From assembly GCF_009695635.1 (NCBI RefSeq), contig NZ_VUNN01000019.1:1-46696 (forward strand): a DNA stretch of 46,696 bases, in the 5' to 3' direction. Origin of the DNA: Bullifex porci. Lineage in GTDB: Bacteria; Spirochaetota; Spirochaetia; Sphaerochaetales; Sphaerochaetaceae. The notes below the pieces were generated by a model. That model saw only the letters and a program-made list of their open reading frames with translations, did not search any database and was not told the origin of the DNA. The position numbers and the translations under genes were made by a program. Of this stretch, positions 1-46,696 are shown piece after piece; position 1 is the first letter of the stretch, and every line of letters begins with the position of its first letter.

Positions 1-47
1 AACTTGTTCATGGTAAATGAATTTGGCGATTACATTTTACCATGTTT

Positions 48-79
48 GCCCGGGTTTTCTAGCTCCGGGCTTTATTTTT
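48..79 (+). terminator. Rho-independent terminator of an upstream gene
   Basis: A 6-bp GC stem (GCCCGG at 48-53, CCGGGC at 65-70) is followed by a T-rich tract at 71-79. It ends a plus-strand transcript that begins outside the window. A further 9-bp inverted repeat (CATGGTAAA at 9-17, TTTACCATG at 36-44) lies just before it. I see no gene in bases 1-135. Confidence 0.7.
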
Positions 80-83
80 GCAT

Positions 84-126
84 AAAAATAGGGCTGCTAA
101 AGAACTTTTGAGTTTTTTAACAGCCC
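84..126 (-). terminator. Terminator of the amino-acid ABC transporter operon
   Basis: An imperfect stem of about 13 bp pairs GGGCTG (91-96) with CAGCCC (121-126), continues inward through TAAA/TTTA, and is followed on the minus strand by a T tract (84-90). It lies directly after the stop codon of the substrate-binding protein gene and points the right way to end it. Confidence 0.8.
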
Positions 127-135
127 CATTTAATT

Positions 136-924
136 TTATTTTGTTGCGATATCAACACCGAAGTATTTTTCAGATAGCTTTTTTAAGGTTCCATCTGCCT
201 TTAGCTCCTCAATGGCTTTATTAATGGCAGCTAATAAAGATTCATCATCACTACCTTTCTTAACTGGGATTGCAACGTGTGTTGCATCATCAGAGAGACA
301 AGCAATCTTGATTTTTGTCTCTGGATGAGCCTTCATGTAGTCGTAATAGGTCATCTCAGAGTTTAGTGTTGCATCTATTCTACCTGTTAATAAGAGCTGG
401 AAGGTTTGATTTAAATCATCAACACCAGTTACTGATGCACCATAGCTTTCTGCAACCTGAGCATATGTAGAGCTAATAGTATTTGCTGTTTTCTTATCCT
501 TTAAATCATTAAAGGAGGTAATATCATCTCTATCTGATGATACTATTACAGCAGTTTTATTATATGCATATGGAGTTGTAAATGAGTATTTTTGACTTCT
601 TTCCTCTGTGATATCAACACCATTAGCTACGATATCATATCTTCCAGCATCGAGACCTGCAAATAAACCATCCCATTCACCCTCGATAAAGGATGCCTTT
701 ACACCAAGCTTTTGAGCAATTGCTGATGCAACATCAACATCATAGCCTGTTAGTACATCGTTTTCATCATGGTATGTCCATGGAGCCCAGGTTCCTTCCA
801 TTGCTACTGTTAAAACTCCACTTTCCTTGATTCTTGCAAGGTGGTCCTGTGTGGTTTCAGTTTTCTTATTACAGGAAGTAAAAACTAATAAAACAGATAA
901 AACAATTAAAACTAGTTTTTTCAT
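136..924 (-). CDS. Amino-acid ABC transporter substrate-binding lipoprotein
   Basis: The product (262 aa) is a periplasmic solute-binding protein of the bacterial extracellular solute-binding family 3 (SBP_bac_3), which delivers a polar amino acid to an inner-membrane ABC permease. A short hydrophobic leader ends in F-T-S-C18, a spirochaete-type lipobox, so the mature protein should be lipid-anchored. Family features include the GTWAPWTYHDE and GYDVDVASAIAQKLG segments near the N-terminus. The ATG at 924 is chosen over one 15 codons upstream because it starts the signal peptide and has an AAGGAAAG-like ribosome-binding site. It follows the permease gene with a 16-base gap, so the two are an operon. 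No ATPase gene lies beside them. The ligand cannot be read from sequence; an ArgR-like operator upstream hints at a basic amino acid (inference). Confidence 0.9.
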   Translation of the reverse strand: MKKLVLIVLSVLLVFTSCNKKTETTQDHLARIKESGVLTVAMEGTWAPWTYHDENDVLTGYDVDVASAIAQKLGVKASFIEGEWDGLFAGLDAGRYDIVANGVDITEERSQKYSFTTPYAYNKTAVIVSSDRDDITSFNDLKDKKTANTISSTYAQVAESYGASVTGVDDLNQTFQLLLTGRIDATLNSEMTYYDYMKAHPETKIKIACLSDDATHVAIPVKKGSDDESLLAAINKAIEELKADGTLKKLSEKYFGVDIATK

Positions 925-940
925 ATATCTTTCCTTTATA

Positions 941-1627
941 TTAATATGCCTTTGATAATTTCTTTTCACCCCAACTTTGTAGCTTAGTAAGAACTGTACA
1001 GAAAATTAGATAGATAAAGCCTACTAAAAGATATAAAGCAAGAGCCTCATATGTTCTTGCAACGATTTGCTGAGTCTTCATGAACATCTCACAAACAGTT
1101 ATATTGGCTGCAAGAGATGTATCCTTAACCATCGCAATTAATGAGTTAGATAGAGAAGGGAATGCTATTTTAAATGCCTGTGGAAGTACTATATATCTCA
1201 TTGTTTGAACATAGGATAGTCCCAAGCAAACTCCTGCTTCAGTTTGTCCCTTATCAACAGCCTCAATAGCTGCTCTAATAATTTCTGCAGCATATGCTCC
1301 CTCATTTATTGAAAATACAATAACTGCAGCTGGAAATGGATCTAATATAATTCCTAATGATGGAAGACCATAGAATACAACGAATAGCTGTACCAAAAGA
1401 GGTGTTCCTCTTATTATCCAAATATAGAACCTCGCAAGCTGCTTTAGGATATTTATCTTCTTTACCTGTACGATAGCTGTAATTGTTGCAATTATTAGCG
1501 CCAATGAAAATGATATTATTGTAAGAGGGATAGTGACAGTTAAACCTGGCAACAATATAGTCTTAAAGGAAGAGGCAAGTAGTGCCCAAATGCGCTGATT
1601 CATATCAACTATGAAAATACAGAACAT
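941..1627 (-). CDS. Amino-acid ABC transporter permease (HisM/GlnP family)
   Basis: This 228-aa inner-membrane protein has about five hydrophobic helices and the family's cytoplasmic EAA loop near residues 130-160 (TEAGVCLGLSYVQT... followed by LPQAFKIAFPS), the site that docks the ATPase. It is the membrane partner of the lipoprotein encoded just downstream. Two starts are possible: ATG at 1627 or ATG at 1603 (MNQRIWALL). I prefer 1627 because a TACAAT -10 sequence lies 7 nt before it, in the pattern of other leaderless genes here. A second -10 (TATAAT at 1665-1670, minus strand) would give a leader of about 30 nt. Neither start has a Shine-Dalgarno sequence. The cognate ATP-binding subunit is not in the window and must be encoded elsewhere or shared. 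Confidence 0.88.
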   Translation of the reverse strand: MFCIFIVDMNQRIWALLASSFKTILLPGLTVTIPLTIISFSLALIIATITAIVQVKKINILKQLARFYIWIIRGTPLLVQLFVVFYGLPSLGIILDPFPAAVIVFSINEGAYAAEIIRAAIEAVDKGQTEAGVCLGLSYVQTMRYIVLPQAFKIAFPSLSNSLIAMVKDTSLAANITVCEMFMKTQQIVARTYEALALYLLVGFIYLIFCTVLTKLQSWGEKKLSKAY

Positions 1628-1634
1628 CTAAAAA

Positions 1635-1673
1635 ATTGTAAAGTATTGAATGAGTATTCAACATATTATACTC
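1635..1673. promoter_or_regulatory. Divergent promoter region with ArgR-box-like palindrome
   Basis: Between the ABC permease gene (minus) and the HAD gene (plus) lies the perfect palindrome TTGAATgagtATTCAA (1646-1661). Its core TGAAT-N4-ATTCA is the core of the arginine-repressor (ArgR) box as known from E. coli and Bacillus. It overlaps candidate promoters on both strands: minus-strand -10 TATAAT (1665-1670) or TACAAT (1635-1640), and plus-strand TTGAAT (1646-1651) with TATACT (1668-1673), spacer 16. Binding there could repress either gene. The presence of an ArgR regulator is not shown in this window. Confidence 0.5.
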
Positions 1674-1701
1674 TACGATAAAATATTAATTGGAGACCTT
1701 A

Positions 1702-2352
1702 ATGTTCTTAGATAATAAGCTTGCAGTCTTTGATATGGATGGAACTATTGTTGATACAATTGGTTTTTGGAGAAATAGTCCCAAACGATATTTAAATAGT
1801 ATTGGAAAGGAGGTCTTTAAAGAGGATGAGGATTACTTTAAATACTATGTGCTTCGTGATTCAGTTATAAAAATGGTAGAAAAATATAATATTGAATATA
1901 CTCCTGACGAGCTATTTAGATTGCTTGAGGACGATGTTAAGGTCGGCTATAAAACTATTAAAGGCTTTAAGGCAGGTGCAGATGCTTTTCTTCTAAAGCT
2001 CAAAGAGAAGGGTATTCCTACTATTTTGTATACTGCTAATGAAAGAGAGTACGTTGATATTATCAATGAAAATCTTTCACTTGATAGATATTTTGACCAC
2101 CTATTTACAGCTACAGAGCTAGGAGCTGGAAAGGATAGTCGTGAGGGCTTTGAAAGAATTGCGAAAATGTATGGGAAAGCTATCAATGATATAGTTCTCT
2201 TTGAAGACTCCTACTATGCTATACACAGCGCTAAGGAATTTGGAATGCAAAGTGTAGCTATTAGTGATACGCACTCTGAAAATAGGCTTCAGGAAATAAA
2301 AAATGAGTGTACCTACTTTATCAATACTTACAAAGATTTACCTATTAGTTAG
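1702..2352 (+). CDS. HAD-superfamily hydrolase (beta-phosphoglucomutase/phosphatase-like)
   Basis: The 216-aa product is a cytoplasmic HAD hydrolase acting on a small phosphorylated substrate that cannot be named from sequence. Motif I is FDMDGTIVDT (nucleophile D11, acid/base D13), motif II the ILYTANER segment with its Thr, and motif IV the LFEDSYYAIHSA acidic pair that holds Mg2+. A helical cap domain lies between motifs I and II, as in subfamily I enzymes such as PGM/Gph. The ATG at 1702 is preferred over a TTG at 1690 because GGAG (1692-1695) sits 6 nt before it. It is followed 38 bp later by the MATE gene on the same strand. The stop is TAG. Confidence 0.85.
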   Translation: MFLDNKLAVFDMDGTIVDTIGFWRNSPKRYLNSIGKEVFKEDEDYFKYYVLRDSVIKMVEKYNIEYTPDELFRLLEDDVKVGYKTIKGFKAGADAFLLKLKEKGIPTILYTANEREYVDIINENLSLDRYFDHLFTATELGAGKDSREGFERIAKMYGKAINDIVLFEDSYYAIHSAKEFGMQSVAISDTHSENRLQEIKNECTYFINTYKDLPIS

Positions 2353-2390
2353 TTGAATAAAACTAAATAAAAGGTGTATTTTTCATCTCG

Positions 2391-3725
2391 ATGAACAAAG
2401 ATTTGACAGTTGGAAATGAAAGAAGTGTACTTATAAGCTACATGATACCACTACTTTTCTCGATGATTTTTCAACAGCTATATAATATAGCCGATAGTCT
2501 AATAGCAGGAAAGTTCATATCAAGTGATGCACTTGCCGCTGTAGGTAACTCCTACGAAATTACTCTAGTTTTTATTGCCTTTGCTACCGGTATTAGTATG
2601 GGATGCTCAGTTGTAGTTTCTCAGCTATTTGGCTCTGGAAGAAGAAATGATGTAAAGAGTGCGATCTCAACAACCTTTATAATGACATTAGTCTTTTGTA
2701 TTTTCTTAGTTATTGTAGCTTCCTGTCTATCTAAGGATTTACTTATATTAATTAAGACTCCTGAGCAATTAATTACTCCAAGTAAAATATATTTGGATAT
2801 ATATATTTGGGGTGTCCCGTTTTTATTCTTTTATAATACCTCAAATGGTATCTTCTCTGCTCTAGGTGATAGCAAAACACCATTTATCTTTTTAGCTATT
2901 TCATCTGTTAGTAATATATTTGTCGATTTAATATTTGTAATTGTATTTGATATGGGAGTTGCAGGTGTTGCTTGGGCAACCTTCCTCTGCCAAGGTATTA
3001 GCTCTATTGTTAGCTTAGTTGTTGTAGTAAAGAGAGTCTCTGCACTTGAAAAGGGTGTAAAGGAATTTGAGATCTTCTCATTTAAGCTATTTTTAAAGAT
3101 TTTAAGAATTGCAATTCCATCGACACTTCAGCAGCTATTTGTTTCAGTTGGTAATATTTTAATTCAAGCAGTTATTAATAGCTTTGGTGCAGTTGTAATG
3201 GCAGCATATGCAGCTGCAATTAAGCTTAATAATATGGTCATTACAGCATTAATGACACTAGGAAATGGAGTATCCTCCTTCACAGCTCAAAATATAGGAG
3301 CCGGTAAGGTTGAGAGAGTAAAGAAGGGATACTTAAATGGACTTTTAATAGCAGTATTCTTTATAGTTCCTGTCTTCATACTATTCTTCTTCTTTGGAAA
3401 GTATATTCTACTTATGTTTATTTCATCCTCAGATGTTGAAATATTAGAGGCAGGACGCTCCTTCCAGCTTATAGTTTCGATTTTCTATCCTGTTGTCATG
3501 CTTAAGATAATAACAGATGGATGCTTAAGAGGAATGGGTAAGATGGGGCCTTTTATGGTATCAACATTCTCAGATTTAATTTTAAGAGTAGCTCTATCCT
3601 TTATCCTCTCTGCAATCTTTGGATACGTTGGAATTTGGTATAGCTGGCCAATTGGATGGGTTTTTGGAGCTATAATGAGCTTTATCTTTTATATTACCTG
3701 CGATAAATCAAAAGCTGTTATCTAA
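2391..3725 (+). CDS. MATE-family multidrug/Na+-coupled efflux transporter
   Basis: This 444-aa polytopic inner-membrane protein has about 12 hydrophobic segments arranged as two MatE repeats (roughly residues 15-175 and 235-400). The N-terminal FSMIFQQLYNIADSLIAGKF and the GDSKTPF loop near residue 150 are characteristic of the NorM/DinF-like clade. It should expel a cationic or organic compound against a Na+ or H+ gradient; the substrate is not inferable. The start at 2391 has only a distant AAGGTG (14 nt). A TTGAAT-N18-TATTTT promoter-like sequence ends 8 nt before the ATG, so it may instead be a near-leaderless transcript. It lies between the HAD and feoB genes on the same strand. Confidence 0.92.
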   Translation: MNKDLTVGNERSVLISYMIPLLFSMIFQQLYNIADSLIAGKFISSDALAAVGNSYEITLVFIAFATGISMGCSVVVSQLFGSGRRNDVKSAISTTFIMTLVFCIFLVIVASCLSKDLLILIKTPEQLITPSKIYLDIYIWGVPFLFFYNTSNGIFSALGDSKTPFIFLAISSVSNIFVDLIFVIVFDMGVAGVAWATFLCQGISSIVSLVVVVKRVSALEKGVKEFEIFSFKLFLKILRIAIPSTLQQLFVSVGNILIQAVINSFGAVVMAAYAAAIKLNNMVITALMTLGNGVSSFTAQNIGAGKVERVKKGYLNGLLIAVFFIVPVFILFFFFGKYILLMFISSSDVEILEAGRSFQLIVSIFYPVVMLKIITDGCLRGMGKMGPFMVSTFSDLILRVALSFILSAIFGYVGIWYSWPIGWVFGAIMSFIFYITCDKSKAVI

Positions 3726-3730
3726 AGTAC

Positions 3731-3767
3731 TTGTTAGTCTAGCCTTACTTTGCTAATATGTGTGCCA
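3731..3767 (+). promoter_or_regulatory. feoB promoter giving a leaderless transcript
   Basis: TTGTTA (3731-3736), a 17-bp spacer, and TAATAT (3754-3759) preceded by TG-C, an extended -10. The expected start of transcription, 6-8 nt downstream, falls on or next to the ATG at 3767. There is no Shine-Dalgarno sequence before 3758 or 3767. The promoter sits in the 41 bp between the MATE stop codon and feoB. Confidence 0.55.
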
Positions 3768-6106
3768 TGACATTAGATCAATTAGCGATAGGCAAGGATG
3801 CCTATATCGAGAGTGTTGAAACCCCTGAGGTTTCGCTTAGAAAACACATTTTGGATATGGGATTAACACCGGGAGTTGAGGTAACCATGATTAAGGTTGC
3901 TCCTATGGGTGATCCTATGGAAATAAGAGTGAGAGGCTATGAGCTCACTATTAGAAAGGATGATGCCAAATACATCCACCTCGCAAATGTTCATGACATG
4001 CATCCTCTCGCAGAGGAAATCAGAAAAGAAAGAATAAATGCTGTAAAGCATCCTGGTGTTGGAGAGGTTTCAGGAATCCTGAAAAAGGTAAAAGCGGGCA
4101 GTATGCCTCTAAGCCTTGCTTTAGTTGGAAACCAAAACTGTGGAAAGACTACTCTATTTAACCAATTAACAGGTGCAAACCAGCACGTTGGAAACTTCCC
4201 TGGTGTAACTGTTGATAGAAAGGATGGTATTGTTAGAGGTCATGAGAATATGACTGTAACAGACCTTCCTGGAATATATTCACTTTCTCCATATACTCAG
4301 GAAGAAATTGTTACACGAGACTTTTTGATAAAAAATAATCCCGATGGAATTATTAATATCATCGATGCAACAAATATTGAAAGAAATCTATATCTCACAA
4401 CTGAATTAATTGAGCTAGGAATACCTATGGTTATTGCTCTTAATATGATGGATGAGGTTAGAGAGAATGGTGGAACTATTGGAATTAATGCGCTCGAGGA
4501 AGCATTAGGTGTACCTGTAGTTCCTATTAGCGCAGCTAAGGATGAGGGTATCGACGAGCTTGTTGAACATGCTTTAGCTGTAGCATCTGGTAAGGTTAAG
4601 CCACTAAGAACAGATTTCTGTCTCCCAGGAGGTGCTGATAATGGTGCTGTTCATAGAGCTATACATGCTATAAGCCACTTAATAGAGGACCATGCTAGAT
4701 TAATTAACTATCCAATTAGATTTGCAGCAACAGCAATTTGCCAAGATGATAAGGCTGTAGAGGATATTCTTGCCCTTGATCAAAATGAACGTGAGATGAT
4801 AGAGCATATTATTCTTCAAATGGAGGAAGAGGGTAAGACTGATCGTATGGCTGCAATTGCAGATATGCGATTTAGCTTTATCGAGACATTAACAGCTGCA
4901 ACTGTAGTTAAACCTCATGAAAGTAAGGAGCATTTAAGAAGTCAGAAGGCCGATAAAATCTTAACTGGTAAATTCACAGCTATCCCATTCTTTGTGCTTA
5001 TCATGGGACTTTCATTTTACCTTACCTTTGGTCCAATAGGTAATGCATTAAAGTTTATTCTTGAATTTATTATTGAGAAATTTACATTAATTGTTGATAG
5101 TGCTCTAACAGCTCTTGAGATAAACCCTGTAGTTCATTCTCTAATAATAGATGGTATCTTTACTGGCGTTGGCTCGGTATTGAGCTTTATGCCTTATATT
5201 GTCGTCCTATTCTTCTTCTTATCGATATTAGAGGATTCAGGATATATGGCACGTATTGCCTTTGTAATGGATAAGATTTTAAGAAAGCTAGGACTTTCAG
5301 GAAGAAGCTTCGTACCAATGCTAATTGGCTTTGGCTGCTCTGTACCTGCTATCATGGCTTCAAGAACACTTCCAAGTGATCGTGATAGAAAGATGACAAT
5401 ATTATTAGTTCCATTTATGAGCTGTAGTGCAAAGCTACCAATATATGCATTTTTCTCAGCTGCATTTTTCCCTCAATATGCTGCACTAGTTATGATAGGA
5501 CTGTATTTCATTGGTATAATTGTTGGAATAATTGTAGCAATAATTTCAAATAAGCTTGTATTTAAGGGTGAGCCTGTACCATTTGTAATGGAGCTACCTA
5601 ACTATCGTTTACCAAGTGCAAAAAGTGTTATTCGCTTGATGTGGGAGAAAGCTAAGGATTTCTTAACTAAAGCCTTCACAATAATATTCTTAGCAACCAT
5701 TATTATTTGGGCTCTACAAACCTTTGATATTAGATTAAATGTTACAGCAAATCCTGAGGATAGCTTGTTAGCTCTATTAGGTGGTATAATAGCTCCTCTG
5801 TTTAAGCCTCTTGGCTTTAATGATTGGAGGATATCAACTGCATTAATTACTGGCTTTACAGCTAAGGAAAGTGTAGTTAGTACTCTTATGGTATTACTTC
5901 CTAATGGTGATATCTCTCATCTATTCACAACAGCTACAGCATTTGTATTCTTAGTATTCTCTTTACTATATACTCCTTGTGTTGCTGCAATTAGTGCTGT
6001 TAAAAGAGAGCTTGGAGGAGCTAAGGCAATTGGTGTTGTAATATTACAATGTGTCGTTGCTTGGATAGTCGCCTTTATAGTACATATGATTATAAATCTT
6101 CTGTAA
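3767..6106 (+). CDS. feoB: Ferrous iron transporter, FeoA-FeoB fusion
   Basis: The protein (779 aa from the chosen start) imports Fe2+ across the inner membrane. Residues 1 to about 76 form a FeoA-like SH3 domain (starting MTLDQLAIG) fused to FeoB. The G-protein domain shows G1 GNQNCGKTT (G121-T129), G2 in the HVGNFPGVT region, G3 DLPG, G4 NMMD and G5 SAAKDEG. Two Gate-type membrane domains follow, with GFGCSVPAIMASRTL and the downstream MSCSAKLPIY, whose cysteines are typical of FeoB. An upstream in-frame ATG at 3758 exists, but 3767 matches the usual FeoA N-terminus and the likely transcription start. A strong terminator follows at 6128. No Fur or DtxR box is evident. Confidence 0.96.
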   Translation: MTLDQLAIGKDAYIESVETPEVSLRKHILDMGLTPGVEVTMIKVAPMGDPMEIRVRGYELTIRKDDAKYIHLANVHDMHPLAEEIRKERINAVKHPGVGEVSGILKKVKAGSMPLSLALVGNQNCGKTTLFNQLTGANQHVGNFPGVTVDRKDGIVRGHENMTVTDLPGIYSLSPYTQEEIVTRDFLIKNNPDGIINIIDATNIERNLYLTTELIELGIPMVIALNMMDEVRENGGTIGINALEEALGVPVVPISAAKDEGIDELVEHALAVASGKVKPLRTDFCLPGGADNGAVHRAIHAISHLIEDHARLINYPIRFAATAICQDDKAVEDILALDQNEREMIEHIILQMEEEGKTDRMAAIADMRFSFIETLTAATVVKPHESKEHLRSQKADKILTGKFTAIPFFVLIMGLSFYLTFGPIGNALKFILEFIIEKFTLIVDSALTALEINPVVHSLIIDGIFTGVGSVLSFMPYIVVLFFFLSILEDSGYMARIAFVMDKILRKLGLSGRSFVPMLIGFGCSVPAIMASRTLPSDRDRKMTILLVPFMSCSAKLPIYAFFSAAFFPQYAALVMIGLYFIGIIVGIIVAIISNKLVFKGEPVPFVMELPNYRLPSAKSVIRLMWEKAKDFLTKAFTIIFLATIIIWALQTFDIRLNVTANPEDSLLALLGGIIAPLFKPLGFNDWRISTALITGFTAKESVVSTLMVLLPNGDISHLFTTATAFVFLVFSLLYTPCVAAISAVKRELGGAKAIGVVILQCVVAWIVAFIVHMIINLL

Positions 6107-6127
6107 ATACTCGACATAATATTTTCT

Positions 6128-6161
6128 ATCCTTCTTAGACTTTCTAGGAAGGATTTTTTTT
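6128..6161 (+). terminator. feoB terminator
   Basis: A 12-bp stem, ATCCTTC then TTAGA pairing with TCTAG then GAAGGAT (one G-T pair), with a 3-base loop and followed by eight T residues (6154-6161). The next 150 bases (6162-6303) are very AT-rich and hold no gene that I can see. Confidence 0.88.
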
Positions 6162-6315
6162 ATCCTTATAAAAAAATTAAAAAATTTTTAATTTGTTTTA
6201 TTTAAAAAAAATAAGAAATATTAAGGCTTAGATTTTAGTGTTTTTACCTCATTTTTATTACGATTTTTTAATCCTTTTTCATGATTATTAATAGAACCTA
6301 AAAAAGGAGGCAGCG

Positions 6316-7200
6316 ATGGCAAAGGAAAAAGATCGCGCAGCAAAGAATTTTTTCTCTGATTCTAAGATCTTTTCAGAGTTTGTTAATCTATCTCTATTTA
6401 ATGGAGAAGAAAGAATAAAAGCTGAAGACCTAAGAGAAATAGACCCTGTTAATTCTACAGTGTTTACTAAGAATAAATCCTTAGAGGTCTTAGTAGATAA
6501 TCTTTATGATTCAACAGTAAAGGAGAGTGATGAAAATGTATATGCAATCATTGGTCTTGAGTCACAAGCATATAGTGACAAGCATATGGTAATAAGAGCA
6601 GGTATTGCATCACTATTAATCTATGATAATCAAATAGCTACTATTAAGGAGGGTGAGAAGCTAAAGCCAGTGTATATCATAGTATTTAATATGCTAGATA
6701 GGAAATGGAGTAATGCTACTGATTTAAGAAAGCTATTATCAAAGGAGGCAATAAAGGTCTTTGGCTATCCTTTAGTAAATGCAGGGTATTATGTCTTAGA
6801 TCCCCATGAGCTAAAGGGAGAAAAGATAAATAAAATAAGTAAGCCATTAAAGCTAGTATTAAATATTATAAAGAATCAAGGAGATAAAAATGCGCTTTTA
6901 AGTTATATTAATAGTGAAGAGGCCTTTAAGGACCTTGATTATAGAACAGCTAAGTTATTAGAAACGATAATGAAGGTAGATATTCCAAATGATGGAGGTT
7001 ATAACATGTGTAAGGCAATTGAAGATATAAAGAATGATGGTAAGCTTGAGGGCAAGCGTGAAGGAATCCTTGAGGGTGAGGTTAAAACACTATATGAGTT
7101 AACTCGTGATGGAATAATTACAAAAGAAACTGCTGCTAGCAAGCTTAATATTACTGTTAAAAAGTTTGAAAAGGATATGAAGGCTTACTTTGCTAAGTAA
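6316..7200 (+). CDS. Rpn/PD-(D/E)XK nuclease-family transposase-like protein
   Basis: The 294-aa product resembles the Rpn/YhgA and PDDEXK_2 families, which are recombination-promoting nucleases or transposase-derived proteins. The nuclease core shows D61 followed by E82-x-Q84 (in IIGLESQAYSDKH), the E-x-Q form of the PD-(D/E)XK motif used in this family. A helix follows (MVIRAGIASLLIY), then a C-terminal charged segment with the familiar KREGILEGE motif and a small helix-turn-helix-like end. It starts after a near-perfect AAGGAGG site (6304-6310). It is a single gene flanked by AT-rich DNA with no visible terminal inverted repeats. It may therefore be a domesticated or stranded copy. Role by family: DNA cleavage or recombination; not shown here. 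Confidence 0.75.
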   Translation: MAKEKDRAAKNFFSDSKIFSEFVNLSLFNGEERIKAEDLREIDPVNSTVFTKNKSLEVLVDNLYDSTVKESDENVYAIIGLESQAYSDKHMVIRAGIASLLIYDNQIATIKEGEKLKPVYIIVFNMLDRKWSNATDLRKLLSKEAIKVFGYPLVNAGYYVLDPHELKGEKINKISKPLKLVLNIIKNQGDKNALLSYINSEEAFKDLDYRTAKLLETIMKVDIPNDGGYNMCKAIEDIKNDGKLEGKREGILEGEVKTLYELTRDGIITKETAASKLNITVKKFEKDMKAYFAK

Positions 7201-7250
7201 CAGACTTTAAACTATTTATAATAGGGGCTATTTTATTGGCTCTATTATGC

Positions 7251-7284
7251 AAAAACCCCTTCAGCCTAATAGGAACAGAAGGGG
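7251..7284 (-). terminator. Terminator of the CPBP-endonuclease-nicotinamidase operon
   Basis: A 7-bp stem CCCCTTC/GAAGGGG (7256-7262, 7278-7284) is followed on the minus strand by TTTTTG. It lies 24 bases after the nicotinamidase stop codon. A weaker inverted repeat (ATAATAG...) at 7218-7248, without a T tract, is the only candidate terminator for the plus-strand Rpn-like gene. Confidence 0.85.
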
Positions 7285-7307
7285 CTAGAATAGGGCCTTA
7301 GTTTTTA

Positions 7308-7826
7308 TTAAATGACTTCAATTAAGCAGCTTTTCATAACATTAAGAGCAGCGCTTTTATTTTCCTCACTTGTTCCTGCAGTTGCATTTTTATCGATAAA
7401 AATTCTTGCATTAGGGCAAAGCATTCTAAGCATCAATGCATTTGAAACTACACAAATATCAGCACAAAGACCACATATTTCGATTTCATCAACACCTTCA
7501 AGAGCCTTCTTAATTTCTAATTGCTCATTAGGGTCTGCCATAAAATTATTTTTATCAATAATTAAATCAAAGCTAAGAGAAGAAAATTCACTTGTTATCT
7601 CACTACCATTTTCACCTCTAATACAATGTCTTGGAACGAGCTTTCCTTCAACGTCCTCAAGGTAATTTTCTGGGTGGATATCACGAGTTGCGATAACCTT
7701 ATAGCCCTTATTATTTGCGGCTATTATCTTTTCCTTAATTACAGCAACCGTAGCTTCAGAGGCCTTTGAGCCAAGTACTCCACTAATAAAATCATTTTGC
7801 ATATCTACAACAAATAGTGCCTTCAT
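7308..7826 (-). CDS. pncA: Nicotinamidase / isochorismatase-family cysteine hydrolase
   Basis: This 172-aa cytoplasmic enzyme should hydrolyse nicotinamide to nicotinate for NAD salvage. The catalytic triad can be placed as D8 (VVDMQNDF), K92 (IIDKNNF) and C125 (CADICVV). The metal site can be placed as D49, H51 (TRDIHPENY) and H67. These positions are nearly those of mycobacterial PncA, which makes nicotinamidase more likely than another isochorismatase-like hydrolase. The RBS AGGAGG overlaps the end of the endonuclease gene. The 10-bp gap makes this the last gene of a three-gene operon. Confidence 0.85.
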   Translation of the reverse strand: MKALFVVDMQNDFISGVLGSKASEATVAVIKEKIIAANNKGYKVIATRDIHPENYLEDVEGKLVPRHCIRGENGSEITSEFSSLSFDLIIDKNNFMADPNEQLEIKKALEGVDEIEICGLCADICVVSNALMLRMLCPNARIFIDKNATAGTSEENKSAALNVMKSCLIEVI

Positions 7827-7836
7827 AGCTTTCCTC

Positions 7837-8835
7837 CTACATTAATCCTAGCTCTCTAGCTAGCTTTGAAATTCCTAAGGCTTTAAAAACTTCCTTCTTG
7901 AACTCTGTAAACACAGAGAAGAATAGGTTAACTATATCCTCATTTTGATTGTTCTGTGTATTACTTTCAATTAAAGTTTTATTTTCACTCTTTGTACCAC
8001 TATATGGCTTTAGGTTCCACTTTGTGATATCAACATTTGATTCGATTAACTCCTCTTCATCATCGTCAAGCTGATAGAAGAAATCAAGACCTGTAATCTT
8101 TTCAACGTCATCAACGCTCATTACGTAGCTCTCTATCTTCTCTGTTTTATCTGAATTTGGTAGGACAAAGCCAATAGCCTTGATATCTGGATCTGTATAA
8201 TCGAGTATTACCTTATAGTATTGATTAGGTACAGCAACCTTATTTTTTCCTATAGTTTTATATGGACCATCTGTAAGAACAGGACCTGTAGTAATGTAAA
8301 TCTTCTCATTATCTACTGCCATTTGTCTTACTATTGCCTCTAAATCGCCCCAAATACCTCTATTAAATTCAGGAACCTGAGGTGACATGTTAGAAAGGTA
8401 GAAGGTGTCGCTCATAGCTTCCTCAGACCATTTAAAGTCTGCAGCTGGAGCCATGTGTCCTCTATCATAACCAGAGCCCTTATAGTCACTTAAAACTGCA
8501 GAACCAGTATTAACAGCTTTATCCTCTCTAAAGTTATCTGCACGATCTAGGGCACCATAAACCTCTTCCTTAGTAAGCTCATATGCAACATATGATGGCT
8601 GCTCTGCTTCCTCATTGTAGCTTAATATATATCCTGTATGTTCAATGATTTGCTCTCCAGGAATGCTTCGAGGAAGCTCTAAATTACTATATGTACCACT
8701 TGCTTTAAGACTATCACCTTCAGAAGGTGTTAGGTAGCATAGAACAATAAACAATACAATTAGAATAACTAATAGCACAGCTATTTTTAGTATTCTATGC
8801 TTCTTAGCCTTCGTTAATTTCTTTTTCTTTACCAT
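7837..8835 (-). CDS. Membrane-anchored DNA/RNA non-specific endonuclease (NUC1/NucA type)
   Basis: The 332-aa product has a basic N-terminus (KKKKLTKAKKHR) and a single hydrophobic helix at about residues 16-35, so it is probably anchored in the inner membrane with the nuclease facing outward. The nuclease is the beta-beta-alpha-metal family: D124-R-G-H127 with catalytic His127, and the NRGIWGDLE segment that supplies the Mg2+-binding Asn. It cuts single- and double-stranded DNA and RNA in known relatives. The start at 8835 (MVKKKK) is preferred over 8862 because GAGGAG precedes it. It overlaps the CPBP gene by 32 bp, so they are translationally coupled. The 60-odd C-terminal residues are unique and of no known fold. 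The stop is TAG. Confidence 0.88.
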   Translation of the reverse strand: MVKKKKLTKAKKHRILKIAVLLVILIVLFIVLCYLTPSEGDSLKASGTYSNLELPRSIPGEQIIEHTGYILSYNEEAEQPSYVAYELTKEEVYGALDRADNFREDKAVNTGSAVLSDYKGSGYDRGHMAPAADFKWSEEAMSDTFYLSNMSPQVPEFNRGIWGDLEAIVRQMAVDNEKIYITTGPVLTDGPYKTIGKNKVAVPNQYYKVILDYTDPDIKAIGFVLPNSDKTEKIESYVMSVDDVEKITGLDFFYQLDDDEEELIESNVDITKWNLKPYSGTKSENKTLIESNTQNNQNEDIVNLFFSVFTEFKKEVFKALGISKLARELGLM

Positions 8836-9661
8836 GTAGTTCTCCTCGATTCTTTTTAGCACAAAAGAAGGTTAGTGCAAATATCATAATCATCGCAATG
8901 CTTGATATTAGGGGGGATGGAATTGTCGATGAGATAAAGAAAGATGCACTTTCTAAAGGGGAACCAGCATAGTTACAAACTATTACTATGAAAAGATTAT
9001 TTATACTGTGTATTATTATTGGAAATGTAAAATCCTCCAAAAATAGTCCTAATAACATAGATAGAAACCCAAATAGAAAGTAGTAAAGATTTAGCATTAT
9101 TGATGGAGAAATTAAAAACTCTGGGTTTGAGAGCTTATGTAAAAATAAAAAGATAATTCCTGATGCTATTGAGAGTATTAGCTTTACTAAATTCTTATCA
9201 CTATTAAATAATCGTGCTATTACAACTCTAAATAGATATTCTTCACTAAAGCATTGAAGAGGTGTTATTGCTAATGCGATAAATAACATTACTACCTTTG
9301 TTGAAAGGCTCTTACTACCTATAGTTATATTGCGACTAAAAGCTATAGTTGAAAGTGAAAATATAGTAAGAGCTATTAACGAAGTAATAATATAGTACCT
9401 CAAGCTATATTTCTTATCTCTTACCATGTCACATATTTTAGTATTTAAAGCTATATGAGTTACTACGAGGGAAAATATAAATAGTGTTATGTATGGAATA
9501 TTTACACCAATGAATGAAATAATTGTAGATAAAAGCTCACTATAATTCGAGGCTGAAAAAAGGCTATAAAAGGAAAGCATAAATACTCCTCCTATAAAGA
9601 GCCAGGAAAATAGTAGTGATATTATTAAGATAACCATTTTTAGTGTATTATTTCTTTTCAT
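8804..9661 (-). CDS. CPBP-family intramembrane metalloprotease (CAAX protease/Abi)
   Basis: The 285-aa protein has about eight hydrophobic segments and the three diagnostic motifs of CPBP (Rce1-like) glutamate proteases: E140-E141-x3-R145, an FLFLH motif with H175, and H218-x3-N222. Bacterial members process peptides, confer bacteriocin immunity or help protein secretion; the substrate is unknown here. The gene is first in an operon with the secreted-type endonuclease and nicotinamidase. No Shine-Dalgarno sequence stands at a useful distance. An extended -10 (TG-C-TAAAAT) ends 8 nt before the ATG, so a leaderless or nearly leaderless mRNA is likely. Confidence 0.85.
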   Translation of the reverse strand: MKRNNTLKMVILIISLLFSWLFIGGVFMLSFYSLFSASNYSELLSTIISFIGVNIPYITLFIFSLVVTHIALNTKICDMVRDKKYSLRYYIITSLIALTIFSLSTIAFSRNITIGSKSLSTKVVMLFIALAITPLQCFSEEYLFRVVIARLFNSDKNLVKLILSIASGIIFLFLHKLSNPEFLISPSIMLNLYYFLFGFLSMLLGLFLEDFTFPIIIHSINNLFIVIVCNYAGSPLESASFFISSTIPSPLISSIAMIMIFALTFFCAKKNRGELHGKEKEINEG

Positions 9662-9678
9662 TAATTACTATTTTAGCA
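9661..9678 (-). promoter_or_regulatory. Extended -10 promoter abutting the CPBP start codon
   Basis: On the minus strand TAAAAT (9670-9675) is preceded by TG-C (9676-9678) and followed by 8 nt, then ATG. A GGGAG about 20 nt upstream is too far to serve as a ribosome-binding site and lies upstream of the -10 box, so it would not be transcribed from this promoter. Confidence 0.45.
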
Positions 9679-9747
9679 AACTCCCTTACCTAAGAATAGA
9701 ATTATGAATAAAAAGAGTTTTAAAGCTTGTTAATTACTCTTAAAAGG

Positions 9748-9785
9748 TTGAAATGTAGCTTAGAGTTCATTGTATAATTATTTCA
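9748..9785 (+). promoter_or_regulatory. addB promoter giving a leaderless transcript
   Basis: TTGAAA (9748-9753), a 19-bp spacer, and a consensus TATAAT (9773-9778). The A of the ATG at 9785 is the seventh base after the -10, where transcription should begin. No Shine-Dalgarno sequence is present. A TTG in frame at 9770 would lie inside the promoter and is not a credible start. Confidence 0.6.
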
Positions 9786-12241
9786 TGGTTATAAAAGAAA
9801 CAATCTTAAATTATTTAGATCAAAAGGACGTTACCTTAGTTTTCCCTACAGAGAGCGTAAAAAGATATTTCTTAACTGAATATGTACTTTCTAGAAAAAG
9901 TAGTGTGCTAGCAAATAGTGCATATTCCTTTGATGAGTTTGCAAATCAATTTATACCAAAATTTAAGGATAAAAGACCTTCAAATAAATATATTAGAATC
10001 TTCTTTGCATCGCACTTTTTAAATAATAGAGGTAGTGAGCTAAAGTATTTTTATAACCCTCAATACCCTGAGAGTAAAGCAAGATTTATTCCCTTTGTCG
10101 CTTCTATTTTACCAAGCTTAAAAAACCTTGAGGCTGTAAGCTTTAATGATGAGAAAATAGAGAGTGATCTTAAAATTCTTTATGAAGCCTATAGTAGCTT
10201 TTTAGATGAAAAGAGCTTATTTGAGCCGAATTATTTTAAATATGATTTGTCATTCTTTACTGGTGATAAATCAAGAAAGTACTACCTTGTCTGCTATGAC
10301 TCAGAAATAAATATGATGAGGTTTTATGAGGAATTAAATAAGCCTTCATTTATAGTTCCTCTTATGCTTGAAAATAATGTTAGAGTAGAGCATGAGCTAT
10401 ATAAAAATGAAAAGGCTGAGTTAGTTACACTCTTTAATAGATTAAAAAGATTAAAGGAGTTAGGTACTAGAGCTGAGGATATTATTATCTCAACTCCTAA
10501 CCTTGAGAGGCTTAAGCCATATTTAGAGAAGGAGAGCCGTGAAAAGGGTATTAATTTAAACTTTATTTCAACAGTAAAGCTATCACAAACAGTAGCTGGA
10601 CGTTTGTTTAATGATTTTAAGGAGCTATATAATACAGAATTATCATTCTATTCTCTTGAGAGATTTTTACTTTGTCCTTCATATCCATTTAAAGCTAGAG
10701 AGGTTGGAAAGAGCCTTGTAATGGCACTAACTAATTTAGGGCTTTTAAAGGGCTCCTTATATGGCTTTGATAGAATAGAGAGTACTCTTGAAAAGGAAAA
10801 GCTTTTTAGTGAGCTTAAGCTATATAGAGTAATTAAAAAGGGTGTAAAGAGAATATTTGAATCAAATAATATGGTTCAAAACATACATATATTACTTTCT
10901 CAGGTTTTAGAGGATGGCGAATTTGAAAATTGTGATGAGGAAGTAAGAAATAGCTATGCCTTTGCTCTTAAGGAGCTTAATAGCTTTGAAGCAACTCTTA
11001 ATGATTTAGCTTTAGATATTAAGGATCCTTTTACTTCCTTTATTTCAACTATGGATAGTATTAGCTACATTTCAAGTGAAAAGAGAAGTGGTATTAGAGT
11101 CTACTCCTATAACCAGGATTATCTATTATGTGTTCCATACCACTTTGTTATTGCACTCGATGATGATAGAGCTAAGGTAACAGATTGTGACTTAAGTTTC
11201 CTAGAGGACCATGAGGTTTATAAGAGAAGAAGCTATGATGTTACTGTCCCTCTTCTAAAGTACTATAGCTCTACAAGTGAGAATGTATATCTTTCATCAA
11301 GTAGTGATACATATACAGGAAGTGCTAATGCTCCTATGTATTTTTGTCAGGAAAAGCTTGTGAAAAAGTGTGATGTAGTTGAGGATGATGAGCTATCATA
11401 TGCGATTAAGGAAAGCTTAATTAAGGGAAATGATAGAGCCTTTTATTTAGGAGATAGTGATATAAGAGGTGGAGGAAAGACTTATCTTGATAAAATAAAG
11501 GTTTCATATTCAACTTTAAAGGATTATACAATGTGTCCTTATATTACCTATTTAAAGAAGATTATTGGACTTGAATATAATAATGTATCAAAGTTTGAGC
11601 CTGATAATATGGATTCTTTAGAGATCGGAATCTTTTTACATAGTATAGTTGAAAGGTTTTTATGTAACCATAGAAATGAAACTCTATATGCAAATAGAAG
11701 TTTAAGCTTTCAAAGGGAGCTAACAGATATCTTTTATGAAAATCTATCATCATCTCCATTTGATATATACTCAAGAAGCTTTATCAACGTAATGTATTTT
11801 AATGGTGTAGTAAGCTTTTGTGATAAGCTCTTTGAGAAATTTGGAGATGGTATAGTAGTAAAGGGTATTGAAGAGAAATTTAGTAAATCTGATGGTGATG
11901 TAGCTTTTGAAGGAAGAATTGATATACACCTTGAAAAGAAGAGTGAAGGTATAGTAATCGATTTAAAGAGTGGCGGTACAAAGAAATACCAAGGTACCTA
12001 TCAGCTACCATTTTACCAGCTTATTTGGAATAGTGTTAATGATGATAAGATAAAATATGTTTCATATTACTCATTTTCTGAATCGAGCTTTGGAGACCCT
12101 GAGAAGAGTGAAGAGCTAGAGCGTGATATTGATAATTTCATCACTAAAGCTAAGGCTGGAGAATTTAATACTACTGTTAATGAGGATTGTGGCTCCTGTA
12201 GCTACAGAGGTATTTGTAGGAGGAGGTTTACTATACAATGA
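9785..12241 (+). CDS. addB: AddB-type subunit of the AddAB helicase-nuclease
   Basis: The 818-aa product resembles the AddB/RexB subunit that, with AddA, unwinds and resects double-strand breaks and recognises Chi-like sites before RecA loading. The C-terminal PD-(D/E)XK nuclease reads GRIDIHLE... then IVIDLKSGG, with the catalytic D-x-K in IDLKS. Four cysteines fit the AddB 4Fe-4S staple: C584 (YTMCPY), then C802-x2-C805-x5-C811. The N-terminal helicase-like half has no recognisable Walker A (VFPTESVKRYF occupies its place), and the protein is shorter than Bacillus AddB (about 1,160 aa). It overlaps addA by ATGA. Transcription probably starts at the ATG itself. Confidence 0.85.
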   Translation: MVIKETILNYLDQKDVTLVFPTESVKRYFLTEYVLSRKSSVLANSAYSFDEFANQFIPKFKDKRPSNKYIRIFFASHFLNNRGSELKYFYNPQYPESKARFIPFVASILPSLKNLEAVSFNDEKIESDLKILYEAYSSFLDEKSLFEPNYFKYDLSFFTGDKSRKYYLVCYDSEINMMRFYEELNKPSFIVPLMLENNVRVEHELYKNEKAELVTLFNRLKRLKELGTRAEDIIISTPNLERLKPYLEKESREKGINLNFISTVKLSQTVAGRLFNDFKELYNTELSFYSLERFLLCPSYPFKAREVGKSLVMALTNLGLLKGSLYGFDRIESTLEKEKLFSELKLYRVIKKGVKRIFESNNMVQNIHILLSQVLEDGEFENCDEEVRNSYAFALKELNSFEATLNDLALDIKDPFTSFISTMDSISYISSEKRSGIRVYSYNQDYLLCVPYHFVIALDDDRAKVTDCDLSFLEDHEVYKRRSYDVTVPLLKYYSSTSENVYLSSSSDTYTGSANAPMYFCQEKLVKKCDVVEDDELSYAIKESLIKGNDRAFYLGDSDIRGGGKTYLDKIKVSYSTLKDYTMCPYITYLKKIIGLEYNNVSKFEPDNMDSLEIGIFLHSIVERFLCNHRNETLYANRSLSFQRELTDIFYENLSSSPFDIYSRSFINVMYFNGVVSFCDKLFEKFGDGIVVKGIEEKFSKSDGDVAFEGRIDIHLEKKSEGIVIDLKSGGTKKYQGTYQLPFYQLIWNSVNDDKIKYVSYYSFSESSFGDPEKSEELERDIDNFITKAKAGEFNTTVNEDCGSCSYRGICRRRFTIQ

Positions 12242-15200
12242 GTAAGTTTACTTCTTTATTAGATAATGAAGAGAAAAAACTAAATGATGAGCAAAGAGCT
12301 GTAGTGTTTGCAGATAAAAACTGTGTAGTATCTGCAGGAGCTGGTAGTGGAAAGACTACAGTTCTTTCATATAGATTTCTTCGCTTAGTTATGGATGATG
12401 AAATTAAGTGTGATAGAATCTTAACTCTTACATTTACAAGAAAGGCAGCTCTTGAGATGAGAGAGCGTATTACTAACCGTCTTTTAGATAATAGAGATAA
12501 GATAAAGCCTGAGCTAATAGAGAATTTAACAAGTGCTCATATCTCTACTATCGATAGCTTTCTATCTGAAATAGTAAGACATGATTGCGTAAAATATGGC
12601 TTAAGCCGTGATTTCTCACTGCTTTCAGATGATGAAGAAAATGATTTAGTTAGAACTCTAGCACTTAGCTTTTTAGAGGATAAAGGTAATTATAGGTTTG
12701 TTACTGCTTTATCAAGGATATTTTCTCCTAATGATGTTATCTCATCGTTCTTTTTAAAGATAAATCAAAATTTAAGCTTTCTTTCAAATCACAATGCAAA
12801 CGAATTATTTAATACCTTCTCAGCCTATGTAAATGATAGTGTTGAAAAGCAAAGAGATAGTATCGATTACATCCTAAGAACCTTTGATAAAAGAATTATT
12901 GGTGAAAAGGGTAAGCTTTATGAAGCCTTTATGGCCGAGTGGGATAGTGGTGCTATCCCTGATAAGCTTTATTTCTACGATGGAAGACATAAGAAAAGCT
13001 ATATAGATGGAGTTAGTGAGGAAATAAAGGATTTAAAAGATAATTACTACCAAAGGTTTGTTTCATTTGCTTCTGTTAAGGATAACTTACCAAAGGATTT
13101 TATTTACTACCAAATAATAGAGTGCTTTGCAGAGAGCTTAATAAAGGAAAAACGAAGACGCTCTCTCTTAACCTTTAATGATGTATTTGAAATTGCTTTA
13201 GATATCTTAGAGCATAATGATGCACTTAGAACTCACTATAAAAATGCATTTGATAAAATTATGATAGATGAGTTCCAGGATAATAATGATAAGCAAAAGA
13301 GACTTCTATACCTTCTTTCTGAAAAAAAGGATAGGCTTATAAAGCCTTGTCCTACTATAAATGATTTAGAGTCTAATAAGCTTTTCTTCGTAGGTGATGA
13401 TAAGCAATCGATATATCGCTTTAGAGGTGCAGATGTATCTGTTTTTAGAGACTTAAAGGATGAGATAAAAAATAGTGGGGGAATTAATCTATCTCTTAGT
13501 ACCAACTATAGAAGTGAAAAGAAGCTAATAGACCACTTTAATTTTGTTTTTAACAGAGTCTTTGCTAATGCAACAGAAAACTATGAAGCGCTTTTTGAAA
13601 ATACAAAATATGCACGTAATAATGGGGACTCTAGAATAGAGGTAGCACTATTAAATCGTAGTGACCTTATCCCAGATGGACTTAAAAGCGATGAGTGTGA
13701 GGCTGAATTTATTGCAGATAAGATTATAGAAATACTCACTAGCGATAAATACCTTGTAAATGGAAAGAGAGTTAAAGCAAGTGATATCGCAATATTAATG
13801 CGTGGCTCAGGAAACCAATGGCAAATAGAGAAGGCGTTAAAGCTTAGAAATATTCCATACCAAATCCTCGAAAGTAGATCATTAATGTTAGAGGGACTTT
13901 CCTCTGATTTCTACTCATATCTTCAATATTTAGTATACCCAGAGGATAAGATTGCTTTTGCAAATCTATTAAAATCTCCATTTGTTAGAGTTTCAGATAG
14001 CGGCTTTAAGGAAATATTATCAGGTCAAGATATTACTAATGAGGAAGATAAAAGGAGCTATGATGAGTTTTTAGCACTCTACAATAAGATAAAAGCTAAG
14101 CTATATTCCTACACACTCTCTCAGCTCTTAGTAAAGCTTTATATTGAGAGTGGGTATAAAGCATATATTGAGCTAAAGCCAAAGTATAAACCATATAGTG
14201 AGCACTTTGATTACCTCTTTGATTATGCAGTCTCCTATGATGAAGAGGGATATACTCTCTCTGATTTCGTAAGAATGCTACGTTCTCTTATCGGAACAAG
14301 TGATAGAGGAAGAGAAGCAAAGGTTCTAAAGGAGAAGCTTAACGGTGTCCAGATAATGACTATGCATAAATCTAAGGGCCTTGAGTTTCCTATAGTTTTT
14401 TGTTCCTTCTTAGGCTCAAAGGGCAAGCTAAATGATAAAAGTGTACTTTACTCTGTAGATGGTAACCTTATCTTTGATTCAACAAAGATTACTAAGGACT
14501 ATCTAAATAAGAGTGAGAAGGATAGAGATGAGGCTGAGATAAAGAGAATTTTATATGTAGCTATGACTCGCTGTGAAAACTACTTAATTATGACAGGCTC
14601 CTATAAGCTAAAAAAGGATGGTACTCTCGATAGTGGAATTGGAAAGCTACTTTATATTTATTTAAATTCCTTAGATGGGTGTAGCGATGTTATAAATCTT
14701 ACAATTCCACCTTTAGAGAATTTTAATTATACATCAAAGCTAGAATTAGAAGAGAAAAAAGAGATCATAGTTAATTCCTGGGAGGAGGCAGCGCGTCTTA
14801 AAGCAAATCTCATGACTATAGCTGAAAAGGATTTTGATTACTCCTCTAGGAGAGTAAAGGTAACTGAGAATGATGAAATAAAATATAGTGAAAATAGAGT
14901 TTTACTTCCAACCTTTAAATCAGATGAGATAATAAAAAAGTACTCTGCGTTTGATAAATTTGGAACTCTTGCACACCTTGCAATAGAGCTTACAATGAAG
15001 GGTGAGGGGATAGCAAATATTGAATGTGATATTGCTGATAACATAAGTGAAAACAAAATTATCATGGATGATATTAAGAGCTTTATCGATATATTTTATA
15101 GTAGTCCTCTCTATAAAAATTGGATAAATGGAAAAAGTGTTGATGAGGAGGTAAGATTTTATACCTACGTTCAAGACTCTGATTCCGTCCTAGAGGGAGT

Positions 15201-15417
15201 TATTGATTTAATAGTATTTAGTAATGATTTTAATCTCATTGTTGATTACAAAACAGATAGAAGTAAGAACCTTGATGACCATAAGGCTCAGGTAGTTCAA
15301 TATATAAAAACTGCTACTGATATTTACAATAAGCCATGCTACGGCACACTCTTTTATCTAAGAGATGGCTCCCTAGAGCCCTTCTGGGATTTAGATGGAA
15401 ATATTGTTTCACTGTAA
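12238..15417 (+). CDS. addA: AddA-type UvrD-like helicase with C-terminal nuclease
   Basis: This 1059-aa protein is the motor subunit of the AddAB recombination complex. It has a Q-motif (LNDEQRAVV, Q19), Walker A GAGSGKTT (G34-T41), motif Ia around LTFTRKAALEMRERI, Walker B IMIDEFQDNN, motif III VGDDKQSIYRFRGAD, and motifs V/VI (TMHKSKGLEFPIVF, LYVAMTRC). The C-terminal PD-(D/E)XK nuclease has D990 (GVIDLI) and D1003-Y-K1005 (VDYKTDR), so both subunits carry a nuclease as in true AddAB. Translation is coupled to addB by a 4-bp overlap, with AGGAGGAGG as RBS inside addB. A bidirectional terminator follows. Confidence 0.93.
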   Translation: MSKFTSLLDNEEKKLNDEQRAVVFADKNCVVSAGAGSGKTTVLSYRFLRLVMDDEIKCDRILTLTFTRKAALEMRERITNRLLDNRDKIKPELIENLTSAHISTIDSFLSEIVRHDCVKYGLSRDFSLLSDDEENDLVRTLALSFLEDKGNYRFVTALSRIFSPNDVISSFFLKINQNLSFLSNHNANELFNTFSAYVNDSVEKQRDSIDYILRTFDKRIIGEKGKLYEAFMAEWDSGAIPDKLYFYDGRHKKSYIDGVSEEIKDLKDNYYQRFVSFASVKDNLPKDFIYYQIIECFAESLIKEKRRRSLLTFNDVFEIALDILEHNDALRTHYKNAFDKIMIDEFQDNNDKQKRLLYLLSEKKDRLIKPCPTINDLESNKLFFVGDDKQSIYRFRGADVSVFRDLKDEIKNSGGINLSLSTNYRSEKKLIDHFNFVFNRVFANATENYEALFENTKYARNNGDSRIEVALLNRSDLIPDGLKSDECEAEFIADKIIEILTSDKYLVNGKRVKASDIAILMRGSGNQWQIEKALKLRNIPYQILESRSLMLEGLSSDFYSYLQYLVYPEDKIAFANLLKSPFVRVSDSGFKEILSGQDITNEEDKRSYDEFLALYNKIKAKLYSYTLSQLLVKLYIESGYKAYIELKPKYKPYSEHFDYLFDYAVSYDEEGYTLSDFVRMLRSLIGTSDRGREAKVLKEKLNGVQIMTMHKSKGLEFPIVFCSFLGSKGKLNDKSVLYSVDGNLIFDSTKITKDYLNKSEKDRDEAEIKRILYVAMTRCENYLIMTGSYKLKKDGTLDSGIGKLLYIYLNSLDGCSDVINLTIPPLENFNYTSKLELEEKKEIIVNSWEEAARLKANLMTIAEKDFDYSSRRVKVTENDEIKYSENRVLLPTFKSDEIIKKYSAFDKFGTLAHLAIELTMKGEGIANIECDIADNISENKIIMDDIKSFIDIFYSSPLYKNWINGKSVDEEVRFYTYVQDSDSVLEGVIDLIVFSNDFNLIVDYKTDRSKNLDDHKAQVVQYIKTATDIYNKPCYGTLFYLRDGSLEPFWDLDGNIVSL

Positions 15418-15452
15418 AAATAAAGGCTATCGGGATTTTCTCGATAGCCTTT
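15414..15452. terminator. Bidirectional terminator between addA and malY-like gene
   Basis: A perfect 11-bp stem, AAAGGCTATCG (15422-15432) and CGATAGCCTTT (15442-15452). On the minus strand it is followed by TTTATTTTTA, a good T tract for the operon ending at 15457. It also serves addA in the other direction with a shorter T run. Confidence 0.82.
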
Positions 15453-15456
15453 AAGC

Positions 15457-16677
15457 TTAATTAAGAGCATTAATTGCTTTTTTAATTGCATTCAATGCTG
15501 ATATAACCTCTTCTCTACTAGTTCCATAGTTAAAGCGAGCAAAGGCTTCATAGCCTGAACCAAACCAAGAGCCATCATTTAGACATAGATTTGCATAATG
15601 GCCTAAGAAATGAGAGAGAATATAGTGGTCATTGTCATATATCTCTGGGTGCTTTTTACTATCCTCTAGTATCTTAGGCCAAACCTCTGAGAAATCTAAA
15701 AAGACAATGAACGATGCACTAGCATTACCCATCTTTACTTCAGGACATTCAGCTTTAAAGAAATTTCTCATAAGCTCTGCATTGTCCTCTAAGTATTTAT
15801 CTAAGTCATCTAAAAATTGATAGTTCTCTGGTGAGTATACTGCCTCTGCAAGTGTTCCTGCAAAATAACCCTCAGAGCCTAAGAAAAGTCTTTTCTGAAC
15901 TGCCTTATAGCGTTCTAGCATCTCTTTATCACTAAATATTGCAAAGGCACAGTGCTCTCCTGCTACATTGAAGGTCTTTGATGGAGCCATAAAGGTAATA
16001 CAGGTTGCATTAATATCTTTATTTACATAGCCCATTGGGTAGTGCTTTGCACTTGGGTGAACTAAATCTGAGTGTATTTCATCTGATAGAACTAGCTGTC
16101 CTCTTTCCTTTGCAAGCTTAAGGATAAACTCTAAATCCTCCTTCTTAAATACAAGACCGGAAGGATTATGAGGTGAACAGAACATTATAGCTTTACAATC
16201 TTTGCTGATGAGAGAATACTTTTCTCTATCAAAGGTAAAGGTTCCACACTCATTTGTTAAATCGAAGCGCTTAACAACTCTCTCACTATTTTGAATTAGA
16301 TGAACAAATGGTTGGTAAACAGGATAAGGAAGTAGTACCTCATCACCTGGATTTGTAAACATATTTAAGGCGAGAGAAATTGCATGAAGCATTCCCTGAG
16401 CATATGTTACATTTGCTCTATCAAGCTGCCACCCATGCTTATGATTTACAAATGATATAAAGTATGGAAGCATATTCTTATGAGATGCATATCCAGGAAC
16501 AGATAAATCGGTCTCTCTTTGTAGTGCTTCCTTAATAAGAGGGGAGGTTGCTAAATCCATATCTGCAACCCAAAATGCTTCTGCATTAGGATTTCCACAG
16601 ATATCATTAATTGCTGCTTTATTCCATTTATCTGCATTACTGCTTCTTCTATCAACAGCTTTATCAAATATACTCAT
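15457..16677 (-). CDS. MalY/PatB-family PLP-dependent aminotransferase / cystathionine beta-lyase
   Basis: The 406-aa fold-type I PLP enzyme matches the MalY/PatB group (C-S lyase acting on cystathionine or cysteine, some with regulatory roles). Diagnostic segments are FWVADMDLATSP near residue 35, the YPVYQPF phosphate-cradle region, CSPHNPSGLVF with the conserved NPSG, LSDEIHSDLV with the PLP-contacting Asp, and APSKTFNVAG with the Schiff-base Lys. It probably releases ammonia, pyruvate and a thiol from sulfur amino acids. It is the last gene of the aroA-threonine aldolase-hypothetical operon, overlapping its upstream neighbour by 4 bp (ATGA). Confidence 0.9.
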   Translation of the reverse strand: MSIFDKAVDRRSSNADKWNKAAINDICGNPNAEAFWVADMDLATSPLIKEALQRETDLSVPGYASHKNMLPYFISFVNHKHGWQLDRANVTYAQGMLHAISLALNMFTNPGDEVLLPYPVYQPFVHLIQNSERVVKRFDLTNECGTFTFDREKYSLISKDCKAIMFCSPHNPSGLVFKKEDLEFILKLAKERGQLVLSDEIHSDLVHPSAKHYPMGYVNKDINATCITFMAPSKTFNVAGEHCAFAIFSDKEMLERYKAVQKRLFLGSEGYFAGTLAEAVYSPENYQFLDDLDKYLEDNAELMRNFFKAECPEVKMGNASASFIVFLDFSEVWPKILEDSKKHPEIYDNDHYILSHFLGHYANLCLNDGSWFGSGYEAFARFNYGTSREEVISALNAIKKAINALN

Positions 16678-17120
16678 TTATTTAATTCCTTTGTTATTCT
16701 TCCAATAGTTTTAGATAAAGGAAAACGGTAAGGAAGCTTTATCTCTTCCTTTTCGATATCATCAAGGATGAGCTTTATTTCCTCATCTGTAGCTGGTAGC
16801 TTTACTGCTCTTGTGTAGGAGCTGGCTATTCCTGCATTTGCTAGTGCTCTCTCTGCTTCGATATGAGATACTAATTTAGTCTTTTCATATAGGACTATAA
16901 TCGCAATGTATCCAACAAGCTTTGAACAGCTGTAGCTCTCTAAAGCCTCTCTTGCTTCTTTTGATATTCCTCCATTTAATGCAGAAATTACAAATATAAC
17001 ACTTTTAGCTTCAACGCCCTTATCCTGAATAGAGAAAACTCCAAAATTTGAATATGAGTTAAGACGCTTTACAAAGGCCTCTGCAGCCTTACTTTTATCC
17101 TTAATTATGATTTTATCCAT
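16674..17120 (-). CDS. Hypothetical protein, 148 aa, in amino-acid metabolism operon
   Basis: I do not recognise this protein. It is soluble, of mixed alpha/beta composition, with a hydrophobic strand SVIFVISAL near residue 40 followed by NGGISKEAREALESY, then a second strand pair (YIAIIVLYE), which suggests a small Rossmann- or flavodoxin-like fold without a recognisable cofactor motif. The ATG at 17120 is chosen because GGAGAG lies before it. It overlaps the threonine aldolase gene by 8 bp and the MalY-like gene by 4 bp, so all are translated from one message. That context suggests an accessory role in amino-acid or PLP metabolism, but this is only inference. Confidence 0.7.
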   Translation of the reverse strand: MDKIIIKDKSKAAEAFVKRLNSYSNFGVFSIQDKGVEAKSVIFVISALNGGISKEAREALESYSCSKLVGYIAIIVLYEKTKLVSHIEAERALANAGIASSYTRAVKLPATDEEIKLILDDIEKEEIKLPYRFPLSKTIGRITKELNK

Positions 17121-18135
17121 TGATACTCTCCGGATCAAAAGACTTAATATAGTTAGCTATCTCTTGAGCGTCTTTCTGTGAAATACCAATATTAGTTACT
17201 ACACGACAAGCATTACATTCACAGAGTACCATTACACCATCGTCATTAAATTTCTTTACTATCTTTGAAATATCGTAGCTATCAGAGGTGAAGAATAGTA
17301 TATTAGTTCCATAGGTTAATACTCTAGCCCATGATGTTGATGCAACTGCATCTCTAATTAGCTTACAGTTTTCATGGTCCTCCTTGAGTCTTTCAACGTG
17401 GTTCTCAAGTGCATAGATACCAGCTGCTGCTAAGTAACCAATTTGACGCATTCCACCACCTAACATCTTTCTATATCTTTTTGCGAGGTGTATAAACTCC
17501 TTATCTCCACTAAGCATTGAACCAACTGGACATCCTAAGCCCTTAGAGAGACAGAATGTAATATCATCACAATACTTTGCGTATTCACTAAGCTCTATAC
17601 CGCTTTCAACAACAGCATTAAAGATTCTTGCTCCATCGAGATGAACCTTCATATTGTGTCTTTCTGCAATTTCCTTAATTGCTTTCATTTTCTCTATTGG
17701 ATAGATTAAGCCTGAGGTTGTATTTTCAACCTCGATCATGGCACTCTTACCCATGTCGTAGGAGTATGGTCTAATAAAGCTTTCAAGCTTTGTTTCATCG
17801 ATAATTCCATTAACAGATGGAACTATTATTGGAATAGTATTAGCAATAGCACTAACAGCTCCTATTTCATGCTGGATAATGTGGCTTTCATTAGCACATA
17901 GAACCTCATTACCTCTACCACCGTAAATCATTAATGATAATAGGTTGCCCATACAGCCAGAGGAGACAAATAGTGACTCCTCCTTACCTGTGAGCTCTCT
18001 TGCCATTGCTTCTAATCTATTTACAGTTTTATCTTCTCCATAAACATCATCTCCAACCTCAGCTCTATACATAGCTTCTCTCATCTGTGGAGTTTGAAGT
18101 GTTATTGTATCAGATCTTAAATCATATCTTTTCAT
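17113..18135 (-). CDS. ltaE: Low-specificity threonine aldolase
   Basis: This 340-aa PLP enzyme of the beta-eliminating lyase family cleaves L-threonine or allo-threonine to glycine and acetaldehyde. The signature N-terminus YDLRSDTIT, the GDDVYGEDKTVNRLE segment, HLDGARIFNA (Asp binding the PLP pyridine N) and the Schiff-base Lys in CLSKGLGCPVGS are all present. The start overlaps the aroA stop in TAATG, with GGAG 8 nt upstream. The operon links glycine/threonine metabolism with the shikimate enzyme and a sulfur-amino-acid lyase. The function is well supported; the substrate preference (L versus allo) is not. Confidence 0.93.
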   Translation of the reverse strand: MKRYDLRSDTITLQTPQMREAMYRAEVGDDVYGEDKTVNRLEAMARELTGKEESLFVSSGCMGNLLSLMIYGGRGNEVLCANESHIIQHEIGAVSAIANTIPIIVPSVNGIIDETKLESFIRPYSYDMGKSAMIEVENTTSGLIYPIEKMKAIKEIAERHNMKVHLDGARIFNAVVESGIELSEYAKYCDDITFCLSKGLGCPVGSMLSGDKEFIHLAKRYRKMLGGGMRQIGYLAAAGIYALENHVERLKEDHENCKLIRDAVASTSWARVLTYGTNILFFTSDSYDISKIVKKFNDDGVMVLCECNACRVVTNIGISQKDAQEIANYIKSFDPESING

Positions 18136-19403
18136 TAGTTTTCTCCTTTTAGCTTTCCAAATAATTTAAAGAATGTTGGGAATGTGACACTGCATGCACT
18201 CTCATCATCGATAGTTAATTCTTCATCACATAGTAGTGATGAGACAGCTAGTGCCATGATAATTCTATGATCCTTAAAGCCTTTAACAAGGGTACCCTTT
18301 ACCTTTGTACCTCCCTTAATTAATAGGCCATCAGGACTCTCCTCAACCTTTGCACCAAGAGACACAAGGTTTTCTCTCATGCAAGCAATTCTATCTGTTT
18401 CCTTAATACGCGCATTTTGAACATTAACAAACTCAACATCCTCTTCGGCTTTTAATGCTGCAACACATAAAATAGGGAGAGTATCTGGCATACTATTTAA
18501 GTCAAAAATGCCACCCTTAAGATGCTCAGGGCCTGTAACAGTTACGCTGTAACCATCCCAAGCAACACTACATCCCATGTGCTCTAGAACCTCAAGTATT
18601 CTCTTATCACCTTGAACATCATTTCTGTCTAAGCCCTTAACTGTAATAGAGGAGCCTGTAATAGCTGCCATTACAAAGAAGAACGATGCAGATGAGAAGT
18701 CACCAAGTACTGTAACTTCACTTTCCTTATAGCTCTGTCCACCCTTAATTTCTACATGCTGTAAATCATCAGAGATAGAGTATTTGATATTTTGTTTATC
18801 AAGCCACTCTAAAGTCATTTTTACATATGGCTTTTCATAGAGAAGTGGGCAATCAACAACGCTATCCTCTTTAGCAAGAGGAAGTGAAAGCAGAAGTGAT
18901 GATAAATATTGGCTTGTCTTACAAACTATTGATGTTGAACCACCAATAAGCTCTCCACTAATCTTTACAGGTGGGCACTCACCAGCTAAAGCTGCACTCA
19001 TTCCTAAATCTCTATAAGCATTTACTAGAGGAAGGATAGGGCGCTTATTTAATTGTTCATCACCTGTTAGTGTAATCTCTTTAGCTCCTAAGGTTCCTAA
19101 AAGACCATATAGAAGATATGTTGTTGTTCCGCTATTAGCTGTATCGATAGTTAGTACTTTATCTTTTATATCGATATTTGTTGAATCTAAATAGAGAGTT
19201 TCTTTATCCTCTGAAATAGTTATTTTTGCACCTAGTAGGGTACAAGCATCTATGCATGCTTGAGTGTCAGAGCTGAATAATGGGTTATGAATAATAGACT
19301 TTCCCTTTGCGAAGGTTGCGATTAATAGGGCTCTTATAGTTTGGCTCTTACTAGATGGAATAGAGATTGAGCCTGAGATCTTAGCTTTACGTAGTTTTAT
19401 CAT
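18135..19403 (-). CDS. aroA: 3-phosphoshikimate 1-carboxyvinyltransferase (EPSP synthase)
   Basis: The 422-aa protein joins PEP to shikimate-3-phosphate in chorismate synthesis. Substrate-binding motifs are PSSKSQTIRAL (Lys/Ser/Arg of the S3P site), ANSGTT (the usual NAGTA loop), NKRPI (catalytic Arg region), MPDTLPILCVAA (catalytic Asp), RIKETDRI and FKDHRI. Unusually, the Arg that normally follows the NAGTA loop is replaced (T-T-T-Y-L). The ATG at 19403 is chosen because MIKLRKAKISGSI aligns with the usual N-terminus; an open frame runs 49 codons further up but crosses the oppA terminator. No Shine-Dalgarno; a TG-G-TATTAT -10 ends 7 nt before the ATG. First gene of a four-gene operon. Confidence 0.93.
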   Translation of the reverse strand: MIKLRKAKISGSISIPSSKSQTIRALLIATFAKGKSIIHNPLFSSDTQACIDACTLLGAKITISEDKETLYLDSTNIDIKDKVLTIDTANSGTTTYLLYGLLGTLGAKEITLTGDEQLNKRPILPLVNAYRDLGMSAALAGECPPVKISGELIGGSTSIVCKTSQYLSSLLLSLPLAKEDSVVDCPLLYEKPYVKMTLEWLDKQNIKYSISDDLQHVEIKGGQSYKESEVTVLGDFSSASFFFVMAAITGSSITVKGLDRNDVQGDKRILEVLEHMGCSVAWDGYSVTVTGPEHLKGGIFDLNSMPDTLPILCVAALKAEEDVEFVNVQNARIKETDRIACMRENLVSLGAKVEESPDGLLIKGGTKVKGTLVKGFKDHRIIMALAVSSLLCDEELTIDDESACSVTFPTFFKLFGKLKGEN

Positions 19404-19419
19404 AAAAATGATAATACCA
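19403..19419 (-). promoter_or_regulatory. aroA extended -10, leaderless start
   Basis: On the minus strand TATTAT (19411-19416) is preceded by TG-G (19417-19419) and followed by seven bases, then the aroA ATG. The -35 region would fall in the oppA terminator stem and no good -35 is seen, as allowed for an extended -10. Confidence 0.5.
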
Positions 19420-19426
19420 CAAAGTA

Positions 19427-19454
19427 ATAAAAAAGCCACCTTAGAAAAGGTGGC
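19427..19454 (-). terminator. oppA terminator
   Basis: Perfect 8-bp stem GCCACCTT/AAGGTGGC (19435-19442, 19447-19454) with a 4-base loop. On the minus strand TTTTTTATTA follows. It lies 19 bases past the oppA stop codon. Confidence 0.9.
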
Positions 19455-19473
19455 CTTTTGGGTTTTAAACAAA

Positions 19474-21195
19474 CTACTTGAGGTAGATGTCTTTTGTTGG
19501 ATGGTAATCCATTGTGTTAGGATACCAGCCGCCCCACTTATTAGTATCAATCATGTTCTGAGATACATAGTAGTAGAATGGGAGGATAGCCTGGTCTTCG
19601 TTGATGAGGATATCTTCAGCTGTGAGAAGAACTTCAAATCTGTCTGGACCTGCTTCCATTCTAGCAGCTTCGTTGATGAGTACATCGTAAGTTTCGTTAG
19701 AGTACTTACCACCGTTCATACCTGCACCTGTGATGAACATATCGAGGAATGTGTTAGGATCCTGATAGTCACCTACCCAACCAGCTCTAGCAACATCGAA
19801 GTTACCAGCATTTCTGTTAGCAAGGTATGTAGCCCATTCCTGGTTCTCGAGTTCACAGTTGATGTTGAGGTTTTCAAGCCACTGTCTCTGAACGTACTCT
19901 GCAATCTGCTTGTGAGCATCGTTTGTATTGTAGAGGAGTGAGAATGTTGGGAAGCCAACACCGTTTGGGTAACCAGCTTCAGCAAGGAGCTGCTGTGCAT
20001 ATTCTGGATCAAACTGTGCTTCGCCAAGACCTTCGTAACCTGCCATTTCAGGAACGATACCCCAACCAGCAAGCTGACCACCCTTAGTAACCTGATCTAC
20101 GAGAGTCTGACGATCGACTGCATATGAGAGAGCCTTTCTTACTCTAGGATCATCGAATGGAGCCTTAGTTGTCTGGATTGTGTAGTAGTATGTTGAAAGC
20201 TGTGGAGCTACCTGATAGTCAGTTCTCATCTGAGCTGATTCAAGTCTATCCTGAGCAATACCTGTTAACCAGTCAATTTCACCAGCGAGGTACATGTTGT
20301 AGTTTGTGTTGTCATCATCTGAAGCGTAGAAGATAACTTCATCAAGCTTAACATTGTCCTTATCCCAGTAAGCTTCGTTCTTTTCAACAACGATTCTTGA
20401 CTGAGGAGTCCATTCCTTAAGAACGTATGGACCGTTACCAACAAAGTTTTCAGGGAGAACCCATGCATCACCATACTTCTCGATTGTGTGCTGAGGAACA
20501 ACTGCGAATGAGTAGTGGCCGAGAGCACCAATTACATATGGAAGTGGTCCGATGAGTTTCATTTCAAATGTATAATCATCAATAGCCTTAATACCTACAA
20601 CAGAAGCATCTGCTTCACCTGCATTGTATTCTGCAGCACCTGCAAGGAACATTGCTGGGAACCAAGCATATGGAGAAGCTGTCTCTGGAGCGAGTTCTCT
20701 GAGCCATGAGTAAACAACATCGTTAGCTGTGATAGGTGTACCATCTGACCAGTTAGCCTTTCTGAGCTTGAATGTGTATGTCATGCCATCTTCTGAAACA
20801 GTCCAAGATTCTGCAAGACCTGGGATACCATCAGCTGTCTTTGGATCGAAAATGATGAGACCTTCGAAGAGTGCTTCATAGAGTCTGTGCTCAGGAACAC
20901 CCTGAATCTTAGCTGGGTCGAGAGATTCTGGTTCTGCACCGTTAGAAATTCTAAATACAACTTTATCTTCTGCTGGAGCTGCTTCTACAGGAGCAGGAGT
21001 TTCAGCCTTAGGAGCCTCAGCTTTAGGAGCTTCAGCCTTTGGTGCTTCAGCCTTAGCTGTAGTAGCAGGAGCTGTAGTAGTTGTTGTAGTAGTTGTAGTA
21101 GCTGCTGGCTTAGCTTCTTCTTTCTTACCACCGCATGATACGAGAGTAAGAGAAACAAGCAATACGCACAAAGCTATTGTCATGAATTTTTTCAT
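19474..21195 (-). CDS. oppA: Oligopeptide ABC transporter substrate-binding lipoprotein
   Basis: The 573-aa product is a peptide-binding protein of family 5 (SBP_bac_5). Its signal peptide ends in a lipobox LTLVSC, then comes a linker rich in Lys, Glu, Thr, Ala and Pro: a run of nine Thr and a four-fold (P)KAEA-type repeat before the folded domain begins near residue 80 (FRISNGAEPESLDPAK). Conserved family segments include TYTFKLRKANWSDGTPITANDVVYSW and ALSYAVDRQTLV. The ATG at 21195, not the TTG two codons upstream, has AAGGAG 8 nt before it. Codon use is richer in C-ending and optimal codons than in neighbours, as in rplM, rpsI and eno, pointing to high expression. Its permease and ATPase genes lie 2.4 kb upstream on the same strand. 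Confidence 0.95.
   Translation of the reverse strand: MKKFMTIALCVLLVSLTLVSCGGKKEEAKPAATTTTTTTTTAPATTAKAEAPKAEAPKAEAPKAETPAPVEAAPAEDKVVFRISNGAEPESLDPAKIQGVPEHRLYEALFEGLIIFDPKTADGIPGLAESWTVSEDGMTYTFKLRKANWSDGTPITANDVVYSWLRELAPETASPYAWFPAMFLAGAAEYNAGEADASVVGIKAIDDYTFEMKLIGPLPYVIGALGHYSFAVVPQHTIEKYGDAWVLPENFVGNGPYVLKEWTPQSRIVVEKNEAYWDKDNVKLDEVIFYASDDDNTNYNMYLAGEIDWLTGIAQDRLESAQMRTDYQVAPQLSTYYYTIQTTKAPFDDPRVRKALSYAVDRQTLVDQVTKGGQLAGWGIVPEMAGYEGLGEAQFDPEYAQQLLAEAGYPNGVGFPTFSLLYNTNDAHKQIAEYVQRQWLENLNINCELENQEWATYLANRNAGNFDVARAGWVGDYQDPNTFLDMFITGAGMNGGKYSNETYDVLINEAARMEAGPDRFEVLLTAEDILINEDQAILPFYYYVSQNMIDTNKWGGWYPNTMDYHPTKDIYLK
21001..21060 (-). repeat. Four 15-bp repeats in the oppA linker
   Basis: Four consecutive 15-bp units (21001, 21016, 21031, 21046) encode the KAEAP-type linker. 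A GTA/GTT-type trinucleotide run of about 30 bp that encodes the Thr tract lies next to it (about 21070-21105). Such runs can change length by slippage, always in multiples of three here, so linker length may vary between strains without breaking the frame. Confidence 0.8.
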
Positions 21196-21231
21196 TGCCA
21201 ATTCTCCTTGAATATGGAATATACTAGGTTA

Positions 21232-21260
21232 AGAATAATTTATAATAATGATTATGACAA
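21232..21260 (-). promoter_or_regulatory. oppA promoter
   Basis: On the minus strand TTGTCA (21255-21260), a 17-bp spacer and TATTCT (21232-21237) are followed by an oppA leader of about 30 nt. oppA can therefore be transcribed apart from oppBCDF. The rest of the 160-bp gap to the SprT-like gene shows nothing that I can identify. Confidence 0.5.
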
Positions 21261-21355
21261 GGTTTAAAAATATAAAAAATATAGCTTTTCTACATGTACT
21301 TTTCATTATTTTGCATAAATATGCAGTTCTTATGTTTTGATAGTTATGATAAAAA

Positions 21356-22399
21356 TTAAGTTAGTAGTAGGTTCTCCTTGCTATCCTTTATTCCTTTTTC
21401 AATCTCAAGGTTTTTACCATATTCATTTCCTTGGTTATAAGAGAAATTCTTATAACGAGCTCCTGTAGCCTTTTTTCTCGCAATGTATTGAAATTGGTTA
21501 TAGTATAGCTTTTTTGCAAGCTCCATATTTTTATTCTTTTTTACTACTAGAGCCTTACTTGTAGTATTTGTTTCACTATCCTTTTGTTGCTTAGCAGAGA
21601 TAGCATTTAATACGCCTAGATAAAATCCATTTACATAAGCAACTCCCTTATTGTTTATAGGATCCTCTTTTCTCTTTCTTCTAATTTCCTTTTCGATCTT
21701 ATAGCTAAGAGTATCAAAAAGATATTCAGCAACCTCTAGCTCCTCATATGAGCCAAAGGCTGTAAGCCTACCTGACTCACCACGAGTAAAATCCTTTATA
21801 ACGGTAGCTCCTGTAAGAACACTAATTATACCACCTAAGAAAATAATCTTATTAGGTATTCTCTTAGCTTCATATAAAACTACTCTACAAATACTTTCTT
21901 CGCTCTCCTCTACGTTAATATCATATTTTGCAGAAAGCTCACTAATCTTTAGTAGTGCAGATAAACCCTCCTCTGAGAATGGAGATTCAGATAGAGCTTG
22001 AAGCTTATTTATTTTATCAATTAGCTTTTCCTTTTTAGTAATATTAACTCTTGCCTTTTCAAAATCATCATCTACACCTAAATCTAAACAAACACTTTTA
22101 AATGCTTCATCGTGAGGTGACTTTGAATATCTATATGTAATATAGTGAGCTAATTCATGTAACGCAATATTTAATAGGATATTATAATCATGGTTAATAA
22201 GACGTGAATTAATTAAAATAACATCATTTTCTACATCATATTCACCTAAAACCTTCTCCTTTAAGCCTGCAAAAAGGAGTTCTGGAATATAAGACATATA
22301 TTTATAAGGACTATTATCTAAGCGCTCTCTGATACTTTGTTTTAATTGAGTTCTAAGTTGATTTACTTTTCCTGAATATATAGAGATAACACGTTGCAT
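21356..22399 (-). CDS. SprT-like zinc metallopeptidase with DUF2786-like domain
   Basis: The 347-aa protein has an N-terminal SprT-like domain with the zinc motif H81-E-L-A-H85 and a third ligand H96 (SPHDEAFKSVCLDLG), as in the SprT/Spartan peptidases. It is followed at about residues 125-170 by a helical segment (KLIDKINKLQALSES...LSAKYDINVEE) that resembles DUF2786, then a conserved region often found with it (FLGGIISVLTG...AFGSYEELEVAEYLFDTL). This domain order occurs in phage and plasmid proteins of unknown role. No zinc ribbon is present. The C-terminus is Lys-rich. An AAAGGAAT site lies 12-14 nt before the start. It lies in the block that separates oppA from oppBCDF, consistent with acquisition. 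Confidence 0.7.
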   Translation of the reverse strand: MQRVISIYSGKVNQLRTQLKQSIRERLDNSPYKYMSYIPELLFAGLKEKVLGEYDVENDVILINSRLINHDYNILLNIALHELAHYITYRYSKSPHDEAFKSVCLDLGVDDDFEKARVNITKKEKLIDKINKLQALSESPFSEEGLSALLKISELSAKYDINVEESEESICRVVLYEAKRIPNKIIFLGGIISVLTGATVIKDFTRGESGRLTAFGSYEELEVAEYLFDTLSYKIEKEIRRKRKEDPINNKGVAYVNGFYLGVLNAISAKQQKDSETNTTSKALVVKKNKNMELAKKLYYNQFQYIARKKATGARYKNFSYNQGNEYGKNLEIEKGIKDSKENLLLT

Positions 22400-22428
22400 G
22401 AAAATTTATATTCCTTTAATTTATTATT

Positions 22429-22444
22429 TGATATATTAAAAATA
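22429..22444 (+). promoter_or_regulatory. Extended -10 abutting the start of the PH-like membrane protein
   Basis: TG-A (22429-22431) then TATATT (22432-22437), six bases, then ATG at 22444. No Shine-Dalgarno sequence and no good -35. The 44-bp gap is shared with the divergent SprT-like gene. Confidence 0.4.
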
Positions 22445-23007
22445 TGTTTACTTATAACTTAAAAGAGAAAGAAAAAAAAGATATTGCAGTTTATGGGCCT
22501 TCAAAACTCCTAAAGGCTATTTGTGGGATTTTTGCTCTATTTATTTTAATCGGTTTTTTTATCGCCTTAAGTGAAGAGGGGTGGCAGAGTAGGGATATTC
22601 TTCCTCTTATAATATGTTTTTTACTTCTTTTAGTAGCTTTATATCGAGATGAATGGATTATCTCAAATAGAGATAAGGCTTTTATCTCTATTTGGGGCTT
22701 TGGCCCTTTCGTAAAGAAAGATTATTATAAATATGATGATATTAAGAGAATTGAATTAACTCATTTTGTTAAAGGTATTCATGCTTCTATGGAGCAAAAG
22801 TCAACTTTAACTCATAAAGCTTATTGCGTTTTATCAATTAAGATGAAGGGTGAAGAGGAAGAAAAGCACGATATCGAGATTATCCCTGAAAAATCATCTG
22901 CAGGAAAGATAGAGCATCTTGCTCCCTTAATGGCTGCATATGCAGGCTTAGAGTACTTTGTTGATAGACCAAGAGAAGTGAAGGTCGATATTAAAAGAAT
23001 ATTTTGA
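22444..23007 (+). CDS. Small membrane protein with PH-like cytoplasmic domain, unknown function
   Basis: I do not recognise a named family. The 187-aa product has two hydrophobic helices (about residues 23-43 and 50-67) separated by a short charged loop, then a soluble domain that begins DEWIISNRDKAFISIWGFGPF and continues through a YDDIKRIEL strand. This layout is that of bacterial PH-like (bPH/YdbT/DUF) membrane proteins with unknown roles. The downstream sequence forms a long-loop hairpin (23027-23036 with 23061-23070) followed by TTTTTT that could end its transcript. It reads into the back of the ATPase remnant on the other strand. Confidence 0.6.
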   Translation: MFTYNLKEKEKKDIAVYGPSKLLKAICGIFALFILIGFFIALSEEGWQSRDILPLIICFLLLLVALYRDEWIISNRDKAFISIWGFGPFVKKDYYKYDDIKRIELTHFVKGIHASMEQKSTLTHKAYCVLSIKMKGEEEEKHDIEIIPEKSSAGKIEHLAPLMAAYAGLEYFVDRPREVKVDIKRIF

Positions 23008-23026
23008 TGCAAAAAAAATAACATCA

Positions 23027-23080
23027 ACAGTTTATATCTAGGTGTAGAAGACCCTGTTAGAATAAACTGTTCTTTTTTAT
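23027..23080 (+). terminator. Possible terminator of the small membrane protein gene
   Basis: Perfect 10-bp inverted repeat AACAGTTTAT/ATAAACTGTT separated by about 25 bases and followed by CTTTTTTATTT. The loop is long for a terminator, and part of the same sequence encodes the end of the ATPase remnant on the minus strand, so the call is tentative. Confidence 0.45.
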
Positions 23081-23391
23081 TTCTCCGATCAACCTCATAG
23101 CGTACTGCATCCCATATTTCTTCCACTTCTTGCCATTCATCGATTAGTCGTGGTGTTTCACCTTGAAGAATCATAGATGGGTCAAGCTCTGTCAGTCTTC
23201 TATTCTGGAAATGATTTGATGAATCAGTAATAAGAAATTTACTATTAGAATGATATGATGGTATCCAAGTCTTTCCACATCCCTTTGGACCTTCGATGCT
23301 CACAGCTCCAAATGAATTAAGATATCTTTTAACCTGTGCATCCATTATTCTTGCCTTATATTTTTTTTGAATCAACTATTTTTGTCATCAT
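23040..23391 (-). pseudogene. Truncated, frameshifted AAA+ ATPase (AAA_14/DUF4143 type)
   Basis: About 112 residues match the N-terminal half of AAA_14 ATPases (usually followed by DUF4143, about 400 aa in all): SFGAVSIEGPKGCGKT with Walker A, then ETPRLIDEWQEVEEIWDAVR with the Walker-B-like acidic pair, then EQFILTGSSTP. Similarity stops there and the C-terminal half is absent. The natural start, ATGATG at 23391/23388, is out of frame with the rest: a run of eight A residues (minus strand, about 23361-23368) needs to be seven to join MMTKIVDS with KKYKARIMDAQ. The frame can otherwise open only at TTG 23375 or ATG 23345. Family members are often in toxin-like or mobile gene sets; this copy is almost certainly dead. 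Confidence 0.75.
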
Positions 23392-23422
23392 TCGCACCAC
23401 TTCATTTTTATAAGCTCTTATT

Positions 23423-23514
23423 ATTCGGCAATATTTGTATATTTTATTCGGTAGTTTTTTAATATTTCAATCGGTAATATTTTAATAATTCATTCGGTAG
23501 TTTTTAAGAATTCA
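23423..23514. repeat. Four tandem 23-bp AT-rich repeats with ATTCGG core
   Basis: The hexamer (A/T)TTCGG or AATCGG recurs at 23423, 23446, 23469 and 23492, exactly 23 bp apart. Each is followed by (T/C)A(G/A)T and a T/A-rich stretch. On the minus strand the core reads CCGAAT. The array lies about 30-120 bp upstream of the ATPase remnant's start and downstream of the oppF terminator. The 23-bp period places successive cores near the same face of the helix (about two turns). It may be an operator array or an iteron-like element that belongs to the ATPase gene. Confidence 0.8.
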
Positions 23515-23537
23515 TCATTTCTAGCTTCAATGAATAT

Positions 23538-23564
23538 ACAAAATAAGGAGCTCGAAAGCTCCTT
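23538..23564 (-). terminator. oppF terminator
   Basis: Perfect 8-bp stem AAGGAGCT/AGCTCCTT with a CGAA loop (23545-23564). On the minus strand TTATTTTG follows. It lies just past the oppF stop codon and ends the oppBCDF transcript before the accessory block. Confidence 0.85.
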
Positions 23565-23570
23565 AAGTAT

Positions 23571-24584
23571 TTATTTTTCTTCGTATAACCAACAAGCAAC
23601 TTGATGGTCTGGACCACAATCAAACATTGGAGGAATGTTACATGAACACTTTTCCATTTTGTGTGGGCATCTATCATAGAAGTAGCAACCCTTTCTTTCC
23701 TTATCTGGAGAAGGAACATCACCAGAAAGAATAATTCTCTTTCTAGATCTTTCTTTAACAGGATCTGGAATTGGCGCTGCTGATAGAAGAGCAGTAGTAT
23801 ATGGGTGCTTTGGATTATTATAAAGTTCATCAGCTTTACTGATCTCCATCACCTTACCAAGATACATTACAACTACACGGTCACTAATGTGCTGGATAAC
23901 AGCAAGATCGTGAGCAATGAAGATGAATGTAATACCCATTTCCTTCTGTAAGTCTGAGATAAGGTTTAGAATCTGAGCCTGAATAGAAACGTCAAGAGCT
24001 GAAACAGGCTCATCGGCTAAGATGATTTTTGGGTTTAATGCAAGAGCTCTTGCAATACCAATTCTCTGTCTCTGACCACCTGAGAACTCATGAGGATATC
24101 TATTTTTGAAGGTCTTATTAAGACCAACCTTTTCCATTAAGATCTCAACTCTATTCTCAATCTCTTCAACTGTCCACTTATGGTCTAATAGACCTCTTCT
24201 ATTATAAATATTAAGTGGCTCAGCAATGATTGATCTTACAGTCATTCTAGGGTCCAAAGATGCCATAGGATCCTGGAAGATCATCTGGATATCTTTTCTT
24301 AGCTTTAGAAGAGTCTTATTATCTGCCTTACAGAGGTCAACTCCCTCGAAAATTACTTCACCAGCAGTTGGCTTATAAAGCTGTGCAATAGATCTAATAC
24401 AAGTAGATTTACCACATCCTGATTCACCTACAATACCAAGAGTTTCACCTTCCTTAACTGTAAATGAAACACCATCAACAGCACGTATTGCACCAATCTG
24501 CTTTTTGAAGATTCCGCCATTATCAATAGGGAAGTGCTGTTTTAGGTCTTTTACCTCTAAGAGTACTTTCTTATCCTCAGCCAT
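23571..24584 (-). CDS. oppF: Oligopeptide ABC transporter ATPase OppF
   Basis: The 337-aa cytoplasmic ATPase drives peptide import as a heterodimer with OppD. Walker A is GESGCGKST (about residues 53-61), the Q-loop lies in MIFQDPMASLDPRMTV, the signature is FSGGQRQRIGIARAL, Walker B is ILADEPVSALD and the switch His lies in IAHD. The C-terminal oligopeptide/dipeptide extension has the usual cysteine-rich stretch (CYFYDRCPHKMEKCSC). The start overlaps the oppD stop by 8 bp. Its TCIRSI helix after Walker A and overall length are as in OppF of other bacteria. Confidence 0.95.
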   Translation of the reverse strand: MAEDKKVLLEVKDLKQHFPIDNGGIFKKQIGAIRAVDGVSFTVKEGETLGIVGESGCGKSTCIRSIAQLYKPTAGEVIFEGVDLCKADNKTLLKLRKDIQMIFQDPMASLDPRMTVRSIIAEPLNIYNRRGLLDHKWTVEEIENRVEILMEKVGLNKTFKNRYPHEFSGGQRQRIGIARALALNPKIILADEPVSALDVSIQAQILNLISDLQKEMGITFIFIAHDLAVIQHISDRVVVMYLGKVMEISKADELYNNPKHPYTTALLSAAPIPDPVKERSRKRIILSGDVPSPDKERKGCYFYDRCPHKMEKCSCNIPPMFDCGPDHQVACWLYEEK

Positions 24585-25608
24585 TCTTCTTGACCTCCTC
24601 TTCAGCTTTTTTTATCTCTTCCTCACTAGCATGGAGCCAGCATGCACATGTATGTGTCTCACTTAGCTGCTTTACAGGTGGATACATGTGTTCACAAATA
24701 CCAATCTTCTTATGGCACCTTGGGTGGAAAGGACAGCAAGGAGGAAGATCAATAACGTTAGGTGGTTGACCCTCAATAGAGAATAATCTCTTAGCTTTAT
24801 CACTTTCATCCATTCTAGGTACCGATGCAATAAGACCCTGAGTATATGGATGAGAAGGGGCTGCATAGAGCTCCTCTGTAGGAGCCTGCTCTACAATACG
24901 ACCAGCATACATTACACATACGTTATCACACATACCTGCAACTACACCTAAGTCATGAGTAATTAGAATTACAGCAGTCTTAAACTTCTTATTAATCTTT
25001 TGAATTAACTCAAGGATCTGAGCCTGAATTGTTACGTCAAGAGCTGTTGTAGGTTCATCTGCAATTAACACCTTTGCATTACAGCTAAGTGCCATAGCAA
25101 TCATTACTCTCTGTCTCATACCACCTGAGAATTGGTGTGGATAACAATCAATTCTCTTCTCTGGTGAAGGAATACCAACCTCAGCAAGCATCTTTATTGC
25201 CTTTTCACGAGCTTCCTTCTTTGAGAGATTTTGGTGAAGACAAATAGTTTCAATCATCTGAGTTGAAATCTTCAAGAATGGATTTAAGCTTGTCATAGGA
25301 TCCTGGAAGATCATTGAAATGTTATTTCCTCTGATGCTTCTAAGCTCCTTCTCGCTCATCTTCATTATGTCGCGGCCTTCATAAAGAACCTCACCACCAA
25401 CAATCTTTCCTGGAGGTGAAGGTACAAGACGCATGATAGAGAGGTTAGTAACACTCTTACCACATCCTGATTCACCTACAAGACCGATGGTTTCACCCTC
25501 ATGAACAGTAAATGATACGCCATCAACTGCTTTTACAATACCTGCATCTGTTTTGAAATATGTCTGCAAGCCTTTAACTTCTAGTACTGGTTTATTCTGT
25601 TCGCTCAT
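24577..25608 (-). CDS. oppD: Oligopeptide ABC transporter ATPase OppD
   Basis: The 343-aa partner ATPase of OppF has Walker A GESGCGKSV, Q-loop MIFQDPMTSLNPFLKI, signature FSGGMRQRVMIAMAL, Walker B LIADEPTTALDVTIQ and the switch His in ITHDLGVV. The C-terminal oligo_HPY segment carries the cysteines CCPFHPRCHKKIGIC and CAC, which ligate an iron-sulfur cluster in some relatives. It follows oppC with an 11-bp gap. Confidence 0.95.
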   Translation of the reverse strand: MSEQNKPVLEVKGLQTYFKTDAGIVKAVDGVSFTVHEGETIGLVGESGCGKSVTNLSIMRLVPSPPGKIVGGEVLYEGRDIMKMSEKELRSIRGNNISMIFQDPMTSLNPFLKISTQMIETICLHQNLSKKEAREKAIKMLAEVGIPSPEKRIDCYPHQFSGGMRQRVMIAMALSCNAKVLIADEPTTALDVTIQAQILELIQKINKKFKTAVILITHDLGVVAGMCDNVCVMYAGRIVEQAPTEELYAAPSHPYTQGLIASVPRMDESDKAKRLFSIEGQPPNVIDLPPCCPFHPRCHKKIGICEHMYPPVKQLSETHTCACWLHASEEEIKKAEEEVKKNG

Positions 25609-25619
25609 ACGCTTATCCT

Positions 25620-27209
25620 TTAAAGTTGGTTCTTACTCTGTGGGTCAAATGCATCTCTTAAGCCATCACCAAAGAAGTTCATAGCAAATAAGAATACAAT
25701 CATTGCAATTGATGGACATAGCAGCTTCCATGGATAAAGAGTCATTGAAGCAACACCATCACCAATTAATGAGCCCCAAGAAGCATAAGGAGCTTGTACA
25801 CCAAGACCTAAGAATGATAGGAAGCTTTCCTGCATGATGAATGCTGGAATTCTTATTGTTGAATAAACAATAATTACAGAAAGTGAGTTTGGAACCATGT
25901 GTCTTAGAATGATGTGGCTTGTAGAAGCACCCATACTTCTTGCAGCCTCAACATACTCTTGGTTCTTTAAGCTCATTATCTGACCACGAACCATTCTTGC
26001 AATTGTAAGCCATGAAACCATAGCGAGTGCGAAGAATAGGTTGAAAATCTTTCTACCAAATATAGCCATACAAATGATTACTAATAGCATATATGGAAGA
26101 CCATACATGATATCAACGAATCTCATTAGGTAGTAGTCAATCTTTCCACCGCGGTAACCAGCAACTGCACCAACTAAGATACCGATAAGTACAGATGTAA
26201 TAGTACCGATTAAACCGATAGCAATAGAAATCTGACCACCATAGATAATTCTTGAGAGTAAATCACGTCCAAGATAATCTGTACCAAGAAAATATCTTCT
26301 CATGTGCTTTAAGCTAACTTCAGCCTTAGCAGTGATGTGATCATTAATCTCGATATCACCCTTAAATGGGAATGAGACAGAGCCCTCTGCAATTTGAGCC
26401 TTCATCTTCTTCTCGATAGTTTTCTTAGCACTTGTCTCGAGCTTACCAATGATAGAATCTGACGCTTTAGATTCCCAATCCTTTCTGCTCATATTCTCAA
26501 TTTCAAGGTCTACAGCAGCTGTGATATCTTCATCTGTTGCATCTGTAAGACTTGCTTTTACAGTATTTGTTACCTGTGATCTAATTTCCTTATCGAGTGA
26601 GGTTTCAATTAAAGCTGAATCTGCTTTAATTTCCTTTGCATAGATATCTAATAAAGTGTCATAGTCAAGCTTTGAAAGACTAGTTTTCTTACCATCAAGT
26701 AGGTAATAAAGATTATTAATAGTAATTTGGATATCTGTATTAATCTTATCTACATACTTATCGATAGTCTTTTGCTCTGTACTATTAAACTCAAAGGTAC
26801 CAGCTTCTCTCTGGCTTTCACCCTCTTTATAAAGGTAGTCCCAAACCTTATTAGTTTCATTTTTAAGGATTAAATCCTCAATCATCTGGTTTTCTTCTTC
26901 AGAAAGTACAAGTCTACCAGCTCTCCAAGCTTTGAAATATAGGTTTTTATATTGCTGCTCAAGCATTAGCTCACCAGAGGTCTTTGTCAAAGAAGGTCTA
27001 AGGTGCTGGTGGTCAATGATTGATTCATCGTAAGGATAAATTGGAAGAAATGAAGCTGAGAATGAAATAATTGCATAAATAATTACGACAACCATTCCAA
27101 AAACTGCCATCTTATTTTTCTTTAGTCTTTTCCAAGCCTCCTTAGTGAGGCTGTTTCCAACTACAACTTGGTTGAATTCATTTACTGTCTGTTCTTTTTT
27201 TCTTAGCAT
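25620..27209 (-). CDS. oppC: Oligopeptide ABC permease OppC with large periplasmic insertion
   Basis: The 529-aa inner-membrane permease is much longer than a usual OppC (about 300 aa). The N-terminal TM helix (around residues 34-56) and the C-terminal BPD_transp_1 domain (from GTDYLGRDLLSRIIYGG near residue 305) are normal, with the EAA loop in VEAARSMGASTSHIILRHMVPNS. Between them sit about 235 residues of mostly charged, helical sequence (for example KINTDIQITINNLYYLLDG and TDEDITAAVDLEIENMSRKDW) that should face the periplasm by topology. I recognise no domain in it. It might contact OppA or the peptidoglycan. The gene lies 12 bp after oppB. Confidence 0.93.
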   Translation of the reverse strand: MLRKKEQTVNEFNQVVVGNSLTKEAWKRLKKNKMAVFGMVVVIIYAIISFSASFLPIYPYDESIIDHQHLRPSLTKTSGELMLEQQYKNLYFKAWRAGRLVLSEEENQMIEDLILKNETNKVWDYLYKEGESQREAGTFEFNSTEQKTIDKYVDKINTDIQITINNLYYLLDGKKTSLSKLDYDTLLDIYAKEIKADSALIETSLDKEIRSQVTNTVKASLTDATDEDITAAVDLEIENMSRKDWESKASDSIIGKLETSAKKTIEKKMKAQIAEGSVSFPFKGDIEINDHITAKAEVSLKHMRRYFLGTDYLGRDLLSRIIYGGQISIAIGLIGTITSVLIGILVGAVAGYRGGKIDYYLMRFVDIMYGLPYMLLVIICMAIFGRKIFNLFFALAMVSWLTIARMVRGQIMSLKNQEYVEAARSMGASTSHIILRHMVPNSLSVIIVYSTIRIPAFIMQESFLSFLGLGVQAPYASWGSLIGDGVASMTLYPWKLLCPSIAMIVFLFAMNFFGDGLRDAFDPQSKNQL

Positions 27210-27221
27210 CTTCAGCCTCTC

Positions 27222-28151
27222 TTATTTATATGTGATTCTAGGGTCAAGCTGTGCATAAACAACATCAACAACGAAGTTCATTACGATGAGAATTGCAGAG
27301 TAGACGATTACTACACCAACGATAAGTGTATAGTCACGGTTGAAGGATGACTGGACGAAGAACTTACCTAATCCAGGAACACGGAATACCTGTTCAACAA
27401 CGATACTACCAGTGATAATACCTGCAAATGCTGGTCCAAGGTAGCTTACGATTGGAAGCATAGCTCCCTTCATAGCGTGCTTAAAGATAATAACACTGTT
27501 TCTCATACCCTTAGCTTTAGCTGTTCTAATGTAGTCAGAACGAAGAGTTTCAAGCATAGAGGATCTTGTTAAACGTGCAATATCAGCATAATAAGCAAAT
27601 GAAAGAGCAATAGATGGAAGAATAATAGTTTTCCAACCAAGTCCCTCTGAGAACCATCCAGAGGTTGGGAACCATCCTAGCTTCATTGCAAATATGTATT
27701 GTAGTAGCGGTCCAACTACAAAGAGCGGGACAGATAATCCTAGTGCCGCTATTCCCATCGGGATGTAGTCTAAAACGGAGTTTTGCTTTACCGCCGCTAT
27801 TATTCCAAACGAAACTCCAAATATAAGCGCTATTGCCATAGCAATACAGCCAAGGATAATTGAGTTAGGAATGGAATTAAAAATCAAATAGTTAACATCA
27901 TGGTCTTTGTACTTATAGCTAGGTCCAAGATCACCTCTGATAACATCAAAGAGATATCTTCCGTACTGTTGCCAGAGAGGTTCATCCATATGATACTTTG
28001 CTTCAATATTACGCTTAACAACCTCAGGGAGTGCTCTTTCACCATCGAAAGGTCCACCTGGTGCGATACGTACAATAAAGAAACTAAGTGTGATAATAAT
28101 CAGCATGGTCGGAATCATACCAATTAATCTTTTAAAAATGTATTTGGTCAT
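27222..28151 (-). CDS. oppB: Oligopeptide ABC transporter permease OppB
   Basis: The 309-aa permease has six predicted TM helices, the first within the conserved FKRLIGMIPTMLIIITLSFF segment, and a periplasmic loop with RIAPGGPFDGERALPEVV. Its EAA-type loop (YIRTAKAKGMRNSVIIFKHAMKGAMLP) docks OppD/OppF. GAGGG lies 7 nt before the ATG. It is the first gene of oppBCDF. It is divergent from rimO across about 130 bp. Confidence 0.95.
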   Translation of the reverse strand: MTKYIFKRLIGMIPTMLIIITLSFFIVRIAPGGPFDGERALPEVVKRNIEAKYHMDEPLWQQYGRYLFDVIRGDLGPSYKYKDHDVNYLIFNSIPNSIILGCIAMAIALIFGVSFGIIAAVKQNSVLDYIPMGIAALGLSVPLFVVGPLLQYIFAMKLGWFPTSGWFSEGLGWKTIILPSIALSFAYYADIARLTRSSMLETLRSDYIRTAKAKGMRNSVIIFKHAMKGAMLPIVSYLGPAFAGIITGSIVVEQVFRVPGLGKFFVQSSFNRDYTLIVGVVIVYSAILIVMNFVVDVVYAQLDPRITYK

Positions 28152-28204
28152 AGGCCCTCTTTATTTTGTAAATAAATGAATATTCTATTGGATACTACCA
28201 GCCA

Positions 28205-28233
28205 TTGAAAAAATATGCAATAATATGTATAAA
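28205..28233 (+). promoter_or_regulatory. rimO promoter
   Basis: TTGAAA (28205-28210), exactly 17 bp, TATAAA (28228-28233). Transcription should start near 28240, giving rimO a 5' leader of about 38 nt that contains AAGGAA, the likely ribosome-binding site. Confidence 0.6.
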
Positions 28234-28278
28234 AATTCGAACGTTATTCAAATTACAATAAGGAATTTTTGTCTAAAA

Positions 28279-29619
28279 ATGAGTAAAAAAATATATATAG
28301 AAAGTCTAGGTTGTGCTAAAAACCAGGTCGATAGTGAGATACTCTTAACAATTGCTAAACAAAAGGGGTATGAGGTTACAAAAACAGCTCAGGATGCTGA
28401 TTTATTATTTGTTAATACATGTGGCTTTATTGAAAGTGCAAAGGAGGAATCAATTAATACCTTCTTTTCACTAAAAAATACATTTCCTAAGGCAAAGATT
28501 ATTCTCGGAGGTTGCTTAGCTGAGCGCTATAACAAGGAGCTTGAGCTTGAGGAAGCAGATGCTATCTTTGGGAACCATGATTTATCAAAATTTGCAGATT
28601 TATTAGATGAATTAGAGGAAAATGATGAGCAAATAAAGCTAGCTCCAGAGTATCCTGATCCAGATAAGGAAAAGGATGAAAGAAGTGAGTATCTATCTAT
28701 GCCAAGATCCTGCTATCTAAAGATATCAGAGGGTTGTAACCATAGATGTAATTACTGTGCAATTCCAATAATTAGGGGACCTCTCAGAAGCAGACCTTTT
28801 AACAGTATTGTTGAGGAAGCAAAGAGATTAATAGCACAGGGCTTTTATGAAATAAATTTAATAGCTCAGGATTTAGGTGCATATGGTACAGACTTTGATG
28901 GAAAGAGTCACTTCTGTGAGCTACTAGATACCTTAGCCTCCTTAGATGGTAATTTTGTATTAAGACTTCTATATATCCATCCAGATACCTTCCCAATTGA
29001 GTTAATCGATATCGTAAAGAATAATAAAAAGATTCTTCCTTACTTCGATATCCCATTCCAGCATGCAAGTCAAAGAGTATTAAGAGGTATGAAGAGAAGT
29101 GGAAATACTGAAAAATACTTAGCTTTAATCGAGAAAATAAGAAGTAATATCCCAGAAGCTGTAATTAGAACTACCTTAATGCTTGGCTTCCCTGGTGAGG
29201 AGAGAGAGGATTTTGATGAGCTCTTAAGATTCGTTAAGAGTGCTCGTTTTGATTGGATGGGCTCATTCTTGTACTCTAGAGAGGAGGATACTCCAGCCTA
29301 TGAAATGAGAAATGAAAAAGATCATAAAAAGGCAATTAAGAGAGCTACACCTTGGAAGAGTGAGCTTGAAGAGCTTCAAAGCAAGATTACAGAGGAAAAT
29401 TTAGAGAAATTTGTTGGAAAGAAATATCTTGCCTTAGTTGAAGAAAATATCCAGGGTGAGGATCTATCAATTGCACGTATATATTCACAGGCTCCAGATG
29501 TTGATGGCTTAACTGTTATTATGGGTGAGGGTATTAAGCCAGGTGATGTCGTTGAAGTCGGAATAAGAAAGGTTAGGGGAGTTGACTTAGAAGCAATATT
29601 AATAAGGAAGGTTTATTAA
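28279..29619 (+). CDS. rimO: Ribosomal protein S12 methylthiotransferase
   Basis: The 446-aa radical-SAM enzyme adds a methylthio group to Asp of ribosomal protein uS12. The N-terminal UPF0004 domain holds one iron-sulfur cluster via cysteines in ESLGCAKNQ, VNTCGF and LGGCLAE. The radical-SAM cluster is C153-x3-C157-x2-C160 (EGCNHRCNYCAIP), and the following IRGPLRSRP is diagnostic for RimO rather than MiaB. A TRAM domain ends the protein. The start at 28279 (MSKKIYIE) is preferred over an in-frame ATG at 28225, which lies within the promoter. AAGGAA is 13 nt upstream, somewhat far. The stop overlaps the helicase start in TAATG. Confidence 0.95.
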   Translation: MSKKIYIESLGCAKNQVDSEILLTIAKQKGYEVTKTAQDADLLFVNTCGFIESAKEESINTFFSLKNTFPKAKIILGGCLAERYNKELELEEADAIFGNHDLSKFADLLDELEENDEQIKLAPEYPDPDKEKDERSEYLSMPRSCYLKISEGCNHRCNYCAIPIIRGPLRSRPFNSIVEEAKRLIAQGFYEINLIAQDLGAYGTDFDGKSHFCELLDTLASLDGNFVLRLLYIHPDTFPIELIDIVKNNKKILPYFDIPFQHASQRVLRGMKRSGNTEKYLALIEKIRSNIPEAVIRTTLMLGFPGEEREDFDELLRFVKSARFDWMGSFLYSREEDTPAYEMRNEKDHKKAIKRATPWKSELEELQSKITEENLEKFVGKKYLALVEENIQGEDLSIARIYSQAPDVDGLTVIMGEGIKPGDVVEVGIRKVRGVDLEAILIRKVY

Positions 29620-31820
29620 TGACTTCTCTTTTAAGCTCTCTTAATGAAATGCAGAAGGAAGCAGTACTAGATTTTAATAATCCACTACTAGTTTTAGCTG
29701 GTGCTGGATCAGGTAAGACACGCGTAATTACTTCAAAAATTGCATATGCAATTAAGGAGATGAACTACTCTCCATATCGCATCCTCGCTGTAACCTTTAC
29801 AAATAAAGCAGCTAAGGAGATGAGAGAGAGAATAAACTCAATGATTCCTGATGAAAATATTGCAGGACTTGAGATGAGAACCTTCCACTCCTTTGGTGCA
29901 TATGTACTTCGTCGCTATGGAAGTAAAATTGGTCTAAATGATTCCTTTACTATTTATGATGATGAGGATTCCTTAAACCTACTTTGCAATGCTTTTCCTG
30001 ATGAGAAAAAGGGTGACCTTCGTGAATATATGAAGCAAATTAGTAAAGCTAAGGATAAGGGATATAATTCAAGTAGCGCAGAGCTAAATGGATTAGCTTA
30101 TCATATGCAAGGCTTTAGAACCTATTTTGCTGCATATGAAAATGCTCTTAGGAAATCTGGTTGTGTCGATTTTGCTGATTTAATTATTAGAACAACAGAG
30201 CTATTAGAGCAAAACGATGATGTAAGAGAGTACTTTCAGCAGCGCTTTAAGCTTATTTTAGTCGATGAGTATCAAGATACAAACGCATCTCAATTTAAGC
30301 TACTAAAATGTCTTGTTGGTAAGGATACACAGCTTGTTGTAGTTGGTGATGATGACCAGTCAATTTATAAGTTCAGAGGTGCTGAGATTAAAAATATTCT
30401 ATCCTTTGAATATTATTACCCTAATACAAGAATTATTAAGCTCGAAGAAAACTATAGAAGTACAAAAAATATTCTAAGAGTTGCTTCCTCTGTAATTAAG
30501 AATAATAAGGAAAGACACGATAAAACTATTTTTACTAATAATGAATCTGGTGAGCTTCCTGAGCTAATTAGCTCAATCGATGCCGATGAGGAGGCTTTAA
30601 AGGTAAGGATGCTTATAAGCCGCCTTCCTAATTATAAATCTGTAGCAATACTTTATAGAACAAATGCTCAGTCTAGAGAATTTGAAACTGTACTATCATG
30701 CTTTAGAATTCCATATGAGGTAGTAGGAGCACTACGCTTCTATGAGCGTGAGGAAATTAAGGATGCACTAGCTCTCTTTTCTATTATCCTTAATCCACAC
30801 GATAGAATTTCATTTTTAAGAATAATTAATAAGCCAGCTAGAGGTATTGGTAAGGCAGCTCTAGAGCAAATACTCTCATACTCAGATCACCTTATTGATA
30901 GCTTAGAGTTTGCTATCAAGGATAATAAGCTCTCTGGAAAAGCAAAATCAGGAGCTACTGCCTTCTTAGATATGTATAAGAAGGGATGTGAGCTATTAAA
31001 TAATAATTGTGTCTTAAAGGACTTTGCTGTTTTCATGCTTGATTCCAGTGGACTTAAGAAGCTTTATGAGGATGAGAAGGATGAAACAATTAGACGAGGT
31101 AGGCTTGAAAACCTTTCATCGTTAGTAAATGCTTTAGAGAAAATTGCTCCAGGAAGAGAGGGGTTAATTTCATTTTTAGAGAGTATTACTCTCGATAGAA
31201 CAACACTTGGAAGTGATGATGAGGAAAATGAAGATAGCGTAAAGCTAATGACTATGCATAATACTAAGGGTCTTGAGTTTGATACTGTATTTGTCACAGG
31301 CCTTGAGGATGGTATTATGCCATCTGTTAGAGAGGGCTCTGAAATAGACGATGTTGAAGAGGAGCGAAGACTTTTCTATGTTGCTGTTACTCGAGCAAAG
31401 AAAAAGCTATTTTTAACATTTGCTTCAAAAAGAATGTTATGGGGCTCCTGGAATAGCCAAAAGCCATCACGCTTTTTAAAGGAAATTCCAAAAAGCTTCT
31501 ATAAGGGTGAAATTGAAACAGCAAATGCCTCATATACTAATCATTTTGCATTCGAACCAAGAAGAAGTAATATTACTAACACTCCTTCCTGGGCTCAGAA
31601 CATTGTAAAAACACCTACTAAAACTAAAAGTAGTGAAGTAAAGGTAGTTAAGAATGTAAATTATGAGGTAGGGGACAGAGTTATTTCTCCTAATTATGGA
31701 AGAGGTGAAATTATTTCTAAAGAGATAAAGAATGGTAAAACAGTAATTCGAGTAAGATTTGAAAAGGGAAATGTCGCTCTATTTAATACAATGTATGCAA
31801 ATCTTACAAAAGTAGAGTAG
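29619..31820 (+). CDS. UvrD/PcrA-type superfamily 1 DNA helicase
   Basis: The 733-aa 3'-5' helicase acts in repair and replication-fork maintenance. It carries a Q motif (LNEMQKEAV), Walker A G28-A-G-S-G-K33-T, motif Ia TFTNKAAKEMRERI, Walker B LVDEYQDTN, motif III VGDDDQSIYKFRGA, motif IV ILYRTNAQSREFE, motif V TMHNTKGLEFDTVFV and motif VI EERRLFYVAVTRAK. The last 50 residues (VGDRVISPNYGRGEI) form the Tudor-like tail typical of PcrA and UvrD, which distinguishes it from Rep. It is translationally coupled to rimO with AAGGAAGG as RBS. The stop is TAG, and no terminator separates it clearly from the rplM leader. Confidence 0.93.
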   Translation: MTSLLSSLNEMQKEAVLDFNNPLLVLAGAGSGKTRVITSKIAYAIKEMNYSPYRILAVTFTNKAAKEMRERINSMIPDENIAGLEMRTFHSFGAYVLRRYGSKIGLNDSFTIYDDEDSLNLLCNAFPDEKKGDLREYMKQISKAKDKGYNSSSAELNGLAYHMQGFRTYFAAYENALRKSGCVDFADLIIRTTELLEQNDDVREYFQQRFKLILVDEYQDTNASQFKLLKCLVGKDTQLVVVGDDDQSIYKFRGAEIKNILSFEYYYPNTRIIKLEENYRSTKNILRVASSVIKNNKERHDKTIFTNNESGELPELISSIDADEEALKVRMLISRLPNYKSVAILYRTNAQSREFETVLSCFRIPYEVVGALRFYEREEIKDALALFSIILNPHDRISFLRIINKPARGIGKAALEQILSYSDHLIDSLEFAIKDNKLSGKAKSGATAFLDMYKKGCELLNNNCVLKDFAVFMLDSSGLKKLYEDEKDETIRRGRLENLSSLVNALEKIAPGREGLISFLESITLDRTTLGSDDEENEDSVKLMTMHNTKGLEFDTVFVTGLEDGIMPSVREGSEIDDVEEERRLFYVAVTRAKKKLFLTFASKRMLWGSWNSQKPSRFLKEIPKSFYKGEIETANASYTNHFAFEPRRSNITNTPSWAQNIVKTPTKTKSSEVKVVKNVNYEVGDRVISPNYGRGEIISKEIKNGKTVIRVRFEKGNVALFNTMYANLTKVE

Positions 31821-31827
31821 AAAGTAC

Positions 31828-32137
31828 TGGACAAAAATTCGTTATCTGTTTTATATTTATCGCGTCTGTCTGTTATAGGCAGTTTTAAGTATGTCCTTCA
31901 AGATTTATTCTTTTTTAGAGGGTTAATCAAAGAGCTTTCCTCAAAGGCTTGATGATTTATCTAGCTAAAGGGGATATAAATCTAGAGATGAGGATCTCTA
32001 CCATTAATATCAGCTTAAAATATAGTGCGCCTTACCGCCTTTCCTAGGACTCTATATAGCTGTAAAAGATGGATCAGAGAAGGTGAGCCTCACCTTATAG
32101 TAGGAAATACAAAAATACAAATTGACAAGGATTCAGT
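31828..32137 (+). promoter_or_regulatory. Promoter and long structured-looking leader of rplM-rpsI
   Basis: This 317-bp gap contains no ORF. A promoter candidate TGGACA (31828-31833), 18 bp, TATATT (31852-31857) would start a leader of about 270 nt. In it I see four potential hairpins: ATCAA...GCTTGAT (31926-31953); a stem of TAGAGAT/ATCTCTA (31983-32000) within an outer GATAT/ATATC (31973-32011); ATATAG/CTATAT with outer AGCT/AGCT (32012-32061); and AAGGTGAG/CTCACCTT (32080-32096). No T tract follows the last. It may be a ribosomal-protein autoregulatory leader or a separate small RNA. I could not match it to 6S, SRP, tmRNA or RNase P RNA. Confidence 0.45.
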
Positions 32138-32566
32138 ATGAAGACTATTTTCGTTAAACCGCAGTCAGTTGAGAAGAAATGGTATCTCATTGACGCAGAA
32201 GGTAAGAATCTCGGACGTGTTGCTGTTGCAGCTGCAAGAATCTTGAGAGGAAAGAACAAGCCTGAGTATGTTCCTCACCAGGACATGGGCGACAATGTGA
32301 TCATCATCAACGCTGCAAAAGCAGCTGTTACTGGTAACAAGGTTCTCGATAAGAAATATTATCGTCACTCAATGTTCCCAGGTGGATTAACAACCGAAAG
32401 TTACGGTGAGCTCATCGAGAGAAAGCCAACTTACCCAATGGAACATGCTATCAAGGGTATGCTCCCACACGGAAAGCTTGGTAGAGCGCTCTTTACTAAT
32501 TGTAAGGTATATGCTGGCGCAGATCATCCACACATGGCTCAGCAGCCAATCGTTGTTGAACTTTAA
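32138..32566 (+). CDS. rplM: 50S ribosomal protein L13
   Basis: The 142-aa protein has the full L13 (uL13) pattern: an N-terminal KPQSVEKKWYLIDAEGKNLGRVA, the DMGDNVIIINAAKAAVTGNK loop, YYRHSMFPGGL, and a C-terminal KVYAGADHPHMAQQP. AAGGA lies about 8 nt before the ATG. The codon choice is strongly biased to C-ending codons for Ile, Asn and Phe compared with flanking genes, as in highly expressed genes. It is followed after 11 bp by rpsI, the universal rplM-rpsI pair. Confidence 0.98.
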   Translation: MKTIFVKPQSVEKKWYLIDAEGKNLGRVAVAAARILRGKNKPEYVPHQDMGDNVIIINAAKAAVTGNKVLDKKYYRHSMFPGGLTTESYGELIERKPTYPMEHAIKGMLPHGKLGRALFTNCKVYAGADHPHMAQQPIVVEL

Positions 32567-32577
32567 GGAGTTGAAAG

Positions 32578-32994
32578 ATGGCTAAGAAAGAAAAGAAAGA
32601 AATCGTAAATCTCGGTCACGGTGTTGGTCGCCGTAAGTCTGCTGTAGCACGCGTTTACTTAAGAGAAGGAAACGGTAAGATCACAGTAAACGGTAAGAGT
32701 GTTGAAGAATATTTCGTTGACGCTATTTCAGTCTTTACTGTTAAGCAGCCTCTCGTATTAACAGAGACAGCTGATAAGTTCGATGTTATCATCACAGTAG
32801 TTGGTGGTGGTATCGCAGGTCAGGCTGGTGCTTGCCGTCACGGTATCGCAAGAGCACTCTGTGAAGAAGACAATGATGCTTACAGATCAGCTCTCCATGC
32901 TGCTGGCTTCATGACAAGAGACCCAAGAATGGTCGAAAGAAAGAAGTACGGTCAGCGCGGTGCAAGAAGACGCTTCCAGTTCTCAAAGAGATAA
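32578..32994 (+). CDS. rpsI: 30S ribosomal protein S9
   Basis: The 138-aa S9 (uS9) shows [21 protein letters not shown], the [19 protein letters not shown] segment (where most bacteria read GQ.GA.RHGI.RAL) and the basic C-terminal tail ending in SKR, which reaches the P-site tRNA anticodon. GGAG lies before the ATG, within the short rplM-rpsI spacer. A terminator follows immediately and contains the -35 of recX. Confidence 0.98.
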
Positions 32995-33012
32995 TCTGGT
33001 TTATTGCCGATC

Positions 33013-33046
33013 AAGGAACTCATGGACTTTCATGGGTTCTTTTTTT
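33013..33046 (+). terminator. rpsI terminator
   Basis: A 9-bp stem GAACTCATG/CATGGGTTC (33016-33024, 33031-33039; one G-T pair) with a 6-base loop, then seven T residues (33040-33046). Its loop and T tract overlap the recX promoter. Confidence 0.85.
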
Positions 33047-33058
33047 ATTATTATCGTA
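33023..33058 (+). promoter_or_regulatory. recX promoter embedded in the rpsI terminator, leaderless start
   Basis: TGGACT (33023-33028), a 17-bp spacer, TATTAT (33046-33051), then six bases and ATG at 33058. The A of ATG is the seventh base after the -10. The region contains no Shine-Dalgarno sequence. The -35 lies in the terminator stem-loop. Confidence 0.55.
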
Positions 33059-33459
33059 TGACTTGTTACGATAAAGCACTTTCTCTTCTTGCTATTAGAG
33101 AGCATAGTGAAGCAGAGCTAAGAAATAAATTAATTGCTAAAGGCTTTCCAAAGAAAGAAATTGATGAAGCAATAAAAAAGCTCTTAGCTGAAAACTTCCT
33201 TTCAGACTCAAGATTTTGCAATCTGTTTATTCGCTCTCGCTTAAAGAAAAATCCTGAAGGTAAAAGCATCTTAATAATGAGACTTAGACAAAAGGGTATT
33301 TCAGCAGAGCTTGCTAAAAACTCGGTTGATTCATACTTTGAAGAAAACAGTGATGAAATAAATGAGATATTTAACTCATACTCTCAAAAGCTGATTACAA
33401 AGAAGGGAGAAGAAAAAGCAAAGCTTAAGCTCTATCAAAAGGGTATAAAGCTTTATTAA
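33058..33459 (+). CDS. recX: RecX-family regulator of RecA
   Basis: The 133-aa all-alpha protein resembles RecX, which binds and modulates RecA filaments. It has three tandem three-helix repeats: YDKALSLLAIREHSEAELRN, the IDEAIKKLLAENFLSDSRFC segment (with the conserved L.D..F pattern), and GKSILIMRLRQKGIS. The length suits a short RecX. The ATG at 33058 is chosen over a TTG at 33004, which lies in the rpsI terminator. recA is not in the window. Location after a ribosomal operon and its own embedded promoter suggest separate expression. Confidence 0.82.
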   Translation: MTCYDKALSLLAIREHSEAELRNKLIAKGFPKKEIDEAIKKLLAENFLSDSRFCNLFIRSRLKKNPEGKSILIMRLRQKGISAELAKNSVDSYFEENSDEINEIFNSYSQKLITKKGEEKAKLKLYQKGIKLY

Positions 33460-33551
33460 GAGTACATATCAATTACTGTTTTATATCCAACACGTATAAA
33501 ATTATTAGCACTATTTCCTCTTAATCCAAGATGAGCATTTATTCTAATGTG
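33456..33551 (-). pseudogene. Short gene remnant resembling an RNA polymerase alpha-CTD/HhH motif
   Basis: A 31-codon open stretch on the minus strand, closed by TGA on one side and ending in TAA that overlaps the recX stop, encodes a peptide containing LGLRGNSANNFIRVGYKTVID. The spacing L-x-L-R-x3-N-x5-R-x-G-x-x-T-V-x-D resembles the alpha-CTD signature (L-S-x-R-x3-N-x-L-x-x-A-G-I-x-T-V). It has no start codon or RBS and is probably the tail of a lost gene. Only the pattern match supports it. Confidence 0.35.
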
Positions 33552-33603
33552 TCATTTGTATAATGATATATGATATAAAAATAGCATAAATGGGAGCTTA
33601 TAG

Positions 33604-35169
33604 ATGGGAATATATTTAAATCCAGGTTTTAATAACTTTAACGAAGATAAACAGCTTATTAACTTTGTAGATAAATCTATGTTAATTGCAACTTTAAATA
33701 AAAAGCTTAATACACGTGATTGCTTAATTTGTGCCTCCCGCCCAAGACGCTTTGGAAAAACAATGGCAGCAAATATGATAGCAGCATATTACTCTAAAGG
33801 TTGTGACTCCCATGAAGTATTTTCTAATTTAAAGATATCTAAAGACCCATCATTTGAAGAGAATATAAATAAATACAATGTTATAAAAATTGATATGAAT
33901 GGTATTGTATCTTCAAAGGGTAGCATTTCCGTTGTAGAATATTTAAGTAGCGAAGTAATTTATGAATTAAAGGAAACATTTCCAAATATAAATTTACCAG
34001 ACGATATAAGTTTAGCTACAGCAATTAAAAGAATCTATGCTAAGACAGGAGAGAAATTCATATTTATCATGGATGAATATGATGTAATTATTAGAGATGA
34101 AAACTATACACCAGAACTAAAAGGGTATTTAGAATTGCTAGTATCCTTATTTAAAAGTGAAGATGTCAACATTGCAATAGCATTAGCATATCTAACAGGA
34201 ATAATGCCAATAATAAAGGATAAATCACAGTCAGGGCTAAATAACTTCAAAGAGTATACAATGCTAGATGCTGAGGATATGGCTCCTTTTATGGGTTTTA
34301 CAGTTGATGAAGTAAAGGCATTAGCTGATAAAAACAATATGGACTTTGAAGAGATAAAGAGATGGTATGATGGATATAATCTTAATGGTATAGAGCTATA
34401 TTCTCCAATATCAATAATTAGAGCAATAGAAAAGAAACGATGTAGTGATTATTGGACCCAAACAGGATCATATGAAGCAGTAAGTAACTATATTGAATTA
34501 AATATAGATGGAATAAAAGATGATGTAATAAAAATGATGGCAGGAGAAAGTATACCTGTTATTGTTGATAAATTTAGAAATAAAATAACTGATTTTAAAC
34601 AAAAAGATGAAGTGTTTACATATTTAATTCACTTAGGATATTTAGCATATAATGGAGAGAATAAAACCTGTAGAATTCCTAATACTGAAATAAAATCAGA
34701 ATGGGGATGGATTATAGGTTTAAGCAAGAAATATAAGAAAGTAGGTGAAATAACTAATTTATCAAAGAAGCTATTGGAAGCAACATATAATTTAGAAGGC
34801 GAAGCAGTAGCTAAGTCGTTAGAAAAGAGTCATGAGCTATTGACAAGTAATTTGTCATATAACAATGAACAAAGTATGCAAAGTGCTATTATGCTTTCAT
34901 ATTTCTATGCATATGACTATTATACAATCCTTCCAGAGGTAACAACAGGAAAAGGATATGCAGATATAGTAATGGTACCATTTGTACCAAATATTCCAGC
35001 ATTAGTAATAGAGCTAAAGAAAGATAAAGTAGTAGGTGGAGCAATAGAGCAGATAAAGGAAAAAGATTATCCAAGTAGACTAAGTGGATATGTAGGAAAT
35101 ACATTACTAGTTGGTATTAGCTATGATAGTAAAACTAAAAATCATACCTGTATAATTGAAAGGGCTTAA
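33604..35169 (+). CDS. AAA-ATPase_like / PDDEXK_9 nuclease protein
   Basis: The 521-aa protein matches a family common in gut anaerobes: an AAA-ATPase_like domain (PF09820 type) followed by a PD-(D/E)XK domain (PDDEXK_9). Walker A is the family's RPRRFGKTM variant (R46-M54), preceded by FVDKSMLI. Walker B is IFIMDEYDVII near residue 157. The GKGYADIVMVPF and LVIELKKDK segments near the C-terminus supply the nuclease Asp, Glu and Lys. GGGAG lies before the ATG. Members often occur in many copies, and a defence, toxin or mobile-element role has been suggested but is unproven. It is an intact single gene with strongly AT-rich codons and a gene remnant just upstream, consistent with transfer. Confidence 0.8.
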   Translation: MGIYLNPGFNNFNEDKQLINFVDKSMLIATLNKKLNTRDCLICASRPRRFGKTMAANMIAAYYSKGCDSHEVFSNLKISKDPSFEENINKYNVIKIDMNGIVSSKGSISVVEYLSSEVIYELKETFPNINLPDDISLATAIKRIYAKTGEKFIFIMDEYDVIIRDENYTPELKGYLELLVSLFKSEDVNIAIALAYLTGIMPIIKDKSQSGLNNFKEYTMLDAEDMAPFMGFTVDEVKALADKNNMDFEEIKRWYDGYNLNGIELYSPISIIRAIEKKRCSDYWTQTGSYEAVSNYIELNIDGIKDDVIKMMAGESIPVIVDKFRNKITDFKQKDEVFTYLIHLGYLAYNGENKTCRIPNTEIKSEWGWIIGLSKKYKKVGEITNLSKKLLEATYNLEGEAVAKSLEKSHELLTSNLSYNNEQSMQSAIMLSYFYAYDYYTILPEVTTGKGYADIVMVPFVPNIPALVIELKKDKVVGGAIEQIKEKDYPSRLSGYVGNTLLVGISYDSKTKNHTCIIERA

Positions 35170-35170
35170 T

Positions 35171-35208
35171 AAAAAAGAGGTTCATATCGTTTAATTTGAT
35201 ATGAACCT
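35171..35208 (-). terminator. Adenine deaminase gene terminator
   Basis: Perfect 11-bp stem AGGTTCATATC/GATATGAACCT (35178-35188, 35198-35208). On the minus strand CTTTTTTATT follows. It may also slow transcripts from the plus-strand AAA gene, though no T tract is present in that direction. Confidence 0.85.
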
Positions 35209-35216
35209 TAGTGTTG

Positions 35217-36950
35217 TTAAGCTTCAAGAGGAATGTGTTTAAAGGCTGTTACATCAAATAAGCCTGTATCTGTTAGCTTTAGCTCAGGTATTACAGGTAA
35301 TGCCATGAAGCATAGAGTCATAAATGGATCTATATCCTTATTTACGTGTAGCTCTCTATCACAAATAGCGTGCATTTCATCAAGAGTCTTACAAACCTCA
35401 TCTTGACTATCATCGGTCATTAAACCAGCTATCTCTAAGCGATGGCTCATTAATACCTTCTTATCTTTAACCATTGTAATGCCACCACCGAGTCTAATTA
35501 GTTCATTTACAGCTACTACCATATCCTCGTCATTAGAGCCTATTACGATAATGTTATGTGAGTCGTGAGCAATAGAGGTTGCTACGGCGCCATCCTTCAT
35601 ACCATATCCCCTAATTAAAGCTAAGCCAACATTACCAGTTCCATGGTGACGCTCTACAACTGCAAGCTTTAATATATCCTTAGAGCTATCATGGATAAAG
35701 CAGCCATCACTATCACGATTAACTTTTTCAACAGATCTTCCTGTAACAACACCACCAGGGATAATATCGATGATATTAACCTCATCCTTCTCAAGCTTAA
35801 GCTTTAGCTTATCTTTAGAGAAATCCTTAACATTCATCATCCCTGAAACCTTTTCAGGAATTGTATGGAATGCTTTCTCCTTAATTACTCCATTACTTGC
35901 AACTTTTTGACCTAAGATAAATACATCCTCAGCTTTAATATGATCAATAGATGATGTAATAAAGCAGTCAGCTCTTAAGCCCGGTGCAATTGCGCCTCTA
36001 TCCTTTAAACCATAGCAAACACTTGCATTTAAGGTTGCCATTGAGATAGCTGTAAGTGGAGCTAAGCCCTCTTCTATCGCGATATTAACACCATGGTTGA
36101 TGTGACCATCTTCTTTAATAGTTTGTGGCTGTCTATCATCTGTGCAAAATAGTATTCTTGATGAGTTTTGCTCAGTAACACCCTTAACAAGGTTTTTAAC
36201 ATTCTTACATGCTGTACCCTGTCTAAGCATTACATACATACCTCTTTTTACTCTTTGAACTAACTCCTCTGCTGTATCACACTCATGGTCAGTCGTAATT
36301 CTACATGATGTATATGCATCAAGAATATTATCCTTAATAGCAGGTGAGTGACCATCAATATTTTTACCTCTAGAGTATGCAACCTCTAGCTTTTTAAATA
36401 CTTCATCATCTCCATATACAATTCCAGGGTAGTTCATCATCTCTCCAAGACCCAAGATCCTTGGGGTGTCAATTACCTTTTCTATATCCTCTGCTTTAAG
36501 GTTTGCACCTGCATTTTCAAAAGGTGTTGCTGGAACACAGGATGGAATCATATAAAATACTGATAGAGGAATCCTTTCAGATGCTTTAAGCATATATGCT
36601 AGAGCATCTAAACCTGCAACATTACATATCTCATGAGGGTCTGCTATTACACTAGTTGTTCCACAAGGTACTACTGCATCAGAAAAGGCTGAAGGAGATA
36701 GATGTGATGATTCAATGTGGCAATGTGCATCTATAAAGCCTGGAACAAGGAATTTGCCATTTAAATCTATCGTTTCCTTAGCTTTTATTTCTCCATTAAA
36801 AGCAGCAAAATATCCATCTACTACATATACATCACTTAAAAAGGTAGTCTTATTATAGACATCTACTACGTTAGCATTTTTAAAGCATAAATCTGCTTGA
36901 GATCTGCCCATGCTAACATCTACAATCTTTTTAGCAAGCTTATCTATCAT
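35217..36950 (-). CDS. ade: Adenine deaminase
   Basis: The 577-aa amidohydrolase converts adenine to hypoxanthine and ammonia. Metal-site and family motifs are visible: PGFIDAHCHIESSHLSP near residue 55, GTTSVIADPHEICNV, the FCTDDRQPQTIKEDGHINHGV segment with catalytic Asp, and a C-terminal half with VVERHHGTGNVGLALIRGYG and ATSIAHDSHNIIVIGSN. The start at 36950 (MIDKLAKK) is chosen because AAAGGAGA lies 8 nt upstream; an open frame extends 6 codons further. It is divergent from a purine permease, so import and deamination of adenine are paired. Confidence 0.94.
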   Translation of the reverse strand: MIDKLAKKIVDVSMGRSQADLCFKNANVVDVYNKTTFLSDVYVVDGYFAAFNGEIKAKETIDLNGKFLVPGFIDAHCHIESSHLSPSAFSDAVVPCGTTSVIADPHEICNVAGLDALAYMLKASERIPLSVFYMIPSCVPATPFENAGANLKAEDIEKVIDTPRILGLGEMMNYPGIVYGDDEVFKKLEVAYSRGKNIDGHSPAIKDNILDAYTSCRITTDHECDTAEELVQRVKRGMYVMLRQGTACKNVKNLVKGVTEQNSSRILFCTDDRQPQTIKEDGHINHGVNIAIEEGLAPLTAISMATLNASVCYGLKDRGAIAPGLRADCFITSSIDHIKAEDVFILGQKVASNGVIKEKAFHTIPEKVSGMMNVKDFSKDKLKLKLEKDEVNIIDIIPGGVVTGRSVEKVNRDSDGCFIHDSSKDILKLAVVERHHGTGNVGLALIRGYGMKDGAVATSIAHDSHNIIVIGSNDEDMVVAVNELIRLGGGITMVKDKKVLMSHRLEIAGLMTDDSQDEVCKTLDEMHAICDRELHVNKDIDPFMTLCFMALPVIPELKLTDTGLFDVTAFKHIPLEA

Positions 36951-36974
36951 GTTTATTTCTCCTTTCAATATTAC

Positions 36975-37093
36975 ATTATAAGTTTAAATCAAATCTTTTG
37001 TAAAATAAAATTAAAAAACCTTGATTTTTAATTTAAATTTTTACATAAAACTAAATTTTTTTATTGCGTTATCTAAAAAACAATGCTTACAAT
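36975..37093. promoter_or_regulatory. Divergent promoters of adenine deaminase and purine permease
   Basis: Minus strand: TTTACA (36999-37004), 18 bp, TATAAT (36975-36980) for the deaminase. Plus strand: TTGCGT (37064-37069), 18 bp, TACAAT (37088-37093) for the permease. The 183-bp gap is extremely AT-rich. I looked for the conserved core of a purine riboswitch and did not find it, so control by purines, if any, is by a protein or elsewhere. Confidence 0.55.
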
Positions 37094-37133
37094 AAAAATG
37101 AAGTATAACTGATTTCTTCAAAAAGGAGTATGT

Positions 37134-38420
37134 ATGGAAAAGTTATTCAAATTAAAAGAAAGAAAAACTGACGTCAAGACTGAAATCATGGCCGGTGTAA
37201 CAACGTTCCTAGCAATGGCTTACATCCTAGCAGTTAACCCAGGTATTCTATCTGCATCTGGAATGGATTTTGGAGCCGTATTTACAGCAACAGCACTTTC
37301 ATCTGCAATAGCAACACTTGTAATGGCATTTGTAGCAAATCTTCCATTTGCGCTTGCCCCAGGTATGGGACTTAATGCATTCCTTGCATACACAGTTGTA
37401 CTTGGAATGGGTTATTCCTGGCAGTTTGCCCTAACAGCTGTATTCTTTGAAGGTCTTATCTTTATTGTATTAACTATCTTCAATATTAGAGAAGCTATCG
37501 TTAATAGTATTCCAGATAACCTTAAGAAGGCTATAAGTGTTGGTATCGGCTTCTTCATCGCATTTATCGGTATGCAGAATGCAGGTATCATCGTTGATGG
37601 TGCAACTCTAGTAGATCTTGGTGCTATTACAACACCTGGTCCAGCAATGGTAGCTATCATTGGTCTTATTATTACAATTATCCTTCAGTGTATGAAAGTT
37701 AAGGGCGCACTCTTAATTGGTATTATCCTTACAACTATTGTTGGTATTCCTTTTGGTGTTACAAAGTATGCAGGAGGTTCATATCTTCCACCATCAATTG
37801 CTCCAACCTTCTTCCAATTTGAGTTTGCAAACATCTTCTCAATTGACTTCTTAGTTATAATGTTTACATTCCTCTTTGTTGATATGTTCGATACAGTCGG
37901 TACCTTAATTGGCTGTGCTACAAAGGCTGATATGGTAAGAGCTGATGGTACAATCCCTAACTGTAAGGAAGCTTTATTTGCAGATGCTATCGGTACAACC
38001 TGTGGTGCAATTCTTGGTACATCAACAGTTACAACATTCGTTGAAAGCTCAGCAGGCGTAGTAGAGGGTGGTAGAACTGGCTTAACAGCTCTAACAGTAG
38101 CAGTTCTCTTTATCTTATCACTCTTCTTAGCACCTCTCTTTGGTTCTATTCCATCAGCAGCTACAGCACCAGCTTTAATCATGGTAGGCTTCTTCATGAT
38201 GTCACCTGCTAGTAAGATTGATTGGGAAGACCCAGTAGATGGTATCTCAGCATTCCTAACAATTGCTTTCATGACACTCTCTTACTCAATTAGTAATGGT
38301 ATTATGTTTGGTATCTTAGCATGGGTAATTGGTAAGCTAGTTAGCAAGAAGGCTAAGGATATTACAGTACCTACAATCGTAATTGCTGTTATCTTCATTA
38401 TCTATCTAATACTTAAATAA
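37134..38420 (+). CDS. NCS2/AzgA-family purine permease
   Basis: The 428-aa polytopic protein (12-14 TM segments) belongs to the AzgA-like branch of the nucleobase:cation symporter-2 family, which imports adenine, guanine or hypoxanthine. Characteristic segments are TEIMAGVTTFLAMAYILAVNP near the N-terminus, ALAPGMGLNAFLAYTVV, VDMFDTVGTLIGCATKADMV and FVESSAGVVEGGRTGLTAL. GGAG lies before the ATG. With the divergent adenine deaminase it suggests that adenine is the natural cargo (inference from context). Confidence 0.9.
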   Translation: MEKLFKLKERKTDVKTEIMAGVTTFLAMAYILAVNPGILSASGMDFGAVFTATALSSAIATLVMAFVANLPFALAPGMGLNAFLAYTVVLGMGYSWQFALTAVFFEGLIFIVLTIFNIREAIVNSIPDNLKKAISVGIGFFIAFIGMQNAGIIVDGATLVDLGAITTPGPAMVAIIGLIITIILQCMKVKGALLIGIILTTIVGIPFGVTKYAGGSYLPPSIAPTFFQFEFANIFSIDFLVIMFTFLFVDMFDTVGTLIGCATKADMVRADGTIPNCKEALFADAIGTTCGAILGTSTVTTFVESSAGVVEGGRTGLTALTVAVLFILSLFLAPLFGSIPSAATAPALIMVGFFMMSPASKIDWEDPVDGISAFLTIAFMTLSYSISNGIMFGILAWVIGKLVSKKAKDITVPTIVIAVIFIIYLILK

Positions 38421-38446
38421 GATAAAAGTAGATATTTTCTTTCAAT

Positions 38447-38472
38447 AAGGCACCTTCGGGTGCCTTTATCTG
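38447..38472 (+). terminator. Purine permease terminator
   Basis: Perfect 8-bp stem AAGGCACC/GGTGCCTT (38447-38454, 38459-38466) with a UUCG tetraloop, then TTTATCTG. The enolase promoter begins immediately after. Confidence 0.8.
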
Positions 38473-38474
38473 TC

Positions 38475-38503
38475 TTGACTTATAGGTAGAAATAAACGAT
38501 ATT
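38475..38503 (+). promoter_or_regulatory. Enolase promoter
   Basis: TTGACT (38475-38480), 17 bp, GATATT (38498-38503). Transcription would start near 38510, with AAGGAGA at 38523-38529 as ribosome-binding site. Confidence 0.5.
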
Positions 38504-38505
38504 AA

Positions 38506-39834
<1,329 letters not shown>

Positions 39835-39855
39835 TAGATAATTAATTCTATAGTG

Positions 39856-39888
39856 CCCTTTGGAGTTTTCTCTGAAGGGTATTTTTTT
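39856..39888 (+). terminator. Enolase terminator
   Basis: A 10-bp stem CCCTTTGGAG/CTCTGAAGGG (two G-T pairs) with a TTTT loop and a T tract at 39882-39888. Confidence 0.85.
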
Positions 39889-40183
39889 GCTTTACTAAAA
39901 TCTACTGCACTTTTTTCTGCACTTTGCACAAATAAAAAGCTTTTGTGAAGCTTTACACAATTTCTTCAAAAACTAAAAAAAGGTAGGAAAAATTATAAAA
40001 AAAATAATTTTTTTTAAAGAACGAAAATTTATTTTTCGTAAGAAAAAATCACTTAAATAACTCAAATGAAATTTAAAAATGTTAAATATATTTAACTTAA
40101 TGTAATGGATATTTTAATTATGTAAAAAATATGTAGAAATTATATAGAAAATATGTAACGTTTGTACAAAATATGAATTTATC
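39889..40183. other. AT-rich non-coding spacer upstream of the porin promoter
   Basis: About 295 bp without an ORF and with A/T runs nearly throughout. One small inverted repeat, ACGAAAA-n5-TTTTCGT, lies near 40022-40040. A-tracts recur at intervals and could form curved DNA or an UP-element upstream of the strong promoter at 40184. I see nothing else in it. Confidence 0.5.
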
Positions 40184-40223
40184 TTGACAGTTATACAAGG
40201 TGACTTTAAAATAAACCTTGTAT
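40184..40223 (+). promoter_or_regulatory. Porin promoter with operator palindrome around the -10
   Basis: Consensus TTGACA (40184-40189), exactly 17 bp, TAAAAT (40207-40212). A perfect 9-bp inverted repeat, ATACAAGGT (40193-40201) and ACCTTGTAT (40215-40223), brackets the -10 with half-site centres 22 bp apart (two helical turns). This geometry suits a dimeric repressor that blocks RNA polymerase. In RNA the second arm would lie at the start of the roughly 65-nt leader. Confidence 0.7.
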
Positions 40224-40275
40224 TATGGAATAAAGGGGAAAGATGATTCCTGTGAATTGTCTCCCGAATTATTTG

Positions 40276-40393
40276 GAGGAATTATGAAAAAGACAATTGC
40301 TATTCTATTAGTAGCAGTTCTAGCAGTTAGTTCCGTATTCGCAGGCTTCTCAGGCAAAGCTACAGTAGGTCTCGGATACAACTGGGAGACTAA
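40276..40393 (+). repeat. 118-bp block identical to 41829-41946
   Basis: From the GAGGAATT before the ATG through the 37th codon, copy 1 (40276-40393) and copy 2 (41829-41946) are identical base for base, including synonymous positions. The first 40 or so bases also match copy 3 (from 44941). Further identical or near-identical blocks occur near the 3' ends. Confidence 0.9.
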
Positions 40394-41741
40394 GAACTAT
40401 GGTTTCTCAAACGGAACAGGTTTTGATGTAGATGTAGACCTCACAACAGCAGAAGCAGACAAGGTTGCAGAGGGTGATATCTATGCAGGTATCAAGGCAA
40501 CAATGAGTGTTAAGGTTGCAAACAAATCAACAAAAGATGGTCAGATGGACCATGGTTCAAACTTTTGGAACAACATAACTAAAACTCAATCACCAAATAA
40601 TGGATATGCTTTAGGTTTATTCCTTGATGTAGCTGAAGCATATGTAGCTGGTGAAAACTGGAAAGTAGCTATTACAGGTACACAGGGTGCAACAAGCTAT
40701 GCTAAGTCATTCACAACTCATAAGGAAGCTATCAAAGATGTATTTGGCAACAAGACAGGTGATGAGAAAGACGTTGCAGATGATGTAACAGGTAGTTTTG
40801 CTTTAAATAAAGCTCCAGGTGTAACAGTAGTAGTTGCTGGTTTCAAGGGTTCTGTTGGTTTCAATGGATCTAATGAAAAGGGTAAGGAATTCTTTAATTA
40901 TAATGCATTCTTAGAAACTCCAGAATTTAGTGTTGATGGCTTAACAGTTCAGGCTGCTGTTGGTGCTTCAAGAAACGTAGATCCAGATCCAGAAAATGAC
41001 AAATTCCATGACTTTGCACTTAATACCTCAGCAAAAGTTGGATATGCAACAGATGCTCTTTCAGTAGCAGTAGCAGCAGACTATGATGCAGTTAAGTATT
41101 TGAAAGACAATGATACTATCTATTCATTATTTGATGCATCTGCAAAAGTAGCATTTGCTCCAGTAACAGTTGATGCTTACTATGGTCTAAATGGTATTTT
41201 AGCTAAAAACCTTGAAGATAATAAGACATTAGCTCACACTTTAAGTGCTCAGGTAGCAACAGATCTCGCAGCATTTGATCTTCCTGTAAAACTTACTGTA
41301 TGGGGTAAGGATATCCTTAATACAATGGATTACGGTGCAAAGGCAGAAGTAACAATCGATGTTATCAAGCTCAGTGTTAATGGTGGTTATGTTATTGACC
41401 CAGTATTACTCAAGAAACTCTATAATGAAAATCTTGGTAAATATTATATTGGTGCTGATGTAGAGTATACAAATGACCTCTTTACAGCTAAAGCAGGCGT
41501 AGGTTTCAATTCTTATGTTGCTAAGGGCTTAGAAAATGCAGCACAGTTAACACTTTCAGCTTCTGTAGAATCTTCAGCAATCATCCCAGGTGCAACACTC
41601 AAGCTTGCTTATGGTAAAGCTAAAAATGCTCAGAACCTACTTAAGGATCAGAAGACAGTTGATATAACAGCTGAAGGCTTATTGAAACCTTTTGACCAGA
41701 ACCTTGGTAAGGTTGAAGCTACATGTACAATCAAGTTCTAA
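40284..41741 (+). CDS. Secreted outer-membrane porin-like protein, copy 1
   Basis: The 485-aa product has a typical signal peptide (MKKTIAILL...SSVFA) with cleavage after residue 20, then alternating short amphipathic strands rich in Gly, Thr, Val and Tyr (GKATVGLGYNW, VDAYYGLNG, LFTAKAGVGFNSYV), and ends in a C-terminal aromatic (ATCTIKF). This is the pattern of an outer-membrane beta-barrel of the spirochaete porin/surface antigen type; the pore function is inferred. GGAGG 5 nt before ATG 40284 fixes the start; a frame open from 40218 begins in the leader. Codon use suggests high expression. Its first 110 bases are identical to copy 2. Confidence 0.8.
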   Translation: MKKTIAILLVAVLAVSSVFAGFSGKATVGLGYNWETKNYGFSNGTGFDVDVDLTTAEADKVAEGDIYAGIKATMSVKVANKSTKDGQMDHGSNFWNNITKTQSPNNGYALGLFLDVAEAYVAGENWKVAITGTQGATSYAKSFTTHKEAIKDVFGNKTGDEKDVADDVTGSFALNKAPGVTVVVAGFKGSVGFNGSNEKGKEFFNYNAFLETPEFSVDGLTVQAAVGASRNVDPDPENDKFHDFALNTSAKVGYATDALSVAVAADYDAVKYLKDNDTIYSLFDASAKVAFAPVTVDAYYGLNGILAKNLEDNKTLAHTLSAQVATDLAAFDLPVKLTVWGKDILNTMDYGAKAEVTIDVIKLSVNGGYVIDPVLLKKLYNENLGKYYIGADVEYTNDLFTAKAGVGFNSYVAKGLENAAQLTLSASVESSAIIPGATLKLAYGKAKNAQNLLKDQKTVDITAEGLLKPFDQNLGKVEATCTIKF

Positions 41742-41764
41742 TCTAATTAAAAGATTTAACTTAA

Positions 41765-41794
41765 ATCCCTCAGATAATTTCTGGGGGATTTTTG
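41765..41794 (+). terminator. Terminator between porin copies 1 and 2
   Basis: A 10-bp stem ATCCCTCAGA/TCTGGGGGAT (one G-T pair) with a 5-base loop and a short T run. The 95-bp gap has no clear second promoter, so copy 2 may depend on readthrough past this terminator, which would give lower expression than copy 1. Confidence 0.75.
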
Positions 41795-41828
41795 TATATA
41801 AATACATAAGCATAATCCTTCATTCAAA

Positions 41829-41946
41829 GAGGAATTATGAAAAAGACAATTGCTATTCTATTAGTAGCAGTTCTAGCAGTTAGTTCCGTATTCGCAGGCT
41901 TCTCAGGCAAAGCTACAGTAGGTCTCGGATACAACTGGGAGACTAA
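41829..41946 (+). repeat. 118-bp block identical to 40276-40393
   Basis: Second copy of the identical 5' block shared by the tandem porin genes, covering the RBS, signal peptide and first mature residues. Confidence 0.9.
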
Positions 41947-43390
41947 AGATTATGGTTTCTCAAACGGAACAGGTTTTGATGTAGATGTAGACCTCTCAAC
42001 AGCAGAAGCTGGCAATGATGTAGAGGGTGATATCTATGCAGGTATCAAGGCAACAATGGGTGTCAAGGTTGCTAACCAGGCTGGTACAAAAGGTACAGAA
42101 GTTTGGAACAGTAAAGATAAAGCTGACAAAAACTATGGTTTAGGTTTATTCCTTAAGGTAGCTGAAGCATATGTAGCTGGTGAAAACTGGAAGGTATCTA
42201 TCACAGGTACACAGGGTGCAACAAGCTATGCTAAGTCCTTCACAACACATAAAGAAGCAGTAGAAGATGTATTTGGTAACGAAACTACAGATACTAAAGA
42301 TGTTGCAGATGATGTAACTGGTGATCTTTTTGCTTTCAACAAGGCTCCAGGTGTTACAGTAGAAGTTGCTGGTTTTAAGGGCTCTGTTGGTTTCAATGGT
42401 TCTGAAGATGAAAACAGAAAAGTTAAAGTAGATACAGCTACTGAAAAGGTTGAAGCTGAATTAGATGCAGATAAAAAATTTGTTGCTGGTAAGTTCTTTA
42501 ACTACAATGTATTTGTAGAGTCACCATCTTTTGATGTTAATGGTTTATCACTTCAGGCTGCAGTAGGTGCTTCAAGAAAGGTTGATAGCTATGGTGTTTT
42601 CGGTAAAGAGACAAAGAAGATAAAATATTTTAACGTAGAAGAAGAATATATAGTTTATACTCCAAAATTCTATGATTTAGCAATTAATACATCAGCAAAA
42701 GTTGGATATGCAACAGATACTCTTTCAGTAGCAGTAGCAGCAGACTATGATGCAGTTAAGTATTTAAAAGATGACAATACTATCTATTCATTCTTTGATA
42801 CATCTGCAAAGGTAGCATTTGCTCCTGTAACAATTGATGCTTACTATGGTCTAAATGGTATTGTAGCTAAAGGCCTTGAAGCTGCTCCATCAAAGCTTAA
42901 GACATTAGCTCATACTTTAAGTGCTCAGGTAGCAACAGATCTCGCAGCATTTGATCTTCCTGTAAAGGTTACAGTATGGGGTAAAGATATCCTCAATACA
43001 ATGGATTACGGTGCTAAGGCAGAAGTAACAATCGATGCTATTAAGCTTGGTGTTAAGGGTGGATATGTTATTGATCCAATCTTAGCTAAAAAAATAGCTG
43101 ATGAAAATTTTGGTAAATACTATCTTGGTGCTGATGTAGAGTATACAAATGACCTCTTTACAGCTAAAGCAGGTGTAGGTTTCAATTCTTATGTTGCTAA
43201 GGGCTTAGAAAAAGCAGCACAGTTAACACTTTCAGCATCTGTTGAATCTTCAGCAATCATCCCAGGTGCAACACTTAAGCTTGCTTATGGTGCAGCTAAA
43301 AATGATCAGAACCTTCTTAAGGATCAGATTGCATTACAGCCAGCTCAGAACCTTGGTAAGGTTGACGCTACATGCACAATCAAGTTCTAA
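41837..43390 (+). CDS. Secreted outer-membrane porin-like protein, copy 2
   Basis: The 517-aa paralogue of copy 1 has the same signal peptide and C-terminal ATCTIKF. It differs by insertions in two regions: about residues 80-95, and about 190-275, where it carries a charged stretch (DENRKVKVDTATEKVEAELDADKKF) and a YFNVEEEYIVY segment absent from copy 1. These would be surface loops if the barrel model holds. The strands between the loops are nearly identical to copy 1. GAGG precedes the ATG. The mosaic of identical and divergent blocks points to recombination between copies. Confidence 0.8.
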   Translation: MKKTIAILLVAVLAVSSVFAGFSGKATVGLGYNWETKDYGFSNGTGFDVDVDLSTAEAGNDVEGDIYAGIKATMGVKVANQAGTKGTEVWNSKDKADKNYGLGLFLKVAEAYVAGENWKVSITGTQGATSYAKSFTTHKEAVEDVFGNETTDTKDVADDVTGDLFAFNKAPGVTVEVAGFKGSVGFNGSEDENRKVKVDTATEKVEAELDADKKFVAGKFFNYNVFVESPSFDVNGLSLQAAVGASRKVDSYGVFGKETKKIKYFNVEEEYIVYTPKFYDLAINTSAKVGYATDTLSVAVAADYDAVKYLKDDNTIYSFFDTSAKVAFAPVTIDAYYGLNGIVAKGLEAAPSKLKTLAHTLSAQVATDLAAFDLPVKVTVWGKDILNTMDYGAKAEVTIDAIKLGVKGGYVIDPILAKKIADENFGKYYLGADVEYTNDLFTAKAGVGFNSYVAKGLEKAAQLTLSASVESSAIIPGATLKLAYGAAKNDQNLLKDQIALQPAQNLGKVDATCTIKF

Positions 43391-43416
43391 TCTAAATACG
43401 ATAGAACAATTTATAA

Positions 43417-43452
43417 ATGCTCTCAGTTTTTCTGGGAGCATTTATATTTATA
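43417..43452 (+). terminator. Terminator after porin copy 2
   Basis: A 10-bp stem ATGCTCTCAG/CTGGGAGCAT (one G-T pair) with a 5-base loop, then TTATATTTATA. It overlaps the end of the converging ATPase pseudogene. Confidence 0.78.
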
Positions 43453-44854
43453 GTGAATAAACATCATTTAATGAAATTAAGTGTATATTTGATTCTTTAT
43501 TAGCTTTTTCAATAAGGCTTTCTTCAAAACCTGATTTAGAGAATAGATACCAAGTCTTTGACTTATAATCAAATTGAGAACACTTATCAATTAAATTATC
43601 TAGAATATCAATATCAACTTTATCATTTGTCCATTTGCATTCACCAAAGAGTGCTTTATCATTATGTGTTGACATCATATCTATTTCTATTTGCTTTTTT
43701 TGTTTAGTACTACCACCCCACCATCTTTGAAGATCATTATAAAGAAATGGATCACGAGTTACATTAAAGGATGCAAACATGTAAGAAATACATATCTGTT
43801 CCCATTCTAAGCCCATATATCTTGAAAGAGAATGAATAACAACCATATCAAGAATATCTTTACCTTTCCCAAAATTAATCATATTGATATTGGGTATTAC
43901 AAATTGATAATGAAACCTAAATAGACCATTTGTAATAGTATAGATACTTTTCTTATTGTTACTACTTCCATAAGGAGTTTCTTTTTTAATTAATCCAACT
44001 CTTATCATATTTGAGAGATAAAAGCTTACTGTTCCAGTTTGCATCCTAACCTTTTCAGCTATATCATTTAAACTACTTCTACCAGATGCAATAGCACTTA
44101 ATACATCACTATATCTAGCTGTCTCTTTAAATTCTTCATTTATTAATGTGTCAGTTCCACCAGCAAGTATTGAACCTGTATTAAAGAAGAGGTTATATAA
44201 GTTATCTTTTAATGAAATACTATCGTCTACCATATTAAGATAGCGAGGTATTCCACCTAATGCTGAATATAATATAGCAGTTTCTTCTTTTGTAAAGCTC
44301 CAGTTATAAGCTTTCATCTCCCATAGCATAAACTTCTTAACTTCCATTATTAATGTTGTTCTACCATATAAGGGGCTATCACCAGAAAGAACTTGTTCTT
44401 TCATAAAGCTAACTGAAGAGCCACATAAAACTAATTTTAGTTTAGTATTCTTCCAATACTTATCTATTGAGTATTGTAATACAGATGATAGCTCATCTTT
44501 ATTACCTGCTAATAAAGGGTATTCATCTAATACTATTATGTAATTAGAAGAAAGAAATTTATCATTATGATTTAAGAAATCAGAAATCTCTTTATAAGAA
44601 TTAAAGCTTGGATGAGAAATATTAGGCATTAATACAGATAAGAATGAATCTGTCATATTAACTATATTATTTTCTATTGAAGTTTTTAATCCTGTACAAG
44701 TAATACAATTCCTATTCTCAATAGATTTATTTATTAATAATGTTTTACCTATTCTTCGCCTTCCCCAAATAACAGCAAATTCAAAATTATCAGAATCATA
44801 GCACTAATTTAATCTTTCATGCTCTTTAGTTTTATTTATAAATGATTCTTTAAT
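43448..44854 (-). pseudogene. Archaeal-type AAA+ ATPase (ATPase_2/DUF234), nonsense-disrupted
   Basis: An open frame from ATG 44656 gives 402 aa with Walker-B YIIVLDEYPLL, LCGSSVSFM, LYGRT, a winged-helix linker and the DUF234-type C-terminal nuclease-like domain (IDMMSTHNDKALFGECKW). Walker A is missing from it but is found upstream in the same frame (FAVIWGRRRIGKTLLI). Between that and the expected N-terminus (FINKTKEHERLN) is an in-frame TAG at 44804-44806. No ATG, GTG or TTG lies between the TAG and Walker A, and the natural start codon appears to be ATT (44852-44854). It is therefore a recent pseudogene, or a sequencing/strain variant, of a normally about 470-aa ATPase. It sits inverted between porin copies 2 and 3. 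Confidence 0.8.
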
Positions 44855-44945
44855 TTTAGAATTATTATACTTAGATTAAACTAAGCAAGTTAAAACTAAG
44901 TAAATTTTTATTCATAATTAATTATCTGCTATTCAAATAGGAATT

Positions 44946-46517
44946 ATGAAAAAGACAATTGCTATTCTATTAGTAGCAGTTTTAGCAGCAGGTTCTGTAT
45001 TTGCAGGAATCTCTAGTGAAGGAAAGATTGCCTATGGCTATGATCTTGATTCCAAGAACACAGGATTCACAAACAGTACAAACCTAAAAGTTAACGTAGA
45101 CCTTGCAACAGCTTCTGAAGAGAAGCAGGCTGAAGGTGCAATTTATGCAGCAGTAAAAGGTGATTTAACACTCAAACTTTATAATGGTGCAAAGGGTGAT
45201 TCTACAGATGACCCAATGGCTTGGGGTGGAAACACAGGTTTAGACTTTATCGCTATTAGTGATGTAAGTGCTACAATCAATGGTGCAGATTGGTCTATAG
45301 ATATCTTAAATTCTGGCAAGCAGCTCGACCTTGCAAAATCAGCTATTGATTCATCAACAAAGCACAAGTAGCTTGATAGCTATGGCAAGAAATTAGGTGA
45401 TAAGACTGATGCTACAACATATAAAGTTGGTTTAAACGCAGCTCCTGGTTTCACAGTAACATACAAAGGCTATTCTGTAGGTCTTGGTTTCCAGTATAAA
45501 GATGCGGATAGCACAGATAAGGTTGGAAAGACATTTAAAGATGAAAAAGAATATTCAACAGGTGATATGGTTAAGTACTACAAAGGTACAGATTTCTCTC
45601 TCGTAGCAAAGACTCCTGCAATTGCAGTTACTGATGAAATCAAGGTTCAGGCTGGTGCATCATTCTATAACAATGAAACAGCTTCTGTATCTATTGGTAC
45701 TAAGTCAAGTGAATGGAAGACAGTATTTGATAAGTTTAAGACTAATAGAGGATCTGAAATTGGTGGTTCTGTAGCAGTATCTTATGCTAATGATTCTATG
45801 AGTGCTAAGGTAGCAGCTGATCTTGTTTATGCTATTAAAGCATACAAAGTAGAAGGTACAACTAATGCAAACGGTATTGTAGAAAATAAAGATGCAGAAA
45901 AGTTTGGTATGGACTTAGCAGCTAACTACACAATGGATCCTGTATCAGTTGATGCTTATTATAAGTATGATAGTACAAAGAAGGATGCAGTTGATGCTAA
46001 CTACTTAAGCTTACAGGTTAAGACAGATCTTAATGCATTTGATGTACCAGTAGTATTAACAGTATATGGTACAGATCTTTTCAGATTTAAATATACCGGT
46101 ATAGATCCTACTAAATATTCTAGTGCTATATTTGGTTTAAAAGCTGATTTAACACCAATGGAAGGCATAACAATCAATACTGAAGCATCTATTACACCAT
46201 TCATGGTACCAAGTGGTGCACCAAGTGAAGCAAAGTTTATTGGCTGGTCAGCAAAGGCTGGTGCAATATATGATGCAAATTTATTTACAGTTGAAGGTGG
46301 CTTAAAGATCAGCAATGCAGGATTTAATGCAAAATATGAAAAAGATGCTACATTTAAGCAACTTGTAAATAAAGTAGTTCTTGCAGCAAATGCAAAAGTT
46401 ACATCAACAACACTCGTACCAGGTGCAACTCTTGCTCTTGAATACAGTGCAGATGACCTCTTAAATTCACTTTCAGCAACATGTAAGACATCTAACGAAC
46501 TTACAACTTATGGTTCA
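44946..46517 (+). pseudogene. Porin-like protein, copy 3, interrupted by an amber codon and cut at its 3' end
   Basis: The frame starts with the same signal peptide (MKKTIAILLVAVLAAGSVFAG) and stops at TAG 45369-45371 after 141 aa, but the same frame stays open for another 1,300 bases and clearly encodes the rest of the barrel (GLNAAPGFTVTYKGYSVGLGF..., VDAYYKYD, SLQVKTDLNAFDVPV, LVPGATLALEYSAD). One base change (for example AAG to TAG) explains it. The usual C-terminal ATCTIKF is not seen; similarity ends near 46500, where an IS-like hairpin begins. The DNA after the amber codon shows no other lesion, so the mutation is recent or is an assembly variant. Confidence 0.78.
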
Positions 46518-46696
46518 TTGACGTACTCCCACGGGCAAGCCCATGGGAATCTGGCCATGGTAACGACGGTGTCAGAGTCAGTTAAAAAGGGACAAAAAGA
46601 GTCAGCTGAAAAAGGACAGAAAAAGTCAAATAAAAAGGGAAAACATACAAACCATACTAAAGTGCTTTCCTTAATTATTATTGATAAAGACTTAGA
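46518..46696. mobile_element. Putative end of an IS200/IS605-type element (incomplete at window edge)
   Basis: The pentamer TTGAC (46518-46522) is followed 5 bases later by a hairpin, CCCACGGGC (46528-46536) and GCCCATGGG (46539-46547), of the kind found just inside the ends of IS200/IS605 (TnpA_Y1/TnpB) elements, which insert next to short 5'-TT-rich targets. It lies at the point where similarity to the porin family ends. No transposase is visible within the remaining 150 bases, so the identity is inferred from the hairpin and location only. Confidence 0.35.
46577..46648 (+). repeat. Three imperfect 24-bp tandem repeats
   Basis: GTCA recurs at 46577, 46601 and 46625, each followed by (G/A)-x-T-(A/G)AAAA and GG(G)A-type sequence. 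Read from ATG 46558 the repeats encode an 8-residue Lys-rich unit (roughly ES-x-K-KGQK) and the frame remains open to the window end. There is no ribosome-binding site before that ATG, so coding is uncertain. Confidence 0.6.

Follow-up and report, generated by a model that had tools for sequence, protein, structure and literature searches.

In Campylobacter fetus, the sap locus varies S-layer proteins by inversion, from a single promoter and silent cassettes with a conserved 5' region, and RecA is involved. Within the spirochetes, Borrelia vlsE and Treponema pallidum tprK each combine an expressed gene with silent copies and vary the loops of the encoded protein by segmental gene conversion, without a dedicated recombinase. 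To our knowledge, antigenic variation in spirochetes proceeds by gene conversion or promoter effects. The outer-membrane protein genes of the omp1 locus of Dichelobacter nodosus reportedly undergo multiple-site DNA inversion at one promoter. The literature searched, which covered few subscription papers, contained nothing on spirochete invertible elements of the type described below, nor on phase variation in Sphaerochaeta. The Mycoplasma agalactiae vpma and M. bovis vsp loci have the tyrosine recombinases Xer1 and Mbr (PMC2268961), and PMC5903667 cites Moses et al. 1995 (its reference 23) for omp1.

Here, we describe a spirochete locus that probably switches outer-membrane porins by site-specific DNA inversion, while homologous recombination also generates mosaics. 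Its anatomy, the conservation of that anatomy, the position of the breakpoint and the exchange of cassettes between sister species are read directly from genome sequences.

Organization of the porin locus

The window is the whole stretch of DNA analyzed, 46,696 nucleotides, corresponding to contig C11 of genome G000. The spirochete host proposed in the initial annotation is supported by the closest relatives that have names, Ca. Aphodenecus and Ca. Ornithospirochaeta. Copy 4 and the recombinase lie outside the window, on contig C1 of the same genome.

40184..40212, + strand: putative single expression-site promoter, TTGACA-N17-TAAAAT (11/12 to consensus)
40235..40265, + strand: 5' UTR hairpin, GGG..CCC plus GATGATTC/GAATTGTC (RNAalifold)
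40276..40393, + strand: 118-bp block of copy 1, identical to 41829-41946 (sequence comparison)
40277..40318, + strand: recombination block of copy 1, -7 to +34 (within-genome identity)
40296-40303 (ATTGCTAT), 40304-40310 (spacer TCTATTA) and 40311-40318 (GTAGCAGT), + strand: candidate core in copy 1 (inverted repeat)
40284..41741, + strand: porin copy 1, 485 aa, predicted to be the expressed cassette in the present assembly (signal peptide, predicted beta-barrel, promoter upstream)
41763..41791, + strand: terminator-like hairpin 3' of copy 1
41830..41871, + strand: recombination block of copy 2
41837..43390, + strand: porin copy 2, 517 aa, promoterless, intact, a mosaic of copy-1-like and copy-4-like sequence
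43412..43446, + strand: terminator-like hairpin 3' of copy 2
43448..44656, - strand: ATPase_2/DUF234 protein within the array, amino-terminal part missing (ATPase_2 match starts at model position 111)
44939..44980, + strand: recombination block of copy 3
44946..46520, + strand: porin copy 3, broken, with an in-frame TAG at 45369-45371 and the 3' end cut by an insertion
46521..46696, strand not given: end of an IS605-family insertion, running to the contig end
G000 C1:1805-3352, - strand: porin copy 4, outside the window
G000 C1:3386-4582, + strand: tyrosine recombinase, outside the window

The open reading frame listed from TTG 40218 starts at ATG 40284. Copy 3, once thought to end at 45371, continues in frame beyond that stop codon until it is cut near 46520 by the IS605-like sequence. 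At the start of contig C1, IS sequence and tnpB (OrfB_IS605) precede the 3' end of a porin gene, whose translation reads VTASCKVAF and then a stop. The IS605-family sequence at both ends and the porin 3' end after tnpB thus suggest that C11 and C1 adjoin. The order in related species is enolase, promoter with conserved 5' UTR hairpin, porin array, inverted porin, recombinase and nagB-like gene, and AAA ATPases similar to the ATPase_2/DUF234 protein also occur inside the arrays of other species.

The array genes are predicted to encode outer-membrane porin-like beta-barrels, as had been surmised: they have a signal peptide and a predicted barrel (AlphaFold2 pLDDT 68.6, pTM 0.63, barrel matches with Z up to 16). 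Searches of the porins against Pfam and NCBIfam profiles returned no family, and a PDB sequence search no porin relative. From -8 to +109, copies 1 (ATG 40284) and 2 (ATG 41837) match at every base, all silent sites included, so that the 118 identical bases first noticed are exact; copy 3 (ATG 44946) has 43 bp (-7 to +35) in common with both, where about 40 had been counted, and copy 4 has 121-124 bp. Outside the 5' block, the longest monomorphic stretch of copies 1, 2, and 4 is ~38 bp and overall identity is 83-87%. Variation is biased toward loops, as had been suggested. In copy-1 numbering it falls at residues ~82-111, in insertions of 34 aa after residue 201 and of 26 aa at residues 234-239, close to the regions 80-95 and 190-275 given originally, and in smaller blocks near residues 272 and 313. 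The 5' half of copy 2 resembles copy 4 and its 3' half copy 1 (run test p about 0.004-0.009). Thus, ordinary homologous recombination also occurs.

The TTGACA-17-TAAAAT sequence is the best promoter match in the region, where promoter-like sites are rarer than in shuffled sequences; the best match upstream of copies 2 and 3 is 9/12, in line with the earlier assignment of a strong promoter to copy 1 alone. The enolase-side leader carries an 11/12, N17 promoter in 11/11 species checked (two genera). Leaders of the other copies have promoter matches of 6-10/12 and are unrelated in sequence. In a leader alignment of 13 species the promoter is near-invariant, and the hairpin, which is restricted to the expression-site leader, has eight pairs, none broken and two with double-sided changes (RNAalifold). 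The promoter search and the leader comparison together support the idea of an expression site accompanied by promoterless copies, and one promoter appears to serve several porin genes, as in a multi-gene inversion switch. The window gave no match when scanned for Rfam families and tRNAs.

A candidate recombination site around the start codon

Porins were compared with others of the same genome, in 31 pairs that cover 10 genomes of two genera. Identity is ~0.3 upstream of -9, position -8 is mostly identical, and every position from -7 to +34 is 100% identical, after which identity decays. The always-identical block ends at these same bases in every main-genus genome. Synonymous identity within genomes is 208/208 for codons 2-9 and ~0.67 for the body of the gene. 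Matches to the 25-bp block pattern lie solely at porin starts, in 12/16 genomes of the genus and in 0/123 other genomes of the family. Pure gene duplication was rejected because the leaders are unrelated up to -9.

In the main genus (g1), the block contains an imperfect inverted repeat, ATTGCWAT-N7-GTWGCAR, at the same place across species; with 8/11 positions matched, it is weak if judged from one sequence alone. Its arms are conserved, the symmetric arm positions +17/+29 change together, and the 7-bp spacer is constant within each genome and variable between species. A spacer uniform within a genome fits a site-specific switch, since strand exchange by tyrosine recombinases requires it, and a short identical 5' site at every gene, inverted at some, is the arrangement of a tyrosine-recombinase inversion switch. 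A second candidate core, AGAGGAATTAT-GAAAAAG-ACAATTGCTAT, overlaps the first, and in G079 and G028 the best inverted repeat is centered elsewhere than in g1 species. A crossover in the spacer would leave positions -7 to +19 on the leader side, yet these too are homogeneous within genomes, which calls for either a constraint from site recognition or additional homologous exchange. A scan of IMG/VR for the block gave no match and hence no support for a phage location. Contigs that stop within the block (twice in G014, and in G010 and G062) were discarded as a sign of mixed populations because identical repeats alone suffice to produce them.

A tyrosine recombinase beside the array

The recombinase gene is intact, divergent from copy 4 and 33 bp from it (Phage_integrase, E=2.2e-16; Pfam PF00589, 60.6 bits against a cut-off of 27.1). 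The R-K-H-R-H-Y residues are present, and R232, K273/276, H341, R344, H367, and Y376, which we take to be catalytic, are invariant in five orthologues; a recombinase gene with such residues at the locus is expected of an inversion switch. Its best PDB sequence match is lambda Int, and NCBIfam equivalogs for XerC/XerD/XerA score at most 34 bits against cut-offs of at least 220. The gene adjoins a divergent porin copy in G000, G001, G004, G007, G008, and G009, and a porin 5' end only in G014; the same neighborhood recurs in G079 (genus g12) and in G028 and G029 (genus g10). On the other side of the recombinase is the nagB-like gene. In most of genus g10 the orthologue adjoins a threonine-aldolase-like gene, with no porin there, and in G011 a divergent integrase occupies the recombinase position together with a diverged block. 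In G001 and G004 a frameshift or stop interrupts the recombinase gene, which may reflect assembly errors. No orthologue was found in G012, G013, and G015, including beside the nagB-like gene; in these genomes the array stops at contig ends and the nagB-like gene is relocated. Weak integrases on G012:C15 and G015:C15 were set aside as unrelated.

Cassette exchange and proposed mechanism

The expression-site (E) leaders of the sister species G012 and G015 are 97% identical upstream of the block and 32% downstream, whereas G012-E and G015-S1 are 30% identical upstream and 97% downstream; the block is 100% identical in both comparisons. On this alignment, the two species show an exchange product, with matching leaders before different cassettes and one cassette behind different leaders. 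One genome per species was compared, and alternative arrangements are seen between sister species only. The recombinase-side porin is inverted in all contiguous arrays (G001, G007, G009, G011, G079). In the three-contig genome G079, two tail-to-tail porins lie between the arms of a 52-bp inverted repeat, with the promoter on one side and the recombinase on the other.

In the proposed mechanism, the promoter beside enolase, with its 5' UTR hairpin, would drive whichever porin cassette is joined to it. The other intact cassettes would stand downstream without promoters, the recombinase-side one inverted relative to the promoter. We infer that the agent is the tyrosine recombinase encoded outside the array beside the nagB-like gene, which would recognize the site at ~-7 to +34 of each start, with strand exchange probably in the 7-bp spacer inside signal-peptide codons. 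Within a population, recombination between the promoter-side and the inverted site would flip the intervening DNA and place a new porin behind the promoter, always in frame. Same-orientation sites would delete, and longer homologies would allow mosaics via ordinary homologous recombination. The benefit may be evasion of phage, bacteriocins or host immunity, or altered uptake. It is likely that this porin switch operates in three or more genera of a single family, with a resident chromosomal tyrosine recombinase, exchange in signal-peptide codons, an in-frame porin per flip, and recombinase and site co-evolving species by species.

The initial annotation had attributed the mosaics to gene conversion. 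Copy 2 is indeed a mosaic, yet conversion of the vlsE/TprK kind, in which segments are transferred into one expression gene and donors stay unchanged, is not supported as the main mechanism: in G012/G015 a whole cassette moves, the breakpoint is confined to a short 5' site beside a conserved tyrosine recombinase, and the copy on the recombinase side is inverted with respect to the expression site. A rival account is that RecA-dependent homologous recombination or gene conversion at the repeated 5' ends swaps the cassettes and the recombinase is a prophage-derived bystander. We consider it improbable, although it would account for the copy 2 mosaic, the 100-125 bp length of some identical blocks, the exchange in G012/G015, for which the search for a recombinase orthologue was negative, and the apparently broken recombinases of G001 and G004. 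Against it, most blocks measure 43-70 bp and identity in the gene bodies is often only 30-40%, which is short for RecA; moreover, this account does not fit the limits at -7 and +34 shared by all main-genus genomes, the genome-specific spacers, a single recombinase that keeps its position across several species and three genera and has no phage genes next to it, or the changed block that accompanies the replaced recombinase in G011.

Integron-like cassette acquisition that reshuffles the array over evolutionary time, with no real-time expression switching, is unlikely: sites identical within genomes imply that their function is maintained, the promoter side is likewise conserved, and every contiguous array has the inverted recombinase-side copy that a reversible switch needs. 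Nevertheless, the array content differs strongly between species, AAA ATPases are interspersed, and exchange is seen between species only, all of which would agree with such reshuffling. That there is no active switching at all, the copies being ordinary tandem duplicates whose block is kept for translation initiation and secretion, is highly improbable. The block does span the ribosome-binding site and signal peptide, which constrain sequence, but its silent sites are identical within genomes and different between species, just upstream of the block the leaders show no relationship, a porin paralogue outside the array in G013/G015 lacks the block although its signal peptide is similar, and cassettes have been exchanged in G012/G015.

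Comparison with known systems

A site-specific inversion switch at this locus would offer two practical openings: the two-porin version in G079 is small enough for direct testing, and the species-specific spacers form a natural set of orthogonal recombination sites. Like vpma and vsp, the locus has one promoter, promoterless surface-protein genes with conserved 5' ends and a tyrosine recombinase gene, and the change of expression by inversion in those systems is what we propose here. The vpma and vsp sites belong to lipoprotein genes and lie at -1 to -72, in the 5' untranslated region, whereas the porin sites extend across the start codon and the signal-peptide codons of predicted outer-membrane barrels, in a different phylum. 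The omp1 system belongs to another phylum and other proteins, and AAA ATPases in the array and a conserved recombinase beside nagB mark the porin locus. The sap locus has long 5' homology, in contrast to the 42-bp core here. With vlsE and tprK the porin locus shares a spirochete host, an expressed gene with silent copies and loop variation, and it differs from them in whole-cassette exchange at a fixed 5' site. If our reading is true, a dedicated site-specific recombinase that switches porins would represent a different route within the phylum, in uncultured gut members.

Porin array and probable contig join

The window corresponds to contig C11 in its entirety, one of the 67 contigs of the Bullifex porci genome (2.42 Mb). 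Its porin-like genes and those at the start of a second contig, C1, are arranged as follows.

38539-39834, enolase, upstream of porin copy 1
40284-41741, porin copy 1
41837-43390, porin copy 2
43448-44656, minus strand, ATPase_2/DUF234 gene between copies 2 and 3
start 44946, porin copy 3, broken
C1:1805-3352, minus strand, porin copy 4, 33 bp from the divergent recombinase
C1:3386-4582, tyrosine recombinase, 398 aa (PF00589, E=2.2e-16)

The identities given for these 5' ends in the initial annotation proved exact: copies 1 and 2 share 118 bp, of which copy 3 has 43 bp in common with them. A terminator-like hairpin closes each of copies 1 and 2. In copy 3 the reading frame meets a TAG at 45369, and IS605-like sequence interrupts the gene near 46520, close to the contig end. 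This IS605-family (tnpB) insertion (46521-46696 and C1:1-1654) adjoins other transposase sequence. The ATPase gene (43448-44656) is without its amino-terminal part, and AAA ATPases (ATPase_2/DUF234, AAA_14/DUF4143) recur among the porin cassettes of several species (loci L066, L070, L074, L076).

The first 25 bp of the common 5' block occur four times in the genome, the fourth time on C1. Because C1 opens with IS sequence and then a porin 3' end (VTASCKVAF and stop) oriented towards copy 4, the two contigs probably adjoin via the insertion in copy 3. This would give, in order, enolase, the promoter, copies 1 to 3, copy 4 in inverted orientation and the recombinase, which a nagB-like gene follows on C1.

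Porin proteins

Sequence searches of Pfam, NCBIfam and PDB gave no match for the porins. Structure prediction gives copy 1 a barrel fold at moderate confidence (pLDDT 68.6, pTM 0.63). The model resembles numerous outer-membrane barrels (Z up to 16), a result that speaks to fold class only. When copies 1, 2 and 4 are compared, residues vary at 24% of strand positions versus 47% of others (p=3.5e-7). On the copy 1 model, the main insertions of these copies lie at or beside loops, whose assignment to inside or outside is limited by low model confidence.

Expression site

The enolase-side leader is kept over 13 species as TATCTTGACA, 17 bp, TARAAT, AAAAAGGGGA, a hairpin, CCCGAATT and GGAGGAATT. 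All 11 enolase-side leaders scored reach 11/12 as sigma-70 promoters; the other copies have unrelated leaders scoring 6-10. In the hairpin, 8/8 predicted pairs are kept, two with double-sided changes. This conserved hairpin (40235-40265, and enolase-side leaders of 12 other species) is present in the 5' UTR of the expressed porin alone, where it may serve mRNA stability or translation.

Candidate recombination site

When copies were compared within genomes (31 pairs, 10 genomes), identity was ~0.3 upstream of -9 relative to the ATG, 0.90 at -8 and 1.00 throughout -7 to +34, then dropped. Synonymous identity at codons 2-9 is 208/208 within genomes (gene body ~0.67) and 0.73 between species (gene body ~0.5), the between-species value being the highest of 407 windows. 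Nearly all species of the main genus have their best inverted repeat (6-8 bp spacer) at +9 to +37. A 7-bp spacer separates its inner arms, ATTGCWAT and GTWGCARt, and the right arm stops at +34, the last position of the invariant block. This spacer (TCTATTA in B. porci; TCTTTTA, TCTCCTG, TCTTCTG or others elsewhere) is constant among all copies of any one genome; tyrosine recombinases generally require matching spacers. Arm positions +17 and +29 co-vary, which counts as one event because the change is carried by one clade. Another candidate core overlaps this one, and the exact crossover may lie in either.

Exchange between sister species

Two sister species (G012 and G015) have enolase-side leaders 97% identical upstream of the block, with cassettes (the porin copies downstream) only 32% identical behind them. 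The G012 enolase-side cassette is instead 97% identical to a G015 cassette behind another leader, those leaders being 30% identical. The blocks are 100% identical across all four sequences, which places the junction between -8 and about +48. Both species have the second leader as well (91% over 3.4 kb). Neither assembly yielded a recombinase orthologue, but the arrays in both stop at contig ends.

Conservation across relatives

The block pattern occurs in 12/16 genomes of the main genus and in 0/123 others of the family; in G002, G003 and G005 the block and the recombinase orthologue are both absent. In five genomes of the genus (G001, G004, G007, G008, G009) the orthologue (36-72% identity) adjoins a divergent porin copy, in G014 it adjoins a porin 5' end at a contig end, and in G011 a divergent integrase takes its place. 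In G001 and G004 a frameshift or stop interrupts the recombinase gene (L070:6438-7594, L067:4768-5955), which could reflect either a locked switch or assembly errors. Contigs of several MAGs end inside the block (end of L071; starts of L072, L073 and L087), as repeats or mixed arrangements would each produce.

In all contiguous enolase-to-recombinase arrays (G001, G007, G009, G011, G079), the recombinase-side copy is inverted relative to the enolase-side copy. The simplest form is that of G079, a three-contig genome of another genus, with two tail-to-tail porins between the arms of a 52-bp inverted repeat, flanked by the recombinase on one side and by promoter and enolase on the other. Ca. Ornithospirochaeta avicola has a different block common to two porins, adjoining a recombinase orthologue, which in the rest of that genus often has a threonine-aldolase-like neighbor instead. 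At loci L148-L154 and L156-L158 (genus g10), this orthologue is divergent from a threonine-aldolase-like gene, beside nagB, without an adjacent porin.

Proposed inversion switch and known systems

The sequences establish the anatomy, its conservation, the breakpoints and the exchange between species. Read most simply, the locus would switch porin expression by site-specific inversion; we infer that the recombinase acts in it, that switching proceeds in real time and that it brings a benefit. The initial annotation had proposed gene conversion, and an expression site with archived copies. Copy 2 is a mosaic of a copy-4-like and a copy-1-like half, and thus homologous recombination also contributes. 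In design, the locus that we read as an inversion switch is similar to the mycoplasma vpma loci (PMC2268961), from which it differs in belonging to another phylum and in having its site within signal-peptide codons.
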